Source: Nitrospirota bacterium (lineage in GTDB: Bacteria; Nitrospirota; Leptospirillia; Leptospirillales; Leptospirillaceae). From it: DNA of 64,000 nt. This document shows, one piece after another, positions 1 through 64,000 of the stretch. Position numbers and translations under genes: made by a program. Where the stretch lies: positions 62,001 to 126,000 of the forward strand of contig DAHVAL010000002.1 of NCBI GenBank assembly GCA_027314645.1, in the 5' to 3' direction. The notes beneath the pieces are model-generated. The model did no database searches. It worked only from the letters and a program-made list of their open reading frames with translations, and was not told the origin of the DNA. How positions within the stretch are numbered: the first letter of the stretch is position 1; each line of letters opens with the position of its first letter.

Positions 1-1016
1 TTCAGCATCTGCATCAACGCCCCTTCAATCCCTTGGGTATTGAAGACAAAGATTCCAAGTGTCACCACCCCCATATGGCTTACCGAGGAATAGGCGATCA
101 GCTTTTTCATGTCTTCCTGGGCAAGAGCCATAAAGGCCCCCCAGATGATTGCGATGATCGAAAGAGCCAGCATAAACGGGGTAAAAAAGTGGGAGGCACC
201 GGGAAACATCGGAAGGGAAAAGCGCAAGAACCCGTAGGCTCCCATTTTAAGCATGATGGAAGCGAGGATGACCGAACCAGCCGTCGGCGCTTCGACGTGG
301 GCGTCCGGCAGCCATGTATGGAATGGGAACATCGGAATTTTCACCGCAAAAGCGGCAAACATCGCCAGAAAACCCAAAATCTGGAATGTCATCCCGTAGT
401 GCTGTCCCGTCAGCCGACCAATGTCGAAGGTATGTCCGCCCGCGAAGTAAAGGGCGATGATGGTGACAAGGAGAAGAAGCGAACCCGCGAGGGTGTAGAG
501 AAAGAACTTGATGGCCGCATAGATCCTATTTGGGCCGCCCCACACCCCGATGATCAAGTACATCGGGATGAGCATGGCCTCCCAGAACACATAGAAAAGG
601 ACAAAGTCGGTTGCGCAAAAAACTCCGATCATCGCCCCCTCGAGTACCAGGAGATTGACCATGAAAAGAGGAACCTGCTTCGAGATCCCGGACCAAGAAG
701 TCAAAACGGTCATCGGCAGGAGAAGGGTGGTCAACAGAATGAGAACGAGGCTGATCCCATCGATTCCCAGGGAATAGTGGATATTCGCAAACGGAATCCA
801 GAGATGATTTTCGACAAATTGCATCTGGTAAAGATGGGGATCTTGCCCGACAAGGAGAGAGAGCGAAACCACAAACTCAACGAGGGTGACTCCTAATGCC
901 ACCCATTTGACGATACCCTCCGAGTCATGCCTCCGATAAAAAGGGAGAAGAAGAAGGGAGGACACCACCGGGAAGAAGATAAGAAAGGTCAGGATCGGTA
1001 TCGATAAAAAAGTCAT
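1..1016 (-). CDS. nuoM: NADH-quinone oxidoreductase subunit M (NuoM), 3' end cut by window edge
   Basis: Proton-pumping, antiporter-like membrane subunit of respiratory complex I. The minus strand is open from an ATG at 1016 to the window edge, giving the first 338 residues of a protein normally about 500 long. The translation is almost all hydrophobic helices. It carries the family's conserved stretches: a glutamate in the FWEAMLIPMY segment and the KIPMFPFHTWLPDAHVEAPT segment that holds the discontinuous transmembrane helix and its lysine. It is the last gene of the nuo operon inside the window, 107 bases after nuoL. nuoN would be expected just outside to the left. Confidence 0.95.
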   Translation of the reverse strand, partial: MTFLSIPILTFLIFFPVVSSLLLLPFYRRHDSEGIVKWVALGVTLVEFVVSLSLLVGQDPHLYQMQFVENHLWIPFANIHYSLGIDGISLVLILLTTLLLPMTVLTSWSGISKQVPLFMVNLLVLEGAMIGVFCATDFVLFYVFWEAMLIPMYLIIGVWGGPNRIYAAIKFFLYTLAGSLLLLVTIIALYFAGGHTFDIGRLTGQHYGMTFQILGFLAMFAAFAVKIPMFPFHTWLPDAHVEAPTAGSVILASIMLKMGAYGFLRFSLPMFPGASHFFTPFMLALSIIAIIWGAFMALAQEDMKKLIAYSSVSHMGVVTLGIFVFNTQGIEGALMQML

Positions 1017-1123
1017 TCTTATTTACCCTCGCAAGATATGATTAATCGTCTCCGAGCGGCTGGGAGCCATGAAGGGAGACGAAGGTTGCAAGTAAACCCA
1101 TTTCCGGCATTCTCCGCCGTTAA

Positions 1124-3064
1124 TCACATTCTGTTAAACACAAGGTAGAAGGCGACCAGGCCGAACACTCCAATGGCCATGACCATGGCGTAATTTTGCA
1201 GTTGGCCCGTTTGATACCGGCGGAGCCCCAATCCAGAATTTCTGAAAAAGGCGGCCACCCCGTTCACGGTTTCATCGATCACGCCCTTGTCCAGTTCCTG
1301 CCAGAATAAGCGTCCAATGAGGAATGACGAGCGAACGAACACCAAATCGTAAAGCTCATCAAAGTACCATTTATAAAGCGACAGCTTATAGAAGAATGAT
1401 AACCCCTTGGCGAGGGAGCCTGGAATAGAGGATTCCCTTCCATAAAACGCCCATGCCACAAAAATTCCCAGAACCCCCACTCCGACGGAAAGCCCCTTCA
1501 GGGCACTATCCGACATGCCTCCGGCCACGGGATCTTGGTGCGGGATCGGGAGTTCCTGGGCCAGATACTCCAAGACTCCGTAATGTTCCCCTGCCCATCC
1601 GGCAACCACCGCCGCAATCGATAAGAGCACCAGCGGGACAGTCATCGTCCATGGGCTTTCATGGGGATGAATTCCATGGCCCCCATGGCCCGCTTGATCC
1701 GAATGGAAACGCTCCTTTCCGCCAAACACCAGGAACATCAGACGGAAGCTATAAAACGCCGTAAGGACCGCCGTTAATACCCCGATCATCCAGAGGATTT
1801 GGCCCAGGGGGCCTTGCTGATAGGCCGTAACAAGGATAAGATCCTTGCTATAGTAGCCTGCAAAGGGAGGAATCCCAGAAAGGGCCAAGGACCCGATAAG
1901 CATTGTGACGAATGTCAGGCCGATATATTTGCGCAACCCCCCCATCCTGAAGACATCCTGTTCACCGGAGAGGGAGTGGATGACCGACCCCGCCCCAAGG
2001 AACAGCAACGCCTTGAAAGCCCCATGGGTCAGAAGGTGAAAGATCCCTGCGCCATATCCGCCCAAACCGCAGACCATGACCATGTAGCCAAGCTGACTCA
2101 TCGTGGAGTACGCGATAATCTTCTTGATATCCGGCTGGGTCAAGGCGATGGTCGCGGCCACAATCGCTGTGATGCCCCCCGTCCAGGCGACGACATGAGC
2201 CGCAAAGGGGGCCGCATTATAGAGCGGATTCATCCTTGCGATCATGAAGATCCCCGCCGTCACCATCGTTGCCGCATGGATGAGAGCGGAAATAGGCGTG
2301 GGGCCTTCCATCGCGTCTGGAAGCCAGGGGTGGAGCGGAATCTGGGCGGATTTTCCCACGGCACCAAGGAACAGGAGAAGCGCGATGAGGTCCAGGACAG
2401 GGATGTTCATGGAGCCATGAAACGCCGAGGCGATGTTGACCGTTTGATGGAGATGGGAGGATATCGCAGGAAAGATCTCCGCAAAACTCACCGACCCAAA
2501 GGTGGAATAGGTCAAGAAAATTCCGAGAAGGAACCCGAAATCTCCCACCCGGTTCATGATGAAGGCCTTGTTCGCCGCCAGCCATGAAGGCCGGCGTTCA
2601 TACCAGTGAACGATCAGCAGGTAGGAACAGAGGCCCACCGCTTCCCAAAAGATGAACATTTCAACGAGGTTGTTCGAAAGGACAAGCATGATCATGGAGA
2701 AGGAAAAGAGGGAGATATAGGAAAAAAACCGATCGTATCCCGAGTCCCCGTGCATGTACCCGATGGTGTACAGGTGAACGAGCATCGCCACTGTCGTCAC
2801 CATGAAAAGCATGATTGCGGCCAAATGGTCGTATTGAAGAGATATCCCGATATCAAGATGCCCGGAGCGAATCCAGTCGTAGACAAAGGTGACGTTGGGA
2901 GGATTCGTGAAGCTTTTGAAAAATTCGGACGTTGCAATCACCCAGGACCCGATCATAAGAGGAACTGCGATGAAATGTCCTTTTCCCTTGAAGAAGGGCC
3001 AAAATATTCCGACGACCAAAAATCCGATCAGCGGAAGAAGGGGGATGAAAATAATCGGCGTCAT
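1124..3064 (-). CDS. nuoL: NADH-quinone oxidoreductase subunit L (NuoL)
   Basis: Largest membrane-arm pump of complex I. The 646-residue product is of usual length and polytopic. Early helices contain the FWEAVGLCSYLL segment. The KSAQIPLHPWLPDAMEGPTP core supplies the conserved lysine and broken helix, followed by HAATMVTAG. A C-terminal long helix and final transmembrane segment follow a His/Gly-rich loop (HGGHGIHPHE). I chose the ATG at 3064; a TTG one codon upstream is also possible. It lies 22 bases downstream of nuoK on the same strand, in standard nuo order. Confidence 0.97.
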   Translation of the reverse strand: MTPIIFIPLLPLIGFLVVGIFWPFFKGKGHFIAVPLMIGSWVIATSEFFKSFTNPPNVTFVYDWIRSGHLDIGISLQYDHLAAIMLFMVTTVAMLVHLYTIGYMHGDSGYDRFFSYISLFSFSMIMLVLSNNLVEMFIFWEAVGLCSYLLIVHWYERRPSWLAANKAFIMNRVGDFGFLLGIFLTYSTFGSVSFAEIFPAISSHLHQTVNIASAFHGSMNIPVLDLIALLLFLGAVGKSAQIPLHPWLPDAMEGPTPISALIHAATMVTAGIFMIARMNPLYNAAPFAAHVVAWTGGITAIVAATIALTQPDIKKIIAYSTMSQLGYMVMVCGLGGYGAGIFHLLTHGAFKALLFLGAGSVIHSLSGEQDVFRMGGLRKYIGLTFVTMLIGSLALSGIPPFAGYYSKDLILVTAYQQGPLGQILWMIGVLTAVLTAFYSFRLMFLVFGGKERFHSDQAGHGGHGIHPHESPWTMTVPLVLLSIAAVVAGWAGEHYGVLEYLAQELPIPHQDPVAGGMSDSALKGLSVGVGVLGIFVAWAFYGRESSIPGSLAKGLSFFYKLSLYKWYFDELYDLVFVRSSFLIGRLFWQELDKGVIDETVNGVAAFFRNSGLGLRRYQTGQLQNYAMVMAIGVFGLVAFYLVFNRM

Positions 3065-3086
3065 CAAGTAAAACTCCCTCGACAGA

Positions 3087-3389
3087 TCAAAGCTTCAGCA
3101 AGTTGTAGTCATCCATGTTGACCGACTCTTTTAATCGGAATAGGGAAATAATGATTCCCAACCCGATTGCGACCTCGGCCGCTGCCACGGTAATCACGAA
3201 GAAGACGAATATCTGCCCGTCTATCAAGTGCAGATAGTCGCTGAAAGCAACAAAGTTGACATTGACGGCGTTCAGCATGATTTCGATGCAAAGCAGAACC
3301 ACGACAATATTTCTTCTAATCAGGACCCCCACCAGTCCTGTGATGAACAGGAAGGCGCTCAAGGCCACATACCAAGACAACGGAACCAT
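3087..3389 (-). CDS. nuoK: NADH-quinone oxidoreductase subunit K (NuoK)
   Basis: Small three-helix subunit of the complex I membrane arm, homologous to MnhC of Na+/H+ antiporters. The product is 100 residues, the family's usual size. The segment [16 protein letters not shown] in the second helix carries the conserved membrane glutamate used in proton transfer, and a second acidic residue sits in the third helix ([10 protein letters not shown]). It lies between nuoJ and nuoL with short spacers. Confidence 0.96.
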
Positions 3390-3422
3390 CGACTCTCCCC
3401 GATAGACGTAACTGCCGAACGA

Positions 3423-3938
3423 TTATCCCTGTCGAACTCCACTTCTTCCGCGTGCCATCACAATTGCCCCGACCAGGGCAATCAACAGAACCACCGATGC
3501 GACCTCAAACGGGAAAAGATATTGGGTGTAAAGAACCATTCCGATGGTTTCAGTGTTTCCAAGGGTCGGGACGGTCGGATGGGGAATGGCCGGCAATTTT
3601 GGATAAAAATGACTCGTGAGCACAAGATATCCAAGTTCCCCAACCGCCAGCAGGGAAAGAATGATCGCCCACGGCGTTTGCCGCTGGAGCATGGTTCCTC
3701 GGCTGTGGACGTTCAGAAGCATGACGACGAACAGATACAACACCAGAATCGCCCCTGCATACACCAGAAGCTGCACACCGGCGAGGAATGGAGCATCCAG
3801 AATGATAAAAAGCCCCGCCACATGGACGAACATCCCGAGCAACGCCATTGCCGAATAAATGGCGACTCTGGAAATGACGACTAAAAGCGCACAGACAAGG
3901 GCCATTCCCCCAAAATAAATAAATGGCAACTGTTGCAT
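3423..3938 (-). CDS. nuoJ: NADH-quinone oxidoreductase subunit J (NuoJ)
   Basis: Complex I membrane subunit lying between the quinone-binding region and the first pump. It has 171 residues and five predicted helices. The third helix segment GVQLLVYAGAILVLYLFVVM is the family hallmark, with its pi-bulge region. The ATG at 3938 is preferred over the TTG directly before it. The start is 7 bases after the nuoI stop, so translation is probably coupled. Its length is typical of the family. Confidence 0.96.
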   Translation of the reverse strand: MQQLPFIYFGGMALVCALLVVISRVAIYSAMALLGMFVHVAGLFIILDAPFLAGVQLLVYAGAILVLYLFVVMLLNVHSRGTMLQRQTPWAIILSLLAVGELGYLVLTSHFYPKLPAIPHPTVPTLGNTETIGMVLYTQYLFPFEVASVVLLIALVGAIVMARGRSGVRQG

Positions 3939-3945
3939 CAAGCGT

Positions 3946-4494
3946 TTATCCTCCCATCGTAATGGGGGGAAAGTGGTACCGTCCTTCTTCTTTCCCCGAA
4001 TCTTCCGCGTCCCACATATTCTTCACCTTGAGATAGGCGTCCGACTCATCCCCCGCCCGGTCTCCCAAGGCCAGCATCTGTTCCTTGGAGTAAATCAGCC
4101 CGTTTCGGGTAAAGGACGAATGGGCGAATTCCTTGGTCATCGACAATGCATTCACCGGACACGCCACCACGCAAAATCCGCAAAATATGCACCGCGTAAA
4201 ATCCAACGTGTATTCCTTTGCGTAGCGACGATCAGGAACCTCAGGGTGAATGTCGCTGACCACCCGAATCGCCTTGGCCGGGCAAATGGCCTCGCAAAGG
4301 TCGCAGCCGACGCACCGCTCCACGCCATTTTCATATCTCCGGTGAGCGATGAATCCCCGGTAGCCATCGGCTAACGTCAGCTTTTCCTTCGGGTATTGAA
4401 CGGTGATCTTTTTCATGAACATATGACGAAAGGTCAGTTTCAGACCTTGTCCTAATTCACTAAACAATATTGTCTGTAAAAATTTCTTCAGCAT
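3946..4494 (-). CDS. nuoI: NADH-quinone oxidoreductase subunit I (NuoI), 2x[4Fe-4S]
   Basis: Peripheral-arm iron-sulphur subunit carrying clusters N6a and N6b, which pass electrons toward NuoB. The 182-residue protein has two complete ferredoxin motifs, CVGCDLCEAICP and CIFCGFCVVACP, each CxxCxxCxxxCP, separated by about 40 residues as in all NuoI. An amphipathic N-terminal helix (LKKFLQTILF) anchors it to the membrane arm. A strong AGGAG ribosome site precedes the ATG at 4494. nuoH lies 58 bases upstream. Confidence 0.97.
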   Translation of the reverse strand: MLKKFLQTILFSELGQGLKLTFRHMFMKKITVQYPKEKLTLADGYRGFIAHRRYENGVERCVGCDLCEAICPAKAIRVVSDIHPEVPDRRYAKEYTLDFTRCIFCGFCVVACPVNALSMTKEFAHSSFTRNGLIYSKEQMLALGDRAGDESDAYLKVKNMWDAEDSGKEEGRYHFPPITMGG

Positions 4495-4552
4495 ATCCGA
4501 CTCCTGCGTTCATGATCATCTTTGAACATTTCTTCCAATGTCAGGCATTTCC

Positions 4553-5566
4553 TTACCGTTGGAGAGCCCAGGCAACGATTCCGGTCACAATGATATTTGC
4601 AAAAGAGATCGGCAGCATGATCTTCCAACCAAAGCGCATGAGCTGATCATAGCGCAGTCGCGGTAAGGTTGCACGGATCCAGAAAAAGAAGAACAGGAAG
4701 AAGTACACCTTCAGGAGAAACCAAAGGACAGGGGGAATGAATCCGAGAGCCGGGAGGGGAGGATCCCAACCGCCAAGGAAAAGAATTGTGGCGATGGACG
4801 AAACAATGATCATGTTCGCATATTCGGCCAGATAATACAGGGAGAAACGCATTCCCGAATATTCCGTAAAGAATCCCGCCACAAGCTCGGATTCGGCTTC
4901 CGGAAGGTCGAATGGCGTTCTATTGGTCTCGGCGATTCCAGAAATGAGATAGATGACGAAGGCGACAATCTGGGGGAAAATGTACCAATGCCAAAATCCT
5001 CCTGATTGAGCGTCCTCGATCTTGACCAGAGACATCGATCCTGAAAGGATCAACACTCCGATGACCGACATTCCTGCGGTCAACTCATAGCTGATGACCT
5101 GCGCGGCTGACCTGAGCGCTCCCAGAATGGAATATTTGCTGTTGGATGCCCATCCTCCCAGGAGAATTCCGTAAGCGCCAATCGAGGAAAGAGCCAAAAT
5201 CAAAAGGATGCCGACATTAATGTCGGCAATATAGGGGTGCAGGGTGATTCCCTGAAACCCGAAGGAATCGCGGCCGAAAGGAATCACCGAAAAGGCAAGA
5301 ACGGCCGGAACGAGAGAGATGACGGGGGCGATCCTGAAAATTGCCTTATTGGCCTCGCTCGGGATGATGTCTTCCTTGGACAGAAGCTTGATTCCGTCCG
5401 CAAGCGGCTGGAGAAGCCCCCAGGGACCCACAACCATCGGGCCCAAGCGGTCCTGCATGAACCCGAGCACTTTCCGCTCCATGTAAGTCAGGTAGGCGAT
5501 CATTGTCAAAACCACAAAGAGAACACCCAGCATCACAATCAAGGCGCCGATCAGGTCGTTTACCAA
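4553..5566 (-). CDS. nuoH: NADH-quinone oxidoreductase subunit H (NuoH)
   Basis: Membrane subunit that forms the quinone chamber with NuoB and NuoD. It is 337 residues long with about eight helices. Conserved stretches are ERKVLGFMQDRLGP near residue 30, the acidic loop ETNRTPFDLPEAESELVAGF near 215-235, and RATLPRLRYDQLM near the C-terminus. The apparent start is TTG at 5566, behind a GGGTGGGG stretch. It is separated from nuoG by a 131-base structured spacer, which is annotated separately. Confidence 0.96.
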   Translation of the reverse strand: MVNDLIGALIVMLGVLFVVLTMIAYLTYMERKVLGFMQDRLGPMVVGPWGLLQPLADGIKLLSKEDIIPSEANKAIFRIAPVISLVPAVLAFSVIPFGRDSFGFQGITLHPYIADINVGILLILALSSIGAYGILLGGWASNSKYSILGALRSAAQVISYELTAGMSVIGVLILSGSMSLVKIEDAQSGGFWHWYIFPQIVAFVIYLISGIAETNRTPFDLPEAESELVAGFFTEYSGMRFSLYYLAEYANMIIVSSIATILFLGGWDPPLPALGFIPPVLWFLLKVYFFLFFFFWIRATLPRLRYDQLMRFGWKIMLPISFANIIVTGIVAWALQR

Positions 5567-5664
5567 ACCCCACCCTTTCCTGTTGACAAAGCTATTTTTA
5601 ATTCTCCCTTAACACAGGGAACCCCATCTCCGGGAAAAGGCCCCGGACATCAATCAACCGGAAG

Positions 5665-5694
5665 GGTGGGAGAATTCCCGAAGGGACTCCCACC
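5665..5694 (-). other. Intercistronic stem-loop between nuoG and nuoH
   Basis: Three bases after the nuoG stop, the minus strand can fold into a perfect 8-bp stem (GGTGGGAG with CTCCCACC). An inner CCC-TTC-GGG pairing caps it with a tight loop. No T run follows, so it does not look like a terminator. A second smaller hairpin (CCGGG with CCCGG) follows. Such a structure often marks mRNA processing or protects the upstream message from 3' decay. This role is inference. Confidence 0.6.
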
Positions 5695-5697
5695 TTG

Positions 5698-8325
5698 TTA
5701 AACAACCGGTTCCAGAGTGACCGAGAGTGTCTGACCGGACGGAACACCCGATCGATGATTCCAGACAATGTCTTTACCGAACAGGGCAAGGGTCCGCTCG
5801 TCGGCAAAATGGATCGGGAAATGAACCTCCCTGTCAGAGAGACCGGCAACCGGATCTACTGGCAAGGAGATGGTTCCATGGGCACTGCGAACGAGAACAC
5901 AATTTCCTTTTTTGACTTTCATTTTGCGTGCCCATTGGCGGGGAACACGAAGCAGCCCTGAACCTTCGATGGTCATCAAGTTGGAATCGTGGGTTGTAAA
6001 GGTTCCAGAATGATTAATGGATTTGGAGAATTGGAACATGAATTCATTTCCTGATGGCTCTTGTCCCTCCGCCTTCGGCGCCTGGCCCGGGGAAACGCCC
6101 GCTTCCCATCCACGGATCTTGGAGACAACCGTTTCCCGAAGGGCTTTATGAGGGGTGGAGGGGGTGGGAAGTGCCAAAATGATTTCGCCCGTTTTTCCCT
6201 GAAAATGGGACCCGTTTCGGGTGGATGGACGAAGATCTGGGAATATCTTGAAGATTTCCTGACTGATCGAGGAGAAGTTTTCAAACGGAAGGGACGCCCC
6301 CATCTGACGCACCAACCGTAAAAGGATCTCGGCATCGGGGAGGGATTCCCCCCAGTAAGCCATCGAAGGAGCGGTCGGTTGGACAAATCCTTCGGCGCTC
6401 ACAAGATGACCTGGGCGTTCGAACGAACTCGCCGAAGGAAGAAGAAAGTGGGCGACATCGGCGATCTCGGTCTGATGCTGATCGATCACGACCAACAACT
6501 CCAATTTTCCCAAAGTTTTCCGAAGGAATTCGGAGTCGGGGATGTATTCAAAGGGATTTTCCCCAAGGGTGATGAGGGCCCGAATCTTTCCCTCTTCGAT
6601 CCCCGCAAGAATTTCCTTGAGCCCTCCTCCGGGAGAATCGAGGGTGGTTCCCCAATGGGTTCCCCACACTTTTCGATTGTCAGGGTTCCCTGAATCGAGC
6701 AATCCGGGAAGCCATTCGTAGGAGGCTCCCATCATCAGGACGCCCATGTCATTGCCCAGTTCAGGAAGGGGGAAGATTCCACTCCCCTCTTGCTCCCAAA
6801 GGCCTCTCTCCTTCAGAAGAGCGATCAATGCCTCCGAGGCTTCATATCCGGCATCCGAATGGTGAAAGCGCCGGCCGGTGACAAAGACCACTTTTCGCGA
6901 TGAGGAAAGATCGGAGAGGAGATTCTCCACCCCTTCCACCGACGCCCCGATTTTCACAAGGAGATCTTTCGAGGCGGTGTCGAGGGATCCCCCAGCCGCA
7001 AGGACCTTTCGAAGAAGCTCAAGAAAGGCGGCTTCGGAGTTGGGGAGAAGTTTGATGACCTCTTTCGCACGTGTCGACACGCTGACATCCTGGCCGTGAA
7101 CCAGGTAAAGACGGGACCGGTTCTTCCGGACCGCTTTCTTGATCGCCAGGCCGGTGATATTGCTTTCAACGGCGGGATCCGCACCGATCACGACAATGAC
7201 CTCTGCGCCAATGATGTCCTCATTGTCCACGAGCGGCCTGAGGGTTCCGGTCGCCAGCGCCAAAGGCTTGGCGATATTCATCATCCCTCTTCTTGCCCCG
7301 GAGTCGATGTAGTTGGATCGAAGGGTCTGGCGGATAAACCGCTGAAACAGGAAGGCGTCTTCGAGGGGAGTTCGGGATGAGACGAGTCCGGCCACACGGC
7401 CTGATCCTCCCGATACAATCGACTTCAGCCGGTCGGCGATCCGGGGAAGGACTTCGCTCCAGGTGCCCGGCACAAGACGGTGTTCCTTTTTGATGAGGGG
7501 CTTGTCGAGTCGTGAATGATTCTGGACATGGTTAAACCCGAAACGCCCGACAACGCAGATGGACCCTTCATTCGGGCCAAGGCCTTCTTGGGAGGAGATT
7601 CGGACGATGGCTTCGCTCTCTGTATCCACAAGCATCCGGCAGCCCGATCCGCACGAAGAACAGGTCGTCTCGATCTTTTCCATCTGCCATGGGCGAAACT
7701 GATAGCGGACGAACTTGTCCGTGATCGCCCCTGTTGGACAGATCTCAAGACAGTCCCCACAAAATTCGCAATCCAGCTTTTTTCCAAGAGGGGGACCGAT
7801 AATCGTGTCAAATCCCCTGTTTATAAAGCCGATTGCGTGGACATCCTGAATCTCATCGCAAATTCTGACGCATTTTCCACATAAAATACACCGATTCGAG
7901 TTGAAGACCAGAACGTCGCTCTTCATGTCCTCCGGTTCATCATTGCGATGGGATTCAAACCGGGAATCGGCGGCCCCGTAAGCGAAGGACATATTCTGAA
8001 GGGGACACTCTCCTCCGCAGTCGCAGACCGGGCAATCGAGAGGATGATGGAGAAGGAGAAGCTCCAGGTTTGTCTTTCTCGCGTCATGCACCTTCGCCGA
8101 TTCGGTGAGGACTTTCATTCCGTCAGAAACAGCGGTGATACATCCCATCACCGTCCGTTTGGAATCCTCAAGCTCGACGGCACAGATCCGGCAGGCACCG
8201 GCCGGATCCATTCGCGGATTATAGCAGAAGGTCGGAATCGGAAAACCCGCTTTTTCCGCGGCATGCAGAATCGTTTTGCCGGGCTCGACTTCGACCTCTT
8301 TCCCATTGATCGTGACTTTTACCAT
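5698..8325 (-). CDS. nuoG: NADH-quinone oxidoreductase subunit G (NuoG)
   Basis: Iron-sulphur backbone of the complex I NADH module, related to molybdopterin oxidoreductases but lacking the metal cofactor. The N-terminus has a [2Fe-2S] ferredoxin domain (FCYNP..GACRIC) and the DCPVCDCGGECPLQ histidine/cysteine region. Two [4Fe-4S] motifs (CILCGKCVRIC, CEFCGDCLEICP) and a CSSCGSGC motif follow. Then come a long degenerate formate-dehydrogenase-like domain and a C-terminal cofactor-binding-like barrel. At about 875 residues it is of usual size. I chose the ATG at 8325, which has a GGTGAGG site upstream, over a GTG at 8343 that overlaps the nuoF stop. Confidence 0.95.
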   Translation of the reverse strand: MVKVTINGKEVEVEPGKTILHAAEKAGFPIPTFCYNPRMDPAGACRICAVELEDSKRTVMGCITAVSDGMKVLTESAKVHDARKTNLELLLLHHPLDCPVCDCGGECPLQNMSFAYGAADSRFESHRNDEPEDMKSDVLVFNSNRCILCGKCVRICDEIQDVHAIGFINRGFDTIIGPPLGKKLDCEFCGDCLEICPTGAITDKFVRYQFRPWQMEKIETTCSSCGSGCRMLVDTESEAIVRISSQEGLGPNEGSICVVGRFGFNHVQNHSRLDKPLIKKEHRLVPGTWSEVLPRIADRLKSIVSGGSGRVAGLVSSRTPLEDAFLFQRFIRQTLRSNYIDSGARRGMMNIAKPLALATGTLRPLVDNEDIIGAEVIVVIGADPAVESNITGLAIKKAVRKNRSRLYLVHGQDVSVSTRAKEVIKLLPNSEAAFLELLRKVLAAGGSLDTASKDLLVKIGASVEGVENLLSDLSSSRKVVFVTGRRFHHSDAGYEASEALIALLKERGLWEQEGSGIFPLPELGNDMGVLMMGASYEWLPGLLDSGNPDNRKVWGTHWGTTLDSPGGGLKEILAGIEEGKIRALITLGENPFEYIPDSEFLRKTLGKLELLVVIDQHQTEIADVAHFLLPSASSFERPGHLVSAEGFVQPTAPSMAYWGESLPDAEILLRLVRQMGASLPFENFSSISQEIFKIFPDLRPSTRNGSHFQGKTGEIILALPTPSTPHKALRETVVSKIRGWEAGVSPGQAPKAEGQEPSGNEFMFQFSKSINHSGTFTTHDSNLMTIEGSGLLRVPRQWARKMKVKKGNCVLVRSAHGTISLPVDPVAGLSDREVHFPIHFADERTLALFGKDIVWNHRSGVPSGQTLSVTLEPVV

Positions 8326-8342
8326 CGCAGAAACCTCACCCA

Positions 8343-10196
8343 CTAAATGATCGCTCTGAATTTACAGGCATCCACACAGGCCTTGCAGCGGATACAGGTT
8401 TCCAAATTGATGTGGGCCACCTCGCCTTTTTCCCACGTCACGGAGCCGGTCGGACAGACGGGTTCGCACAGTCCGCACGTTGTACAGTCTTCCTCGATCA
8501 CCACATATTTGATAAGGTTGGCGCATACAGTCCCCGGACAGTGCTTATCCCGAATATGCGCCTCAAATTCCTCACGAAAATATCGGATTGTCGACAACAC
8601 AGGGTTCGGCGCCGCCGCTCCCAAGCCACACAACGAATTGGACTTGACGTACATGGAAAGCCGGATCAACTCATCAAGATCCCCTTCCTGTCCCTGACCC
8701 TCGGTTATCCGGGTCAGGATGTCCAGCATGATCTTGGACCCGACGCGGCAGGGCGTGCATTCCCCGCAGGATTCATCCTGGGTAAATTTGAGGAAGAACT
8801 TGGCCGTATCGACAATGCAGGAAGATTCGTCCATGACGACGATTCCGCCCGATCCCATGATCGCTCCCGCAGCCACGACATTTTCAAAGTCCACCGGAGT
8901 ATCCAGTCCGGAGACCGGAATGCAGCCTCCCGAAGGGCCGCCGAGCTGGGCGGCCTTGAAGGGAATCTTCTTTTCAATCATCCCTCCCCCGATATCGAAC
9001 ACGATAGAGCGCAGCGGAGTTCCCGCAGGGACTTCGATCAGCCCTGAATTCTTGATCGATCCGGTCAAGGCAAAGGTTTTCGTTCCCTTCGTCTTTTCCG
9101 ACCCATAGGAGGCGTACCAGTCTCCCCCTCCGAGAATGATATGCCCGACATTCCCAAGGGTTTCCACGTTGTTGATGACCGTCGGTTTCCCCCAGACTCC
9201 CTTTTGGGCCGGGAAGGGGGGTTTTGGCCAAGGCATGCCGCGCTCTCCCATCAGGGAGGCAAGGAGGGCAGTTTCTTCTCCGCAGACATACGCGCCCGCC
9301 CCTTCCTTGATGGTGATATCAAAGGAGAAATCGGTGCCTAGGATATTGTCGCCGAGGAAGTTTCTCTCATGGGCATCGGCGATCGCCTTTCTGAGCCGCC
9401 TGATGGCGAGGGGATATTCCGCCCGGCAATAGATATATCCTCTCTTGGAGTTTCCAATGGCCAAGGCCGCTGCGAGCATTCCTTCCAAAACGCTGTGTGG
9501 GTCCCCTTCCAGAATGGAGCGATCCATGAAGGCCCCAGGATCCCCTTCGTCAGCGTTGCAGACCACATACTTTTCGTTTCCGGGGGATTGTCGGGTAAAT
9601 TTCCACTTCAACCCCGTCTGGAATCCTCCGCCACCCCGTCCACGGAGCCCGGATTTTGTCATTTCTTCGATGATCATTTCCGGCGTCATCTCGAAGAGCA
9701 TCTTTTTCAATGCCTTGTATCCATTGGTCGCGATGTAGTCATCGATACTCGTGGGATTGATCAGTCCGCATCGGCTGGAAACGATTTTCACCTGACCCTT
9801 GAAGAAGTTGGTCTCGTTCATAAGGGACAGGCCTTCATAAGGGGTATGCCCCGCCACCGAAATCTGGCAGACGGCGTATTTTTTTGCGAATTCGCCCTTG
9901 ACAAAGTGCGCGTCAAAAATCTGCGGAATGACCATTGCCTTTACATTGCGATAGGACACCCGGTACTTTCCGGGCATGGTGATGTCCACAAGGGGTTCGT
10001 TATGGCACATCCCGATACAGCCAGTGGGAATGATCCTTGCCTCGATCCCTCTCTTCGCAAGCTCCTTTTCGACGAGCTCCTGGATGGAGCGGGCTCCAGC
10101 AGCAAGTCCACATGTCGCCATGCCGATATGAATTGTGGGAATGGCGACATCAGGGAACAATTCGGCCGCCATTTCAACAACGGTTTCAGTGGCCAT
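8343..10196 (-). CDS. nuoF: NADH-quinone oxidoreductase subunit F (NuoF), with N-terminal thioredoxin-like and C-terminal ferredoxin domains
   Basis: FMN- and NADH-binding subunit of complex I, 617 residues against about 430 in E. coli. Residues 1-120 form a thioredoxin-like ferredoxin segment (GMATCG; GCIGMC). The middle holds the NADH/FMN fold (GLRGRGGGGFQTGLKW) and the N3 [4Fe-4S] ligands (SCGECTPC). The last 60 residues are a 2x[4Fe-4S] ferredoxin (CTTCGLCEPVCP; CIRCKACVDAC). This layout is the HndC/HydB type found in electron-bifurcating enzymes and some nuo operons. AAGGAG lies 9 bases before the ATG. Confidence 0.95.
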   Translation of the reverse strand: MATETVVEMAAELFPDVAIPTIHIGMATCGLAAGARSIQELVEKELAKRGIEARIIPTGCIGMCHNEPLVDITMPGKYRVSYRNVKAMVIPQIFDAHFVKGEFAKKYAVCQISVAGHTPYEGLSLMNETNFFKGQVKIVSSRCGLINPTSIDDYIATNGYKALKKMLFEMTPEMIIEEMTKSGLRGRGGGGFQTGLKWKFTRQSPGNEKYVVCNADEGDPGAFMDRSILEGDPHSVLEGMLAAALAIGNSKRGYIYCRAEYPLAIRRLRKAIADAHERNFLGDNILGTDFSFDITIKEGAGAYVCGEETALLASLMGERGMPWPKPPFPAQKGVWGKPTVINNVETLGNVGHIILGGGDWYASYGSEKTKGTKTFALTGSIKNSGLIEVPAGTPLRSIVFDIGGGMIEKKIPFKAAQLGGPSGGCIPVSGLDTPVDFENVVAAGAIMGSGGIVVMDESSCIVDTAKFFLKFTQDESCGECTPCRVGSKIMLDILTRITEGQGQEGDLDELIRLSMYVKSNSLCGLGAAAPNPVLSTIRYFREEFEAHIRDKHCPGTVCANLIKYVVIEEDCTTCGLCEPVCPTGSVTWEKGEVAHINLETCIRCKACVDACKFRAII

Positions 10197-10323
10197 CGCA
10201 AATTCTCCTTCCGAAGGGGGCTCCAGGGTACTCGGATCCCCTCATTCCTTATATGAATATCAGGCGTGAAAAGTCATTGGCTCAACATTTACGGACCGGA
10301 ACGATCTCCGGCAAAGCCTCCGG

Positions 10324-10851
10324 TCAGGAGGCCGAAACGGACTCCTTGTTTTCGGAGGCCTCTTCTTCCTGGAATTGGTGAATCATTTCGAGCATTCTAT
10401 CGGGAGAGAGCTTCCCGAAGCTGTTCCCGTTCACCATCGCCATCGGCGCAAGAGCACACGATCCCAGACACGCCACGGGCTCGAGGGTAAACATCATATC
10501 CTCTGTGTTTTCACCCGCTTCGATGTGCAGGTTTTCTTTGATCTTGTCCACCAGCAACTCGGCACCCCGAACGTGACAGGCGGTCCCGACGCACACCTTG
10601 AGAATGAACTTGCCTCTGGGCTCCTGATAGAACTGGGAATAAAAGGTAAGCACTCCAAACATTTTGCTGTGAGGGATTCCCAAATCGTCTCCCACACGCT
10701 CAAGGACTTCTGCCGGGACATATCCGTATTTTTCTTGAATAATTTGGAGAACCTGAACTACGGATCCTTCCCGATTTCCAAATTCTTCACATATTTGGTC
10801 AATCTGTTCGTCAGTGATCTCGAGTGCTGCCCCATGTTCCGCCTTTGTCAT
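10324..10851 (-). CDS. nuoE: NADH-quinone oxidoreductase subunit E (NuoE), [2Fe-2S]
   Basis: Thioredoxin-fold subunit of the complex I NADH module carrying cluster N1a. The 175-residue protein has an N-terminal helical bundle with the GSVVQVLQIIQEKYGYVP segment. The four cluster cysteines are all present: CVGTACHVRG supplies two and CLGSCALAPM supplies two. The C-terminal tail is acidic and of low complexity. A GGAGAAGG ribosome site precedes the ATG. It is 127 bases upstream of nuoF; that spacer holds a small GC hairpin (CCGGA with TCCGG). Confidence 0.95.
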   Translation of the reverse strand: MTKAEHGAALEITDEQIDQICEEFGNREGSVVQVLQIIQEKYGYVPAEVLERVGDDLGIPHSKMFGVLTFYSQFYQEPRGKFILKVCVGTACHVRGAELLVDKIKENLHIEAGENTEDMMFTLEPVACLGSCALAPMAMVNGNSFGKLSPDRMLEMIHQFQEEEASENKESVSAS

Positions 10852-10970
10852 CTTGCCTTCTCCCCGGACGAACCATAGATTATTGGACGTTTTTCGAATG
10901 GACGCCCTTCAAAGCGGGCCATCGTCACAATGGAAAACTGATAGAAGAAATCCCCCGATACGAAACTCCC

Positions 10971-12257
10971 CTACCGGTCGCATTCCCCCATAACAATGTC
11001 ATATGTTCCAAAGATCGTGACGATATCCGCAATCATGTAACCCCGCGCCATATGGTTGAATGCCCCCATGTTGACGAATGACGGGGCGCGGATCCTCATC
11101 CGGTAGGGTTTTCCGGATCCGTCACTCACAATATAGAACCCCAATTCCCCCTTAGGCGTCTCCGTTCCACAATACGTATCCCCGGAAGGAGTTTTAAACC
11201 CTTCCACAACCAGGAGAAAATGATGGATCAACGTCTCCATGTTGTGCATGACCCTGCCCTTGGGAGGGAACGAGACCTTGTGATCATCCGTCATGAACGG
11301 ACCGGACGGTAGCTTGTCCAGACATTGTCGGATGATGCTGGCACTTTGGCGCAACTCCTGGATGCGGATCCAGTATCGGTCATAAATATCCCCGTTTTTT
11401 CCCAAGGGAACAGACCAATCGACAAGGTCATAGGCTCCGTAAGGTTCGTATTTTCGGAGGTCGTAATCGACTCCCGAACCGCGAAGGGTCGGTCCGGAAA
11501 GCCCGAAATTGATCGCATCTTCCCCTGTAATCACCGCGATATTCTTCGTTCTTGCAAGCCAAATGCGATTATGCTCAAGGAGCGTGTTGTATTCGAGAAT
11601 ATGCGGCTCAAATGAATCCACAAACTTGTAAAGAGCGTCGATGACATCCTGGTCCAGGTCCCCTTCGACCCCTCCAACCCGGTAGTAATTCGTGGTCAGA
11701 CGTGCCCCGCATATCTTTTCAAAAAGGTCGAGAAGAACTTCCCGTTCGCGAAACGTATAGAAAAAGACGCTCATCGCTCCGATATCGAGCGCTTGTGTGC
11801 CAAGCCAGAAAAGATGATTGACGATCCGCTGCATTTCGGCCACGATCGTGCGAATAAACTCCCCACGTTCCGGAACCTTCAATTGGAGAAGCTTTTCCAC
11901 GGCCCGCACGAAGGCATAGTTGTTTGCCATGGCTGACACATAGTCGAGCCGGTCGGTCAGAGGAATGATCTGATTGTAGGTTCTGTATTCGGCGATCTTT
12001 TCAGTTCCCCTGTGGAGATAGCCCAGGTCGGGGACGGCTTTCTTAATCCGTTCACCGTCAAGATCAAGCAGGACCCGAAGCACGCCATGAGTACTGGGAT
12101 GCTGAGGTCCCATATTCAAAAGGAACTGATCAGTTTTGATCGTGGAATCAAGCCCGTTAAGCACAGCCTGCCTGAGGGTCGAAAGAGTGATCTCCCTACG
12201 CTCTAGGCCCTGAACTCCCGGATTGGTTCGCACCTCTTCCTTTTCAACAGATTCCAA
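10971..12257 (-). CDS. nuoD: NADH-quinone oxidoreductase subunit D (NuoD)
   Basis: 49-kDa subunit of complex I that forms the quinone site with NuoB and descends from hydrogenase large subunits. It has 428 residues. The signature NMGPQHPSTHGVLR near residue 50 places the quinone-contacting histidines. YLHRGTEKIAE and the terminal DIVMGECDR match family ends. The start appears to be TTG at 12257, with GGGGAGAG a few bases upstream. NuoC is a separate gene here, not fused. nuoE follows after 119 bases. Confidence 0.96.
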   Translation of the reverse strand: MESVEKEEVRTNPGVQGLERREITLSTLRQAVLNGLDSTIKTDQFLLNMGPQHPSTHGVLRVLLDLDGERIKKAVPDLGYLHRGTEKIAEYRTYNQIIPLTDRLDYVSAMANNYAFVRAVEKLLQLKVPERGEFIRTIVAEMQRIVNHLFWLGTQALDIGAMSVFFYTFREREVLLDLFEKICGARLTTNYYRVGGVEGDLDQDVIDALYKFVDSFEPHILEYNTLLEHNRIWLARTKNIAVITGEDAINFGLSGPTLRGSGVDYDLRKYEPYGAYDLVDWSVPLGKNGDIYDRYWIRIQELRQSASIIRQCLDKLPSGPFMTDDHKVSFPPKGRVMHNMETLIHHFLLVVEGFKTPSGDTYCGTETPKGELGFYIVSDGSGKPYRMRIRAPSFVNMGAFNHMARGYMIADIVTIFGTYDIVMGECDR

Positions 12258-12308
12258 AGACTCTCCCCTTTCACCTACCCTGCCTGGAGCATTTCCCGGT
12301 TTCCAACC

Positions 12309-12836
12309 CTATTTGTTCCCCTCTGGAAGGGGCGGAAGATTTTGATGATATTTTGGAACGAAAGAAAAGTCGTCTCTCCATCCTTTGCCGACGAGCGGGA
12401 AATCCTTCCGCAAAGGGTACCCTTCATCATAATCATCGGGCATCAGGATGCGCCGCAAGTCCGGATGGCCCCGGAATTGAATGCCCATCATGTCGTAAAC
12501 TTCACGCTCCATGAATTCGGCACCCCGCCAGATCGGCACCACAGAATCAACCACCGGGTCGCTTTCGGGAACTCGGATCTTGACCATGATCCGGTGGCGT
12601 CGAGGAATCGAATAAAATATGTAGACAACCTCAAAGCGATCGGAATCCATCGGATAATCGACCGAGGTGACGTCCACAATGTAATCGTATCGGAACTCCT
12701 CCTCGTCATGAAGGGCCCGGAAGACATCAAGCGCCCCGTTCTCGCGAAGATATACCGTGAGGTCACCCAGGGCTTCCCTGGATCCTGTCACGACCTCCGG
12801 GAACCTTCGTCGCAGGGATTCCGCTACTGGATGCAT
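12309..12836 (-). CDS. nuoC: NADH-quinone oxidoreductase subunit C (NuoC)
   Basis: 30-kDa scaffold subunit of the complex I peripheral arm; it binds no cofactor. The product has 175 residues and shows the family's C-terminal signature, EREVYDMMGIQFRGHPDLRR, followed by ILMPDDYDEGYPLRKDFPL. An AGGAGGAAG site lies before the ATG at 12836. It sits 18 bases after nuoB. Size and position are standard for an unfused NuoC. Confidence 0.96.
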   Translation of the reverse strand: MHPVAESLRRRFPEVVTGSREALGDLTVYLRENGALDVFRALHDEEEFRYDYIVDVTSVDYPMDSDRFEVVYIFYSIPRRHRIMVKIRVPESDPVVDSVVPIWRGAEFMEREVYDMMGIQFRGHPDLRRILMPDDYDEGYPLRKDFPLVGKGWRDDFSFVPKYHQNLPPLPEGNK

Positions 12837-12854
12837 ACCTGCTTCCTCCTCGCC

Positions 12855-13352
12855 CTAATTCCGAAAAACCGGTTTATCCTGCATGATTTTCTCCTGAAGC
12901 TTCAGAAGACCATCAAGCAATGCTTCCGGCCTCGGCGGGCACCCTGGGACATACACATCGACAGGAATGAGCCGATCCACCCCCTGAACCACACTGTAAC
13001 TGTCGTAAATATTTCCACTCGTTGCACAGGACCCCATCGCGATCACGTACCGCGGTTCCGGCATCTGGTCATAGATCTTTCGGACGACAGGGGCCATCTT
13101 TCGGGTCAGGGTTCCCGCCACAATCATCAGGTCTGACTGGCGGGGCGATGCCCGAAACACCCCTGCGCCGAAACGGTCGATATCGAATCGTGAAGCCACG
13201 GCTCCCATCATCTCGATCGCACAGCAGGCAAGCCCGAATGTCATCGGCCAAAGCGCGGATTTTCGGGACCAGTTGACAATGTCGTTCACCGCATCCTGCA
13301 GCTTCATTGTCACGACGGAGAGTTCGCCATCCTTATGATGCATCACTCCCAT
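12855..13352 (-). CDS. nuoB: NADH-quinone oxidoreductase subunit B (NuoB), cluster N2
   Basis: Carries [4Fe-4S] cluster N2, the last electron carrier before quinone. The 165-residue protein has the unusual tandem-cysteine motif [10 protein letters not shown], then GSCATSG and VPGCPPRPE, which together give the four ligands. The ATG at 13352 lies inside the end of nuoA, a 10-base overlap. A second in-frame ATG at 13343, just after the nuoA stop, is a possible alternative start. Confidence 0.96.
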
Positions 13353-13714
13353 TCAAGAGCCTCCTTCTTCCACGCATATACATATCCGACGATCAGAATC
13401 ACCAGAAAGATGAGCATTTCGACCAGCCCGAACAATCCGAGCCTTCGGAAGTCAACCGCCCAGGGATAAAGGAATATAACCTCGACATCAAAAACGAGGA
13501 AAAGCATGGCGATGACGTAATAACGAATGGAGATCCTCTCCCTGGCATCATTGATAGGCGGGACTCCGCATTCGTATGGGGCATCCTTGTCACGATAGGG
13601 GTTGTGTGGACGGATGAGCCTCCCGACCAACAGGGACACAGCCCCGAAGCCGATCGCGATCAAAAGGAAGATCAGAATCGGGATATAATGGTCGGGATGA
13701 GAAAGAGAAAACAT
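13343..13714 (-). CDS. nuoA: NADH-quinone oxidoreductase subunit A (NuoA)
   Basis: Three-helix membrane subunit at the junction of the complex I arms and the first gene of the nuo operon. It has 123 residues. [21 protein letters not shown] matches the conserved ECG loop between helices 1 and 2, and [15 protein letters not shown] is the acidic second helix. The ATG at 13714 is preferred because GGAGGG lies 5 bases upstream; a GTG at 13720 is in frame. The promoter at 13794-13822 gives a leader of about 70 bases. Confidence 0.96.
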
Positions 13715-13793
13715 GAGCACCCTCCGTCTAAATTTTTTCGGAGCCCTGAATTTTCTAGCGTTCTAATCATGTTCTGGATCGATTTGTCCTATC

Positions 13794-13822
13794 ATTCTAT
13801 TTTTGAGTGACTATTTTGTCAA
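13794..13822 (-). promoter_or_regulatory. Sigma70-type promoter of the nuo operon
   Basis: On the minus strand TTGACA (13817-13822) is followed after exactly 17 bases by TAGAAT (13794-13799). This is a near-consensus housekeeping promoter, placed about 80 bases before the nuoA start. No intrinsic terminator is visible between the secA stop and this promoter, so some read-through from secA is possible. Confidence 0.85.
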
Positions 13823-13890
13823 CCGAAGAGTCAGGAAAAATCGTTGTGGAGTTGGATGAAAAGTCTTAATTCATACGTTATGCAGTAAAA

Positions 13891-16596
13891 TTATTCAGCT
13901 CCATGACATTTTTTGAATTTTTTTCCGCTTCCACACGGACACGGGTCATTCCGTCCCACTTTGTGTTCCCGGCGTCCTTCGTTCCCGGCTGGAGCCGACG
14001 GAGTGGCCGGTTCAATGGGAATGGCTCCCCACATTCTCGAAGGGGTTCCGTCGTTTTCCCACACCGGCTCCCCTGATTCGTTGGGATACGAATAGTCGAG
14101 ATGACCAAGCTGGGGCGCTTCAACGACCTCCGGCTCCGACACCTCCCGAATGGTTCCGATGACCTGGACCACATTTTCCCGCACTTCTCCGACAAAGGAT
14201 TCGAACAAATCGAATCCCTCCCTTTTGTATTCCACCAACGGGTCCTTTTGGCCGTATCCCCGAAGACCGATGCCCTCCTTGAGGCGATCGATCCGAAGCA
14301 AATGTTCTTTCCAAAAATTGTCAAGCGTTTGAAGAGTCACATAGCGGATGATGGACTCAAGGGTCTCGGTGCCGAAGTCCTTTTCACGGTTTCCGATAAA
14401 TTCTTCATACCGGGCGATGGAATGCTCGATAAGCGCCTCGATTCCGAGGTCCGCCAGTTCCTCGGTGGAAAGCTTGAGTCCGGTTTTCTCGAAAACGAGT
14501 GCCGATACTCCCGGAAGGTCGAAGCTTTCAGGATAGGCCTTTTCAGGGATAACGGACAGAACCTGATCCTCGACCACCCGTCCCCCCCATTCGAGGATCA
14601 GGTCCCGCAATCCTTCAGATTTCAGGAGGCGTCGCCGAAGCTCATAAAAGATCAGACGTTGCTGATTCATGACATCATCGTATTCGAGGAGCTGTTTACG
14701 GATATCGAAATGGTACGCTTCCACCTTCTTTTGCGCATTCTGGATCGCCTTCGTCACGAAGGTATGCTCGATCGGAACGCCTTCCTCGACCCCTAACCGC
14801 TCCATCAATCCCTTGATCTTGTCTGCCCCGAATATCCGCATAAGATCATCCTCGAGAGAGAGATAGAATCTCGATGACCCAGGATCCCCCTGACGTCCGG
14901 CCCGTCCCCGAAGCTGATTGTCGACCCGGCGGCTTTCATGCCGTTCGGTCCCGATGATATGGAGCCCCCCCACCCCCACCACGGCCTCGTGCTCCTTGCG
15001 GAAGGTCTCCTCGAGTTCAGACAATAGCTTGTCGCGGTCTTCCTCGGTGATCTCGTCTCCTCGGCTTCTGATCTGAGCGGTGCACAAAAATTCGGCATTG
15101 CCTCCAAGCACGATGTCGGTTCCCCTCCCCGCCATATTGGTCGCAATCGTCACCTTGCCCAAGCGTCCGGCCTGCGCCACGATTTCAGCTTCCTTCTCAT
15201 GCAATTTTGCATTCAACACCTCATGAGGAATTCGCTTTTCCTTGAGAAGCCGGGAAATGTACTCCGATTTTTCGATCGACACCGTTCCCACCAGAACGGG
15301 TTGACCCACCTTATGGCGCGCCTCGATATCAAGGACGACGGCATCGTACTTTTCCTTCTGGGTTCGATATATTTGATCGGGAAGATCGATTCGGATCATC
15401 GTTTTGTGCGGGGGAACGACGATCACCTCCAGGTTGTATATCCGGTGAAATTCCATGGCTTCGGTGTCAGCCGTCCCTGTCATTCCGGACAATTTTTTGT
15501 ACATCCGGAAATAGTTCTGGAAGGTCACGGTCGCCAGCGTCTGGTTTTCCATCTGTATCTTGGCGCGTTCCTTCGCTTCCACGGCCTGATGAAGTCCCTC
15601 CCCCCACCGGCGTCCGGTCATGAGCCTTCCCGTGAACTCGTCGACGATGATCACCTCACCGTTCTTGACCACATAGTCGACATCCCGCTTATAAAGGTGA
15701 TGGGCTTTGATCGCCTGCATTAAATGATGCACATAAGAGATGTTCTTGAGATCATACAGATTCCCGACATCGAGCAGGGTTTCGACGCGGTCGGACCCCT
15801 CTTCCGTCATCGCGACGGTTTTGTGCTTTTCATCGACGGTAAAGTCTCCGCCGAGCTGAATCTGGGGAATGATCCTGTCAATTTTTTCGTAAAGGTCTGT
15901 CGATTCTTCCGAAGGGCCGGAAATAATAAGCGGGGTTCTGGCTTCATCGATCAGAATGCTGTCGACCTCGTCGACGATGGCAAAGCTGAGCTCCCTCTGA
16001 ACGAATTGATCCAGCTCATATTTCATATTGTCCCGGAGATAGTCGAATCCGAATTCATTGTTCGTGCCATAGGTGATATCGCTGGCATAGGCTTTTTGGC
16101 GAAGGTCGTCGGGCAAATCATGCTGGATGAGCCCGACGGACAGCCCCAGAAACTCATAAAGCTCGCCCATCCAGGCCGAATCACGACGGGCAAGATAGTC
16201 GTTCACGGTAACGACGTGGACGCCCTTTCCTTCAAGCGCATTCAAATAGACCGGAAGCGTTCCGACAAGCGTTTTTCCTTCTCCGGTCTTCATCTCTGCA
16301 ATTTTCCCCTCGTGGAGGATCGCTCCACCCATGATCTGGACATCGAAATGCCTCATTCCAAGGACCCGACGACCCGCTTCGCGAACGGTTGCAAACGCCT
16401 CGGGAAGAAGCCCATCGAGAGTCTCCCCTTCCGCCAGCCTTAAACGGAATTTTACCGTTTGAGCCGCCAATTCCTCATCGGTCAGACGGGCCATCGAACT
16501 TTCGAGGGCGTTGACGGCATCGGTGATCTGGGAAACCCGCCGGATCTCTTTGTCGTTTCGACTCGAAAAGAGAGACCGGACGAGGGATTTGAACAT
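13891..16596 (-). CDS. secA: Preprotein translocase ATPase SecA
   Basis: Motor ATPase that drives unfolded preproteins through SecYEG. The 901-residue protein has Walker A (MKTGEGKTLV) near residue 100, the DEAD-type Walker B (IVDEVDSILIDEART) near 210, and the preprotein cross-linking and helical scaffold regions. It ends with the zinc-binding tail DPCPCGSGKKFKKCH that contacts SecB or ribosomes. The ATG at 16596 is chosen because AGGAG lies a few bases upstream; the longer open frame adds only 11 residues. It closes the long minus-strand housekeeping block. Confidence 0.97.
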   Translation of the reverse strand: MFKSLVRSLFSSRNDKEIRRVSQITDAVNALESSMARLTDEELAAQTVKFRLRLAEGETLDGLLPEAFATVREAGRRVLGMRHFDVQIMGGAILHEGKIAEMKTGEGKTLVGTLPVYLNALEGKGVHVVTVNDYLARRDSAWMGELYEFLGLSVGLIQHDLPDDLRQKAYASDITYGTNNEFGFDYLRDNMKYELDQFVQRELSFAIVDEVDSILIDEARTPLIISGPSEESTDLYEKIDRIIPQIQLGGDFTVDEKHKTVAMTEEGSDRVETLLDVGNLYDLKNISYVHHLMQAIKAHHLYKRDVDYVVKNGEVIIVDEFTGRLMTGRRWGEGLHQAVEAKERAKIQMENQTLATVTFQNYFRMYKKLSGMTGTADTEAMEFHRIYNLEVIVVPPHKTMIRIDLPDQIYRTQKEKYDAVVLDIEARHKVGQPVLVGTVSIEKSEYISRLLKEKRIPHEVLNAKLHEKEAEIVAQAGRLGKVTIATNMAGRGTDIVLGGNAEFLCTAQIRSRGDEITEEDRDKLLSELEETFRKEHEAVVGVGGLHIIGTERHESRRVDNQLRGRAGRQGDPGSSRFYLSLEDDLMRIFGADKIKGLMERLGVEEGVPIEHTFVTKAIQNAQKKVEAYHFDIRKQLLEYDDVMNQQRLIFYELRRRLLKSEGLRDLILEWGGRVVEDQVLSVIPEKAYPESFDLPGVSALVFEKTGLKLSTEELADLGIEALIEHSIARYEEFIGNREKDFGTETLESIIRYVTLQTLDNFWKEHLLRIDRLKEGIGLRGYGQKDPLVEYKREGFDLFESFVGEVRENVVQVIGTIREVSEPEVVEAPQLGHLDYSYPNESGEPVWENDGTPSRMWGAIPIEPATPSAPAGNEGRREHKVGRNDPCPCGSGKKFKKCHGAE

Positions 16597-16669
16597 GCGA
16601 TTTTCTCCTATTGGTTGCATCTGCATCAATCAAAAGAATGCTTGGGACGAGGCATCCTGACGGGCTGGA

Positions 16670-17527
16670 TCAGTGCGACTGCATTCCGGCGAGGATCTCT
16701 TTGGCAAAATACCGAGCCGGATCCACCGGATGACCAAACTCCCGCAGTTCATAATGGAGATGGGGGGCCGTGGTCAGTCCTGTCACCCCGATCGTTCCGA
16801 TCCGGGTTGTCCTGTCCACCGATTGCCCGAGGACGACATCGATTTGATCCAGGTGGCCAAAGAGGGATGAAAGTCCCAGACCATGGTAGACAATGACATA
16901 GTTCCCATAATCCGGTGTCCTGTCTGTCAGGACGACCACCCCTCGGGCCGGTGGATGGACGATGACGCCTTCTTCCTGAGCAATGTCCAGCCCGGGATGA
17001 AATTCCTCCACGTTTCCGATCGGACCCGTTCTTTTCCCAAAGGCCGATATGATCCATCCATTGACGGGAAGACTGAACGACCTGTCCTGCGAATCATAAC
17101 TCCATGAGAGGTGCTGGGGATGCGCTTTCAAAGGAGTTGCCGAATTTGGCGTGACTGAAGGGGCGGGCTTTTCGGTTTCGGCGGGACTTTCTTCGGAACG
17201 GGGATGAACATCGGGCGCCCCCTTGGCGACCATGTTCATGATCTGGGCGTTGAGATTGTTCACCTCTGAAAGCTGGGCTTCGATGGAATCGAGATCTTTT
17301 CGGTAGTGTTCAAGGTGCTCTTTCTGAACCCGGGTCTCTTCCTGAATATTCTGGAGCGCCAGAAATTTTTTGGTTTCGTAGCTATAAAATATTACAAGAA
17401 AGATGACCCCGGTAAAGGTTAAAAAGGCGCCCCCCAGAAAAAGATAGATCGACCAGCGCGGAATGGTCCACTGGCGCGACTTATCCGTAATTCCGGGCAG
17501 GATCGTGATTGTCACGGTTTTTTTCAT
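16670..17527 (-). CDS. M23 family (LytM-type) metallopeptidase, membrane-anchored
   Basis: Probable periplasmic peptidoglycan endopeptidase of 285 residues. It has one N-terminal transmembrane helix near residues 25-45 and a coiled coil around residues 50-90. The C-terminal M23 domain keeps the zinc and catalytic residues: the H and D of FHPGLD, the H of FGHLDQ, and HLHYELREFG. Because the motif is intact it is likely an active hydrolase rather than an EnvC-like activator. The ATG at 17527 lies 10 bases after the cutA stop. Its place just before secA suggests a cell-envelope role. Confidence 0.85.
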   Translation of the reverse strand: MKKTVTITILPGITDKSRQWTIPRWSIYLFLGGAFLTFTGVIFLVIFYSYETKKFLALQNIQEETRVQKEHLEHYRKDLDSIEAQLSEVNNLNAQIMNMVAKGAPDVHPRSEESPAETEKPAPSVTPNSATPLKAHPQHLSWSYDSQDRSFSLPVNGWIISAFGKRTGPIGNVEEFHPGLDIAQEEGVIVHPPARGVVVLTDRTPDYGNYVIVYHGLGLSSLFGHLDQIDVVLGQSVDRTTRIGTIGVTGLTTAPHLHYELREFGHPVDPARYFAKEILAGMQSH

Positions 17528-17537
17528 GCGGGCCAAC

Positions 17538-17867
17538 CTAGTGTCCTCCGTGAGGTCGGGTGCAAGATTCCACCACCCAGGCAAGGTAGTCGTCACTTCC
17601 ATGGTCAACGGAAAAAAACAGGATTTCCGGAACGGAGTACGGGTGTTCCTTAAGGATCTCCCTTTCCAGAAGGGCACGGTTCGCTGGAAGTGATTTTAGA
17701 AGGAGGGTGCATTCCTGTTCGGACCGGATTTCTCCCTCCCAATAAAACACCGAGGTGCCTGCGGGAAGGATATGCCCGCAGGCCACCCAATGTTCTCTGA
17801 CCAATCGGTCCACAAGCAGGCGCGCAGCCTTTGGATCCGGATGAGTCACGACAACGAGATCGATCAT
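17538..17867 (-). CDS. cutA: CutA1 divalent-cation tolerance protein
   Basis: Small trimeric PII-like protein linked to copper or divalent metal tolerance; its biochemical role is unclear even in model organisms. The 109-residue product shows the family features: VACGHILPAGTSVFYWEGEI in the middle, HPYSVPEILFFSVDHG near residue 80, and a terminal helix YLAWVVES. The ATG overlaps the stop of the upstream epimerase-like gene (TAATG), so the two are probably translated together. Confidence 0.9.
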   Translation of the reverse strand: MIDLVVVTHPDPKAARLLVDRLVREHWVACGHILPAGTSVFYWEGEIRSEQECTLLLKSLPANRALLEREILKEHPYSVPEILFFSVDHGSDDYLAWVVESCTRPHGGH

Positions 17868-18823
17868 TACTGAATGGTCTTTCTGAAAAAATCCACGGCA
17901 CGCGCGATCCCTTCCTCGAAGGGAACCTCCAGGGACCAATCTGTCTCTTCGGAGAGACGCTCATGTCCCATGACCCTCGCATCCACATCCGGAAACGGGT
18001 TCGCCTGGTAATGGACCGGATATGTCGATCCGATCACCTTTCCGATCTCCCGGAATATATCTCGATCGCTCTGCAGGACCCCCGATCCCACATGGAAAAT
18101 CCCTTCGGATTCGTTGGAGATGAGATGGAGAATGGCTTCCACGGCGTCATCGATGTATATATAATCCCTTCTCCGCAGGCCGTTGCCAGAAATTGAGGGG
18201 GGATTTTGGGTACTTTTCAAGAGGGTTTGCCGAATCGCGAAACCGATCACCCCCCCTTCCCCGGTAGTCGTTTGTCCGGGCCCATACACCGGTGCAAACC
18301 GGACAATTGTACTCTTCAGAGAAAGAAGCTTTGCAAAACTCTCCAAATAAAACTCGCTCGCGGCATGCGACACGCCGTAGGGAGACAGAGGGTTCACGGG
18401 AAGCTGCGGATCCAAGGGCTCAGACTCTGTTCCAGGGGAGGGAGTCAAAACCTCCCCGGACGAAACGAGAATGATCCTGTGGACTGTCTCCGTCCTGCAT
18501 GCCTGCAGCACTCCAAGGATTCCCCCTACGGTCCGGCGGTAATCCTCCACCGGATCTTCCCAGGAGGTGGAAATGTCATTCTGGCCCGCAATATGGATAT
18601 AAATGGACGGACGAACCTTTTCGAAGAGGCGAACCAAAAACTTCGATTGCTCCAGGTCTCCCTTCACCAGAGAAACATCCTTGTCACGGGATGAGCGAAA
18701 CCCGGTCGAAAGGTTGTCAGCCGCGGAAACGTTGTGCCCCATGCCCGCAAGGGCCCGACCAAGGTGGGAGCCGATGAATCCGGCCCCCCCTCCGATAACA
18801 ATGTTCACATCCTTCCTTTCCAT
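17867..18823 (-). CDS. NAD-dependent epimerase/dehydratase family protein with atypical YxxxH catalytic motif
   Basis: Extended short-chain dehydrogenase of about 318 residues, the sugar-nucleotide epimerase/dehydratase type. The N-terminal Rossmann motif GGGAGFIGSHL binds NAD. HIAGQNDISTSWEDP, VSSGEV and PVYGPGQ match the family. The catalytic pair normally reads YxxxK but here is YGVSH, with histidine (codon CAT) in place of the lysine. The substrate cannot be named. The start is either ATG at 18823 or a GTG five codons later behind GGAAAGGAAGG; both overlap the end of tlyA. Confidence 0.8.
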   Translation of the reverse strand: MERKDVNIVIGGGAGFIGSHLGRALAGMGHNVSAADNLSTGFRSSRDKDVSLVKGDLEQSKFLVRLFEKVRPSIYIHIAGQNDISTSWEDPVEDYRRTVGGILGVLQACRTETVHRIILVSSGEVLTPSPGTESEPLDPQLPVNPLSPYGVSHAASEFYLESFAKLLSLKSTIVRFAPVYGPGQTTTGEGGVIGFAIRQTLLKSTQNPPSISGNGLRRRDYIYIDDAVEAILHLISNESEGIFHVGSGVLQSDRDIFREIGKVIGSTYPVHYQANPFPDVDARVMGHERLSEETDWSLEVPFEEGIARAVDFFRKTIQ

Positions 18824-19548
18824 CGCGCAAGGCAAAAATATTCGAGGTTTCCCTTCCGACCTCGCACATCCGAAGGAGCGATTCCGAAGGGATGCCCTCC
18901 ATGGAGGACCAAATCCGCCAGAAACCGCCTCAACACCTGACCTATGACACCCGAATCCCGAACGACCCCTCCCTTGCCGACCAACCTGGGCGGAGCCTCA
19001 AATTGCGGTTTCACGAGACCGAGAAACCAGCCTCCATTCCTGAGGATCAACGGGACCTGAGGTAGAACGTGCCGCAAAGAAATAAAAGAAAGATCGGCTA
19101 CGACCCCGTCCACGCCATCTTTGGGGATCCAGTCCCCCGGATATCGGACATTGGCCGACTCGATCAGGGTGACCCTTGGATCGGCCCTCAAGCGGCCATC
19201 CATGAGCCCTTTCCCCACATCCACCGAAACGACAGAAGCCGCTCCATGCTTGAGAAGACAGTCGGTAAAGCCGCCCGTAGAGGCGCCGAGATCCAAAAGG
19301 CGTTCACTCGTGACATTGAGAGAAAAGAATTTCAGCGCCCCTTCGAGCTTCAGGCCTCCCCGGCCCACGAACCGGACTTTTCCCATCCCAACGGCGGATG
19401 AGACCCTATCATATTCGGCCCGGACCGCCGGATCGGTCCGGGTCAGAGCGTTTACGCAGATCTTTCCCGACTCGATCAGCCGAATGGCGTCTTCTCGGGA
19501 CTCTGCCCATCCCTTCCGAAGGACAATGACGTCAAGCCGCTCCTTCAC
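18805..19548 (-). CDS. tlyA: TlyA family rRNA (cytidine-2'-O)-methyltransferase / putative hemolysin
   Basis: Predicted rRNA ribose methyltransferase with an S4 RNA-binding domain. Residues 1-60 (MKERLDVIVLRKGWAESREDA) are the S4 fold. The following FtsJ-type domain has the SAM motif LLDLGASTGGFTDCLL. GVVADLSFISLRHVLP and LVKPQFE supply the K-D-K-E type catalytic residues. Length (247) is typical. It lies 18 bases after dxs, as in many genomes. The hemolysin label in older databases is historical. Confidence 0.92.
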   Translation of the reverse strand: MKERLDVIVLRKGWAESREDAIRLIESGKICVNALTRTDPAVRAEYDRVSSAVGMGKVRFVGRGGLKLEGALKFFSLNVTSERLLDLGASTGGFTDCLLKHGAASVVSVDVGKGLMDGRLRADPRVTLIESANVRYPGDWIPKDGVDGVVADLSFISLRHVLPQVPLILRNGGWFLGLVKPQFEAPPRLVGKGGVVRDSGVIGQVLRRFLADLVLHGGHPFGIAPSDVRGRKGNLEYFCLARWKGRM

Positions 19549-19566
19549 GACGACCCCTTGGCCCCT

Positions 19567-21459
19567 TCAATAGACGGAGGCCTGGAGATTCTTTCTCGCC
19601 GTCTCGGCCAGGTGTTCCGGCGTGAGGCCCACCGATTTGCGAAGAATCCCCGGCGCCCCATGCTCGACGTAATGGTCCGGAACCCCGATCTGGCGCACCC
19701 TCACGCGGCCCAGAAGATCCGCCGCCGACAGCACCTCAAGGATGGCCGATCCGATCCCCCCCAGCACCGTCCCCTCTTCCACCGTCACGAACAGCCCGGT
19801 CGTGGGGGCCAGCTGGAGCAGCAGCTCCGTGTCGAGCGGCTTGGCGAAGCGCATGTTGACCACGCCCGCCTCCACCCCTTCCCGGCGCAAGAGTTCGGCC
19901 GCGGCCGTTGCGACCCCCACCATCGCTCCATACGCCAGAAAGACCACATCGCGCCCTTCCGAGATCACTTCGGCCTTGCCGATCGGAAGCGTCTCGAATC
20001 CCGCTTCGAGCGGAACCCCCAGCGCCTCTCCCCGGGGATAGCGCACCGCAATGGGGCCGGGATGATGCAGCGCCGTCCAGAGCATCTTGCGAAGCTCGTT
20101 CTCATCCTTCGGCGCCATGACCGTCATGTTGGGGACATGCCGAAGATAGGCGATGTCGAACACCCCATGGTGGGTCGGCCCATCCTCCCCCACCAGCCCC
20201 CCGCGGTCCATCGCGAACACCACCGGGAGGTTCTGGAGGCAGATGTCATGGACGATCTGGTCGTAGGCGCGCTGGAGAAAGGTGGAATAGATGGCCACCA
20301 CCGGTCGGGCTCCCTGCGCCGCCATCCCGCCGGCCAGGGTGACCGCGTGCTGCTCGGCGATCCCCACGTCCACGAAGCGGTCGGGATACAGCTTGCCGAA
20401 GTCCACCAGGCCGGTCCCTTCCGGCATGGCCGCCGTGATCGCAAAAAGCTCCGGGATCTCCTTGGCGATATCGATCATCGCCTGGGCAAAGATCTTCGTG
20501 TAGGCCGGGTTCCCTCCGGACTTCTTCCGGAACGCCCCGGTCTCCGGATCGAACGGCGGGACCCCATGAAACGCCACCGGACTCTTTTCCGCCGGGGCGT
20601 AGCCCTTCCCCTTGACCGTCCGGACATGGAGCAGAACCGGGCCGGGGCGGTCCTTGATGGCAGACAGCGTGTCCATCAGGAGGGGAAGATCGTGCCCGTC
20701 GATCGGGCCGATGTAGGAGAGCCCCATCTCCTCAAACCACAGCCCGGGGGGGGAGACCATCCCCACGACCTGGCCATGGGCGGCCTTGGCAAACCTGGCC
20801 ATGGAATCCCCGATGACGGGAATGTCCCGGAGAAGCGTCTCCGTCTTCCGGCGGATCTGGTCGATCGCCGGATCGGCGGTCAACCGGGTCAGGTAGGACG
20901 ACAAGGCTCCCACATTTTCCGAGATCGACATGTTGTTGTCGTTCAAGATGACGAGGAGGTTCTTCTTGCGGGCGCCGACCTGGTTTAAGCCTTCCATCGC
21001 CATGCCCGCCGTCAGGGACCCATCCCCCACCACCGCGATGACGTGATAGTCGTCCCCGAGCAGGTCCCGCGCCTCCACCATCCCGAGCGCCGCCGAGACC
21101 GACGTTCCGGCATGCCCGGCCGAAAAGGCATCGTGCAGACTTTCTTCCCGCTTCGGAAACCCGGACAGTCCGTTCCATTGCCGGATCGTGCCCAACCTGG
21201 ACCACCGCCCGGTCAGCATCTTATGCGGGTACGCCTGATGCCCCACATCCCACACGATCCGGTCCCGGGAGGTGTCGTAGATCCGGTGGAGCGCCAGCGT
21301 CAGCTCCACCACCCCCATCCCCCCGCCAAAATGCCCTCCGATCTCGGAGAGAACCCGGACCATCTCCTCCCGTATCTCCTGCGCCAGCGCCGGAAGATCT
21401 CCCTCCGGAAGGGCCTTCACGTCCTCCGGCCCCGTGATGCCTTCGAGCAATGATCCCAT
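19567..21459 (-). CDS. dxs: 1-deoxy-D-xylulose-5-phosphate synthase (Dxs)
   Basis: Thiamine-diphosphate enzyme that condenses pyruvate and glyceraldehyde-3-phosphate, the first step of the MEP isoprenoid pathway. It has 630 residues. Visible motifs are WDVGHQAYPHKMLTGR, the ThDP-binding GDGSLTAGMAMEGLN followed by LNDNNMSIS, and the transketolase pyrimidine domain with GIAEQHAVTLAGG. The ATG at 21459 overlaps the ispA stop by one base, which suits co-regulation of isoprenoid precursor and chain synthesis. The gene is visibly more GC-rich at third positions than its neighbours. Confidence 0.97.
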   Translation of the reverse strand: MGSLLEGITGPEDVKALPEGDLPALAQEIREEMVRVLSEIGGHFGGGMGVVELTLALHRIYDTSRDRIVWDVGHQAYPHKMLTGRWSRLGTIRQWNGLSGFPKREESLHDAFSAGHAGTSVSAALGMVEARDLLGDDYHVIAVVGDGSLTAGMAMEGLNQVGARKKNLLVILNDNNMSISENVGALSSYLTRLTADPAIDQIRRKTETLLRDIPVIGDSMARFAKAAHGQVVGMVSPPGLWFEEMGLSYIGPIDGHDLPLLMDTLSAIKDRPGPVLLHVRTVKGKGYAPAEKSPVAFHGVPPFDPETGAFRKKSGGNPAYTKIFAQAMIDIAKEIPELFAITAAMPEGTGLVDFGKLYPDRFVDVGIAEQHAVTLAGGMAAQGARPVVAIYSTFLQRAYDQIVHDICLQNLPVVFAMDRGGLVGEDGPTHHGVFDIAYLRHVPNMTVMAPKDENELRKMLWTALHHPGPIAVRYPRGEALGVPLEAGFETLPIGKAEVISEGRDVVFLAYGAMVGVATAAAELLRREGVEAGVVNMRFAKPLDTELLLQLAPTTGLFVTVEEGTVLGGIGSAILEVLSAADLLGRVRVRQIGVPDHYVEHGAPGILRKSVGLTPEHLAETARKNLQASVY

Positions 21460-22352
21460 CAGTTCCTTCTTTCTATGATATAGGAAGCAAGATCACGAAG
21501 AGGCTCCCCCTTCATTCCCAAAAGGGCAACCGCCTCATGGGCCTCCTGACGTTTTTCCTCTGCCAGGGCCCGGGCCCGATCCACTCCCACAAGTCCAGGA
21601 TAGGTGTTCTTGTGTTTCCCCGCGTCTTTCCCGATCGCCTTCCCCATTTCCGCCGCCGTCCCTTCAACGTCGAGAAGATCATCCGCGATCTGGAATGCGA
21701 TGCCGATCGCTTCCCCGTAACGGGTCAGGCCGGCCATCTCCGTCTCTCCCGCCCCCCCGAGAAGCGCCCCGATCCGGACGGATGCCCGGAGAAGCGCCCC
21801 GGTTTTATGACGGTGGAGATTTTCAAGCTCCTGGAGCGTGAGAGAGCGCCCTTCCGACACGATATCGAGAAATTGCCCGCCCACCATCCCCGCCAGCCCA
21901 GAGGCCACCGAAAGCTCATAGATGACCGAAATCCTTCGGGAATATGACAGGATACTATCATACACAGGATCCGAGAGCAGGGTAAATGCATGGGTCAAGA
22001 GCGCATCTCCCGCAAGAATAGCGGCCGCCTCTCCGTAAACGACATGATTGGTCGGGCGCCCGCGACGGAGGTCGTCGTTGTCCATCGAGGGCAGATCATC
22101 GTGCACCAGGGAATAGGTGTGAATCAGCTCCAGGGGAAGGACCAGCGGAAGCAAGGGCTCCGAATCCACTCCCAAGGCTTCGATGGTCGCCAGCGCAAGA
22201 ACGGGACGAATGCGTTTTCCACCCGCCAGAAGACTGTAGCGGATCCCTTCCGCCAGGACGCCATACTCACGCCTCGTCTCCTTCTGAAAAAGCAGGTCGA
22301 GCGCCTCGTCAACACGTTTTTTCTGGTGATTCAGATAATCACGGATTTCCAA
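21459..22352 (-). CDS. ispA: Polyprenyl diphosphate synthase, farnesyl/geranylgeranyl type (IspA)
   Basis: Trans-prenyltransferase that condenses isopentenyl diphosphate with allylic primers. Both aspartate-rich motifs are present: first DDLPSMDNDD, second DDLLD, plus GGKRIRP for substrate binding. I set the start at TTG 22352, which has AAGAAAGGA 6 bases upstream and gives 297 residues, the usual length. The longer frame would run into xseB. It sits between xseB and dxs, a common arrangement. Confidence 0.93.
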   Translation of the reverse strand: MEIRDYLNHQKKRVDEALDLLFQKETRREYGVLAEGIRYSLLAGGKRIRPVLALATIEALGVDSEPLLPLVLPLELIHTYSLVHDDLPSMDNDDLRRGRPTNHVVYGEAAAILAGDALLTHAFTLLSDPVYDSILSYSRRISVIYELSVASGLAGMVGGQFLDIVSEGRSLTLQELENLHRHKTGALLRASVRIGALLGGAGETEMAGLTRYGEAIGIAFQIADDLLDVEGTAAEMGKAIGKDAGKHKNTYPGLVGVDRARALAEEKRQEAHEAVALLGMKGEPLRDLASYIIERRN

Positions 22353-22398
22353 TGAGCATCCTTTCTTTAATTGAACTCGCCCAACGGTTTTAGCCCCT

Positions 22399-22683
22399 TC
22401 ATTCCTTTCCGAACGGAACCTCCCGGAGGCTGGCCCCATTTTCGCCTTCTTCCCGGGAGGACGATAGGAGCGTCGTCACCTTTCGGTCCGCCTCCTCCAA
22501 AATCGACTGGCATTCGGCTGAAAGCCGCATCCCTTCCTCAAACAACCCCAAGGACTCTTCCAAAGGACGATCCCCCTGCTCCATCACCCGGACAATTTCT
22601 TCCAGACGTTTCATTTTGTCCTCGAAAGACAGCGGTCCGTCATTCTTTTCCGGAATACGCCCACCCCCATTCTTAGCCATCAT
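22399..22683 (-). CDS. xseB: Exodeoxyribonuclease VII small subunit (XseB)
   Basis: Small helical subunit that assembles on XseA to make exonuclease VII, which degrades single-stranded DNA. The 94-residue product carries the family signature LSFEDKMKRLEEIVRVMEQG and SLGLFEEGMRLSAECQ. The tandem ATGs at 22683 and 22680 follow AAGGAG, and the start overlaps the end of xseA by about 11 bases. It has an extended C-terminal tail of low similarity. Confidence 0.93.
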   Translation of the reverse strand: MMAKNGGGRIPEKNDGPLSFEDKMKRLEEIVRVMEQGDRPLEESLGLFEEGMRLSAECQSILEEADRKVTTLLSSSREEGENGASLREVPFGKE

Positions 22684-24214
22684 GCTCTCCTTTTCCCCGT
22701 CCATTCACCCTTCGATCTTCCTCGGAATGAATCTCTGTCACCTGAAGCGTCATCGACAATCCCGCGGACCTTGCTGAAAGCCTCTCCCCCAAATCAGGTC
22801 TGTTGTCTTGAGAGACAATTCCGCGCCCCTGTTCCCGAAGGAGCAGAAAGAACCCTTTCCCCATCGGACGGGCCGGATCGCCTTCATTGAGACGCCGCAC
22901 GAGCGAGACTTGCCTCTCCGTCAATTCGTCCAGGAAATGACGGACCCCTCTGGACAGGTCGTTCTTCAACACCACGAGGGCGTTTCGCCGGGACCGGATA
23001 TCGACCAGGTTGTCGTGGGAAATCCTCCGATGGAGGAAGTACAGTCTGCTTTTAAATTTGGACAGGAGATCCCGTGCAACCCTTCCTATCGCGCCCCTAT
23101 GCTCCCCCAGATCCCTCGAAATCCGGATCAGGCGGCGGGAGGGATGGACAAGAAGCGACGAACAGCGCCCAAGAGTCCGCCGCCGTTGCTCCAAACGCTC
23201 CTTCAAGCCGGTAACTAGCCTCTCCTGAGCCCGGACCACCACAAGGTGGGAGTGGGACATTCTCCGGGAAAACATTCCGGCGGCCATCTTGAAGTCGAGG
23301 AGGCCTCGCGATCCGTGCTGGATTCTCCCGTTTGCCAGCTCGACCAGGCGCCTCCGGTCCCGGGAGATCGTCTGGAGAACCTGGCGGCCATCAAAAAAAA
23401 GCCTTTTCGCCGCCTCGGTGGGCGTTGCCACCCGAAGATCGGCGGCAAGGTCAGCAACCGTGATGTCCACCTCATGGCCGATCGCCGTGACAACCGGAAC
23501 CGGAGAGGCCAGGATGGCACGGGCCACCTCCTCCCGGTTGAACACCCAAAGGTCCTCCGCCGATCCTCCCCCCCGGGTGATCACCACGACATCGATCCCC
23601 TCCCGGGATGCGGCCAGAGACAGGGCCCGGACGATATCTCCCGCAGCCTCGTCCCCCTGCATCCGCGCGGGGATGACAACGATCGGGATCAGTCGGTTTT
23701 GCTGATCGCAGATTCGGAAAAAATCCCAAATCGCCGCCCCTTGGGGGGACGTGATCACGCCCACCGCCCGAGGAAAGGAGGGGATCGGGCGTTTACGTTC
23801 GGAAGCGAGCAGCCCTTCGCGTTCAAGGATCTCCCTCACCCGGCGAAACTCGAGGTGAAACACACCCAATCCGGCCGGCCCCATGAAATCGGCGACCATC
23901 TGGATTTCCCCCCGAGGTTCGTAGTAGGAAATCCGCCCCCGGACAAGGACCTTGAGCCCATCCACCGGAACAAAGGCGAGGGATTTGGCCGAGCCACGAA
24001 ACATGACTCCTCTCAGGCTGGCCCCGGCATCTTTTAAGGTGAAATAATAATGGCCGGCGGGTTGGGAGAGTTTGACGTTCGAAAGCTCTCCCTCAATTGC
24101 AAGGATCGTCGGGAAGATTCGGTCGATGCCACGCCTGAGGGTGGCGGCGAGTTCAGAAACGGTATAAATCATCTCGGCTTGGGTTACCTGGGGAAGCCCC
24201 TGCCCGTCAGACAT
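22673..24214 (-). CDS. xseA: Exodeoxyribonuclease VII large subunit (XseA)
   Basis: Catalytic subunit of exonuclease VII. It has 513 residues. An N-terminal OB-fold (YTVSELAATLRRGID; IEGELSNVKLSQPAGHYYFTLKD) is followed by the catalytic domain with GVITSPQGAA, ITRGGGSAEDLWVFN and AIGHEVDITVADLAAD. A long coiled-coil C-terminus binds XseB. It is somewhat longer than the E. coli enzyme (456). Its ATG follows the ymdB stop by one base. Confidence 0.95.
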   Translation of the reverse strand: MSDGQGLPQVTQAEMIYTVSELAATLRRGIDRIFPTILAIEGELSNVKLSQPAGHYYFTLKDAGASLRGVMFRGSAKSLAFVPVDGLKVLVRGRISYYEPRGEIQMVADFMGPAGLGVFHLEFRRVREILEREGLLASERKRPIPSFPRAVGVITSPQGAAIWDFFRICDQQNRLIPIVVIPARMQGDEAAGDIVRALSLAASREGIDVVVITRGGGSAEDLWVFNREEVARAILASPVPVVTAIGHEVDITVADLAADLRVATPTEAAKRLFFDGRQVLQTISRDRRRLVELANGRIQHGSRGLLDFKMAAGMFSRRMSHSHLVVVRAQERLVTGLKERLEQRRRTLGRCSSLLVHPSRRLIRISRDLGEHRGAIGRVARDLLSKFKSRLYFLHRRISHDNLVDIRSRRNALVVLKNDLSRGVRHFLDELTERQVSLVRRLNEGDPARPMGKGFFLLLREQGRGIVSQDNRPDLGERLSARSAGLSMTLQVTEIHSEEDRRVNGRGKGEHDG

Positions 24215-24215
24215 C

Positions 24216-25058
24216 CTATCCCTCCGTCTTGACCCGGATTAACCGGACATCCCTTACGCGCCCGGGGTCCTCTTTTCCTTTTGCGGCATCGATGGTCACA
24301 AGAAGCGCACAAAAAAGGGCCAGGCCTTCGGCAACCCGGAACGGCCGCGGGACTTGCGTGCGATACTTCGACAGGGCGGAAGCCGGATCGGCTCCCACGA
24401 TCGACCAAAGGGGACCGGTCATGCCAACATCCCCCACAAACCACATTCCCTTCGGATAGCGGGTCAGATCGTTTGTCTGGACGTGGGTATGGGTTCCGTA
24501 AAGGACGTCGACACGGCCATCGAGATGGAAGGCCAGCGCCTGCTTTTCCCCTGTGGCTTCCGCATGGATATCCACCGCGATGAAATCGGGAGGGGTCGGG
24601 CTCTCGGTAAATTCGGACAAGAGACGGTCGGAGGCGGCAAAGGGGCAATCTGCGGGCCCCATGAAGGTCCGGCCGATCAGATTCGCCACGCCCACACGGA
24701 ATCCGGAGGGAAGCGTATAAATCCGGTGGCCGGAACCCGGACAGGAGGAGGAGTAGTTTTCGGGTCGAAGGAGGCGCGGGTCTTTGACCAGCAGAAACTC
24801 GGCCTCTTTTTGGTCAAAAAGATGATTTCCCGTGGTCACGGCGGTGACACCGAGCTGGAAACATTCGTCCAGTTTTGCAGAGGTCAGGCCTCTCCCTCCC
24901 GCGAGATTTTCAGCGTTTATGAATATCCCGTCGAGGGGGGCCTCTTTGCTCAGGGACCCGATCCCCCATTCCAGGGCGGCTCGTCCCGGACTTCCGAATA
25001 CATCCCCGACAAACAGAAGGCGAACAGGATTTCCGTGGAGCCCCTGATCAGCGGGCAT
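24216..25058 (-). CDS. ymdB: YmdB-like metallophosphoesterase (TIGR00282 family)
   Basis: Binuclear-metal phosphoesterase; in Bacillus the homologue hydrolyses cyclic nucleotides and affects RNase Y-related RNA turnover. The 280-residue product shows GDVFGSPGR at the N-terminus, NAENLAGGRG, TGNHLFDQKE, DIHAEATGEK and YGTHTHVQTND, which hold the metal ligands. It overlaps the 3' end of rny by 11 bases; this rny-ymdB pairing is conserved in Firmicutes and others. The ATG at 25058 is used; a TTG two codons earlier is in frame. Confidence 0.92.
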   Translation of the reverse strand: MPADQGLHGNPVRLLFVGDVFGSPGRAALEWGIGSLSKEAPLDGIFINAENLAGGRGLTSAKLDECFQLGVTAVTTGNHLFDQKEAEFLLVKDPRLLRPENYSSSCPGSGHRIYTLPSGFRVGVANLIGRTFMGPADCPFAASDRLLSEFTESPTPPDFIAVDIHAEATGEKQALAFHLDGRVDVLYGTHTHVQTNDLTRYPKGMWFVGDVGMTGPLWSIVGADPASALSKYRTQVPRPFRVAEGLALFCALLVTIDAAKGKEDPGRVRDVRLIRVKTEG

Positions 25059-26610
25059 ACTCAACGATCCGGTTTTCGCGGATCACGGTCACCTTGATCT
25101 GGCCGGGATAAGTGAGCTCGCTCTCGATCTTCTGGGCAATCCCCTTGGAAATCTCAAGGAGGTCTTGATCACTGACCTGATCCTGGTTCACGATGATCCG
25201 GATTTCTCTCCCTGCCTGAATGGCGTAGGACTTTTCAACCCCCTTGAAGGAGTTGGCGATGGTTTCAAGCTTTTCAAGGCGCTTGACGTAAACGTCGATG
25301 CTTTCTCGGCGTGCCCCTGGACGTGCCGCTGAAATGGCATCCGCCGCCGCAACCAGCACCGATTCCAAGCAGTTTGGTTCGATATCCCCATGATGGGACA
25401 TGATCGCATTCACCACCTGGGAAGACTCTCCAAACTTTTTCGCGGCCTCCCCCCCAAGAGAGGGGTGGGACCCCTCGCCTTCATGGGAAAGGGATTTTCC
25501 GATATCATGCAAAAGGCCCGCCCGTTTCGCGATGCGGGCGTCCAATCCCAAATCATGGGCCATCATCTGGCATAGGTAGGCCACCTCGCGGGCATGGACC
25601 AAATTGTTCTGTCCGTAGCTCGTCCGATATTTAAGACGTCCCAAAAGTTTTAGAATTTCGGGATGGATATCGGTGATTCCAAGTTCGAAGGCAAGCTTTT
25701 CGGCTTCCTCTTTCAACGAGACTTCAAGGTCTTTCTTGACCTTTTCAACGATCTCCTCGATCCGGGCCGGGTGGATCCGTCCATCGGCCAACAGTTGCTC
25801 AAGGGCAAGCCGGGCCACCTCGCGCCTCAACGGGTCAAAACCGGAAATAATGATCGCATCCGGGGTATCGTCGATGATCAGATCGACGCCGGTTGCCGCC
25901 TGAAACGCCCGAATGTTCCGGCCTTCCCGCCCGATCACCCTTCCCTTGACATCATCTGAGGGAATCGGAACGACCGATACGCTGATTTCTGCGACATGTT
26001 CGTTGGAATACCGCTGGATCGCCGATGTCATGACTTCCCGGGCCTTTCGCACTGACTGGTCCCGAACTTCCTGCTCGAGCTTATGGGCGAGCCGGGAGAC
26101 CTCGGGGCGAATCGCAGCCTCTGCATTCTGCATGAGGCGCTCTCGGGCTTCTTCCAGGGTAAGGGACGCGATCTCCTCAAGCCGACGGATCTCCGATTCC
26201 ATCAGGCCCTGGAGTTCCGACTCCTTTTGGGAAACCTTTTGATCCCGGGCCATCAGGGCCTTTTGATCCCGCTCAAATCTTTCCAACGCCTCCGAAAGGT
26301 GCCGGCGAGCCTGTTCAAGTTCTGACTCGCGTCCTTTCAACGACTGCTCGGATTCCTGGATGGCGGCTCTTTTTCGCGAAAAATTTTCTTCGGCTTCGAT
26401 GCGGACCTTGAGCGCCTCTTCGCGGGCTTGAATCCCCGCCTCCATCAGGGCATTCTTTTTCTGCTCTTCAAGGGTTTGCCTATCGGCTTTCATACGTTCT
26501 TCTTCGACAGCAAGGGCACCCGAGCGCTTTCTGGCGGCAAAAGCATACCCTCCTGCGATTCCTGCGAATCCGGCAAGAAACACCAGAACTGCCCAAAGTC
26601 CATATCCCAT
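25048..26610 (-). CDS. rny: Ribonuclease Y (Rny)
   Basis: Membrane-anchored endoribonuclease that starts mRNA decay. The 520-residue product has an N-terminal transmembrane helix (residues 3-25), a long charged coiled coil to about residue 200, and a KH domain (GRVIGREGRNIRAFQ). It ends with an HD domain carrying HDIGKSLSHEGEGSH. The ATG at 26610 is chosen because AAAGGGG lies upstream and the helix then starts directly after it. A TATAAT box and the terminator of rarA precede the gene, so it probably begins a new transcript. Confidence 0.96.
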   Translation of the reverse strand: MGYGLWAVLVFLAGFAGIAGGYAFAARKRSGALAVEEERMKADRQTLEEQKKNALMEAGIQAREEALKVRIEAEENFSRKRAAIQESEQSLKGRESELEQARRHLSEALERFERDQKALMARDQKVSQKESELQGLMESEIRRLEEIASLTLEEARERLMQNAEAAIRPEVSRLAHKLEQEVRDQSVRKAREVMTSAIQRYSNEHVAEISVSVVPIPSDDVKGRVIGREGRNIRAFQAATGVDLIIDDTPDAIIISGFDPLRREVARLALEQLLADGRIHPARIEEIVEKVKKDLEVSLKEEAEKLAFELGITDIHPEILKLLGRLKYRTSYGQNNLVHAREVAYLCQMMAHDLGLDARIAKRAGLLHDIGKSLSHEGEGSHPSLGGEAAKKFGESSQVVNAIMSHHGDIEPNCLESVLVAAADAISAARPGARRESIDVYVKRLEKLETIANSFKGVEKSYAIQAGREIRIIVNQDQVSDQDLLEISKGIAQKIESELTYPGQIKVTVIRENRIVEYAR

Positions 26611-26710
26611 TGTCGCACCCCTTTTCAAAATTCCAGGGACCTTTCCTTGCCCCTCCCGGACAGGGTTGGAACCCCCCCCAAAAAAAATTTTCAAAATTCG
26701 GTATCGCAGT

Positions 26711-26716
26711 ATTATA
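26711..26716 (-). promoter_or_regulatory. -10 box (TATAAT) of the rny transcript
   Basis: A perfect TATAAT on the minus strand, about 100 bases before the rny start and just downstream of the rarA terminator. The -35 region is T-rich with no good match, so the promoter call rests on position and the -10 box. Confidence 0.55.
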
Positions 26717-26731
26717 CACGAATCATCTATG

Positions 26732-26751
26732 AAAAATCCCCGACAGCGGGG
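26732..26751 (-). terminator. Intrinsic terminator after rarA
   Basis: On the minus strand CCCCG-CTGT-CGGGG is followed by ATTTTT. The 5-bp GC stem with a tetraloop and T run is placed about 45 bases after the rarA stop. It separates rarA from the rny transcript. Confidence 0.75.
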
Positions 26752-26797
26752 TCTGTTGGAAAACGTCGGAAAAAAATGGAGAAAAGAAAAATGCGTT

Positions 26798-28165
26798 CTA
26801 GGAGCCTGCTTCCGGCGGCCCGGATTCTTTCCGTGTGTGATCCGGACGGATCTTTCGGACCGCCTCCAGCCGATCCTTCAGCTCGCGTTCTCGTCCCCGC
26901 TCTTCCGGCACATAATATGGTCCGGAAGGGGCCCCTGGCAGATACTCCTGATCGGAGACCCCGTCGGGCATATCCGGAGGGTACTGGTAAAGAAGCATGT
27001 CTTCCGGCGTTGTGGAGGATAAGCCCCGTTTGCTTGTCCGGTCCCGCAAAAAAACGGGCACCGGAGGGGTGAACCCTCCCCGAACGTCGGCCAAGGCACG
27101 ATCGATGGCCCGGTAGGCCGAAGTGCTTTTGGGAGACAAGGCGAGATAGACTGTGGTCAGAGCCAGGGGGATGCGACCCTCCGGGAGTCCGATCTGGCTG
27201 ATTGCCGTGTGGCAGGAAACGGCCTGGGTCAAGGCATGGGGATCCGCCAGCCCGATATCTTCCGCGGCGAGAACGACAAGGCGGCGGGCAATGTAAAGAG
27301 GGTCCTCCCCCCCCTCAATCATTCGCGCCAACCAGTGGAGAGCCGCATCGGGGTCGTAATTTCGGACGCTCTTGATGAAGGCCGAAATGAAATCGTAGTG
27401 CGTGTCCTTGTCCCCGTAATACTGGCCTGCGCTTTGGAGAACCGCCAAGACCTCCCGGGAGGAAATCCCGCGGCCTCGTCCCTTCTCCGTACCCGGGGCG
27501 GCAAGAAAGGCCCCTTCCAGGGTAGACAGAAGACGACGCCCGTCCCCTCCCGCAAAGCGGATCAATAAGGAGCTCGCCTCCTCATCAACCCTCAAGGGTT
27601 CTCCGTTTTCGCTGGACAGCCGGGCGATTCCCCTGTCCAAAAGGATTTTCAGGGCGTTTTCATCAAGAGGCTGGAAGGGAAACAGCAAGACTCTCGACGC
27701 CAGGGGAGGAATCAGAGCCGCATAGGGCGTGATATTGGAAAGTCCCAGGAGCGTGATCTGTCCGGATTCGACTCCGTCGAGCAGCACTTCCTGCTGGCTC
27801 TTGGACCAGGTATGGATTTCATCCACCACCACCACATGTCTTCCGCCGGACCATTGGCGCTCGGCCCCCTTGAGGAGCTCCTTGCGGAGTTCCGCCACTC
27901 CTGCTGTGGTGGCATTGATGGAAGAAAACGAATATTCCGGGAGGAGGGAGGGAAGGAGACGCATGAACCCGCTTTTGCCCGTCCCCGGTGGACCGAAAAG
28001 GACCATTGAAGGCAATCGCCCTTGAAGAATGAAATGTCTTAAGATTCCATCTTTTCCAAACAGGGTCTCCTGACCGACCATTTCGTCCATGGTCGAGGGG
28101 CGGAGTCTGTAAGGGAGAGGCATTCCCTCTTCCCCCCGATCAAAAAGGGAACGGGGTCGCTTCAT
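26798..28165 (-). CDS. rarA: Replication-associated recombination protein A (RarA/MgsA), AAA+ ATPase
   Basis: Clamp-loader-like AAA+ ATPase acting at stalled replication forks. The 455-residue product starts MKRPRSLFDRG and has the family opener PLPYRLRPSTMDEMVGQ. Walker A is GPPGTGKSG, Walker B is VVVVDEIHTWSKSQQ, and sensor 1 is GLSNITPYAAL. The C-terminal tetramerisation domain contains DFISAFIKSVRNYDPDAALHW and AAEDIGLADP. The ATG at 28165 has GGAG upstream. The 6S RNA lies directly before it, so the 6S transcript may read into rarA. Confidence 0.93.
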   Translation of the reverse strand: MKRPRSLFDRGEEGMPLPYRLRPSTMDEMVGQETLFGKDGILRHFILQGRLPSMVLFGPPGTGKSGFMRLLPSLLPEYSFSSINATTAGVAELRKELLKGAERQWSGGRHVVVVDEIHTWSKSQQEVLLDGVESGQITLLGLSNITPYAALIPPLASRVLLFPFQPLDENALKILLDRGIARLSSENGEPLRVDEEASSLLIRFAGGDGRRLLSTLEGAFLAAPGTEKGRGRGISSREVLAVLQSAGQYYGDKDTHYDFISAFIKSVRNYDPDAALHWLARMIEGGEDPLYIARRLVVLAAEDIGLADPHALTQAVSCHTAISQIGLPEGRIPLALTTVYLALSPKSTSAYRAIDRALADVRGGFTPPVPVFLRDRTSKRGLSSTTPEDMLLYQYPPDMPDGVSDQEYLPGAPSGPYYVPEERGRERELKDRLEAVRKIRPDHTRKESGPPEAGS

Positions 28166-28269
28166 GAAAAAACTCCGGGATGGAAAGACGGGAGTAGGAC
28201 GCGGGAAACCTTCCAAAAGGCCGTGATAGAGAGAGGACCCGAAGTGCCGTGCCGATCTCCATTTGAGAT

Positions 28270-28420
28270 ACCCTGTCACCAATCATTGGCGCTCGAGGTG
28301 GCTTAGGCTTCCGGCCCTCCAGGGGCCGGCATGCACACTACCTGCCTGCTTGCGCCTTCTCCCAAATGTTTGTAGGTATCAAACTTGACCGGACCTCGCG
28401 CACCCCAGGTCACACCCTAA
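28270..28420 (-). ncRNA. ssrS: 6S RNA (SsrS), regulator of RNA polymerase
   Basis: The roughly 150-base gap between zapA and rarA folds like 6S RNA, the RNA that binds housekeeping RNA polymerase by mimicking an open promoter. On the minus strand the ends pair (TGTGACC with GGTGACA; GGTGCGCGAGGT with ACCTCGAGCGCC, one mismatch and one wobble). The middle holds GTGTGCATGCCGG...CCGGAAGCCTAA, which closely resembles the E. coli GTGAGCATGCTCGG...CCGAGAAGCCTTAA segment. Position next to zapA is the classic 6S context. The exact ends are uncertain by about 10 bases. Confidence 0.88.
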
Positions 28421-28422
28421 GA

Positions 28423-28761
28423 CTATTCCTTTGAAGATTCCTTTGGCAAGGGGGTAGGCCCTGAAAGGAGATCCCCGGCCCAGGTCCGCCAATGATCAAG
28501 CTCATTGGAAAGCCGATGGCGCTCTTCCTTGGACTGGTCGATCGCATAGATTTTTTCGAGCGCCACCAAAAGGACCAATGAGAGGTAGTGCTGATCCGGA
28601 AGATCGTCTTGCTGGGGCGAGATACGGTTTCGAAGGTCGTGATCAAGGGAACGGGCTGCGGCCTCCATCCTTTTCCGGTCGAAATGTCCACGGACCTCGA
28701 GTATCGTGTTCAACACCTTGACCTGAATATGCTCACTTTTTTTCTGTATCTGCGGAGTCAC
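28423..28761 (-). CDS. zapA: Cell division protein ZapA
   Basis: FtsZ-ring-associated protein that bundles FtsZ filaments. The 112-residue product begins with a short beta-rich segment (IQVKVLNTILEVRG) followed by a helix with LSLVLLVALEKIYAID and a C-terminal coiled coil, the ZapA layout. The start is GTG at 28761, and the gene overlaps the upstream coiled-coil gene by 29 bases. Similarity to ZapA is judged by layout and by its neighbour 6S RNA, so some uncertainty remains. Confidence 0.8.
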   Translation of the reverse strand: MTPQIQKKSEHIQVKVLNTILEVRGHFDRKRMEAAARSLDHDLRNRISPQQDDLPDQHYLSLVLLVALEKIYAIDQSKEERHRLSNELDHWRTWAGDLLSGPTPLPKESSKE

Positions 28762-29032
28762 TTCGTGTCCCGGAAATCGTCTGAAGCCTGTTTTCTAGCG
28801 ACCGCAGGATGTTTCGGACCTGTTCACGCTCTTTTTTGAAAATTGACAAAGACCGTTTCATGGACAACATATCCCGATTCAGCTTGCGGATTTCCCCCCG
28901 AAGCCCTTCAATTTCCACCCTGTCGTCGAGAATCCTACCAGAGAGTTCTGACACAAGGCGTTCAAGCTTTCCCCTCAATTCCACGTCATAAGGATCACCC
29001 AATTCAAGGCCGGGAATCCTGTTGGAACTCAT
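28733..29032 (-). CDS. Small coiled-coil protein, ZapB-like
   Basis: A 99-residue protein that is nearly one continuous charged heptad helix (about residues 18-90), with no signal or membrane segment. In many delta- and Nitrospirota-type genomes a ZapB-like coiled-coil gene lies right before zapA, so a role in division-ring assembly is likely but inferred from context. The ATG overlaps the stop of the lytic transglycosylase gene (ATGA), and its own 3' end overlaps zapA. Confidence 0.7.
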   Translation of the reverse strand: MSSNRIPGLELGDPYDVELRGKLERLVSELSGRILDDRVEIEGLRGEIRKLNRDMLSMKRSLSIFKKEREQVRNILRSLENRLQTISGTRSDSADTEKK

Positions 29033-31104
29033 CGTGTTCCCTTCCTCCCCGCGAGGTGCCGTTGAAGATAGGCATAGTTCCAGAGCACCTCCCGGACATA
29101 TCGCCGGGTTTCCTGATAGGGAATGGCTTCCGTGAAAAAGTCCCAGTCCGCGTCGGAGAGTCTTTTCCAGGACATGACCGCATGAAGGCCTGCGTTATAT
29201 CCGGCGATCGCCCGCTCTGGGTGGCCGGGAACCGAGTCGATCAGCCTCTTTAAGTAGAGTCCGCCAATCAGACTGTTGAGGCCCGGATGGCGGATCATCC
29301 CAAGATTGCCCCCGATGGAGTGTCTGAGAACCGCATCATGATGATCCACCACCGCCAGTGCCGTACGCGGCATCAACTGCATGACCCCGAGAGCTCCGTC
29401 CACCGACAGTGAACGTTCCTGAAAACGGCTTTCCTGGCGGGCGATCGAAAGCGCCCAGAGTGTGGGGACACCGGATTCACGGAATCCGGTCAGGATGGAG
29501 GCCGACATCCATTCCCCCGAAGGAAGCCGGAATCCCGTCCCGTGCGCCGGAAAAATTTGGTCGACGAGAATGAGGCGGTCCCTGGCCGAAACGGCCAGGT
29601 CCAGATCGCCATAGCGGCTTATCTGATCCCGGTCCATTTCGGGAGACATATACATCCGCTCCAGGACGAGCGCCGGGCCAAAAAGGCCCATTTGAAAGAG
29701 CTCTTCCATCGCCCGACGAAGTTGGGCGGGAGGCTGGAACGTGCGCGAGGGATGGTGCACCCCCACATGGAATGTGCCGCATCGGTTCCGGCAGGAGATC
29801 GCGGCCCAAAGAGCATAAGGGGTCTCTTCCCCGTGACGAAGAACTTGGCGATAGAGACTCCGTGCAAGACCCCGATGGTCCGCCCGGGATTCGACGCGGG
29901 CCATGAAGTAAAGGACCCGCGGTAAGAGATGATCGGAGTCCGGCGGATGCCTCAAAAGCCACCGAGAAAGTCTTCGCCAGGTTCCAAGTGCCTGCGTCCC
30001 GTTCCCTCGGAGCGCTTCATCCAACCCGAGAACCCATGCAGAAAGCCGTCCGTTTGGATCGGTCCAGAAAGAGCTTGGCAACTTCCATCGCTTAGGAATT
30101 TTGGGAAGGGGGTGGACAAGATCCTGGCGCAACGCCAGGAGAACATATGTCGGAAGGAACGCCGCCCTTGGATAATCCCTGAATAACCCATCCAGACACC
30201 GCTCGCCCCGGGGAAAATCCTCGGAAAGGAGAATGCGGCAATGCAATGTCAGAAATTCAGAGCGAAGGAGTATCCGGTGGGACGGATCAAGCGCTTCCCT
30301 GATCAGAGCGCGGGATTTCCTCGTGTGACCGAGCAAGGCAAGTGATCGGGCTTCCAGATAGAGGGCCCAGTCATAGGACGGGAAGGAGGGCGATGTCGCA
30401 AGGTACGCCTTCGTCTCCCGGACGACGAGATCATTGGCACCCATTTTCTGAAGGTAGGACCATCGCCGAATCAGAAGGGAGCTGTTCACATTGGAAGGCC
30501 CCAGTTCGGCAAGCGCGAGCCCGCTCTCCGGACTCAAGGGATGATCCGACACCAGCTGTCCAAGGAGAGCCGACCTTTCCGCCCCCGACTTTTCCATCGC
30601 CTGCGCAAAAAGATCGCGTGCTCGCCCGTCGGCTCCCTCCGGTCTGTCCGACGGCGCAAAAAGGTTGTTTTCCATGCCGGTCGCCAGATTCCCTAGCGCT
30701 TTTCGGACAGGCGCCTTCACGTCATAGGAATGGGAGAGATGCCACAAAAGAAGTGGCGCAAGATCAGGGAATGCGGAAAGAGCCGGAGACAATCCTTCCT
30801 CGGTGAGCTTAATATCCGGGGATCGGAACCATGCCTTGAGAAAACGAGCCCGCCGGTCCAGGGGGGCAGGGAGAGCGCCCGGATTGAGATTCTCCCACCC
30901 TGCCTGCGGGCCGCCTTTTTGACTCTTGCCTTCCCAAAGGAAGGGATAGGGAGGGTCCTCCTGGAGAAGCACCATGGAACGAAGATACTGGCCCAAATTA
31001 CCGTCGCCCGACGGTTGATCGGTGCGATCTGCCGCGGCGGCGTTGGCGGAAAAAACGAGAACCGAGACGATGGCCGGAAGCACCGGAATTTTACTGAATA
31101 ACAT
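29029..31104 (-). CDS. Soluble lytic murein transglycosylase (Slt-type)
   Basis: Periplasmic enzyme that cleaves peptidoglycan glycan strands with formation of anhydro-muramic ends. The 691-residue product has a signal peptide (cut near ANAAAA). A long helical solenoid follows, as in Slt70. The C-terminal goose-lysozyme-type domain has its catalytic glutamate in SIARQESRF (about residue 555), with VDGALGVMQLMP and IAGYNAG downstream. The ATG at 31104 lies inside the last codons of the upstream tonB-like gene. Its own stop overlaps the coiled-coil gene. Confidence 0.92.
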   Translation of the reverse strand: MLFSKIPVLPAIVSVLVFSANAAAADRTDQPSGDGNLGQYLRSMVLLQEDPPYPFLWEGKSQKGGPQAGWENLNPGALPAPLDRRARFLKAWFRSPDIKLTEEGLSPALSAFPDLAPLLLWHLSHSYDVKAPVRKALGNLATGMENNLFAPSDRPEGADGRARDLFAQAMEKSGAERSALLGQLVSDHPLSPESGLALAELGPSNVNSSLLIRRWSYLQKMGANDLVVRETKAYLATSPSFPSYDWALYLEARSLALLGHTRKSRALIREALDPSHRILLRSEFLTLHCRILLSEDFPRGERCLDGLFRDYPRAAFLPTYVLLALRQDLVHPLPKIPKRWKLPSSFWTDPNGRLSAWVLGLDEALRGNGTQALGTWRRLSRWLLRHPPDSDHLLPRVLYFMARVESRADHRGLARSLYRQVLRHGEETPYALWAAISCRNRCGTFHVGVHHPSRTFQPPAQLRRAMEELFQMGLFGPALVLERMYMSPEMDRDQISRYGDLDLAVSARDRLILVDQIFPAHGTGFRLPSGEWMSASILTGFRESGVPTLWALSIARQESRFQERSLSVDGALGVMQLMPRTALAVVDHHDAVLRHSIGGNLGMIRHPGLNSLIGGLYLKRLIDSVPGHPERAIAGYNAGLHAVMSWKRLSDADWDFFTEAIPYQETRRYVREVLWNYAYLQRHLAGRKGTR

Positions 31105-32155
31105 GGAATCCGCCATTATAGAAGATGAAGGCCCATGTCAGGGTCAACCTTTTTTTGTGGAAGGAGGCCGGAAGCGGAATGTACGGAGCGGCCACCCGCA
31201 CAATTCTCAGGGACTCCTCATCGAGAGCCCGGCTTCCGGAGCTTTGCGTAAGGGTGACATGGGCGAGCGTTCCGTCGGAAGCAATGGTGAAGGTGACGAG
31301 AGATCGGCCGGTCGTTCCTCTGGCCGCGGCATCCGGCGGATACTCACCGATGGTTTCGAAGCGTTCCTGGATTCTCCGGATATAGCTGGAATACGTTTCA
31401 TCCTCGAGGTTGGCGGCAATCCTGTCAAGCTCTGACTTCCGGTCGCTATAGGCGGGGGCGATCTCCTTGGAGAGGTCGAGATTTTTCGTCAGCGGGTTTC
31501 CAAGAGATTCCTGGGCGAGAATTTGCTGGATCTGTTGCTTGGTCAGTGGCTGCCTGACGACCGATTTTTCCTTTTGGGTCCGAACCTCTTTTCGGGCCGC
31601 CTGCTTCATATCCGGCTTAGGGACCTCCTGGGCCTTTTCAGACTTGGATTTGTTAGGATTTTCATGCCGGACGGATTTGTGGACCTGTCTGAACCCTGGG
31701 GTGTTGTCGGCCTTCGGAGCCTCTTTGGGAGCTTCTTGCCTGGCGATGACATCAGGGGGCAAGGGGGTCCTTGGAATGGATTTCGGAACCGGCCTGTTGT
31801 GAACCGTCCTATGCTCCACTCCCTTCGGCTTTCCATTGATCGAAAAGCCTTTTGGCAGGAGCGGGGCCGAAGACCGTTGCCGGATCGGAACCTTGGAGGG
31901 GTCGACAAGATCGATGAAAACCGGTTTTTTCTCCTGGAGAATTTTTTTCTGCGCCAAGGGGGACAACGCTTTTGGTTTGGCGGCAATGAGGTTTTCGATG
32001 GTCTGATGAAAGGTCGGATCCTTCAGGAAAAGGGTTATGAGGGCCGCGTGGAACAGAAAAGAGACGAGAATGAACCATCGAAAGGCCCATTGATCTCCTT
32101 CCCGGTAATCCCCGGACAATCCGTAACCTTCCTGATAGGATGGAACTAGGGCCAT
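31091..32155 (-). CDS. TonB family energy-transducing protein
   Basis: Inner-membrane protein that spans the periplasm and couples proton motive force to an outer-membrane partner. The 354-residue product has one N-terminal transmembrane helix (about residues 27-45) and a long Pro/Lys-rich linker (residues 60-220). The C-terminal TonB domain includes GEYPPDAAARGTTGRSLVTF and ALDEESLRIVRVAAPY. The ATG at 32155 has GGAGAG upstream. No exbB, exbD or receptor gene is adjacent. It could equally be a TolA-like protein, given the envelope genes downstream. Confidence 0.85.
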   Translation of the reverse strand: MALVPSYQEGYGLSGDYREGDQWAFRWFILVSFLFHAALITLFLKDPTFHQTIENLIAAKPKALSPLAQKKILQEKKPVFIDLVDPSKVPIRQRSSAPLLPKGFSINGKPKGVEHRTVHNRPVPKSIPRTPLPPDVIARQEAPKEAPKADNTPGFRQVHKSVRHENPNKSKSEKAQEVPKPDMKQAARKEVRTQKEKSVVRQPLTKQQIQQILAQESLGNPLTKNLDLSKEIAPAYSDRKSELDRIAANLEDETYSSYIRRIQERFETIGEYPPDAAARGTTGRSLVTFTIASDGTLAHVTLTQSSGSRALDEESLRIVRVAAPYIPLPASFHKKRLTLTWAFIFYNGGFHVIQ

Positions 32156-32266
32156 AACGGGCACTCTCCAAAAGCGGCGCGACGTCCGACCCCGGGGCTC
32201 TGATTCCGGGAAGTGGCGGACTCTGATGACTTGAAGCCAACAATCAACAAGGATTTATTTTACCCT

Positions 32267-33121
32267 ATGGGTGACGATAATGGAAATCGGAGACGTCTTC
32301 CCTCCCCGGCAAAACACCTCGGTCAACACTTCCTGACCGACCATTCCATCGCCCATCGAATCGTGGACGCTTTGGATCCCACGCTTATTTCCACAATGCC
32401 TGTCCTTGAAATCGGCCCCGGAAGAATGATCCTGACACGGATTCTGGCAGAACGAACTTCCCGCCTCATCGTCATAGAGAAAGATCCACGGCTCCTGCCG
32501 GTCTTGCAGGCCGAATTGAAATCGCCTCCGGGGGCCGTCGAAATCCTCCTAAACGATGCCATGGAGGAGCCGTTCGACCGATGGGATTTTCCCTACCTTC
32601 TCGTATCGAATCTCCCCTATAACATCTCCGTCCCCTTGTTCATGAAGATCATTCTGTCCCCGACCCCTCCCCTTCAGTCCGTCCTGATGTTTCAAAAGGA
32701 GGTTGGGGAACGAATCGTGGCCATGCCGGGAAGCAAGGCCTATGGGTCTCTATCGGTCGCTGCGGCCCTCCTTTCCCACGTCCGCCCCCTCTTCATCGTT
32801 CGCCCAGGCTCCTTTCACCCTCCTCCAAAGGTTCACTCCATGGTTCTTTCCCTGACTCCCCGGAAGGAAAGGGTCGACCCCGCAATTTCCGGAGCCATTT
32901 TTTTGGCCCGCCGGGCATTCATCTACCGGAGGAAGACGCTGAAAAACGCCTTTGCCGCTTCTCTCGCCCCGTCTCTCCTCCAGGAAACGGAGGCCCTGTT
33001 CCGGGAGTTCCCCGGCCTTCCCGCGCAGAGGCCGGAGGATCTTCCCCCGGAAAAATGGGTCGACCTCTCCAGATCCTTGCTCGCGCACAACCCAGGAATT
33101 TTTGATAGGATAGAAAAATGA
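32267..33121 (+). CDS. rsmA: 16S rRNA dimethyladenosine transferase RsmA (KsgA)
   Basis: Dimethylates two adjacent adenosines in the 16S rRNA 3' hairpin during 30S maturation. The 284-residue product opens with KHLGQHFLTDHSIAHRIV, the family signature. The SAM motif VLEIGPGRMILT and the catalytic NLPYN(IS) motif follow. A longer reading frame starts at 32213, but the ATG at 32267 fits family length better. It heads the plus-strand block, divergent from the tonB-like gene. Confidence 0.95.
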   Translation: MGDDNGNRRRLPSPAKHLGQHFLTDHSIAHRIVDALDPTLISTMPVLEIGPGRMILTRILAERTSRLIVIEKDPRLLPVLQAELKSPPGAVEILLNDAMEEPFDRWDFPYLLVSNLPYNISVPLFMKIILSPTPPLQSVLMFQKEVGERIVAMPGSKAYGSLSVAAALLSHVRPLFIVRPGSFHPPPKVHSMVLSLTPRKERVDPAISGAIFLARRAFIYRRKTLKNAFAASLAPSLLQETEALFREFPGLPAQRPEDLPPEKWVDLSRSLLAHNPGIFDRIEK

Positions 33122-33143
33122 CCTATTCTTGCAGGAGGATCTT

Positions 33144-34835
33144 TTGACCGAATTTGAATCGGCGGTGCCTCCCGTCTCTCCCACTCTCCGCATCATCCCC
33201 CTCGGAGGGATCGGGGAGGTGGGAATGAACATGACAGTTTTCGAAACGGATAACCGCATTATCGTTGTCGACTGCGGCGTCCTCTTTCCCGAAGACGATC
33301 TCCTGGGAATCGACCTGATCATTCCGGATTTTTCCTACCTGGTGGAAAACAGGGACAAAATTCTGGGGCTCTTCCTGACGCACGGGCATGAAGACCACAT
33401 CGGAGCCGTTCCTTATTTCCTCAGGGAATTCGACGTTCCGGTTCTGGGCACCCCTCTTACCATGGGTCTTCTCGAATCCAAACTCCGCCAGACCCGCAAG
33501 TCCGACGAGATGCCCAAACTGATCGCGTTGACTCCCCGTCGAGAATATACGCTGGGCCCCTTTTCCGTCGAACCCATCCGGATCACCCATTCGATTGCGG
33601 ACGGGGTGGCGTTCGCCATCCGAACTCCCGCAGGAACGATTCTCCATACGGGGGACTTCAAGATCGACCTGACGCCCATCGATGATCTCCACATCGATAT
33701 CCACCGATTTTGTGAACTCGGGGAAAAAGGCATCCTCGCCCTCCTCTCCGACAGCACCAACTCCGAAAAGGAAGGGCTGTCTCTTTCGGAAAAACTTGTC
33801 GGGGAAAATCTCGACCGGTTCATCCAGAACGCTCCCGGAAGGGTCATCGTCTCCACCTTTTCCTCAAACATCCACCGTCTCCAGCAGGTGGCGGACGTCT
33901 CACTCCGCCATGGAAGAAACATCGTCTTCATCGGCCGATCCATGGAAAACAACTATCGGGTCGCGTCCGACCTCGGACACATCCATATCCCCGCCGATCG
34001 CATCGTGAAGGTCGAATCAGCGGCCAACTTCCCTCCGGAAAAACTGACAATTCTGACCACGGGAAGTCAAGGGGAGCCCATGAGCGGACTCTTCCGTATG
34101 GCGGTCAACGACCACCGGCATATTTCCATCGGACCGGGGGACACGGTGCTCCTCTCCTCCCGGGTCATTCCCGGAAACGAGCGCGCCATCGACCGGATCA
34201 TCAACCTGCTTCTGCGAAAAGGCGCCACGGTGCACTTCCGCGCCATTTCCGACATCCACGTGTCGGGGCATGCAAGCAGGGAAGACCAAAAGCTCATGAT
34301 CCGGATGCTCAAGCCGCGGCACTTCGTTCCGATTCACGGGGAATTCCGTCATTTGTCGGCCCATGCCAAAACCGCCAGAAAGATGGGCATTCCCGAGGAC
34401 CATGTTCACCTGATCGAAAACGGAGACGTCCTTGAACTCGGGGGGGACGTTGGGCAGCTTCTGGACCGTGTCCACACAGGCAGGACCCTGATCGACGGAA
34501 AAGGAGTGGGCGATATCGGGGAAGGGGTGATCCGGGACAGGAAGCGGTTGGCCTCGGACGGATTTGTCATGGTGATTCTCGGGCTTTCGCGCCAGGACGG
34601 GCAGATCCTGATCGGTCCGGAGGTGTTTTCAAAGGGTGTCTCGTTATCGGAACGTTCCCAGGAAATGGATTCCTTGGTCCGGGCCCAGGTCCTTGTCGCC
34701 CTTGATGGCGCGGAGCCGGAGATCCGGAGCGAATTGCCGGCGCTCAAGACGCGCATTCACAATCATCTTCGGAAATACTTCAAGAAGCAATTCGACAGGG
34801 ATCCCATGATCCTTCCCGTCATACTCGAGACCTGA
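33144..34835 (+). CDS. rnj: Ribonuclease J
   Basis: Metallo-beta-lactamase/beta-CASP nuclease with endo- and 5'-3' exonuclease activity, so this organism has both RNase Y and RNase J. The 563-residue product has the zinc motif LTHGHEDHIGAVPY near residue 85, GDFKIDLTPID, SDSTNSEKEG, a beta-CASP domain with STFSSNIHR, and HVSGHAS. Its C-terminal domain ends near LRKYFKKQ. The start is TTG at 33144, five bases after AGGAGG; a TTG at 33129 lies upstream of that site and is less likely. Confidence 0.95.
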   Translation: MTEFESAVPPVSPTLRIIPLGGIGEVGMNMTVFETDNRIIVVDCGVLFPEDDLLGIDLIIPDFSYLVENRDKILGLFLTHGHEDHIGAVPYFLREFDVPVLGTPLTMGLLESKLRQTRKSDEMPKLIALTPRREYTLGPFSVEPIRITHSIADGVAFAIRTPAGTILHTGDFKIDLTPIDDLHIDIHRFCELGEKGILALLSDSTNSEKEGLSLSEKLVGENLDRFIQNAPGRVIVSTFSSNIHRLQQVADVSLRHGRNIVFIGRSMENNYRVASDLGHIHIPADRIVKVESAANFPPEKLTILTTGSQGEPMSGLFRMAVNDHRHISIGPGDTVLLSSRVIPGNERAIDRIINLLLRKGATVHFRAISDIHVSGHASREDQKLMIRMLKPRHFVPIHGEFRHLSAHAKTARKMGIPEDHVHLIENGDVLELGGDVGQLLDRVHTGRTLIDGKGVGDIGEGVIRDRKRLASDGFVMVILGLSRQDGQILIGPEVFSKGVSLSERSQEMDSLVRAQVLVALDGAEPEIRSELPALKTRIHNHLRKYFKKQFDRDPMILPVILET

Positions 34836-34836
34836 C

Positions 34837-37026
34837 GTGAATGACTCAGAATCACCCCTCACGGAACGCACTCTCCCCCTGAAAAGACGCCTCGTCATGT
34901 CCTTGTTCGAAACCGCCCTGGCGCTTTTCATGGTCGGGTCCCTCCTGTCGGTTCACCCCGATGACCCATCCCTCTTGACCGGATCAACCTCCGCCCGCGC
35001 CGAAAACCTCTTTGGCCTGGCCGGTTCGACCATGGCGGATTTCCTCTTTTCATTCCTGGGACTGTCCTCGGTTCTCCTGCCCCTTTTTCTCGCGGGGCAT
35101 GCGGCCCTGTCGCTCACCGGCAGAAGGCTCACCTTTGCCCCCCTTGCGGGAGTCTCCTTTCTTCTCGCGGGTCTCCCCGTTCTCTTGAGCCTCTTTGTGA
35201 CGCGCTTTCTTCCGGCGCCCTACCTGCCGGGAGGACTGTTCGGAACCTCTGTCGAGAGAGAACTCCTTCCGATTCTGAACCCCGCAGGAGTCGCCCTCCT
35301 GTGCGGAACCCTTTCCATCGGCGGCGCCTTGCTTCTTTTTTCAGGCCTTCGAATTCCTTTAGCCTCCATAATCGGGCGAATCCAATCCCTCCGTGAGTCC
35401 ATTCGCTGGGGGAAATCCTCTTCCACTGCCGGGATGTCCCGCCCGGACCTTCTCCCTCCTTCCACCAAAATGCCCGCAAAACCCCGGGAGATCGAAGCGG
35501 ATCCCCCCGAGGGCCCGGACCTTTTTCAGACCCCGTCCCCACGGCGCTCCCTCAATTCTCCCGACCGCCCATCGCCATCGGCCGCTCTCCCGGAGGAAAT
35601 CCCCACTCCGCCTTCCACCCTTTTGAACCCGCCGTCCAATGAGTCGGCCGACCAGGCGGATTTTGTCCGGGAGACCCAGAAAACGCTCGCCGAATTCTTC
35701 AATACCTATCAGGTCTCCGGCCGAATGGCCGGCACCCAGAGCGGACCGGTCGTCACACTGTTCGAATTCGCCCCTTCGCCGGGTCTCAAGGTCAGCCGCG
35801 TGACCGGTTTGTCCAGCGAGCTCGCCCTGACGCTGAAGGTTCCCCAAGTGAGGATCCAGGTTCCCGTTCCGGATAAATCGACGATCGGAATCGAGGTTCC
35901 AAACCCCCGGCGGGCGACGGTCTTTTTTCGGGACATCTACGAAAGTCTCTCGTTCAGATCCATCCCGTCCCCCTTGGCTTTGGCCATCGGAAAAACCATC
36001 GCCGGTGAGCCCTACGCGGCGGATCTCGCGCGTATGCCGCATCTTCTGGTTGCAGGGGCCACGGGAACCGGAAAGTCGGTGTGTCTAAACGGCATCATAT
36101 CAAGCCTCTTGATGAAAAACGGCCCCGACGAAGTGCGACTGCTCCTTGTCGATCCCAAGCGCCTTGAAATGGCTCCGTACGAAGGGATTCCCCACCTGCT
36201 GGGACCAGTGGTCACGGAACCTGGACTGGCCGTCGTCCGCCTTCGGGCTCTGGTGGGGGAGATGCTTCGGCGCTATGACCTGATGAGGGATGAGGGGGTC
36301 AAGAACATTGCCGAATTCAAAAAAGTGGTCCCCCCCGAACGCGCCTTCCCCTATATCGTGGTGGTGATCGACGAGTTGGCGGACCTGATGCTCGCCCAAA
36401 AAAAAGACGTGGAGCCGCCCATCATCCGACTCGCCCAAATGGCGCGGGCGGCGGGAATCCACCTTATTTTGGCAACGCAGCGTCCTTCGGCCCAGGTGGT
36501 GACGGGACTGATCAAAACCAATATTCCGGTAAAGATCGCGTTCCAGGTTTCAAGCCAGATCGATTCAAGGGTCATTTTAGACACGGGAGGGGCCGAGTTT
36601 CTTCTGGGTTCGGGGGACATGCTGATGAAGCCTCCAGGAACGGACGTGGTCCGGAGGGTCCATGGATCCTACATATCGGAAGAGGAGGTTTTTCGTCTCG
36701 TTGAATTCTGGCAACGCGTGCCTCCTCCCCCTCCTCGTCCGGAAGAGGAGCACCTTCTGTCTGCGGGATCGGGGGGAAGCCGGGAGGAAGGCTCCTTCTC
36801 TTCCGAAGACAATGACCCCGACGAGGAGGAGATCTACCAGGAAGCCCTTGCGCTTGTCTCCCGGCAAAAAAAGGCCTCCACCTCCCTGATCCAGAGATAC
36901 CTTAGAATCGGATACAATCGGGCCGCAAGGCTGATCGACCGCATGGAATCCGAAGGGGTCATCGGACCATCCGACGGGACGAGCCGTCCTCGTCCACTTT
37001 TGAAAGGGATCGACCCTCATGATTGA
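34837..37026 (+). CDS. ftsK: DNA translocase FtsK/SpoIIIE
   Basis: Septum-anchored DNA pump that clears chromosomes during division. The 729-residue product has about four transmembrane helices within residues 20-170 and a Pro/Ser-rich linker to about 270. The RecA-like motor has Walker A GATGTGKSV near residue 408 and Walker B VVVIDELADLM. The C-terminal winged-helix gamma domain (QKKASTSLIQRYLRIGYNRA) reads polar DNA motifs. The linker is shorter than in E. coli FtsK. It starts with GTG one base after the rnj stop and overlaps lolA by 8 bases. Confidence 0.96.
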   Translation: MNDSESPLTERTLPLKRRLVMSLFETALALFMVGSLLSVHPDDPSLLTGSTSARAENLFGLAGSTMADFLFSFLGLSSVLLPLFLAGHAALSLTGRRLTFAPLAGVSFLLAGLPVLLSLFVTRFLPAPYLPGGLFGTSVERELLPILNPAGVALLCGTLSIGGALLLFSGLRIPLASIIGRIQSLRESIRWGKSSSTAGMSRPDLLPPSTKMPAKPREIEADPPEGPDLFQTPSPRRSLNSPDRPSPSAALPEEIPTPPSTLLNPPSNESADQADFVRETQKTLAEFFNTYQVSGRMAGTQSGPVVTLFEFAPSPGLKVSRVTGLSSELALTLKVPQVRIQVPVPDKSTIGIEVPNPRRATVFFRDIYESLSFRSIPSPLALAIGKTIAGEPYAADLARMPHLLVAGATGTGKSVCLNGIISSLLMKNGPDEVRLLLVDPKRLEMAPYEGIPHLLGPVVTEPGLAVVRLRALVGEMLRRYDLMRDEGVKNIAEFKKVVPPERAFPYIVVVIDELADLMLAQKKDVEPPIIRLAQMARAAGIHLILATQRPSAQVVTGLIKTNIPVKIAFQVSSQIDSRVILDTGGAEFLLGSGDMLMKPPGTDVVRRVHGSYISEEEVFRLVEFWQRVPPPPPRPEEEHLLSAGSGGSREEGSFSSEDNDPDEEEIYQEALALVSRQKKASTSLIQRYLRIGYNRAARLIDRMESEGVIGPSDGTSRPRPLLKGIDPHD

Positions 37027-37741
37027 CCTTGGGCGCTTCATAAAGACCCACTCCTTCTTCCACCGCTTTGGATTCGTCTTCTCCCTGGGGGCGATCATTC
37101 TGGCGATGGGGATCTTGTTCGAATCAACCGAGGCCGCCGAAGTCTCCGGGTCCTCCAAGGAACTCTCCCTCCTTGTCCAGAAGGTCAAGGAAGGAGAAGG
37201 ATTCACCGGGGCATTCATCCAAACACTTGGAGCCCCCGGAAGCCCCACGACCCGATCGGAAGGATCTCTCGTCTACAAGGCCCCGGGCCTCATGATTCTT
37301 CGCTATACCAATCCTGCCGGCCAATGGCTCCGGATCGAGGGGAGCCGAATGGCGCTGTATGTGCCCCAGAACCGCCAGGTCCTTCTGAAAACCATCCGGA
37401 AGCACCGGATTCCTGAAACGCCCGCGATCCTTTTGGCGTCCATACCGGACATCTCCAAATGGTTTTTCGTCCGTCCGGAAAATTCAAGCGCCCTTCGAAA
37501 GGGGAATAAAATCTCCCTCGTTCTGATTCCCCGCCATCCCGATCCTCATCTCGCGCAGGCACGCCTGACGTTAAAGAAGGGCAAAGGAATCCTGACGGAT
37601 CTCCTCTTCATGGAACAAAACGGAACCTCCCTGTCCATCCACCTCGCCAATTTCAAGGTCCTTCCTCACGTTTCGCCCAACGACCTCAAGGTATCCGTGC
37701 CAAAAGGGACGACCGCCGCCGAGATTCCGGGAGCTTTCTGA
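37019..37741 (+). CDS. lolA: Outer-membrane lipoprotein carrier protein LolA-like
   Basis: Periplasmic chaperone that ferries lipoproteins to the outer membrane. The 240-residue product has a signal peptide (hydrophobic residues 18-36, likely cut after TEAAE or nearby). Its beta-sheet domain contains FTGAFIQTL, GSLVYKAPGLMILRYTNP and DLKVSVPKGTTA. Similarity to LolA is moderate but the ftsK-lolA order is common in bacteria. Its stop overlaps the uvrA start by one base (TGATG). Confidence 0.85.
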   Translation: MIDLGRFIKTHSFFHRFGFVFSLGAIILAMGILFESTEAAEVSGSSKELSLLVQKVKEGEGFTGAFIQTLGAPGSPTTRSEGSLVYKAPGLMILRYTNPAGQWLRIEGSRMALYVPQNRQVLLKTIRKHRIPETPAILLASIPDISKWFFVRPENSSALRKGNKISLVLIPRHPDPHLAQARLTLKKGKGILTDLLFMEQNGTSLSIHLANFKVLPHVSPNDLKVSVPKGTTAAEIPGAF

Positions 37742-40611
37742 TGTCCCTGTCGCACGCCCCCCAACCTCCGACAAATGAAATCATTTCCCTCAAGGGGGTC
37801 CGGCAGCACAACCTGAAGAATTTCGACCTTGAAATTCCGCGAAATCGGCTCGTCGTTATTACGGGTCTCTCCGGATCGGGAAAAAGCTCCCTGGCGTTTG
37901 ACACCCTTTATGCCGAAGGACAGCGGCGGTACGTGGAGTCGCTCTCGGCTTACGTCCGCCAATTTCTTGAGATGATGGACAAGCCCGATGTCGATTCCAT
38001 CGAGGGGCTGTCCCCGGCGATCGCGATCGACCAGAAGGTGACCTCCAGGAATCCCCGCTCCACCGTTGGAACCGTGACGGAGATCCATGACTACCTTAGG
38101 CTTCTGTTCGCCCGCATCGGGCACCCCCATTGTCCCGTGTGCGGACGACCCGTCACCCCCCAAACCGTTTCCCAGATGGTGGACCAGATCCAGGCCCTCC
38201 CGGACGGGGCCAGGTACATGATCCTGGCCCCGTCCATCCAAGGGCGCAAGGGGGAGTATCGCAAGGAACTCCTTCGGATTGCCCGCGAGGGATTTACCCG
38301 AGTCCGGCTCGACGGGAAGATTCATGAACTTGAGGAGATCCCCGAAATCGATCGAAAAAAGGCCCATTCCCTTGAAATCGTCATTGATCGGCTTTCTGTT
38401 CGCCCCGACAATTCCCAGAGGCTCGCGGACAGCCTCGCCATCGGTCTCCGGGAAGGTCAAGGACGAGTGATCATTCATCTTCCGGAAAAACCGGGAGATC
38501 CGTCGACGTCGGAAGACCTCATCCTGTCCGAGACCGAAGCGTGCACCATTTGCAATATCAGTCTTCCGGAGCTCTCCCCCAAGCTGTTTAGCTTCAACTC
38601 CCCCTATGGAGCCTGTCCGGAATGCCTGGGGATCGGCACTCTGATGGAGGTCGACCCGGCGCTTCTGATCCCCCACCCGGACCTTTCCCTCTCCGAGGGC
38701 GGAATCAGAATTCTCGAAAGCCGGAACCTCTCCTCGGTCCGAAACCGTCTTCTCCGATTTATGGAAGAGCGGGGAGTCAAGCCGGTGACTCCCTTTTCAA
38801 AATTGGACCCCATGTTCCTGGAGGAGATGCTCCATGGAACCACGGGACGCCCGGCGTCGGAGATTTCTGGAAAGCCCCTCTCGCGTTCCGGCTTCGATGG
38901 ACTGGTCCCCCTTCTGGGGGCCCTTCATAGAAGCAACCAGATCGGGGCCTGGGCCAGGGGGGAACTGGAGTCCGTCCTATCGGAAAAACCCTGCCCCTCC
39001 TGTCAGGGGGCCCGATTGAAGCGGGAAAGCCTGGCCGTCACAGTGGGAGCGGTCAACATCCACCAGCTTTCCTCCCTTTCCGTCCACGAATCCCTCGATT
39101 TCTTCAACCGGCTCACCCTGACGGAAAAGGAAACGAACATCGCCAGAAAAATCCTGAGGGAAATCCGGGGGAGGCTTTCCTTTCTCACCGAAGTGGGCGT
39201 CGATTATCTCAATCTCGCCCGGTCCGCCCAAACCCTTTCCGGAGGCGAGTCTCAACGGATCCGCCTTGCCACTCAGATCGGGGCCGGCCTCACCGGAGTC
39301 CTCTATATTCTTGATGAGCCGTCGATCGGCCTTCACCCCAGAGACAACAAGAAGCTCCTCGACACCCTCTTTCATCTCCGGGACTTGGGAAACTCCGTCA
39401 TCGTTGTCGAGCACGACGAGGAGACCATCACCTCCGCCGACCATGTCATCGACATGGGACCCGGGGCCGGTCGCCTCGGAGGCGAAATCCTGGCCCAGGG
39501 AACGCCGCAGGAAATCATGCAAAATCCACGCTCCATCACCGGCGCTTACCTGTCCGGAACCCGATCCATCGCGCGTAAAAGCAGCTGGAGAAAGCCCCGT
39601 GGAACGCTCACGGTGGTGGGGGCGACCGAACACAACCTGAAGGAAATCGATGTCTCCTTCCCCCTGGGGGTACTGACCGTCGTGGCGGGGGTCTCCGGCT
39701 CGGGAAAGAGCTCCCTCGTTCTCGATGTTCTCTATAACCGTCTCGCCAGACTTTTCTACGGGAGCCGGGAACGTCCCGGGCAATGCCGGGAAATCCGGGG
39801 CGTGGACAAGATCGACAAGGTGGTGAATATCGACCAATCGCCCATCGGGCGCACTCCCCGCTCAAACCCCGCCACCTACACCGGACTTTTTACCCCGGTC
39901 CGCGAACTTTATTCTCAGGTTCCCGAATCACGCGCCCGGGGATACGATCCGGGCCGATTCAGTTTCAACGTCAAGGGCGGCCGATGCGAAGCCTGTCAAG
40001 GGGACGGGGTGATCAAGATCGAAATGCATTTCCTGCCGGACGTCTACGTGGTATGCGACCTTTGCCGCGGAGCCCGATACAACCGCGAAACCCTCGAGAT
40101 CCGGTATCGGGGCCGATCGATCGCGGAGGTCCTTGAAATGACGGTGGAGGATGCCCACGAATTCTTTGGCGCCATTCCGTCCATCTCAGGCAAACTCGAG
40201 ACTTTGAGGGAGGTCGGTCTGGGCTACATTCACCTCGGACAATCGGCCACAACGCTCTCGGGGGGAGAGGCCCAGCGCGTGAAGCTCTCCCGGGAGCTTT
40301 CCAGGCGGGCCACAGGCAATACCCTCTATATCCTCGATGAGCCGACCACCGGCCTTCACTTCGCCGACATCCAGAAACTTCTCGACACCCTCGAGGCGCT
40401 CGTCGCCTCGGGAAACACGGTGGTCGTGATCGAGCATAATATCGACATCATCGCCAACGCCGACCATCTCATCGATCTCGGTCCCGAAGGGGGGGACCGC
40501 GGGGGGCGCGTCGTGGCCGAAGGCTCTCCCGAAGCGATCATGCGCCACCCGCATTCCTTCACCGGCCAGGCCCTTCGGGAACACTTCGCGCGAAAGAGTT
40601 CCAAAAAATGA
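37741..40611 (+). CDS. uvrA: Excinuclease ABC subunit A (UvrA)
   Basis: Damage-recognition ATPase of nucleotide excision repair. The 956-residue product has two ABC modules: Walker A GLSGSGKSS near residue 45 and GVSGSGKSS near 660. Two signature motifs (TLSGGESQR, TLSGGEAQR) and two Walker B segments (LDEPSIGLH, LDEPTTGLH) match. Zinc-finger cysteines occur at CTIC...CPEC and CEAC...CDLC. VNIDQSPIGRTPRSNPATYT is the UvrB-binding region signature. Length is typical. It overlaps the next gene by 4 bases. Confidence 0.98.
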   Translation: MSLSHAPQPPTNEIISLKGVRQHNLKNFDLEIPRNRLVVITGLSGSGKSSLAFDTLYAEGQRRYVESLSAYVRQFLEMMDKPDVDSIEGLSPAIAIDQKVTSRNPRSTVGTVTEIHDYLRLLFARIGHPHCPVCGRPVTPQTVSQMVDQIQALPDGARYMILAPSIQGRKGEYRKELLRIAREGFTRVRLDGKIHELEEIPEIDRKKAHSLEIVIDRLSVRPDNSQRLADSLAIGLREGQGRVIIHLPEKPGDPSTSEDLILSETEACTICNISLPELSPKLFSFNSPYGACPECLGIGTLMEVDPALLIPHPDLSLSEGGIRILESRNLSSVRNRLLRFMEERGVKPVTPFSKLDPMFLEEMLHGTTGRPASEISGKPLSRSGFDGLVPLLGALHRSNQIGAWARGELESVLSEKPCPSCQGARLKRESLAVTVGAVNIHQLSSLSVHESLDFFNRLTLTEKETNIARKILREIRGRLSFLTEVGVDYLNLARSAQTLSGGESQRIRLATQIGAGLTGVLYILDEPSIGLHPRDNKKLLDTLFHLRDLGNSVIVVEHDEETITSADHVIDMGPGAGRLGGEILAQGTPQEIMQNPRSITGAYLSGTRSIARKSSWRKPRGTLTVVGATEHNLKEIDVSFPLGVLTVVAGVSGSGKSSLVLDVLYNRLARLFYGSRERPGQCREIRGVDKIDKVVNIDQSPIGRTPRSNPATYTGLFTPVRELYSQVPESRARGYDPGRFSFNVKGGRCEACQGDGVIKIEMHFLPDVYVVCDLCRGARYNRETLEIRYRGRSIAEVLEMTVEDAHEFFGAIPSISGKLETLREVGLGYIHLGQSATTLSGGEAQRVKLSRELSRRATGNTLYILDEPTTGLHFADIQKLLDTLEALVASGNTVVVIEHNIDIIANADHLIDLGPEGGDRGGRVVAEGSPEAIMRHPHSFTGQALREHFARKSSKK

Positions 40612-41519
40612 TGCCCACGCCTGGAGCCTTCCCATTTTTCCTGGGCTCTCCCGTCAGGATCCTCTCCTCCGCTTTCGCCGTCAACATGACGCTGGCGGGA
40701 TTGAAGGTGGTGTGGGGACACCGGATCCATTCGGTGGGAATGTTGGCCGACGGCTACCATTCCCTCCTCGACTCCCTTTCGGACCTCCTCTGTCTCCTGG
40801 GATCGCTGGCCGCTCGCCGTCCTCCCGACGCCGACCACCCTTACGGGCACTCGAAATACGAACCCTTGACTCAAGCCGCCGTGGGCTTGCTGCTTTTTTT
40901 CACGGGGTACGAGGTGCTCAGCCACAGCTATGATCAATTTCAATCCCGCCAACATCCCATTTCAAGCTGGGTTTCCGTGATGGTCATGGGAATTTCGATC
41001 GGGTTGCAGATGATTCTCTATACCGCGGAGAAAAAGGTGGCGCGCATCACCGGAGATGCGATCGTGGCGGCCGATGCGACTCACATCCGGTCGGACCTGC
41101 TGGCTTCCGGGTCGGTTTTGGTGGGGCTTTTTCTGTCCTCAAGAGGCCTCCCCTTCGCCGATCCGGTCATCGGCGTCCTTATTGCCGGGTTGATCGGCCA
41201 TGCCGGATACCATCTCCTGAAGGAGGGAACCCAGGTCCTTTCCGATTCCTCCCCCCTTCCCCCCGCGGAGATCACCGAGCTCGTCCGCCAGACTCCGGGT
41301 GTGGTGGACTGCCACAACATTCGCGCGCGCGGATCGAAAAATCGTATTACAATGGATTTGAATGTCCATGTTCCACGAAACATGACCGTTCAGTCCGCCC
41401 ACCACATCGCCCATCGGATCGAGGCCCGGATTCGGGAACACTACCCGGCGGTTGTTGAAGTGGTTGTCCATATCGAACCCGATCAGGAGGATCTTCATGA
41501 CCCCGTCGTCACCCATTGA
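40608..41519 (+). CDS. Cation diffusion facilitator (CDF) family metal transporter
   Basis: Proton-coupled exporter of divalent metals such as Zn2+, Fe2+ or Co2+; the metal cannot be told from sequence. The 303-residue product has several transmembrane helices with the metal-site pattern GYHSLLDSLSD in helix 2 and DATHIRSDLLASG in helix 5, both HxxxD type. The HPYGHSKYEPL loop lies between, and a cytoplasmic C-terminal domain follows helix 6. The ATG overlaps the uvrA stop (ATGA). In a metal-rich acid habitat a metal exporter is plausible. Confidence 0.92.
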   Translation: MMPTPGAFPFFLGSPVRILSSAFAVNMTLAGLKVVWGHRIHSVGMLADGYHSLLDSLSDLLCLLGSLAARRPPDADHPYGHSKYEPLTQAAVGLLLFFTGYEVLSHSYDQFQSRQHPISSWVSVMVMGISIGLQMILYTAEKKVARITGDAIVAADATHIRSDLLASGSVLVGLFLSSRGLPFADPVIGVLIAGLIGHAGYHLLKEGTQVLSDSSPLPPAEITELVRQTPGVVDCHNIRARGSKNRITMDLNVHVPRNMTVQSAHHIAHRIEARIREHYPAVVEVVVHIEPDQEDLHDPVVTH

Positions 41520-42540
41520 CTCCTTCAACCCCGCGGCTCCCTTCGCCATCACCATGGGTGATCCGGCTGGAATCGGACCGGAAATCATCGTGAAAGGCTG
41601 GACACACAAGGATATTTTCGGGATTCGCAAAGTCGTGGTCGGAGATATCGACCTTATTACAGACATGGCTCGGCGCTACACCCCTGAACTTTTGGTCCAG
41701 CCCGTCCAGGATCCGTCCGAAGTTCCCGATGACCCGATGGTTCTCTCCGTCCTACAGCCAAGGGACACAGGGGATCTGGAACCGGTCCAGCCCGGGCAGC
41801 CCTCGGTCGCCTCCGGCCGATGGGCTTACGCCTGCGTCAAGACCGCGGTCGAACTCGCCATGGAGAAACGGGTCGCCGCCATGACAACGGCCCCCCTGAC
41901 GAAGGTAGCGCTCCGATCGGCCGGGTACGAGTTTCCCGGACACACGGAACTGATCGCCTCCCTGACCCGGACCCGGCATGTGGGCATGATGCTTGTGGGC
42001 GGCCCTTTGCGTGTGATCCTTGTGACGATCCACATCGCATTGCGGGAGGTTCCCGGCCAACTCACGATCGAAAGGGAGGCCGAAACCATCCGGCTCGCCG
42101 GGGAAGCGTTGAGGCTTCTTGGGGTGAACGAGAAGAAGATCGCCGTGGCCGCCTTGAACCCTCATGCCGGGGAAGCCTCGATGTTCGGCGACGAGGAAGA
42201 ACGGATCATTTTTCCCGCCATCATGGAAGCCCGCTCCGAGGGCGTGGATGTGGAAGGGCCGTTGCCGGCGGACAGCCTCTTCCACAAGGCGGCACGGGGT
42301 GATTACGCGATCGTGGTCGCCCAGTATCACGATCAGGGGCTGATTCCGCTCAAGCTGTTAGGGTTCGGGAAGGCGGTGAACGTCACCATCGGCCTTCCGA
42401 TTCTTCGGACGTCTGTGGACCATGGGACGGCCTACAACATCGTCGGAAAAGGACTGGCTCAACCCGGAAGCCTCATCGAGGCGGTTCGCCTGGCCAGATC
42501 GATCGTCGACCGCCATACGACCCCCGGAACCCATGGATAA
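41497..42540 (+). CDS. pdxA: 4-hydroxythreonine-4-phosphate dehydrogenase (PdxA)
   Basis: Oxidises 4-phosphohydroxy-L-threonine in pyridoxal phosphate synthesis (DXP-dependent route, which also uses the Dxs product). The 347-residue product shows ITMGDPAGIGPE at the N-terminus, TAPLTK, GHTELIA (metal histidine), ALNPHAGE and YHDQGLIPLK. The ATG at 41497 has AGGAGG upstream and lies 23 bases inside the end of the CDF gene. The longer open frame has no ribosome site. Confidence 0.95.
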   Translation: MTPSSPIDSFNPAAPFAITMGDPAGIGPEIIVKGWTHKDIFGIRKVVVGDIDLITDMARRYTPELLVQPVQDPSEVPDDPMVLSVLQPRDTGDLEPVQPGQPSVASGRWAYACVKTAVELAMEKRVAAMTTAPLTKVALRSAGYEFPGHTELIASLTRTRHVGMMLVGGPLRVILVTIHIALREVPGQLTIEREAETIRLAGEALRLLGVNEKKIAVAALNPHAGEASMFGDEEERIIFPAIMEARSEGVDVEGPLPADSLFHKAARGDYAIVVAQYHDQGLIPLKLLGFGKAVNVTIGLPILRTSVDHGTAYNIVGKGLAQPGSLIEAVRLARSIVDRHTTPGTHG

Positions 42541-42685
42541 CCTCGTTTTTTCCCCTCCGATCAATTAGCTTCCTTGTTTCCATCAAGCACCTTCTTATTG
42601 GTCTCAACTTTTTAAAAAAGGCGCCGATAAGACCGCTGTAAAGAGGAAATGCGTTGAGATTTACAATTATTTCAAGGAGATCAAA

Positions 42686-43333
42686 ATGAAGCTTCCAACT
42701 TTCCGCTCACTTCTCAACGGCTGGCGTATGAGGATCTTGGCCATTGCAGTCGCGGCGGCCGGATTCTTTTCTCCCTCTCCCTCGTACGCGGTCACCTCTG
42801 GCCCCGGAGTCTGGGATTTCATGATCTTTGGAAACTATGACCTTACCACCATCAACACCGGAGCGATCTACTCTAATTTTCCCACGGGATTCGCCTCACC
42901 GACATGGAACAAAGTTATGAACAATGGCTATGGAGGGGGCGTCGGACTGGCCTACTGGTTCAACGATACCGTGGCCCTCCGCATCGATGTCCAGACCAGT
43001 CTCTTCACCGAACAGTCCCCCCTCACCGGCTCCGTCCAGTCCTCCCCCCTGACGGGCGGGATTGAACTGAAGCTCTGGGGCGACCCCGACTATTACCTCT
43101 ATTTTGTGGTGGATGCGGGCGCCGCCTACGAATCGACCATGTCCGGGACCTCCTTTTTTGGATCGGCGACTGAAAATGCCTGGACGGCCTATGGGGATGC
43201 GGGTCTCGGTCTCAACCTCGACTTTGTCTTCATCGAAGCCAAGGTGGCTTATATGCCTCAGTTCATGGCCCATTCGTCCTATTCCCAGAACGGTCTTTGG
43301 TATGTGCCTGTGACGGCGGGATTCAACTTTTAA
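42686..43333 (+). CDS. Predicted outer-membrane beta-barrel protein
   Basis: A 215-residue exported protein with a signal peptide (hydrophobic 17-33, likely cut at SYA-V). The mature part alternates hydrophobic and polar residues in short strands rich in Gly, Tyr and Trp. It ends in a terminal phenylalanine (TAGFNF), the usual outer-membrane insertion signal. It looks like a small eight-strand OmpA/OmpW-type barrel. AAGGAG precedes the ATG. It lies 145 bases after pdxA, and a GC-rich imperfect hairpin follows its stop at about 43350-43380. Substrate or function unknown. Confidence 0.75.
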   Translation: MKLPTFRSLLNGWRMRILAIAVAAAGFFSPSPSYAVTSGPGVWDFMIFGNYDLTTINTGAIYSNFPTGFASPTWNKVMNNGYGGGVGLAYWFNDTVALRIDVQTSLFTEQSPLTGSVQSSPLTGGIELKLWGDPDYYLYFVVDAGAAYESTMSGTSFFGSATENAWTAYGDAGLGLNLDFVFIEAKVAYMPQFMAHSSYSQNGLWYVPVTAGFNF

Positions 43334-43489
43334 CCCTCGGGATTTTTTGCGGGGGGAAGGGCTGGAAGGCCCTCCTCCCGTAAATCTCAGACCCATGGGT
43401 CATGGCCTCTTAGGGTCGAATAATTATAAGTTTAACTCCATAAAAGGTTGAAGAATTCCCCAAGACGTGCAGATTTTTTTTACCGCCAC

Positions 43490-43518
43490 TTGCGAATCCT
43501 CTCAGGCTCTGATAGTTT
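43490..43518 (+). promoter_or_regulatory. Putative sigma70 promoter of the His/Lys-rich peptide gene
   Basis: TTGCGA (43490-43495) and TAGTTT (43513-43518) are spaced by 17 bases, about 45 bases before the start codon at 43565. Both boxes are partial matches, so this is a moderate call. Confidence 0.45.
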
Positions 43519-43564
43519 AAAGGGAGCCGCGTTTCACTCTGTCCACCATTATCAAGGAGCTTCG

Positions 43565-43879
43565 ATGAAAAAACTGGCATCCATTGTCGGTTCCTTCGCT
43601 GCAGTGATCTTTTCGTTTTCTTTGATTGCCGCCCCGGTCACCTTTGCGGCGGACGCGTCCGCCCCTGCCGCGGCTACCGCCCCGGCAAAACCAGCGGCCC
43701 CGGCAAAGCATAAGAAAGCCCACAAGAAGAAAGTGCACCACAAGCGGCATTGGAAAAAGCACGATTGCAATCATCACACCCGGTACTACAAGCGGCACCA
43801 CCGCTGCTATCCGCATCACAAGGGTCACAAGAAGCATGCCATGAAGAAGCACGTTGTAAAGAAGAACGCGGCGAATTAA
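43565..43879 (+). CDS. Exported His/Lys-rich basic peptide, acid-shock (Asr)-like
   Basis: A 104-residue protein with a clear signal peptide (residues 1-28, cut near TFA-AD), an Ala/Pro-rich linker and a mature tail of very high His and Lys content. I count 15 His and 2 Cys in the last 60 residues. The layout resembles the E. coli acid shock protein Asr (AAPAK repeats then HHKK), which buffers the periplasm at low pH; metal binding is an alternative. This is a composition-based resemblance, not proven homology. AAGGAG lies 6 bases before the ATG at 43565, and a strong terminator follows. Confidence 0.75.
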   Translation: MKKLASIVGSFAAVIFSFSLIAAPVTFAADASAPAAATAPAKPAAPAKHKKAHKKKVHHKRHWKKHDCNHHTRYYKRHHRCYPHHKGHKKHAMKKHVVKKNAAN

Positions 43880-43880
43880 T

Positions 43881-43915
43881 AAAAAAGGCCGGAGCGTAAA
43901 CGCTCCGGCCTTTTT
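43881..43915. terminator. Bidirectional intrinsic terminator
   Basis: A perfect 10-bp stem (GGCCGGAGCG with CGCTCCGGCC, TAAA loop) is flanked by six A on the left and five T on the right. It can end both the plus-strand peptide gene and the converging minus-strand rnhA/efflux transcript. Confidence 0.93.
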
Positions 43916-43973
43916 CGTTTCTCGGGATTTTCCCTCCGGGTCTCCGTTCGATTCCTTGTGATCCCCCCTTCAA

Positions 43974-44405
43974 TCAGCCTTTCGGAATGGCTTTCTTGGC
44001 CAAGAGATCCACGCGTTCGTTCTCCGCGTGCCCGTCATGGCCCCGCACCCATCGCCATGTCAATGAATGGACACCCGAAAGACGGTCAAGTTCGCGCCAA
44101 AGGTCCGCATTCTTGACAGGTCCCCCGGAGGAGGTCCGGAACCCGTTCTTCTTCCACCCGAAGATCCATTCGGTCATTCCCTTCTGCACGTACTGGCTAT
44201 CGGTGTGGACCGTCACCCGGCAGGGCTTCTTGAGGGAGGTCAAGCCGGAGATCACGGCGGTGAGCTCCATGCGATTGTTGGTCGTCGACGGCTCTCCTCC
44301 CGAGATCTCCCGCTCCACCCCCCGGCATCGCAACAGGGCCCCCCATCCCCCTGGCCCTGGATTCCCGGAGCAGGCCCCGTCCGTATACAGGTCGACCTCA
44401 TCCAT
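43974..44405 (-). CDS. rnhA: Ribonuclease HI (RnhA)
   Basis: Cleaves the RNA strand of RNA-DNA hybrids. The 143-residue product has the four carboxylates: D of [16 protein letters not shown] of [10 protein letters not shown] of VHTDSQYV, and D in the C-terminal [11 protein letters not shown] segment. The RGHDGH histidine loop and a basic protrusion are also present. The ATG overlaps the tolC stop by one base, so this housekeeping gene is carried as the last gene of the efflux operon. Confidence 0.95.
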
Positions 44406-45772
44406 CAGGGAATGTCTGCGGGAGAAAGGGTGCCTAACGCATAGCGGTATTGGACCAGGGCGGACAGGAGATCGAAGCGGGCCGAGTCCACGTCGACCCT
44501 GGCTCTTCTCAAGGCGGTTTGGGCGTCCACGGCATCCACCGAATGCGCCGTTCCGATGCGGTAGGCCTCTTCGATCAGGCGTTCGTTTTCTTCGGCATTT
44601 TCAAGGGCGGTCTTCGTTTCGCGAAGCCTTTCCCGGGCCTCCCGCACATCCTCGGCGGCATCCCGCACCGAGGCGATGAGCCTCACTTCGTCGTCGTCCT
44701 TCTGATGCATGGACTGCTGGAGGTTCGCCCGGGCTTCATGAATCTGGTGGGTGATCAGGCCTCCTTCGAAAATCGGGACGTTCAAGGCACCCCCGACAGT
44801 GACCGTGGAAAAGGGAGTCGTCGGGATTCCCGGAAAGAATTCGAGGGAGATCTGGGCCAGGTAATATTGGGCCGATCCGGTGATCGACGGATAATTCTGT
44901 TCTTTTGCCGAATCGAGAGAGGCCTTTCGGGTGCGGACCGTTTCGCTGTCAGCCAAAAGTTCCGGGTGGGAGGGAAGATATTTCGAAATATCTCCTTCCG
45001 GGTTGACCTCGACATGGACGGTTTCCCCGGACGGATCGCATGCGACGAACGGCTCCTTGTGGCGGAATCCGATGGCGCGACCGAGATCCACCTGGGATTT
45101 CCTCAGACCGGTCATTTCATGGATCAGGGCGAGCCGGGCGGATTCATAATTGACTTTGGCTTGCGTCACGTCGAGCCTCAAGCCCACCCCTGCCGCCAGG
45201 CGGGCACGGGCTTCATCCAGATGGGAAGAGGCGTCGACAAGACTTTGGCGGGCCGAAAGAACCCGGTGCTGGGCCTTGAGCAGATCGAAGTAGGCCACCT
45301 CCACATCCCGGACCACCCCCTGAACCGTCCGTTGGTTTTGGGCCTGGACCGATCTGAGCTGATGGTGACTCTGTTGCACCTGAGAGTGGACGCGTCCGAA
45401 GTCCAGAATGGTCTGGGTCAGTCCGACCGTCAGAAGATTGTAGTTTGCAAACTGATACCCCGGAAATAGAAAGTATCCGAAAATGCTGTTTCCATAGGTA
45501 TCCGCCCAGGACGCCGAGAGATTCGGAAAATATCCGGCCTTCGACTCCCCCACCCGCTCCTTCGACGCCACGACCTGGTCCGAAAATGCCTTGAGAGAGG
45601 GTCGGCGTTGAAGGGCCTCACGAATGGAGTCCTGAAGCGATATGGGACGCCCGTTCGCCGCCCCATCCGCATCCATGGAGCTTTCTCCCGACACATCCGC
45701 CAAGGCGGAAGCCGTCCCAGTCGCGAGAGATACCGCCGTCACACACCCGACCAATAACCTCCAATATTTCAC
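44405..45772 (-). CDS. tolC: TolC-family outer-membrane efflux protein
   Basis: Outer-membrane channel partner of the EmrAB-type pump encoded just upstream. The 455-residue product has a signal peptide (hydrophobic 8-25) and two repeats of the OEP helical/barrel fold. [20 protein letters not shown] and [20 protein letters not shown] sit at equivalent places in each half, the usual TolC family pattern. The start is GTG overlapping the emrB stop (GTGA). Its end overlaps rnhA. Confidence 0.9.
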
Positions 45773-47376
45773 TCGATCCCTCCATGCACGACTTCAGGTT
45801 GAGACGGCCCCCTCCCGGGAACCGCCGGGTTCCGGTGGGACAGCCTTCTCATGAGAAGAATCATGGGAATTCCAAGCAGAGCCATGGTGCCGGCGATGAT
45901 GAACGTTTCATTGTAGGCCGAAATGGAGGATTGCCTCCGGGCCGCCCCGATCACCATCGCACCAACGCGCGCGGGGACATTGGCTCCTCCGCCATGCTGG
46001 ACGGACAGCGTGAAGAAATCCACCACCCGCTGATAAAAATAGGAATGATGCGTCACATTTCCCTGGTACCGACTGTAGAAATCGGCTTGCCGATGGTCCA
46101 GGATGTTCCCGAGGATGGCCACCCCCAAGGCTCCTCCGATTTGAAGCATGTTGCTCTGCAGGCTCGAGGCAAGCCCGATGTGACGCGGTTCGACCAGCGT
46201 CTGGGGAATGGAAGAAAGCAGGGCATTCAACATCCCCATCGAGAGACCGAAGACCAGCTGGGCCACGATCAGCTGGGACACCTTCGGAACCCCCATCAGA
46301 AAGGCGAAGAGGTACTGGGAAAATGCGAGCATGAGGAAGCCGCTGACGAGCAGAACCCTTTTGAACCTGTCCGACCCTTTGGCGGATATGGCCCCCAACA
46401 CCGGCATGGCGATCCCGGCCATGATGGAGGAGGGCAAGAGGACAAGTCCCGCGTCTGTGGCCGTAAAGGCGTTGAAGGTCTGGACAAAGAGAGGAAGGAG
46501 GAACATCCGGCCGAAGAGGCCGACCGCACGGAAGAAATTGGCGACCATGATCAGGGAAAAATCCAGGTCCCGAAAAATGGTCAGATCGATGAGGGGATGC
46601 CGGACTCCAAAGGCAGTGATGATATACACCCAAAAAGCGATGGCCGAGACCGCCCAGCATTCATAGACAAAGGTGGCCGTCCACCCCCACCTTTCCCCTT
46701 CGGTAAGGCCCACAAGGAGGAAGGAAAGGGCCGTTCCCAACGAGATGAACCCTGCATAGTCAAACGGAACAATATGGTGGGCCCTGTCTTTCTTCAGGAT
46801 GAAAAAGGTGAAGAAAAAACTCAGGAATCCGAATGGGACATTGATGAAGAAGACGTCCCGCCAGTTGAAGTTATCGACAAGCCACCCTCCCAAGATCGGC
46901 CCGATCGTGGGAGCAAGGACCACCACAATCCCAAAAAAACCGAAGGCCTTCGGACGCTCGGGCGGGGGAAAAGCCTCGGTGATGATCGTAAAGCCGAGCG
47001 GCATCATGATGCCGCCCCCGACCGCCTGGAGGATGCGGAAAACGATCATGATGTCCAAATTGGGGGAGATCCCGGCGAGGAAAGAGGACAGGACGAAGAG
47101 AAAGACCGACCCCAGATAGAGGTTCTTGATTCCAAAGACGGTCCGGACCCAGGCGCTGGCAAGGGTGCTCACGGCAAACGCCATGGAATAGGCGGTAATG
47201 ACCCATCGAACTTCGTCCTGATTCGTATCCAGGCTTCCCATCATGTAGGGAAGGGCGACATTGACGATCGTCGTATCGAGGACGGGAAGGAAGAGGGACA
47301 GCATCACCACTGCCAGGGCCCACCAGCGGTAATGGGGGGACTCCCCGACCAGGCTTCCATCGTCCGCCGTCACCAT
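45769..47376 (-). CDS. emrB: MFS drug efflux transporter, DHA2 (EmrB/QacA) family
   Basis: Inner-membrane proton-drug antiporter with about 14 helices in 535 residues. Family motifs are VLDTTIVNVALPYMMG in helix 1, WVITAYSMAFAV in helix 2, the RILQAVGGGIMMPLG motif, and GPILGGWLVDNFNWRDVFFINVP (motif C and the following loop). I set the start at ATG 47376, seven bases inside the end of emrA; the long upstream extension is the opposite frame of emrA. Drug or ion specificity cannot be read from sequence. Confidence 0.93.
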   Translation of the reverse strand: MVTADDGSLVGESPHYRWWALAVVMLSLFLPVLDTTIVNVALPYMMGSLDTNQDEVRWVITAYSMAFAVSTLASAWVRTVFGIKNLYLGSVFLFVLSSFLAGISPNLDIMIVFRILQAVGGGIMMPLGFTIITEAFPPPERPKAFGFFGIVVVLAPTIGPILGGWLVDNFNWRDVFFINVPFGFLSFFFTFFILKKDRAHHIVPFDYAGFISLGTALSFLLVGLTEGERWGWTATFVYECWAVSAIAFWVYIITAFGVRHPLIDLTIFRDLDFSLIMVANFFRAVGLFGRMFLLPLFVQTFNAFTATDAGLVLLPSSIMAGIAMPVLGAISAKGSDRFKRVLLVSGFLMLAFSQYLFAFLMGVPKVSQLIVAQLVFGLSMGMLNALLSSIPQTLVEPRHIGLASSLQSNMLQIGGALGVAILGNILDHRQADFYSRYQGNVTHHSYFYQRVVDFFTLSVQHGGGANVPARVGAMVIGAARRQSSISAYNETFIIAGTMALLGIPMILLMRRLSHRNPAVPGRGPSQPEVVHGGIE

Positions 47377-48332
47377 GGAGAACCTTCCCGGACATGTATG
47401 CGGACCTCGGTGGAGAAACCGGGCCGGAGCACCACATCCTGGGCGTCGTCGATGTTGATCCGCACCGGCACGCGCTGCGTCACCTTCACGAAGGTTCCCG
47501 AGGCGTTCTCCGGAGGAAGAAGGGAAATGGCCGCGGCCGAGGTCGGGAGGATCTGAAACACGTGCCCATGGAAGGCCCGGCCGGGATAGGCGTCGATGGT
47601 GATGTCCACTTTTTGCCCGATCCGAACCTTTCCCATCCGGGTCTCTTTCACCTTCGCCGTCACCCATGTGTCTTTGGGGTCCACCAGAGACACGACCGCC
47701 TGTCCCCGGGATACCACCTGCCCCACCTGGGCGATCCGCTCAGCAACCTGGCCGTCGAGGGGAGAATGGATCGTGTAGTTGAGGGGATGGGATTCGGTCG
47801 TTTCCAGGGCAGTGCGGTTGACGAATTCGAGTTTTTTGAGTTCGGCCAGTTGGGACTTGAGATCTTGGTAGGCCGTCCTCAGGTGATCGAGGTCGGACTC
47901 GGTGATGAATCCGCCTTTTTTGAGCGCTTCTCCACGTTCCAGATCCCGCTTGGCATTGGCCATTCGAACCGAAAGCGAGACCTCTTCGGCTTTCGTCCTC
48001 TCAAGCTCCCCGAAGGCGGAGACATTCCTCTGCCCGATGGATTGGAGGGCGGAAAATCCCGTCGTGTCGATGCGGGCCAAAAGATCTCCCTTGTGGACCG
48101 GGTCCCCGATATTGACCGGGAGCGTCATCACACGGCCTTGCATATTCGCCGATACCAGGACGATGTTTCCATCCACCATGGCGTCCTCGGTCGACACGTA
48201 AAACGAGCTATAGTACGTGTAGCCGAGAATCACCCCTGCGGTCACGATGAGGCCGGCCCCTCCGATGATCAAGCCTATCCTTCTCCGGGAGGCCGGAACA
48301 GGGGGAGTGGCAACCTGGGCGGCCCCGGTCAT
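47370..48332 (-). CDS. emrA: HlyD/EmrA family periplasmic adaptor
   Basis: Membrane-fusion protein that links EmrB to TolC. The 320-residue product has one N-terminal transmembrane helix (residues 18-40), a split biotinyl-lipoyl domain (VDGNIVLVSANMQGRVMTLP; IHSPLDGQVAERIAQVGQVV), a helical hairpin of about 80 residues between them, and a beta-barrel (WVTAKVKETRMGKVRIGQ). The ATG overlaps the cytochrome gene stop (ATGA), and its own stop overlaps emrB. Confidence 0.93.
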   Translation of the reverse strand: MTGAAQVATPPVPASRRRIGLIIGGAGLIVTAGVILGYTYYSSFYVSTEDAMVDGNIVLVSANMQGRVMTLPVNIGDPVHKGDLLARIDTTGFSALQSIGQRNVSAFGELERTKAEEVSLSVRMANAKRDLERGEALKKGGFITESDLDHLRTAYQDLKSQLAELKKLEFVNRTALETTESHPLNYTIHSPLDGQVAERIAQVGQVVSRGQAVVSLVDPKDTWVTAKVKETRMGKVRIGQKVDITIDAYPGRAFHGHVFQILPTSAAAISLLPPENASGTFVKVTQRVPVRINIDDAQDVVLRPGFSTEVRIHVREGSPW

Positions 48333-48928
48333 GGTTCACCTCCCATCTCCACGGTTTCCTTCTTGTATTCCTTCGGGATGGGGTGGGCAATTCTGGCCCG
48401 GGCGGTGTGGTAATCGAACCCCTTGAAGGTTGGCGAGGCAGGGTTGTGGCATGTCTTGCAGGTATTTTCATCAGGACGAAGGACCAACCCGGCGAGTTTG
48501 GACTTGCTTCTGTTGATCATCACGGAAAAGTGCGCGTAATCTTCTCCCGGCCCGTGGCAGGATTCGCACTGGACCCCATCCGTCATGCGAAATGTGGAGA
48601 GTATTTCCGGAAGAGGCTTCCGATAGGCGGTCACATGGCAGGAGAGGCAACGACCATCCTTGGCGGGATTGGCGATCTTCAGACGAGAGGCGATTTCCCG
48701 GGCCTTTGGAGTCAGGAGGTCTTGGTAGGCGCGCGCGTGAGGGCTTGCCGCCCAGACGAAGAATTGGCGCCCGATCCGCTGGGAGGAATGGCATATCTCG
48801 CAGGTTTCGACCCCGACGTACCGGTGCAAAATCGAATCAGCCCGGGCATGAACCGATTCCAGCAAAGCCCCTGCTCCGCCCGCCACGAGCAGCATTACGG
48901 CCACCACACCCTGTCTCAACCTTCTCAT
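48329..48928 (-). CDS. Exported tetraheme c-type cytochrome (cytochrome c554-like)
   Basis: A 199-residue protein with an N-terminal signal or anchor (residues 7-30) and four CxxCH haem-binding motifs: CEICH (43-47), CLSCH (94-98), CESCH (121-125) and CKTCH (157-161). The CESCHGPG and SPHARAY segments resemble the cytochrome c554/multihaem family. It should lie in the periplasm, soluble or membrane-tethered. It overlaps tetR upstream and emrA downstream by 4 bases each (ATGA both times), so it is translationally locked into the efflux operon. Its redox partner is unknown. Confidence 0.9.
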   Translation of the reverse strand: MRRLRQGVVAVMLLVAGGAGALLESVHARADSILHRYVGVETCEICHSSQRIGRQFFVWAASPHARAYQDLLTPKAREIASRLKIANPAKDGRCLSCHVTAYRKPLPEILSTFRMTDGVQCESCHGPGEDYAHFSVMINRSKSKLAGLVLRPDENTCKTCHNPASPTFKGFDYHTARARIAHPIPKEYKKETVEMGGEP

Positions 48929-49674
48929 CCTTTTTTACCATCCTTTTCCACCTGAATTGTTTGGTCCAGAGCCTGATCCATCCCATCGATTCCCGCGATG
49001 AAATGGTCCACAAGGGTTCGCAGAAAAAGTTCCCGGTCGAGGGTCCGAACGCGATGGCCAAGAAGAAGATCCTGGAACAGAAAGACCGAGACGATCGGTC
49101 CCAGGAAAAATGCGTCCTTCATGTCCGTACTTCGGTCCCGGGCACCGGAGGACACCAGATATTTTTCAAGAAGACGGGAGAATCGGTCCATCGAGAGTTC
49201 CATGATGAGCCGGGGAAAGAGCGGTTCGCTTTCTTCATCTAAAAGGCGGTACTCGGTCAGGAGAATTCGGAGGACATTCCGGTTTCTCTCCAGACCTTCG
49301 AAGGTGGCCTGCCCCAATTCGAGAAGAAATTTGCGGAAGCTGACTTTGTCCGGAGGATGGCGGTCGAATTCGGGTTCCCATCGGGCGTAACATTGTTGGG
49401 CAGGAGAGGACTCACTGTTGAACTTTTCCAGGATGATTTCCTGAAGAAGCGCTTTCTTGCTCGGAAAATAATGATAGATGAGACCCTCGGTGATTCCCGC
49501 CTTCCTTGCGATCTTGCGGTTCGTCGTCTGGAAATACCCCTCGTCCGCAAAGCATGAGAGAGCGGCTTCAAGGATCTCCCGCTTTCTCTGCGCACAACGG
49601 TCCAGTGGTTCCTCTCCCCTTTTGACTGCTCCCCTGTCCATGACTGAAGGTTGCTTCGACCGCTGTTCCGCCAT
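48925..49674 (-). CDS. TetR/AcrR family transcriptional regulator
   Basis: A 249-residue repressor. The N-terminal helix-turn-helix is clear: KREILEAALSCFADEGYFQTT, NRKIARKAGITEGLIYHYF, PSKKALLQEII. The remaining 180 residues are the helical ligand-binding domain, with no ligand assignable. It is the first gene of the efflux operon, with AAAGGA before its ATG. A perfect 20-base palindrome covers the predicted transcription start, so autorepression and control of the whole pump operon are very likely. Confidence 0.92.
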   Translation of the reverse strand: MAEQRSKQPSVMDRGAVKRGEEPLDRCAQRKREILEAALSCFADEGYFQTTNRKIARKAGITEGLIYHYFPSKKALLQEIILEKFNSESSPAQQCYARWEPEFDRHPPDKVSFRKFLLELGQATFEGLERNRNVLRILLTEYRLLDEESEPLFPRLIMELSMDRFSRLLEKYLVSSGARDRSTDMKDAFFLGPIVSVFLFQDLLLGHRVRTLDRELFLRTLVDHFIAGIDGMDQALDQTIQVEKDGKKG

Positions 49675-49686
49675 TCGCGTCCTTTC

Positions 49687-49706
49687 TTGATTGATTGGTC
49701 AATCAA
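49687..49706. promoter_or_regulatory. Palindromic operator of the efflux operon (likely TetR site)
   Basis: A perfect inverted repeat, TTGATTGA-TTGG-TCAATCAA, sits between the -10 box and the tetR start codon, overlapping or directly following the predicted transcription start. Size and placement match autoregulatory TetR/AcrR operators. Binding by this TetR is inference. Confidence 0.8.
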
Positions 49707-49713
49707 TAATTGA

Positions 49714-49742
49714 AGTATACGAAGCGGCGAAATTGACGTCAA
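49714..49742 (-). promoter_or_regulatory. Sigma70 promoter of the tetR-cytochrome-emrAB-tolC-rnhA operon
   Basis: On the minus strand TTGACG (49737-49742) and TATACT (49714-49719) are spaced by exactly 17 bases. This is a strong housekeeping-type promoter whose start point would fall at the edge of the palindromic operator. Confidence 0.85.
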
Positions 49743-49784
49743 GGGAAAAGTCAGGACGCACGCTTCATCCAAGACCGTCTCATT

Positions 49785-49793
49785 TGGTATAAT
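49785..49793 (+). promoter_or_regulatory. Extended -10 promoter of the MNIO gene
   Basis: TGGTATAAT, a perfect TATAAT with the TGn extension, lies 20 bases before the MNIO start codon. No good -35 box is seen 17 bases upstream, as is usual for extended -10 promoters. The leader would be only about 14 bases. Confidence 0.65.
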
Positions 49794-49813
49794 TCCCTTC
49801 GACTGGCATCCCG

Positions 49814-51220
49814 ATGTCGAAACCCGTGTCCACCTCTTCAGGAATTCATCCATTGATCCATGCCTCTTCGATAAAGGACTCGTCCATCCCGCCATTGACC
49901 GGTTCCGAACAGCGGCCGCGCCCAAGAATCGGGTTGTCCACCGACCTCTACTTTCCTCCCCTTGCCCTCCTCCTTGAGGCCCTGAAGAAGGGGCCCTCCC
50001 CTGAATACCTGGAGATCTTCAGGGGGCGGACGGAAGATCTCACCCGGGCCAGGACGGAGATTCCACGGGAAATCCCCTTGGCCTACCATGGAGACTGCCT
50101 GTGGTATACGCAAGCCGATTTTTTGGATAATCCCGCCTATCGCTCCGAGGTTGGACGCGCCGTCCGGCATATGGACGCTCTTGAGGCTCCATGGATGATT
50201 CACGAGTGCGCCCAGAAGATGATGGAAGGATTCGCCTTTGGGCTCTATGCTCCCCCCCTTCTGACGGAAGAGGGGGCCACGGCCGCAAGAAATGGGGCCC
50301 TCTTCCTTCAGGAAGCCCTCGGAGAACGCCAGCTCCTCGTTGAAACTCCCCCGTTCCCCCCCCATCCCGCAGGCCGAATGGACCTCGGAGAATTCTTTTG
50401 GCGTATCACCCAGGACACCTCCATGGGGATCGGCTTGGACCTTGGCCATTGCATGACCTATCTCGCCCTCTCGAGGAGAAATCCCACTCCGGCCTCTCTC
50501 ATGGACTGGCTCCGACACTCATTTCCCCTCGAACGGGTGGTCGAAATCCACGTGGGAGGACTGGCCCAAAGGATTCTGGGCGAGGAGACCATCCTAGTCG
50601 ATGACCACACCCACCCCGTTCCCGATCTCTTATTCGACTCCCTGGAAGCCGTCTTGGACAGCCTCGACCTTCCGTCCCTCGCCGGCGTGGCCCTCGAGGT
50701 GGACAACAAGGCCATCCCCCTGATTATTCGGGAGTTCGCACGTTTCTTCGATATCGTGGAGCGGAAGGGGCGACCGGTCGTCCCCGGAGCCCGGCTCGGA
50801 CCGAGGAGACTCCCGTCCCCTCTCACCCCGGTGGAGGAACGGACCCTTCGGGAAGGATATGCGAGTCTGGGCCGCGACATGGTCGAGAACCTGGCTTCCC
50901 CTTACCGTCGGCACCTTTATCCGGAGGAAATATGGACCTTTGGAGGGGCGATGCCCGATCTCTTCCCGGAGACCCTGTCCCTTCTGTCCGTCATGGGTCT
51001 TGATGCCCGCTCCTCCTTCATTGCATTTTTCAACCGCGATCCCTCATCCTTGCTTCAATCCATGGACTTTCTCGAGGTGAAGATCATTCGTGCCCTCGCA
51101 TGGATCAAGGAGCTTGCCGACGGCCGGGGAGAGGCCTTTTCGACGATCCTTCGCACCGCCGAACGGGAAGCATCGCTCCTTCTTTCGGCCCAACACCAAT
51201 TCAATGGAGACTCCCTATGA
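49814..51220 (+). CDS. MNIO (DUF692) family multinuclear iron enzyme with C-terminal extension
   Basis: TIM-barrel protein of the DUF692/MNIO family, whose characterised members (for example MbnB) use iron clusters to modify cysteines in peptides. Candidate metal ligands are all visible: H92 (YHGD), H130 (MIHE), E177 (VETPP), D209 and H212 (GLDLGH), H246 (EIHVGG), D264, H265 and H267 (DDHTH) and E295 (LEVDN). At 468 residues it is much longer than the usual 280; residues 330-468 form an unassigned helical extension. Its stop overlaps the start of a lipoprotein gene (ATGA). The substrate is unknown. Confidence 0.8.
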   Translation: MSKPVSTSSGIHPLIHASSIKDSSIPPLTGSEQRPRPRIGLSTDLYFPPLALLLEALKKGPSPEYLEIFRGRTEDLTRARTEIPREIPLAYHGDCLWYTQADFLDNPAYRSEVGRAVRHMDALEAPWMIHECAQKMMEGFAFGLYAPPLLTEEGATAARNGALFLQEALGERQLLVETPPFPPHPAGRMDLGEFFWRITQDTSMGIGLDLGHCMTYLALSRRNPTPASLMDWLRHSFPLERVVEIHVGGLAQRILGEETILVDDHTHPVPDLLFDSLEAVLDSLDLPSLAGVALEVDNKAIPLIIREFARFFDIVERKGRPVVPGARLGPRRLPSPLTPVEERTLREGYASLGRDMVENLASPYRRHLYPEEIWTFGGAMPDLFPETLSLLSVMGLDARSSFIAFFNRDPSSLLQSMDFLEVKIIRALAWIKELADGRGEAFSTILRTAEREASLLLSAQHQFNGDSL

Positions 51221-51612
51221 CCCGCTCCCCTGTCAGGCACCTTTTCGTGTTCCTGCTCCCGTTCATCGTTGCCGCCTGCCATCCGGTCGTTATGGCGCCT
51301 TCTCCTTCTTCCGAGTCGACCATGGCCAGATTCCAGGGCCAGATGCTCTGGGATAAGACGCCGATCGGAAAAGCCGCGATATTTTTGCGTCCCCTGCCCC
51401 AAAAGGGAGACGAGATCGAGTTTAGGACGCGAACGGATGGGCGGTTCGACCTTCCCCTTGCCCCCGGCCGTTACAGCCTCCGTTCCTCCCCCACGACGAT
51501 GTGCCCGGTGAAGGGGACGATCGAGATCACCCAGGGAGTCAACCGTTATCGCCTTTTTGTCCACCCTGTGTCCTTTTTGAGCTGCACCCCCGGAAAGATC
51601 GAGAAGCAATAA
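51217..51612 (+). CDS. Small lipoprotein encoded with the MNIO enzyme
   Basis: A 131-residue predicted lipoprotein: basic start, hydrophobic helix and lipobox IVAAC with the lipidated cysteine at about residue 21. The mature part looks like a small all-beta, carboxypeptidase-regulatory-like domain (GRFDLPLAPGRYSLRSS). It holds only two further cysteines, in TMCPVKG and LSCTPGK. GGAGA lies before the ATG, which overlaps the MNIO stop. No family assigned. The cysteines could be a disulphide or targets of the MNIO enzyme; the latter is speculation. Confidence 0.75.
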   Translation: MTRSPVRHLFVFLLPFIVAACHPVVMAPSPSSESTMARFQGQMLWDKTPIGKAAIFLRPLPQKGDEIEFRTRTDGRFDLPLAPGRYSLRSSPTTMCPVKGTIEITQGVNRYRLFVHPVSFLSCTPGKIEKQ

Positions 51613-51656
51613 AGGGGCCCCCCATGATCGGCCGGCCTTTTCCTACGAAAACGCAC

Positions 51657-51746
51657 CGGGGGAGCAGGTTCCCCCGAGAAATCGGAGAGCCCCGGCACGA
51701 GCGGTCGATACGACCGCTTTTACCGGAAGGGGACCGATCTCCCCTT
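51657..51746 (+). other. Three tandem perfect hairpins after the lipoprotein gene
   Basis: The 288-base gap between the lipoprotein and cheZ-like genes holds three successive perfect stems within 90 bases. They are CGGGGGA/TCCCCCG (51657-51676), AGCGGTCG/CGACCGCT (51700-51718) and AAGGGGA/TCCCCTT (51727-51746). The second and third are followed by short T-rich ends. Further right the gap has an AT-rich TATGAT at about 51786 that may be a weak -10 box, and a small CGGGA/TCCCG hairpin near 51840. Confidence 0.6.
51700..51721 (+). terminator. Probable intrinsic terminator of the MNIO-lipoprotein transcript
   Basis: An 8-bp perfect stem (AGCGGTCG/CGACCGCT, ATA loop) is followed by TTTT. It is the middle one of the three tandem hairpins. 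The T run is short, so termination may be partial. Confidence 0.55.
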
Positions 51747-51900
51747 TACCTGAACACGGGAGCGTACTTTCCCATAACCTGAAAATATGATACTTTACCC
51801 TGAGATTCCTCAAGGGGTATCCTTGTTGGTTTTAAAAGCCGGGAACCGCTCCCGGAGACTCTCGCGATCACGCCCCAACTGACGCCTATTATTAAACGGG

Positions 51901-52890
51901 ATGCTAACGGGAAAGAATGTTCCGATGCAGATTATGATATTTCCCATCTCCAAAGAGGTGGATCTTGGCATCAGAATGACCGAAATAAGGCGGATCGAAT
52001 CCTTCAAGCAATCAACGGATTTCGTGGAGGGTCGATGTTTCTTCCCCCAACAATGGTTCAACATGCCTCTTCCGGAAGGGGTGTCGGGGATGAAGGGAAT
52101 TGCCCTTGCGTCCTTCCGAAATGCAACCATTGCCGTTCCCAGGCTCGGACGCATCCTTCGCCTCCTGGACCCCGCGGGTCCGGGAACACCCCACAAGGAC
52201 TGTCCCTTCCTTTTCAAGCACCGAACCATGGAAGGGGTGGATTCATGGGTGTTGGATGTCGCCATGTTCCATAAGGCGATTTCCGGAGAGCCGATCACGC
52301 AGCATCCCGAAAGGGTCCCCACCGATAGTTCTTCGGGACTCTTTCAGCAAGTCGGACAAACGGCCCGGGACATTCAGCGGGTCCTCGCTCTTTCCGGCTC
52401 GATGATAGACTCCCTCCGGACCATGGAAGGGAAGATTCCGGAAACATCCCATGGATTGGACATCATTAGCCAGATGACCGAGGAGGCGGCCCATAAACTC
52501 ATGAACCTCCTCGAAACCATCATGGAGGACCACGCCACTCTCCGGACGATCATGGGTTCTGGCCCTGTGGACGACGTTGCCCGAGGGAAGATCGGGAAGA
52601 TTCTGGAAGCCGCCGAGGAAAAAATCATGGAAGGATTTGAAACCATGGCATTTCAGGATCTCGTCGGTCAAAACATCATACTGATAGGGGGACAACTGAA
52701 GGAACTCGAATCCCGTCTGGTACGAATTCTGATCGAATGTTCAACGGAAAGCGTCCAGAAAGTGGAGTCTTCGGGGAGTCCTTCAGGCACTCCCAATCCT
52801 GTTCACGGACAAACCCTTAAAGGCGTTGGGGCCCCAGGCGACATCGACCAGGATGCTGTCGACCAGCTCTTGTCCGAGTTCGGTTTTTAA
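51901..52890 (+). CDS. cheZ: CheZ-like CheY-P phosphatase with an extra N-terminal domain
   Basis: The C-terminal 150 residues match CheZ, which dephosphorylates the response regulator CheY. A long helical hairpin carries AFQDLVGQNI, whose D253 and Q257 correspond to the catalytic Asp and Gln of E. coli CheZ. The extreme C-terminus (DQDAVDQLLSEFGF) matches the CheY-binding helix. Residues 1-135 are not in CheZ; IFPISKEVDLGIRMTEIRRI and LPEGVSGMKGIALASFRN faintly resemble a CheW fold. No che or flagellar gene is nearby. The start is ATG 51901, or ATG 51925. Confidence 0.75.
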   Translation: MLTGKNVPMQIMIFPISKEVDLGIRMTEIRRIESFKQSTDFVEGRCFFPQQWFNMPLPEGVSGMKGIALASFRNATIAVPRLGRILRLLDPAGPGTPHKDCPFLFKHRTMEGVDSWVLDVAMFHKAISGEPITQHPERVPTDSSSGLFQQVGQTARDIQRVLALSGSMIDSLRTMEGKIPETSHGLDIISQMTEEAAHKLMNLLETIMEDHATLRTIMGSGPVDDVARGKIGKILEAAEEKIMEGFETMAFQDLVGQNIILIGGQLKELESRLVRILIECSTESVQKVESSGSPSGTPNPVHGQTLKGVGAPGDIDQDAVDQLLSEFGF

Positions 52891-52904
52891 CAGGAGAACG
52901 GCCG

Positions 52905-53567
52905 TTGAGGTCGCTCACCGAAAAACAAAAATCCGTCCTGGATTTTATCGAGAGGGAAATCCGGCTTCGCCGCCAGCCTCCGACCATTAAAGAGGTCGCC
53001 CGGCACATCGGATCGGACAACACGCGTTCCGGGCTGACACACATCGAAGCCTTGATCCGCAAAGGATTTCTCGAACGGAGCCCTGGGCAGGCCCGGTCGT
53101 TGAGATTGACCGGGGCCGGAGTGGCTCTCTACGGGAACAGGGAGTCCGAAAGTCGTCGGGAAGTGCCGCTCCTGGTCGATCGGACTCTTCGTCCTGACCT
53201 CCCTGACACCTATCCTGCCCCTGGTTCTTTTTTCCCGATCCCTCCTGATTATGCCGTGATTGTGGACCCCGGGTGCGCGCTCCCCGAAGCGGACATTCGG
53301 GAAGGGGACATTCTTTTCGTCCAGAAAACCCGATATCCCCTTTCCGGAGGGATCGTTCTCTTTCGCGACCCGGCCTCGGGGAAACTTCTTCCGGGGATGC
53401 TCACAATATCGCAGAACCGGTTCATTCTCAGGTCTCCGGCGCTTTTGCATGAGGAAAAGGAGATCCGAAGGTCTGAATTCGCCTCATGGATTCAAGGGCA
53501 TCTGGTTGCGCTCTTCAGGCCGGTCAAGCGTCCTGGACCCTCATCGCCCTCAGGGGCCCATTTTTAA
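52905..53567 (+). CDS. LexA-like protein lacking the autoproteolysis residues
   Basis: A 220-residue protein. Residues 1-70 are a clear LexA-type winged helix (LTEKQKSVLDFIEREI, PPTIKEVARHIGSDN, HIEALIRKGFLERSPGQARSLRL). The C-terminal half follows the S24/LexA fold order (ADIREGDILFV, GGIVLFRD), but the catalytic GDSM is replaced by GCAL (residues 123-126). No lysine lies at the expected position after the GDI strand, and no Ala-Gly cleavage site is seen near residue 90. It should bind DNA but not self-cleave. TTG start at 52905, seven bases after AGGAGA. Confidence 0.75.
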   Translation: MRSLTEKQKSVLDFIEREIRLRRQPPTIKEVARHIGSDNTRSGLTHIEALIRKGFLERSPGQARSLRLTGAGVALYGNRESESRREVPLLVDRTLRPDLPDTYPAPGSFFPIPPDYAVIVDPGCALPEADIREGDILFVQKTRYPLSGGIVLFRDPASGKLLPGMLTISQNRFILRSPALLHEEKEIRRSEFASWIQGHLVALFRPVKRPGPSSPSGAHF

Positions 53568-53578
53568 GGAGTCATAGG

Positions 53579-54025
53579 ATGGAATTCCAAAGGGGTCACG
53601 AACCCTCCGACAGGCCGGAAGACATGACGTCTCAAGACGAATACCTTCCCGGGATCTGCAACATCGACCGAAAGGGACGGTGGCTTCGGGGAGGTGCCTC
53701 CTTTGTCGGGCTCGTTTTTGTTGTCATTTACAATGAACAATGGCAGACGGTTTTTACCCATCCTGTCCTCTATTCATTGGGCATGGTCCTTCTTTCGACC
53801 GGAACAGCCCTTTCACTGATCCAGGCCATGGCATCCTTCTGCGTCGTCGACGGTCTGCTCGGCCGCACCTTCATTCCGGGGTCCCGTCAAAAAGGACCCG
53901 TCTCCGCCCCCGAAAACAGGCTAAAAGACAGGAAGAGGGCGCTGGTTTTGATTGGCGGAGCCCTCATCTGTGGAATGATCTTCTCCGCGGTTCTTCTGGT
54001 GTCGGAAATCAATTCCGCCCGATAA
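53579..54025 (+). CDS. Small membrane protein, unknown function
   Basis: A 148-residue protein not recognised. Residues 1-35 are hydrophilic and cytoplasmic-looking. Three or four hydrophobic segments follow: about 38-56, 62-95 and 122-145. A basic loop (RLKDRKRA) precedes the last helix, and there is no signal cleavage site. AAGGAG lies 7 bases before the ATG at 53579. It sits 11 bases after the lexA-like gene and 18 bases before the SNF2 gene, so it is almost certainly co-transcribed with both. Confidence 0.7.
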   Translation: MEFQRGHEPSDRPEDMTSQDEYLPGICNIDRKGRWLRGGASFVGLVFVVIYNEQWQTVFTHPVLYSLGMVLLSTGTALSLIQAMASFCVVDGLLGRTFIPGSRQKGPVSAPENRLKDRKRALVLIGGALICGMIFSAVLLVSEINSAR

Positions 54026-54043
54026 CAATGTGCCGCTGATAAA

Positions 54044-57000
54044 ATGGAGACCCCCTACCGAAGTCAGTCCTTCCCCCCTCTCAGGCTTTCCGCCGCCCGG
54101 CGTTTGCTGGAAAAAATGACCGTGTCGCTCGATATCCCCACCTATGAGGATTTGGGAGAAATCCATGCGCAGGTTCAATTGTCCCCCGGCGCTCCGGTCT
54201 CTCTCATTCGTCTGGTCGAACACGGCGAAGGCCTTCTGGCGACTTGCCCCCTGTGCCATATCCGCGATGATCTTCCCTGCACCCATGCCATCGCTGTGCT
54301 TCTCGTTTTTCGCGAACAGCATCTCGAAAGCCCCTCCTCTCCGGCCCCCCCGGACCGACCCCTCCCCGCCCCCCCCTTCAGAACGGATACTTCAGAAGGA
54401 AGGCGGCTTCGGGATCTCCCATGCCACACCCTCCTGCTTGCAGGCACTCGAAAAAATCCTTATTTTGTCGCCCTGACGAGCCGGATGTCCCTGATGACCC
54501 ACGCGGACTTCCAACTCCTCGAGATGACCCCCCGGAGACATCGTCCGGATTTTTTGGAGGCGGAGCTTTTTTCCAGGGCGTTCGAGCCCGTCACCGGCCA
54601 TACCGGAGAAGGCAAAACGATCCCGGGCTTCCGCCCGAAACCGGGGAATCCGGAAGCGCTGTTCCGCTATCTTGCGCTCCCAGGCATCCGGATCCTCTCT
54701 GCACGCACAAAACAGGCCTACCGGATCGAAACCCCGAGCCAGCTTCCGGCCATCCGTTTCAAGGCCCAGTGGGAGAATCTTGTGGGCCATGACCTGTGTC
54801 TCGGCGGAGAGATCCTCCTCGATCGATCCCCCCGCCCCCTAAACGAGATGCTCTGGATCGGATTCGAGTCGGTCTCCGTTTTGTGCGGGAACGGATCCCT
54901 CGTGTTCCTTTCCAGGGAGAATGCAGGCCCCAGCAACCTGAGGAGGCTTTTAGAAATTGCAGGAGAAGGCCGTTCTCTCACCCGCTTCGAATGGCCGGCG
55001 CTCCTTGAACCCTTGTTGACCGAGCCCGAATTCCGGGAGTCCTTTGAATTTTCTCCGATCGGCACCTTTCCCCGATTCGAAGCGAGGTCCGCATGGAAGG
55101 CGGTCCTCCGGATTGTCGGACGGCCGGAAGGCGGCTTTTTCCTGACCCCGGAACTCCGCTATGGCGGCCATCCTTCCGTCCCCCTCTTCGGACCGGAACG
55201 CCATCGCCTTGGCGACTATCTCGTTGTCGGAGACTCGGCGGAACCTGGCCCGATCCTGATCGCACGGGATCGCGAAAAAGAATTGCTGGTACGGAATGTC
55301 TTCGAAAAGGTGGCAAGAATTTCAAGCCCGTCTGAGTCGATCCCGGTGGACGGGGAAGCGGTGGAAGACCTCCTGAACCGGGTGGTTCCAGAACTTGAAT
55401 CCCAGGGATTCCACATCGACAAGACCGGTCTCCACGATGGGACGATCCTTCCGGGGCCCGTTCACGTCTTTATCGATGTCTCCGGTCCTTCCACCCACGA
55501 TTTGACCCTACAGGGCCGCCTTCAGACACAAATGGGCCTTCTTCCCTTCCCGGGGCGACCCCCCGAAGGAAACTCCCCTCTGCTCACACTCTCTTCCGGC
55601 GTCTCCGTCCTCCTCGAAGGCGCTGCCCGGGACTACTACAGAGAACTCTGCCAACTTTTCACCCTCAACGACGAAGGGGCTGGAAGGGCCAGCCGATACT
55701 ATGTGTCCATGATGCACCTTCTGCGTCCTGATCTCCCGATCATTCCCGCTCCTGAGATCGAACTTGAGACCTTTGCCCCCACCCCCCTTTCCGAAGATTT
55801 CTTCTCAAGACTCCCGGAACTCTGCTCCGCCACGCTCCGGCCCTATCAGAAAGAGGCGATTTCCTTTCTCGCCTCCCTTCACCGCGAAGGTCTCTCGGGG
55901 ATCCTTGCCGACGAAATGGGATTGGGAAAAACCCTCAGCGTCCTGGGATTTCTGGCCTACCTGCGCCTCGAAGGACTCCACCCCCCTGGACACAGGCCCC
56001 CGCTCGTGGTTCTCCCTGCCTCGCTGCTATACAATTGGGCCCATGAGATTCAGCACTTTTTTCCGAAGTTCAGGGTTCACCTCCATGCCGGGACAACCCG
56101 GCAGGCGCGGCTCAAGAACATGGAGGAAGCGGATCTCCTTTTGACCACCTACGGGACCCTTCGAAACGATCCCCTTCTGGCGTCCGGTCCTCCCTTTTCC
56201 TGTCTCATCCTGGACGAAGCCCACACCGTCAAGAATCCCGACTCCCGCACCCATCAGGCCTTGAAGGACCTTCCCGCCCCGCTGAAGATCGCCGTGACGG
56301 GCACACCCATTGAAAACAGGGTGTCCGATCTGTGGGGACTCATGAACCTCCTGATGCCAGGACTTCTGGGCTCCCGCCTTCAATTCGAACGTAGATTTCT
56401 CCGCACTCAGGAGATGGGCCCGGAAATGGATCGGCGGATCTCCCTTCTTAGGAACCTTGTCGCTCCATTGATTCTTCGTCGAACGAAGGAGATGGTGTTG
56501 CCCGATCTTCCTCCGAAGGTCGAGGTGGACATATGGATCGATCCGTCTCCGGAAGAGCGGGATCAGTATCACAGGCTCCGCACCCAGGGACGCCAGGAGC
56601 TTCTTTCCATGGACGGCTCCCTGCACATGGCCTATTTGACCCTCCTTCTCAGGCTCAGACAATTTGCCTGCCATCCCGTGCTGCTCTCCCCGGAAACGAC
56701 CCCATGGACTGGGAGATCGAGCAAGTTCGATCTTGTCTGCGACAAAATCCAGGAAGGGGTCTCTGAAGGGCACAAAATTCTTCTTTTCAGCCAATTTACC
56801 CGCGTTCTGGACCTCTTTGAACACGCCCTGCCCCCGAAAGGGATCTCTTTCACGCGGCTCGACGGCTCCACTCCGTTGGAAGAGCGCAAGCGCCGCGTTG
56901 ATGCATTCCAATCGGACGATCCGAATGCTCCCATGGTCTTTCTGGCCAGTCTCAAGGCGGGAGGAGTAGGGCTGACCCTGACCCGGGCCGACTATGTCTT

Positions 57001-57292
57001 CCACTACGATCCGTGGTGGAATCCTCAAGCCGAATCCCAGGCGAGCGACCGCTCCCACCGCATCGGACAGACAAAAACGGTCTTTGTCTATCGATTCCTC
57101 ATGCGGGATACGGTCGAAGAACGCGTTCAGGCTCTGAAGGAATTCAAGAAGGATCTGTTCGTCCGCCTGATGAACGCAAACACCGACCCTTCGGTGGAGG
57201 GGTCCGGCCTTGGTCAGCTGTCCCTTGAAGAAATGCGGGCGCTTGTCGATGGTGACCCCGGGTTTTACAGGTCGGCCCCCCGCTCCTCATAA
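54044..57292 (+). CDS. SNF2-family DNA-dependent ATPase with N-terminal SWIM zinc finger
   Basis: A 1082-residue Swi2/Snf2 helicase-like translocase. The N-terminus has a SWIM-type zinc motif (CPLC...CTH, about residues 67-80). A long unassigned beta-rich region runs to about residue 590, then the motor: motif I DEMGLGKT, motif II LDEAHTVKN, motif III TGTPIENRVSDLWGLMN, and the C-terminal RecA fold with LFSQF, SLKAGGVGLTLT and SDRSHRIGQTKTVFVYR. Bacterial members (HepA/RapA and SWIM-SNF2) remodel protein-DNA or RNA polymerase complexes. The precise role here is unknown. Confidence 0.92.
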   Translation: METPYRSQSFPPLRLSAARRLLEKMTVSLDIPTYEDLGEIHAQVQLSPGAPVSLIRLVEHGEGLLATCPLCHIRDDLPCTHAIAVLLVFREQHLESPSSPAPPDRPLPAPPFRTDTSEGRRLRDLPCHTLLLAGTRKNPYFVALTSRMSLMTHADFQLLEMTPRRHRPDFLEAELFSRAFEPVTGHTGEGKTIPGFRPKPGNPEALFRYLALPGIRILSARTKQAYRIETPSQLPAIRFKAQWENLVGHDLCLGGEILLDRSPRPLNEMLWIGFESVSVLCGNGSLVFLSRENAGPSNLRRLLEIAGEGRSLTRFEWPALLEPLLTEPEFRESFEFSPIGTFPRFEARSAWKAVLRIVGRPEGGFFLTPELRYGGHPSVPLFGPERHRLGDYLVVGDSAEPGPILIARDREKELLVRNVFEKVARISSPSESIPVDGEAVEDLLNRVVPELESQGFHIDKTGLHDGTILPGPVHVFIDVSGPSTHDLTLQGRLQTQMGLLPFPGRPPEGNSPLLTLSSGVSVLLEGAARDYYRELCQLFTLNDEGAGRASRYYVSMMHLLRPDLPIIPAPEIELETFAPTPLSEDFFSRLPELCSATLRPYQKEAISFLASLHREGLSGILADEMGLGKTLSVLGFLAYLRLEGLHPPGHRPPLVVLPASLLYNWAHEIQHFFPKFRVHLHAGTTRQARLKNMEEADLLLTTYGTLRNDPLLASGPPFSCLILDEAHTVKNPDSRTHQALKDLPAPLKIAVTGTPIENRVSDLWGLMNLLMPGLLGSRLQFERRFLRTQEMGPEMDRRISLLRNLVAPLILRRTKEMVLPDLPPKVEVDIWIDPSPEERDQYHRLRTQGRQELLSMDGSLHMAYLTLLLRLRQFACHPVLLSPETTPWTGRSSKFDLVCDKIQEGVSEGHKILLFSQFTRVLDLFEHALPPKGISFTRLDGSTPLEERKRRVDAFQSDDPNAPMVFLASLKAGGVGLTLTRADYVFHYDPWWNPQAESQASDRSHRIGQTKTVFVYRFLMRDTVEERVQALKEFKKDLFVRLMNANTDPSVEGSGLGQLSLEEMRALVDGDPGFYRSAPRSS

Positions 57293-57399
57293 GGATGGAC
57301 CTTCCGGGATGGTGTACAATAGGAATCTTAAAGGCCTTTGATAAACCATCGAACGAACGCAAAGGGGTCTTCTGAACCATCCAACGAAGAGGGTACGGG

Positions 57400-58182
57400 A
57401 TGAAAGGATATTTGGCGGGGACGACCCAAGACGAAGCCCTCGAGCATGCGCGGCATTTGAATAAGGAAGGACTTGGAACCCTTCTCGCTCCTCACTGGGA
57501 CCGGAAGGAAGACCCGGAGCATGTTCGGGCGGAAGCCCTGGACCTTGTGACGTCCATGGGGCATCGCATGATCCGCGGCGGGCTGTCTTTCGATCCCCTT
57601 GATTTTGGGCTGGAGGAAGGATGGAATGCGACCCTGGAACGGATGACTCCTGTCATTACGCGGGCCGAAGAGTACGGGTACGGGGTCTGGCTCGAGTCCG
57701 AGGACCCCGAGATGATCGGAGCCACGATCGATCTCTACCTGGGGCTGAGACCCCGGTTTCCCCACCTTGCCGTGACAATTCCGGCAAGGACGAAACGGGC
57801 GCTCTCCGATTTCGAGATGATCCGTCAGGTCCGGGGGCGGATTCGACTGGTCAAGGGACTTTCCAGGCTCGATACCGATCAGAAGCTTTCGGATCAGGAG
57901 GTTTCGGAGCGATTTCGGCTATTGATGGAACTTCTGTTTCAGAATTCCAATTTTTTCGCCATTGCGACCCACGACGCAACCCTCCTTGAGACGGCGGAAT
58001 CCTTGATGTCCACGTATCCGAAGATGTTCGAATTCCAGCTTTATATGGGAATGGATGATGAAAGAGCGAGAAAGCTCGTGTATGTGGGAGGACATCCGAC
58101 CACCATTTACCTTCCTTTTGGAGAAGGAACCAGCCGTCATATCGACCGGCTGGCCTCTTTTGGAAGGGGGCCCAGCAACTAG
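57400..58182 (+). CDS. Proline-dehydrogenase-like (PutA TIM-barrel) protein
   Basis: A 260-residue protein resembling FAD-dependent proline dehydrogenase. Matching segments are LAVTIPARTKRALSD, RGRIRLVKGLSRLD (family RLVKGAY), FAIATHDATLLE, FEFQLYMGM and TIYLPFG near the end. The family's C-terminal substrate-binding double arginine is reduced: the last helix reads RHIDRLASF. So proline may not be the substrate. No P5C dehydrogenase gene is adjacent. Its last bases overlap the converging YggX-like gene by 4 bases. Confidence 0.75.
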   Translation: MKGYLAGTTQDEALEHARHLNKEGLGTLLAPHWDRKEDPEHVRAEALDLVTSMGHRMIRGGLSFDPLDFGLEEGWNATLERMTPVITRAEEYGYGVWLESEDPEMIGATIDLYLGLRPRFPHLAVTIPARTKRALSDFEMIRQVRGRIRLVKGLSRLDTDQKLSDQEVSERFRLLMELLFQNSNFFAIATHDATLLETAESLMSTYPKMFEFQLYMGMDDERARKLVYVGGHPTTIYLPFGEGTSRHIDRLASFGRGPSN

Positions 58183-58427
58183 GCTTTTTTTTCAGGAGCC
58201 GGCAGATTCAAGAACTCGCGGGTGATGTTGACCAGCATCGCACGATGCTCAGGAAGTCCGAGGTTGAGTCGGTATTCGTTAATCACCTTGACACGCATAT
58301 CCTCCCACGCTGTCCAGCAGGCCTGGCAGACATGGCCCTGAACCTCCTTTCCGAAGGGAGAAGGGAAGGGGGGCTCTTCCAGCCCTTCCGAATCGGCTCC
58401 GCAACGGGAACAGTGCACTATGGCCAT
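58179..58427 (-). CDS. YggX-like Fe(II)-trafficking family protein with CxxC pairs
   Basis: An 82-residue protein whose core follows YggX, a small protein linked to iron handling and protection of Fe-S clusters: EGLEEPPFPSPFGKEVQ, ACWTAWEDMRVKVINEYRLNL and a C-terminal EFLNLP. Unlike E. coli YggX it has two CxxC pairs (CSRC at 6-9, CQAC at about 34-37), suggesting a zinc ribbon or iron site. A GAGG/AAAGGA site precedes the ATG. It faces the proline-dehydrogenase-like gene tail to tail. Confidence 0.8.
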   Translation of the reverse strand: MAIVHCSRCGADSEGLEEPPFPSPFGKEVQGHVCQACWTAWEDMRVKVINEYRLNLGLPEHRAMLVNITREFLNLPAPEKKA

Positions 58428-58965
58428 TCCTTTACCTCTCTTTCATTGTCGATGGATGTCTTAACGGTGGCGCTTGGCCAATTGTCCTGTCATTTTAGGC
58501 GACAGAAGGCTTCCTGATCATGATAACAGATCGACTTGGTGGGGAAAACCCGGAAATTTCGACAGTCTCGAGCGATCTCCGGTGAAAGACCCTTAAAAAA
58601 ATCCCGGTTCAAGGGACCCTCATCTTTTTTTCCACGACACGCACCCTGTGGCTCAGGGAACCTAAAATCCCTCCCTTAACCTCGAAAGCGCGCACGTATT
58701 TAATGAGGGCTCGCCGTTCCATATTGTGTTCATCCCTGTTGCAGAATCTTGTGGGCCCTCCTTCGATCCCGCACCGAAGACGAGAGTGCAGACATGGAGA
58801 AAGACCCCATCAATCATAGAAACATCTCAAGAAAAATTAAATCATAAAATTGTTCACATTTAGAGCCATTATTTTTTTACTATTATTTTTTTGATTATTA
58901 TTGAATAGAGATTATATTTTGGCTTTATGAGTCCAAAGGTCAGACATCGCACGGGTCCAATCGTA
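58428..58965. other. Long non-coding stretch with an AT-rich island
   Basis: No supportable gene lies here. The first part should carry the minus-strand promoter of the YggX-like gene, which I cannot place. The region 58820-58925 is far richer in A and T than anything else in the window, with long T runs (TATTTTTTTACTATTATTTTTTTGATTATTATTG region). This could be curved DNA, a nucleoid-protein site or an UP element for the promoter just downstream. Confidence 0.6.
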
Positions 58966-58996
58966 TGGTATAATGAACAACCCGATCCTTATCGGG
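58966..58996 (+). promoter_or_regulatory. Extended -10 promoter and leader hairpin of the 43-residue peptide gene
   Basis: TGGTATAAT (58966-58974) is a perfect extended -10 box. It is followed by a short hairpin, CCCGAT-CCTT-ATCGGG (58981-58996), at the start of the transcript. A strong ribosome site (AAGGAGG) comes 30 bases later. Confidence 0.65.
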
Positions 58997-59028
58997 TCGG
59001 TCCTACAACCTCATCCGAAGGAGGTCAC

Positions 59029-59160
59029 ATGCTTGGTCCATCCTTCAATCCGGTCGTGCTTGTTCTCGTGATCACCGCTTTTTTTGTAGGGGTCGGCTAT
59101 TTTTGTTATTTATTCGGACAAGTGGACGCGAACGGAAGAAGCAAGAGTCCCGGCCTCTAA
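59029..59160 (+). CDS. 43-residue single-helix membrane peptide
   Basis: A small protein with one strong transmembrane helix (about residues 8-30, VVLVLVITAFFVGVGYFCYLFG) and a short polar basic tail. AAGGAGG lies 6 bases before its ATG at 59029, and it has its own promoter and terminator, so it is a genuine gene. The longer frame from 58927 starts before the promoter. The size is like small accessory subunits of terminal oxidases (CydX, CcoQ), but no oxidase gene is nearby and function is unknown. Confidence 0.7.
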   Translation: MLGPSFNPVVLVLVITAFFVGVGYFCYLFGQVDANGRSKSPGL

Positions 59161-59173
59161 GTCTTTCCGGGAA

Positions 59174-59205
59174 AAAGGGGAAGGCGATCCCTGCACTTCC
59201 CCTTT
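59174..59205 (+). terminator. Hairpin terminator after the 43-residue peptide gene
   Basis: A perfect 10-bp stem, AAAGGGGAAG with CTTCCCCTTT, with a 12-base loop lies 13 bases after the stop codon. The T run is short but the stem starts with A and ends with T, so it can work on either strand. Confidence 0.65.
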
Positions 59206-59323
59206 AGACTTTCCCCCTTCCCCCCCTCTTTGAAGTCCCTCCCCCCTCTCTGTTGCACCCGATCACTCCGAAGAGTAGCATCGAGACATTGTCCTTTGGT
59301 TTCTTAACGTCCCTGGAGGATGC

Positions 59324-61291
59324 TTGGCACGGGAACTCCCGCTTTCTAACGGACATCTTTTTGTCTCCTTCGATCACAGCGCCTTCATTCGCGAAATCAC
59401 CTTTCCATTGGTGGGAAAAGAGAATCACGTCGGAGGCCGCCAATGCCGGATGGGACTTTCCGTCGGAAGCCAATTCGCGTGGTTTCAACCCGATCATATC
59501 CTGTCGCGGGGGTACGAAGGCCGCGCTCCCATCGTTGAAACACGGTTGGAGATCCCCGACTTTCCATTCTTCCGGCTGCACCTGACGGATTGGGTCGATA
59601 TTTCGGACAACATCCTTTTTCGGCACCTTCGGATCGAAAACGAAAGCTCCGAACCTGCCGAAGCGGTCCTCTATCTTCATTACGACATGGACATCTCCCA
59701 TTCCGACATCGGAAACACCGCCTCCTTCCTTCCCGATCACCAGGCGATGCTTCATTACAAGGACGACATCTATTTCCTGATGGCCACGCTTGATGGAGAC
59801 AATCCCTCTTTGGACCAATTTGCCTGCGGAGCCCGCCACGGCCATCGTGAGGGAACCTGGAAAGATGCGGAGGACACCCGTCTCGAAGGGAACCCGATCG
59901 CCCAGGGAGCGGTGGACTCGGTCTATTCCACACGCATCACCGTTCCTCCAGGAGGGTGCGCGGAACGCACCTCCCTTTTGATCGCCGCCTCCTCCTACGT
60001 GGGGGCCACCGACCTCCTGGCAAAAACCCTCAAAATGTCGGTCCAGGAGTCCCTTTCCCGCTGCAGGAGCTTTTTCGATTTCTGGGTTGAAACCCCGTCG
60101 GCGCGCTCCGACCGTCTTCCCTCCCCCTACCGACAACTTTTTATTCACAGCCTGTTCGTCCTGCGTCACCATATGGGGGCGAACGGGTCCATCATCGCCG
60201 CGGTGGATTCCGACTCTCTCTCCCTGTCGCGGGACACGTACTCCTATCTTTGGCCCAGAGACGGAGCGATCATCGCCCATGCGCTTGACCGGGCCGGCTT
60301 CGGCGATCTGACCCGCCGATTCTATCAGCTCCTCCCCGGCCTCCTTTCCCGGGAGGGATTCCTGCTTCACAAATACCACCCCTCCCTTTCTCCCGGGTCC
60401 TCCTGGCATCCGGCAGGAATCCCGGGATCCCCTCCCTACCCGATCCAGGAAGATGAAACCGCTCTCTGCATCTGGGCGCTTGAGCGACACCTCGATCTGT
60501 ACCGGGACATGGATTCGCTCCTGCCTCTCTATGGGTCCTTTGTCCTTCCAGCCGCCAATTTTCTCGAGTCATTCCGGGATGAAAAATCAGGTCTCCCCCT
60601 TCCCTCCTATGACCTCTGGGAAGAGCGGGCCGGTATCTGGACCTACACGGCAGCGACGGTTTGGGCGGGTCTCGACGCGGCCGCAAAGATGGCGACCCGT
60701 TTTGGGGACATCTCGGCCGCCCACAGGTTTTCCAAGACCAAAACCGAGATCGGAGAGGCGATACGTCACCATCTTTTCGACCCGGAGACGGGAACCTTCC
60801 TCCGGGGCCTTCTTCTTACCAAAGCGGGCTCCTTCATTCCGGACAGTGTGCCGGATTCATCCCTTTCAGCCCTCTATTGGCTCGGCCTGTTTTCCCCCCA
60901 GGATCCGTTGATGGCCCCCGCAATGGAACGTCTCTTTGAGGGGCTCCACCCGGGAGAGACCGGCGGAATTATCCGGTACAGGGACGACCCTTACTATCGG
61001 GACGACCCCTCCCATCCCGGCAATCCCTGGATTATCTCCACCCTCTGGAAGGTCCGCTGGCTCGCCAGAACGACCCCCGACCCTCTTTATTCAGGTCAAA
61101 TCCGGAACCTGCTCGATTGGGTCGTCGAGCGCGCGGGAAAGACAGGGATGCTTGCAGAGCAGTACCATCCCCGGACGATGGCCCCCCTTTCCGCATCACC
61201 GCTGACCTGGAGCCACGCAGAATGGGTTCTGGCGATGATCGAACTGTATGAAGCCGCTCAGGAGCGACATCCATGGGACGATCTCCCATGA
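59324..61291 (+). CDS. Glycoside hydrolase family 15 (glucoamylase-like)
   Basis: A 655-residue cytoplasmic GH15 enzyme (no signal peptide), expected to release glucose from alpha-glucans or trehalose-like substrates. An N-terminal beta-sandwich (residues 1-260) is followed by the (alpha/alpha)6 barrel. Family landmarks are SYLWPRDGAIIAHALDRAGF, YDLWEERAGIWTYTAA (general acid glutamate) and GMLAEQYHP (general base glutamate). The start is TTG at 59324, five bases after GGAGG. It overlaps nth by 4 bases. It may serve turnover of storage glycogen. Confidence 0.93.
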   Translation: MARELPLSNGHLFVSFDHSAFIREITFPLVGKENHVGGRQCRMGLSVGSQFAWFQPDHILSRGYEGRAPIVETRLEIPDFPFFRLHLTDWVDISDNILFRHLRIENESSEPAEAVLYLHYDMDISHSDIGNTASFLPDHQAMLHYKDDIYFLMATLDGDNPSLDQFACGARHGHREGTWKDAEDTRLEGNPIAQGAVDSVYSTRITVPPGGCAERTSLLIAASSYVGATDLLAKTLKMSVQESLSRCRSFFDFWVETPSARSDRLPSPYRQLFIHSLFVLRHHMGANGSIIAAVDSDSLSLSRDTYSYLWPRDGAIIAHALDRAGFGDLTRRFYQLLPGLLSREGFLLHKYHPSLSPGSSWHPAGIPGSPPYPIQEDETALCIWALERHLDLYRDMDSLLPLYGSFVLPAANFLESFRDEKSGLPLPSYDLWEERAGIWTYTAATVWAGLDAAAKMATRFGDISAAHRFSKTKTEIGEAIRHHLFDPETGTFLRGLLLTKAGSFIPDSVPDSSLSALYWLGLFSPQDPLMAPAMERLFEGLHPGETGGIIRYRDDPYYRDDPSHPGNPWIISTLWKVRWLARTTPDPLYSGQIRNLLDWVVERAGKTGMLAEQYHPRTMAPLSASPLTWSHAEWVLAMIELYEAAQERHPWDDLP

Positions 61292-61920
61292 AACATGCAG
61301 CCCCCTATCCCGAAGTTCTCCATCGTCTCGAAGAATCCATCAAGGTTCCGACAATGGAGCTGGATTTTCACGATATCTTTCAACTCCTCGTCTCCACCGT
61401 CCTTTCGGCGCAAACGACGGACAAGACGGTCAATCGTGTCACTCCCGCCCTCTTTTCCAGGTATCCGGACGCCAGCTCCCTCTCACGGGCCAACTTGGAG
61501 GACTTGGAAACGCTCCTTAAACCCACAGGTTTTTTTCACAGAAAAGCCCTCCACATCAAGGCCCTGGCAGAGGCTCTCACCGAGAAGTTCGGCGCAAGGG
61601 TCCCGGACTCGATCGAACAGCTCGTGACCCTTCCGGGGGTGGGCCGGAAAACCGCCAGCGTCGTTCTCGCCCATGGGTTCAATAAGCCGGCCATCTTTGT
61701 CGATACCCATGTCGGGAGAGTCTGCCGGCGGCTCGGATGGACCCGGTCAAACGACCCGGACAAGGTCGAAGAGACCCTTGCACGCCATATTCCCCGGGAA
61801 GAATGGATTGCCGCGGCCTCCCGTCTTCTCCTTCACGGACGCTATGTGTGCCTGGCGCGGTCCCCCAAATGCGCCTCTTGCGTGCTTTTCGACATTTGCC
61901 CCTCTTCCGACTCTCCCTGA
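61288..61920 (+). CDS. nth: Endonuclease III (Nth)
   Basis: DNA glycosylase/AP lyase for oxidised pyrimidines. The 210-residue product has LLVSTVLSAQTTDKTVN, the helix-hairpin-helix LPGVGRKTASVVL with the catalytic lysine, FVDTHVGRV with the catalytic aspartate, and the [4Fe-4S] loop CLARSPKCASCVLFDIC (C-x6-C-x2-C-x5-C). The ATG at 61288 overlaps the GH15 stop (ATGA). This coupling links a repair gene to a sugar hydrolase with no obvious functional reason. Confidence 0.95.
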   Translation: MKHAAPYPEVLHRLEESIKVPTMELDFHDIFQLLVSTVLSAQTTDKTVNRVTPALFSRYPDASSLSRANLEDLETLLKPTGFFHRKALHIKALAEALTEKFGARVPDSIEQLVTLPGVGRKTASVVLAHGFNKPAIFVDTHVGRVCRRLGWTRSNDPDKVEETLARHIPREEWIAAASRLLLHGRYVCLARSPKCASCVLFDICPSSDSP

Positions 61921-61934
61921 CGCTATCGATTCGC

Positions 61935-61962
61935 TTGCACGCCTCCCCCGTGGGAGTATACT
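61935..61962 (+). promoter_or_regulatory. Sigma70 promoter of the DUF2892 gene
   Basis: TTGCAC (61935-61940) and TATACT (61957-61962) spaced by 16 bases, directly after the nth stop and about 90 bases before the next start codon. Confidence 0.7.
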
Positions 61963-62057
61963 TGAATCAAGAACCGACGGGGTTCCCAGGGTGCTCTCGG
62001 GAGGACGCCTGGTCCCCTGCGAACGCAATTTGGACTCCCTGGTCAAGGAGGCATCCG

Positions 62058-62255
62058 ATGAAGGTCAATGAGGGGATGATTGATAGAGCGGTTCGGATCT
62101 TGCTTGGGCTGGCCCTTATCTCCCTTGTGTACGTCGGGCCGAAAACCCCGTGGGGATGGGTGGGAATTGTTCCTCTGGTGACAGGAGTGTTGGGGTTCTG
62201 TGGCCTGTACGCCATACTCGGCATCACTACCTGTCCATCGAAAAAAGATTCCTGA
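62058..62255 (+). CDS. DUF2892 (YgaP-like) small inner-membrane protein
   Basis: A 65-residue protein with the family pattern: MKVNEGMIDRAVRILLGLAL (short amphipathic start then helix 1), a GPKTPWGWVG turn, helix 2 (IVPLVTGVLGFCGLYAILG) and ITTCPSKK at the end. The final cysteine and the CPxK ending are typical. Function of the family is not settled; some members are fused to rhodanese domains. AAGGAGG precedes the ATG at 62058. Confidence 0.88.
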   Translation: MKVNEGMIDRAVRILLGLALISLVYVGPKTPWGWVGIVPLVTGVLGFCGLYAILGITTCPSKKDS

Positions 62256-62361
62256 CCCCTGCCGGGAGGGGAGGTCCTGCCTTTTTCGCCGTTTCCTGCC
62301 TGTTCCCCTCTCCGGACCGATCCTGGAGAAGGAAAGGGATTTTGCGGCTTCTTTCATTTTC

Positions 62362-62390
62362 TTGAACCTCTTAGATCCCTCTGTTAATAT
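62362..62390 (+). promoter_or_regulatory. Putative sigma70 promoter of lepA
   Basis: TTGAAC (62362-62367), 17 bases, then TAATAT (62385-62390). An alternative -10, TATAGT, lies just downstream. The leader to lepA would be about 135 bases. The rest of the 278-base gap after the DUF2892 gene shows no gene. Confidence 0.6.
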
Positions 62391-62533
62391 AGTCTCGGCA
62401 TGGTGGGTTTCATTTTCCCACATTTCGGCACTCTCTATCCTCCTTTCGGAGTGGCTGACAGTCTGCCTGGCCGGTCCAACTCCGCCACACCCGAATACAA
62501 TCCAGGGGGCCGCAAGATGCCCTGGCAGAAGGA

Positions 62534-64000
62534 ATGCATTTTTTGGACTATCCGATTGAGCGAATTCGCAATTTCTGCATCATCGCCCATATCGACCATG
62601 GGAAATCGACCTTGGCCGACCGCCTTCTGGATCTTACGGGAGCGGTGTCGAAACGCGAGGCCCGTGACCAGATCCTCGACGCGATGGACTTGGAGCGGGA
62701 GCGTGGAATCACGATCAAAGCCCATAACGTGCGCCTCAACTATCGCGCCCGGGATGGGCAGGATTACCTCCTCAACCTGATCGACACCCCCGGGCATGTG
62801 GACTTCACCTACGAGGTCTCCCGTTCCCTGGCGGCTTGCGAGGGAGCGCTGCTTGTCGTGGACGCCTCTCAGGGGGTTGAAGCCCAAACCATCGCGAACG
62901 CCTATCTCGCCCTTGAAAACGACGTCCATATGATTCCGGTCATCAACAAGATCGACCTTCCGGGCGCGGACGTTCCCGGAACGCGCGAACAGATTGAAGA
63001 CGCCGTGGGACTCGATGCCTCGGAGGCCATTCTCATCTCTGCCAAGGAAGGAATCGGCATCGAGGACGTGCTGGAATCCATCGTCCAACGCGTTCCCCAT
63101 CCCAAAGGGAACAGGGAAGCCCCTCTCCGAGCGCTGCTCTTCGATGCATGGTTCGACCCCTACCTCGGAGCGGTCATTCTCGTTCGGGTCTTTGACGGAC
63201 GCATCACGCCTGGGCATTCGATCCGCCTTCTTTCGACAGGCCGCGATTATCCGGTCCTCTCGGTGGGTGCGTTCACTCCGAAACGCATGGAGCTGGGTTC
63301 CCTCGTGGCGGGAGAGGTGGGATTCGTCGTCACCGGGATCAAGTCGGTCCGTGAGACCCGGATCGGCGATACCTTGGCCGATGCGGGAAACACGGAGGCT
63401 CAACCCTATCCGGGCTTTCAGGAAACCAAGCCGATGGTGTTTTGCGGTCTTTTCCCAACCGATTCCGACCAGTACGAGGACCTCAAGGAGGCTCTGGATA
63501 AGCTCCGGATGAACGATGCCTCCTTTTCGTTTGAAATGGAAACCTCGCTCGCCCTGGGATTCGGCTTCCGGTGCGGCTTTCTTGGGCTCCTTCATATGGA
63601 AATCGTTCAGGAGCGCCTCGAGCGGGAATTCTCCCTGTCCCTGATCAGCACGGCGCCCACCGTGGTCTACCAGGTTCGGCTGGTCGACGGGGAGGAAATC
63701 ACGGTGGTGAACCCCGCCGAAATGCCCTCACCCAACAAAATCGGCTCTATTTTTGAACCCTTCATTCTCGGCTCCCTTTACATGCCGACCGAATTTCTTG
63801 GCCCCATCATGACTCTTTGCCAGGAAAGGCGGGGCATCCAGCGCGACCTGAAGTACCTCGACACCCGCCGTGTCCAGGTCCAGTACGAACTCCCCTTAAA
63901 TGAGGTCGTCCTCGATTTCTACGACCGCCTGAAAAGCCTTTCCAAGGGATACGCGTCCTTCGATTACGAATGGCTGGGATATCGACCCGCCGATCTCGAA
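62534..64000 (+). CDS. lepA: Elongation factor 4 (LepA), 3' end cut by window edge
   Basis: Ribosome-associated GTPase that acts on stalled or mis-translocated ribosomes. The first 489 codons are present; the family has about 600. G motifs are clear: [10 protein letters not shown] (G1), RGITIK (G2), DTPGHVDF (G3) and NKIDLP (G4). Domains II and III follow, with [27 protein letters not shown]. The ATG at 62534 directly abuts AAGGA, so the TTG three codons later (62543), nine bases after AAGGA, may be the real start. Confidence 0.97.

Follow-up and report, generated by a model that had tools for sequence, protein, structure and literature searches.

A divergent MNIO with a fused helical domain as a core gene of Nitrospira- and Leptospirillum-type bacteria

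Background

Most described MNIOs (DUF692 enzymes) belong to peptide gene clusters as accessory enzymes and act together with a separate partner protein. In a Nitrospirota genome (contig DAHVAL010000002.1; the whole stretch of 64,000 nucleotides that was analysed is called the window below) we encountered a putative MNIO gene that has no partner gene beside it, encodes an additional C-terminal region and overlaps with the start of a lipoprotein gene. An earlier note on this locus, made from the sequence, had proposed that the extra region plays the part of the partner and that the lipoprotein represents a new class of substrate. The question is therefore on what such an enzyme acts, and whether its neighbour is the answer.

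The gene pair

The positions of the two genes and of their main features are given in Table 1. The translational coupling that had been proposed for the pair is found at the level of the sequence, in the form of an ATGA overlap between the MNIO stop and the lipoprotein start. The first residues of the MNIO ORF (1 to about 27-34) are not conserved and the homologues begin near residue 28-35, and the actual start codon may thus lie further in, for example at TTG 49895. The divergently oriented neighbours on the minus strand (45769-49674) include genes for a TetR regulator, a multihaem cytochrome c554-type protein and HlyD-like and MFS efflux proteins; the TetR gene upstream of the MNIO gene is kept across the genus.

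Table 1. Features of the MNIO-lipoprotein gene pair (positions in the window)
Feature	Position	Strand	Basis or remark
MNIO ORF, 468 aa (P0001)	49814-51220	+	
MNIO (DUF692) TIM barrel, residues 1-333	49814-50812	+	Pfam PF05114, hhalign, Foldseek
MNIO Cys132 codon	50207-50209		beside putative metal-ligand motif
D-L-G-H motif (D209, H212); canonical MNIOs D-x-x-N	50438-50449	+	His 48/48 versus Asn 17/17
C-terminal all-helical domain, residues 334-468, fused	50813-51217	+	AF2 model
ATGA shared by MNIO stop and lipoprotein start	51217-51220	+	sequence
Lipoprotein ORF, 131 aa	51217-51612	+	one CarboxypepD_reg-like beta-sandwich domain
Lipobox Cys21 codon	51277-51279	+	invariant in lipoprotein alignment
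Cys96 codon, motif CP[VI]	51502-51504	+	invariant 14/14 and 3 unlinked copies
Cys123 codon	51583-51585	+	invariant 14/14 and 3 unlinked copies

MNIO family membership and metal site

The assignment of the larger protein to the MNIOs, made before on the basis of its sequence, was borne out by several lines of evidence. Pfam family PF05114 matched residues 74-299 (E 6e-10) with 39.2 bits against a cut-off of 25, hhalign aligned the barrel with canonical bufferin MNIOs (probability 98%, E 1.5e-13), and the solved chains matched in a profile search of the PDB sequences included 3bww, TglH and MbnB. The AF2 model, built with 48 natural homologues (pLDDT 91.9, pTM 0.91), consists of a TIM barrel to which seven helices are appended, and the nine PDB chains ranked highest by Foldseek are all MNIOs (TglH, MbnB and 3bww; best match TglH, E 1.6e-12), with endonuclease IV and sugar epimerases following as weaker matches. 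It is the one PF05114 protein found in the genome to which the window belongs. Membership of the MNIO superfamily is well supported by sequence and predicted fold; what we infer beyond it concerns the identity of the metal, the catalysis, cysteine as the target and the role of the helical domain.

The expectation that all metal ligands of the family are present holds only in part. In TglH, Fe1 and Fe2 are bound by H71, H107, E151, D184, H216 and E258 and Fe3 by D184, N187, D229 and H231 (PMC10880893). Of the nine, seven are identical in the MNIO described here (H92, E177, D209, H246, E295, D263 and H265) and invariant in 48/48 sequences, where the equivalences of E177 and E295 were taken from gapless motif matching (VET/IEN and LEVD/IEWD) because the automatic multiple alignment was shifted by one at these sites. 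The other two differ. The equivalent of Asn187 is His212 in all 48 subfamily sequences and in those copies from families f18, f24 and f39 that cover the region, versus Asn at this Fe3 position in 17/17 canonical MNIOs (from plasmids and Nitrospirota). The E-H-L motif around His107 reads H-E-C, or Q-E-C or L-E-C in several f18 members, with E131 and C132 invariant and H130 variable in the subfamily members aligned over this region; the hydrophobic pattern would favour E131 as the counterpart of His107. The invariance of Cys132, next to the putative metal-ligand motif, extends to all subfamily members aligned there, including those of f18, f24 and f39. Judged from these residues, the metal site is not fully of the canonical TglH type, and its chemistry might differ along with the ligands. 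The fixed Asn-to-His change constitutes a natural test of the role of the third iron site.

The C-terminal helical domain

The extra C-terminal region is real: an extension of about 135 residues (about 334-468) is kept in all 48 aligned homologues, with an invariant GG, D, K and E. Modelled alone, it was again predicted to form seven helices (pLDDT 88.4). Comparison of its predicted structure with known MNIO partners, a check proposed beforehand, gave no fold match in the PDB (best E 1.9), and none of the known partners (3dee, TglI, MbnC) was among the 50 best Foldseek matches. Neither was there a PDB sequence match below E 0.03, or a Pfam family with above-chance support in any of the 48 members. 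That the domain is a DUF2063 is improbable on the same grounds, together with an hhalign probability of 0.4% against two alignments of DUF2063 partners, although an insignificant yet collinear alignment does span the DUF2063 length. For PME-type 2 proteins a lack of sequence similarity is known (PMC12452194).

A DUF2063 partner (PF09836) was found neither adjoining the MNIO gene nor elsewhere in the genome of the window nor in any other genome of its family, which agrees with the proposed absence of a separate partner gene. Among the sampled Nitrospirota, DUF2063 proteins and canonical, high-scoring MNIOs occur in one and the same set of 12 genomes. Taken together, these results suggest that the enzyme does not depend on the usual partner, and it is plausible that the helical domain substitutes for a separate partner protein. 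In one genome (G272, L180:6977-8367), the only one of its order with the MNIO gene, barrel and helical domain are encoded in two overlapping frames that are split at the domain boundary; this is either a natural division into enzyme and partner or the result of a frameshift in this single MAG.

Distribution and gene context

The long MNIO was found by whole-genome search in all 21 genomes of the family of the window (the Leptospirillum family, f1, with genera g1 to g5), in 119 of 120 Nitrospiraceae genomes (113/114 when counting those of good quality) and also in f18, f24 and f39. The Nitrospiraceae proteins carry the C-terminal extension as well, and the named relatives with a long MNIO include Leptospirillum and Nitrospira, among the latter N. 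moscoviensis and Ca. N. defluvii. The same search showed the gene to be missing from many other Nitrospirota families. When 84,980 genomes were scanned with sequence patterns, which were themselves specific for this subfamily, the best 80 records were almost exclusively of the Nitrospirota type, and in the genome scan an alignment query retrieved homologues where a single-protein query retrieved none. The matches in a plasmid search were to the barrel only and never covered 80% of the MNIO query. We conclude that bacteria of the Nitrospira and Leptospirillum types have this divergent MNIO, fused helical domain included, among their core genes.

The gene context differs between the families. 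In the Nitrospira-type loci (31 loci) the most common order is MNIO-Dus-Maf-secreted protein, which was noted as conserved for Nitrospira loci L045-L049 and L068-L130 and in which the start of dus (encoding tRNA-dihydrouridine synthase) usually overlaps the stop of the Nitrospiraceae MNIO gene (-3 nt), and the MNIO gene is flanked by a divergent CBS/PilZ gene at a distance of mostly about 145 nt or less. The short upstream gap and the overlap with dus leave no obvious adjacent precursor gene in the Nitrospiraceae. Moreover, as Dus is an implausible substrate, an overlap at the MNIO stop is by itself weak evidence for a relation between enzyme and substrate. In f18 the MNIO gene was found directly downstream of the glutamate synthase genes gltB-gltD (L174-L177, L179 and L181). 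That the gene stays while its context changes by family would fit a core gene with a substrate gene at another locus.

The secreted protein downstream in Nitrospira, of about 220 aa and without a Pfam family, contains two cysteines that are invariant in 53/53 sequences. It was considered as a class-wide substrate and rejected, as it occurs in f18 genomes that gave no match to the MNIO and is lacking in the Leptospirillum family. Some Nitrospirota (L190, L191 and L192) have canonical bufferin clusters (DUF2282-like precursor, MNIO, DUF2063 and DoxX-like) or oxazolin-like lipoprotein clusters; in two genomes (G114 and G122) canonical clusters are found beside the long MNIO, which makes the two separate systems.

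The lipoprotein and its cysteines

The lipoprotein carries a lipobox (LPFIVAAC, judged by eye) that ends in Cys21, a residue invariant in the lipoprotein alignment, and matches PF13620 (CarboxypepD_reg) with E 2e-4, below the cut-off. Its only other cysteines are Cys96 and Cys123, as the earlier note had it, and their conservation across homologues, which that note had put forward as a check, is complete: neither Cys96, which precedes Pro97, nor Cys123 varies in any of the 14 aligned homologues or of the three unlinked copies. The two residues are 27 positions apart in a domain predicted to be of the beta-sandwich type. In genera g2 to g5 a two-domain form occurs that has the cysteine pair in each half, and the number of non-lipid cysteines in the mature protein is always 2 or 4, as would be expected for disulfides.

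The lipoprotein gene was found in 19 of the 21 genomes of the Leptospirillum family; the two exceptions are genomes whose contig breaks off within the MNIO gene or shortly behind it. The adjacency of the pair in other genomes, on which the proposal of an enzyme and its substrate had been made to depend, stood in four genera (g1, g2, g4 and g5; 16/16 testable loci, 15 of them with an overlapping start option for the lipoprotein) and was lacking only in the fifth (g3), in which the lipoprotein is present but unlinked, at a distance of about 1.3 Mb from the MNIO gene in a single-contig genome (G015). Within the family, the proposal thus withstood both refuting conditions that the earlier note had named. 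The search of Nitrospiraceae and f18 genomes yielded no credible homologue, so that the lipoprotein was found only in the Leptospirillum family.

Functional interpretation

The reading that we favour, and to which we would give an even chance, is that of an MNIO subfamily without a separate partner that acts on a class-wide substrate encoded elsewhere, while the cysteines of the lipoprotein form a disulfide. The enzyme would be a cytosolic TIM-barrel protein that uses a multinuclear, probably iron-containing, site to oxidise one residue, most likely a cysteine, in a protein or peptide, and the fused helical domain would take the place of the separate partner of other MNIOs. The MNIO gene would be an ancestral core gene of the Nitrospira and Leptospirillum lineages, in which case its main substrate should occur in all these lineages, with a gene at a different locus from that of the enzyme. 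The lipoprotein would be an operon mate in the Leptospirillum family only and possibly an extra client, modified before export; its invariant cysteine pair may equally be an ordinary disulfide. The conserved overlapping pair in four genera counts against the favoured reading, as this is what an enzyme and its substrate would look like.

We consider it possible, albeit rather doubtful, that the lipoprotein is the true substrate, or one of them. The cytosolic MNIO would then oxidise Cys96 and/or Cys123 during synthesis of the protein, after which the protein would be exported and lipidated via Sec, Lgt and LspA to give a product that perhaps binds copper. The unbroken adjacency and frequent overlap in four genera, the co-presence in the fifth despite the lack of linkage, and the invariance of both cysteines, also in the two halves of the two-domain forms, are all consistent with this role, and the modification of lipoproteins by MNIOs before export has been established for DybA and NedA (PMC12636315). 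Proteins of >30 kDa have been documented as MNIO substrates too (PMC12636315), which weakens the suggestion of a new substrate class. Its role as a target is doubtful because most relatives of the MNIO occur without it: the enzyme is kept in nearly all Nitrospiraceae genomes, whereas the lipoprotein was found in none of those searched and therefore is not the general substrate. In addition, the same type of overlap joins the MNIO gene to dus in the Nitrospiraceae, the cysteines are located far apart in a predicted folded domain instead of in a short motif, and their even numbers fit disulfides.

An unlikely combination of both roles is that the core MNIO, with its altered metal site and built-in helper, modifies a conserved protein of Nitrospira and Leptospirillum in a way not yet described and, in the Leptospirillum family, also modifies the cysteine pair inside the folded lipoprotein domain. 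If true, MNIO chemistry would serve a housekeeping purpose with folded proteins as substrates.

It is more improbable still that the barrel has been repurposed and, with the changes of Asn to His and of His to Glu (or Cys), has given up MNIO chemistry on peptides in favour of a small-molecule or nucleic-acid substrate, like the related xylose-isomerase-like barrels. The invariant H212 at the Fe3 Asn position and the invariant E131-C132 next to a variable H130 would agree with such a change, and so would the loss or reduction of activity in HvfB N175A and TglH N187A (PMC13419390, PMC10880893), the weaker Foldseek matches to endonuclease IV and epimerases and the Nitrospiraceae context with the tRNA-modifying Dus and with Maf. 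However, none of the other ligands varies, only MNIOs are found among the nine best fold matches, and iron can be bound by His in place of Asn. That the pair reflects an accidental neighbourhood or mis-called ORFs is hardly credible, since ORFs and overlaps are conserved in many independent genomes and nothing was found in favour of it.

Returning to the favoured reading of a core enzyme with a distant substrate, we found no papers in the open-licence literature that link MNIO or DUF692 with Nitrospira or Leptospirillum, and the subfamily is apparently undescribed. Partner-independent MNIOs (MovX) and large-protein and lipoprotein substrates were already known (PMC12452194, PMC12636315). The relevance of the subfamily lies in its being near-universal in nitrite-oxidising and iron-oxidising Nitrospirota, without a DUF2063 partner and mostly without a precursor gene beside it; the identity of its substrate would tell whether MNIO chemistry also has a housekeeping role.

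Comparison with known systems

With TglH, MbnB and HvfB/BufB the enzyme shares the TIM barrel, most of the metal ligands and the lack of a signal peptide. It differs from them in its modest Pfam match (39 bits), the change of the Fe3 Asn to His and of EHL to [HQL]EC, the fused helical domain, and the lack of a DUF2063 partner and, in most genomes, of an adjacent precursor gene. MovX, an MNIO that needs no partner and has an extra winged-helix domain (PMC12452194), is similar in being partner-independent and in having an extra domain within one polypeptide, but the extra domain described here is all-helical in the model and there is no short methanobactin-like substrate next door. A fused C-terminal helper is also present in the single-chain MNIO-DUF2063 fusion of 598 aa that we found beside a DUF2282 bufferin gene on plasmid p4 of Rhizobium bangladeshense (L244:935-2731). 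Its helper, however, is a clear DUF2063 (E 1.5e-18), whereas no DUF2063 is detectable in the Nitrospirota extension.

For the pair as a whole, the closest parallel is found in the DAG-RiPPs (DybA/DybH and NedA/NedBC; PMC12636315), in which an MNIO is likewise encoded beside a cysteine-bearing lipoprotein, and in which modification precedes lipidation (PMC12636315). The lipobox cysteine and the conserved cysteines in a lipoprotein adjoining an MNIO were found here as well (16 loci). The targets in DAG-RiPPs are short C-terminal or repeat motifs, whereas the two cysteines of the Leptospirillum-family protein are distant from each other in a domain that, from sequence comparison, appears to be of the beta-sandwich type. 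The likely fold class of this lipoprotein is that of the CarboxypepD_reg domains (PF13620), such as the repeats of NOMO, from which it differs in a match below the Pfam cut-off and in its invariant CP...C pair.

Follow-up and report, generated by a model that had tools for sequence, protein, structure and literature searches.

Results

Organization of the lexA-B locus

The sequence analyzed here (the window) is a 64,000-nucleotide stretch of contig DAHVAL010000002.1 in the genome of a Nitrospirota bacterium of the family Leptospirillaceae (G000). At 52905..53567 on the + strand it carries a gene for a 220-residue, protease-less LexA orthologue, which we term LexA-B. The gene has a TTG start located 14 bp past the stop codon of a cheZ-like gene (ORF 51901..52890, + strand, with a conserved start MQIM at 51925; PF04344, 61.4 bits), an order that is the same in the relatives read. 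It is followed on the + strand by a small membrane protein gene (53579..54025; the listed ORF runs from 53486, with ATG 53579 as the likely start) without a Pfam family at E ≤ 10, a SNF2-family helicase gene (54044..57292; PF00176, 207 bits) and a proline dehydrogenase-like gene (57400..58182; PF01619, 31.9 bits), at which the syntenic block ends. Upstream of cheZ, a block conserved in alignments of 7 and 5 genomes (51766..51800, + strand) is probably the operon promoter. A gene similar to MbnB/TglH/ChrH also lies near cheZ (49814-51220), and by eye it appears related to an incomplete gene that G015, a sister-genus genome, has on that side of cheZ (L135 2-931).

LexA-B is composed of an N-terminal winged-helix DNA-binding domain (residues 1-69; 52905..53111, + strand) and a degenerate S24-type C-terminal domain (residues 84-208; 53154..53528, + strand). 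The Pfam LexA_DNA_bind family (PF01726) matches residues 1-64 with 59.8 bits against a cut-off of 23.7 (E 2.2e-16), bearing out the assignment of this half to LexA in a preliminary description of the locus made from the sequence alone. The Peptidase_S24 family (PF00717) scores 12.5 bits, under its cut-off of 23.3, and the NCBI lexA equivalog model TIGR00498 scores 62.8 bits against a curated cut-off of 110.95, so that the protein falls outside both families as they are defined. Its top phmmer matches among PDB sequences are LexA proteins (best 3k2z, E 4e-12).

Loss of the cleavage bond and the catalytic dyad

Alignment with canonical orthologues places Leu95-Arg96 (53187..53192) at the Ala-Gly cleavage bond, followed by a six-residue deletion; Ala125 (53277..53279), within the motif G123-C124-A125-L126 (53271-53282), at the catalytic serine; and Gly164 (53394..53396) at the catalytic lysine, all on the + strand. 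The Ser-Lys dyad that defines an S24 peptidase is therefore replaced by Ala125 and Gly164. The preliminary description had read GCAL at the nucleophile position, a cysteine at 124 and no cleavage dyad, and the alignment agrees on each. These substitutions support loss of the protease in the window protein, from which RecA-driven self-cleavage cannot be expected, as had been proposed.

The same lesions recur in the 13 orthologues of the genus. Neither Ala-Gly nor Cys-Gly occupies the cleavage columns in any of them (0/13), the six-residue deletion beside the former bond is common to all (13/13), and the lysine column holds Gly in 12 and Tyr in one. The serine column is mixed: eight orthologues keep Ser, two have Arg, and Ala, Pro and Leu occur once apiece. 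This pattern suggests that the lysine, the bond and the loop were lost ahead of the radiation of the genus, with the serine decaying afterwards. A Ser/Lys pair elsewhere in the protein could in principle take over; among the 17 residues at or after residue 85 that are invariant in the 13 orthologues, Ser, Lys, Cys and His are all missing, leaving no conserved replacement dyad. Lysine is best conserved in this region at residue 189, where the window protein has Arg.

Cleavage by an unusual chemistry, with Cys124 as the nucleophile or K160 as the base, is highly improbable. Cys124 does adjoin the serine column, and a distant MAFFT alignment with viral and verrucomicrobial LexA proteins shifts K160 under the catalytic lysine. 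However, cysteine is found in the window protein only, the remaining 12 orthologues having R, Q, L, P or V at this column; K160 is Lys in 3 of 13 orthologues, and with K160 as the catalytic lysine the serine column would remain Ala; a cleavable dipeptide is again absent throughout. The earlier suggestion that Cys124 serves another role thus finds no support, and the claim that the protein has no lysine stands for the catalytic column (G164), with the qualification that K160 can be aligned there in that one distant alignment.

Predicted structure of LexA-B

The AF2 model of the window protein (mean pLDDT 81, pTM 0.54) shows the winged helix at a pLDDT of 83-97 and an all-β C-terminal domain in which the helix and strand at 189-204 are present. 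The best structural match is LexA (Foldseek E 9e-13; Z 13.5 over 186 aligned residues), a match that is not independent given that the AF2 input alignment contained LexA proteins. The large rmsd of this match (15.5) is read as a difference in domain orientation, since LexA C-domains alone superimpose on the model with an rmsd of 2.6-4.5. The all-β order of the model and these C-domain matches are in keeping with the earlier claim that the second half retains its fold order. The fold matches also include the C-domain of phage 186 CI (Z 10.8, 106 aligned, rmsd 3.0). In known LexA structures the dimer interface is formed by the C-terminal strand region, and LexA-B would be expected to form dimers.

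Distribution, descent and gene order

Of the 14 genomes available for the genus, 13 carry a LexA-B orthologue; the one without it is G011 (70% complete). All 13 genes are open reading frames, and the recurrence of the lesions across 13 of 13 open orthologues is more than chance or a sequencing accident would give; the proteins of G003 and G009 are identical and G009 has 7% contamination, so that 12 different proteins stand behind the count of 13. In a maximum-likelihood tree of 38 rows the 13 protease-less proteins form a single clade (support 100/100), sister to six canonical orthologues from the genera g2, g3 and g5 (96/86), and the two groups together are supported at 100/96. Branches are long (1.2 for the protease-less clade and 0.65 for the window protein) and were flagged as such in the tree, so the reading of descent leans on gene order as well. 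All six sister-genus orthologues retain Ala-Gly, Ser and Lys. As these canonical orthologues span three genera, a single loss of the protease, at the base of the window genus, is most likely. The residue-pattern counts on the tree rows omit L049 (the canonical paralogue LexA-A of G006), L030, L031, L004 and L006; by eye, L049 has Ala-Gly, GESM and TVK intact.

The block formed by lexA-B and the genes for the small membrane protein, the SNF2 helicase and the proline dehydrogenase is conserved in G000 and G015, which indicates that LexA-B is an orthologue and not a stray duplicate. Together, the PF01726 match, the tree and the gene order support identification of the window protein as a LexA by descent. 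In G015, G017 and G014 the gene immediately before canonical lexA-B is nuoN-like (an assignment made by Pfam for G015 and from the sequence for the other two); the window genus has cheZ in this place. In G015, cheZ is on the opposite strand and lies outside the block, past the proline dehydrogenase gene. These arrangements suggest that a rearrangement placed the lexA-B block behind cheZ. In the three sister genera (L135, L136, L139), the position of the canonical gene behind nuoN raises the separate point that LexA may be co-expressed there with respiratory complex I genes.

Across 118 genomes of the phylum that are at least 90% complete, 42 LexA_DNA_bind matches were obtained at 41.8 bits or more, and 39 of these have a co-located S24 match among the matches listed. 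The remaining three belong to G000 and G002, the clade members sampled, and to G038. The pairing was done by eye, with S24 matches listed down to E ~1e-18, and weaker ones could be hidden in these counts. The G038 protein (L029, G038:C113; LexA HTH 90.7 bits) has none of Ser, Lys and Ala-Gly and is apparently an independent LexA-like case; its genome holds two more LexA matches.

Selection on the two halves of LexA-B

The two halves of LexA-B differ strongly in constraint. The median pairwise Nei-Gojobori dN/dS is 0.050 for the DNA-binding part and 0.289 for the C-terminal part (25 of 78 pairs usable), compared with 0.146 and 0.139 for the HTH and C-terminal parts of the canonical paralogue LexA-A (27 of 45 pairs usable); these medians exclude pairs with dS outside 0.05-2 (53/78 and 18/45, respectively), and the pairs are not independent. 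In a matched set of 8 genomes (28 pairs), from which G009 is excluded, identity within LexA-B is 0.841 in the HTH and 0.533 in the C-terminal half, the latter being lower in 28 of 28 pairs. The corresponding values for LexA-A are 0.757 and 0.759, with the C-terminal half lower in 15 of 28. Matched differences for the two proteins (C-terminal 46 vs 21, HTH 4 vs 10) gave a Fisher p of 0.007, a figure drawn from two genome pairs only. By these sequence comparisons the DNA-binding half of LexA-B is under strong purifying selection, stricter than that on the LexA-A HTH, and the C-terminal half is relaxed though not neutral. The contrast indicates that DNA binding is what selection preserves.

The rapid divergence of the C-terminal half could also be taken as slow decay of the gene, with the protease gone first and DNA binding to follow, and the long branches of the clade and of the window protein point the same way. 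We regard decay as unlikely, given an HTH dN/dS of about 0.05, below that of the canonical paralogue, and reading frames that stay open in all 13 orthologues of a genus that has diverged deeply.

Constraint below neutrality on a C-terminal domain retained in every orthologue is also what would be seen had this domain gained a new input, by binding a small molecule or a partner such as an antirepressor, or by coming under the control of phosphorylation. The presence of phage 186 CI among the fold matches fits such a change, and modification has a reported precedent in a non-cleavable LexA (PMC7567884). The composition of the 17 invariant residues described above speaks against it, and no new conserved pocket motif was seen; the fast evolution of the C-terminal half likewise argues against a conserved sensor. 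A new input of this kind is therefore a possibility to which we give limited weight.

The canonical paralogue LexA-A

The preliminary description had called for a genome-wide search for a canonical lexA, and such a gene is indeed present in the same genome. LexA-A, encoded on contig 69 of G000, has a full S24 domain with its dyad. Within the genus, 11 of 14 genomes have LexA-A; those in which it was not found are G004 (88% complete), G008 (71%) and G012 (78%). Downstream of it in G000 are two ORFs that match no Pfam family and then a family-B DNA polymerase, and just upstream of lexA-A lies the palindrome GTGAACAAATGTTCAC, which has no other zero-mismatch site in G000. This box is absent from the aligned recA upstream regions of 17 genomes. 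A family-B polymerase match is found in 16 of 21 genomes of the family, and the Y-family DNA polymerase (PF00817), sought as an SOS marker, in none of the 21. LexA-A with its single exact box heads a cassette of two ORFs and a family-B polymerase (G000:C69, L134 5609-9441, - strand), which is perhaps the main damage-inducible unit of the organism.

Most genomes of the genus hold two LexA proteins per cell, with the C-terminal strand region present in both, an arrangement in which LexA-B could act as a dominant-negative or competing partner of LexA-A through heterodimers or a shared operator. This role, which had been offered as competition with the true LexA, is very unlikely. The LexA-A box occurs exactly once in G000, at the promoter of lexA-A itself, and the two proteins have different recognition-helix residues (NTRSGLTH in the window protein and GISAVRKH in LexA-A). 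In addition, G004 and G012 lack matches to LexA-A and DNA polymerase B yet have LexA-B, although both genomes are incomplete.

DNA specificity and operator search

The recognition-helix region reads NTRSGLTH in the window clade and S[ST]RRGLGH or NSRRGLGH in the second subclade of LexA-B. The canonical orthologues have YPKSA[SGV][AT]H at this place, and most LexA-A proteins have GISAV[RHK][KG]H. Given these differences, a change of operator in LexA-B is probable, and it would be unlikely to act at LexA-A sites. As the two subclades also differ from one another, a single fixed specificity is not indicated.

Inspection by eye of the regions upstream of cheZ-lexA, in 7 genomes from one subclade and 5 from the second, showed no common palindrome, and these searches, together with inverted-repeat and box searches in the window and a pattern search in 21 genomes, did not find an operator of LexA-B's own. 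GC-rich inverted repeats in the intergenic region of the window (51657, 51700, 51727 and 51839) do not stand out as conserved in the alignment. The patterns GAAC-N4-GTTC, TGTTC-N4-GAACA and CTGT-N8-ACAG do not occur within the window, and GTTC-N4-GAAC occurs once, at 6417. The pattern WTGAACNNNNGTTCAW is present in 7 of 21 genomes. A candidate LexA-B box near polB in G015 (TTGAACGGCTGTTCAA) was rejected, as it lies inside an ORF running on to the polB start.

Discussion

In textbooks, LexA is the prime example of a repressor that destroys itself. Canonical LexA (E. coli, T. maritima; TIGR00498, PF01726 with PF00717) is like LexA-B in its domain order, winged helix and C-terminal fold; in contrast, the window protein has lost the Ala-Gly bond, the serine and the lysine and falls below the equivalog cut-off. 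We consider it probable that LexA-B is a RecA-blind DNA-binding regulator of altered specificity, encoded directly behind cheZ, in which the C-terminal domain is kept as a scaffold. The ancestor of the genus would have had an ordinary self-cleaving LexA that lost its cleavage loop and catalytic lysine, with the serine drifting since. The winged helix would bind its operator, and the C-terminal domain would be retained only for folding and dimer formation. Because self-cleavage would no longer occur, RecA and DNA damage would leave LexA-B on, and its activity would most likely depend on a partner protein or on the amount made from its gene, which follows cheZ. The canonical LexA-A would be left to carry out SOS-type switching in that cell. 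We infer that LexA-B is a repressor rather than an activator, that it is co-transcribed with cheZ and that it is not cleaved in the cell. Of the roles offered in the preliminary description, a constitutive repressor fits best, with the repressing function itself the inferred part. Several observations count against the preferred reading: the fast C-terminal divergence would equally fit slow decay of the gene, an operator was not found upstream of its own operon, the recognition helix is variable and G011 is without the gene.

In a broader scheme, which we put forward tentatively, a repressor that senses damage would have been converted step by step, within one bacterial family, into a regulator without a switch. 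A cleavable, nuoN-linked LexA-B, as in three genera, would have come to lie behind cheZ with its block; the lysine and loop would have been lost once, the serine would have decayed several times and the recognition helix would have changed, with the one-site LexA-A/polymerase B cassette keeping the damage response as LexA-B was rewired to motility or another non-SOS programme.

Phage 186 CI, a repressor that is not known to cleave itself, is relieved through an antirepressor. Its C-domain has the LexA fold, as in LexA-B, but it has a different DNA-binding domain and is phage-borne. Closer in kind is the LexA of Synechocystis sp. PCC 6803, which is reported to be chromosomal and to lack the cleavage bond and the serine, and has been suggested to have a non-SOS function (PMC4759255, PMC7567884, PMC3091678) and possibly to be controlled by phosphorylation (PMC7567884). 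Like it, the window protein lacks the bond and the serine and retains the DNA-binding domain. The changes reported for Synechocystis concern one strain, with Gly-Gly in place of Ala-Gly and Asp in place of Ser, whereas LexA-B is also without the lysine and a loop segment, throughout a genus and with a canonical LexA alongside. GIL01 gp6 is reported to be a LexA homologue reduced to its DNA-binding part that has a new operator and acts as an activator (PMC6182141); unlike LexA-B, it is truncated and phage-borne. Leptospira interrogans LexA2 is described as a second, divergent LexA with an altered operator, and differs from LexA-B in having Ser, Lys and a Cys-Gly bond and in being depleted after UV (PMC3789691). 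A literature search by titles and the beginnings of abstracts returned no protease-less LexA in Leptospirillum or Nitrospirae. A non-cleavable LexA is thus not new in kind; as far as this search extends, what is new is that the protease has been lost across a clade whose genomes mostly also encode a canonical LexA, and that the apparent sequence of losses can be followed.

Genes of this type call for caution in the annotation of SOS repressors. The order in which a regulatory protease dies can probably be seen here, the lysine and cleavage loop going first and the serine later. A genus with a switchless LexA orthologue, whose HTH is under tighter selection than that of its paralogue, offers a natural test of what LexA does without RecA.
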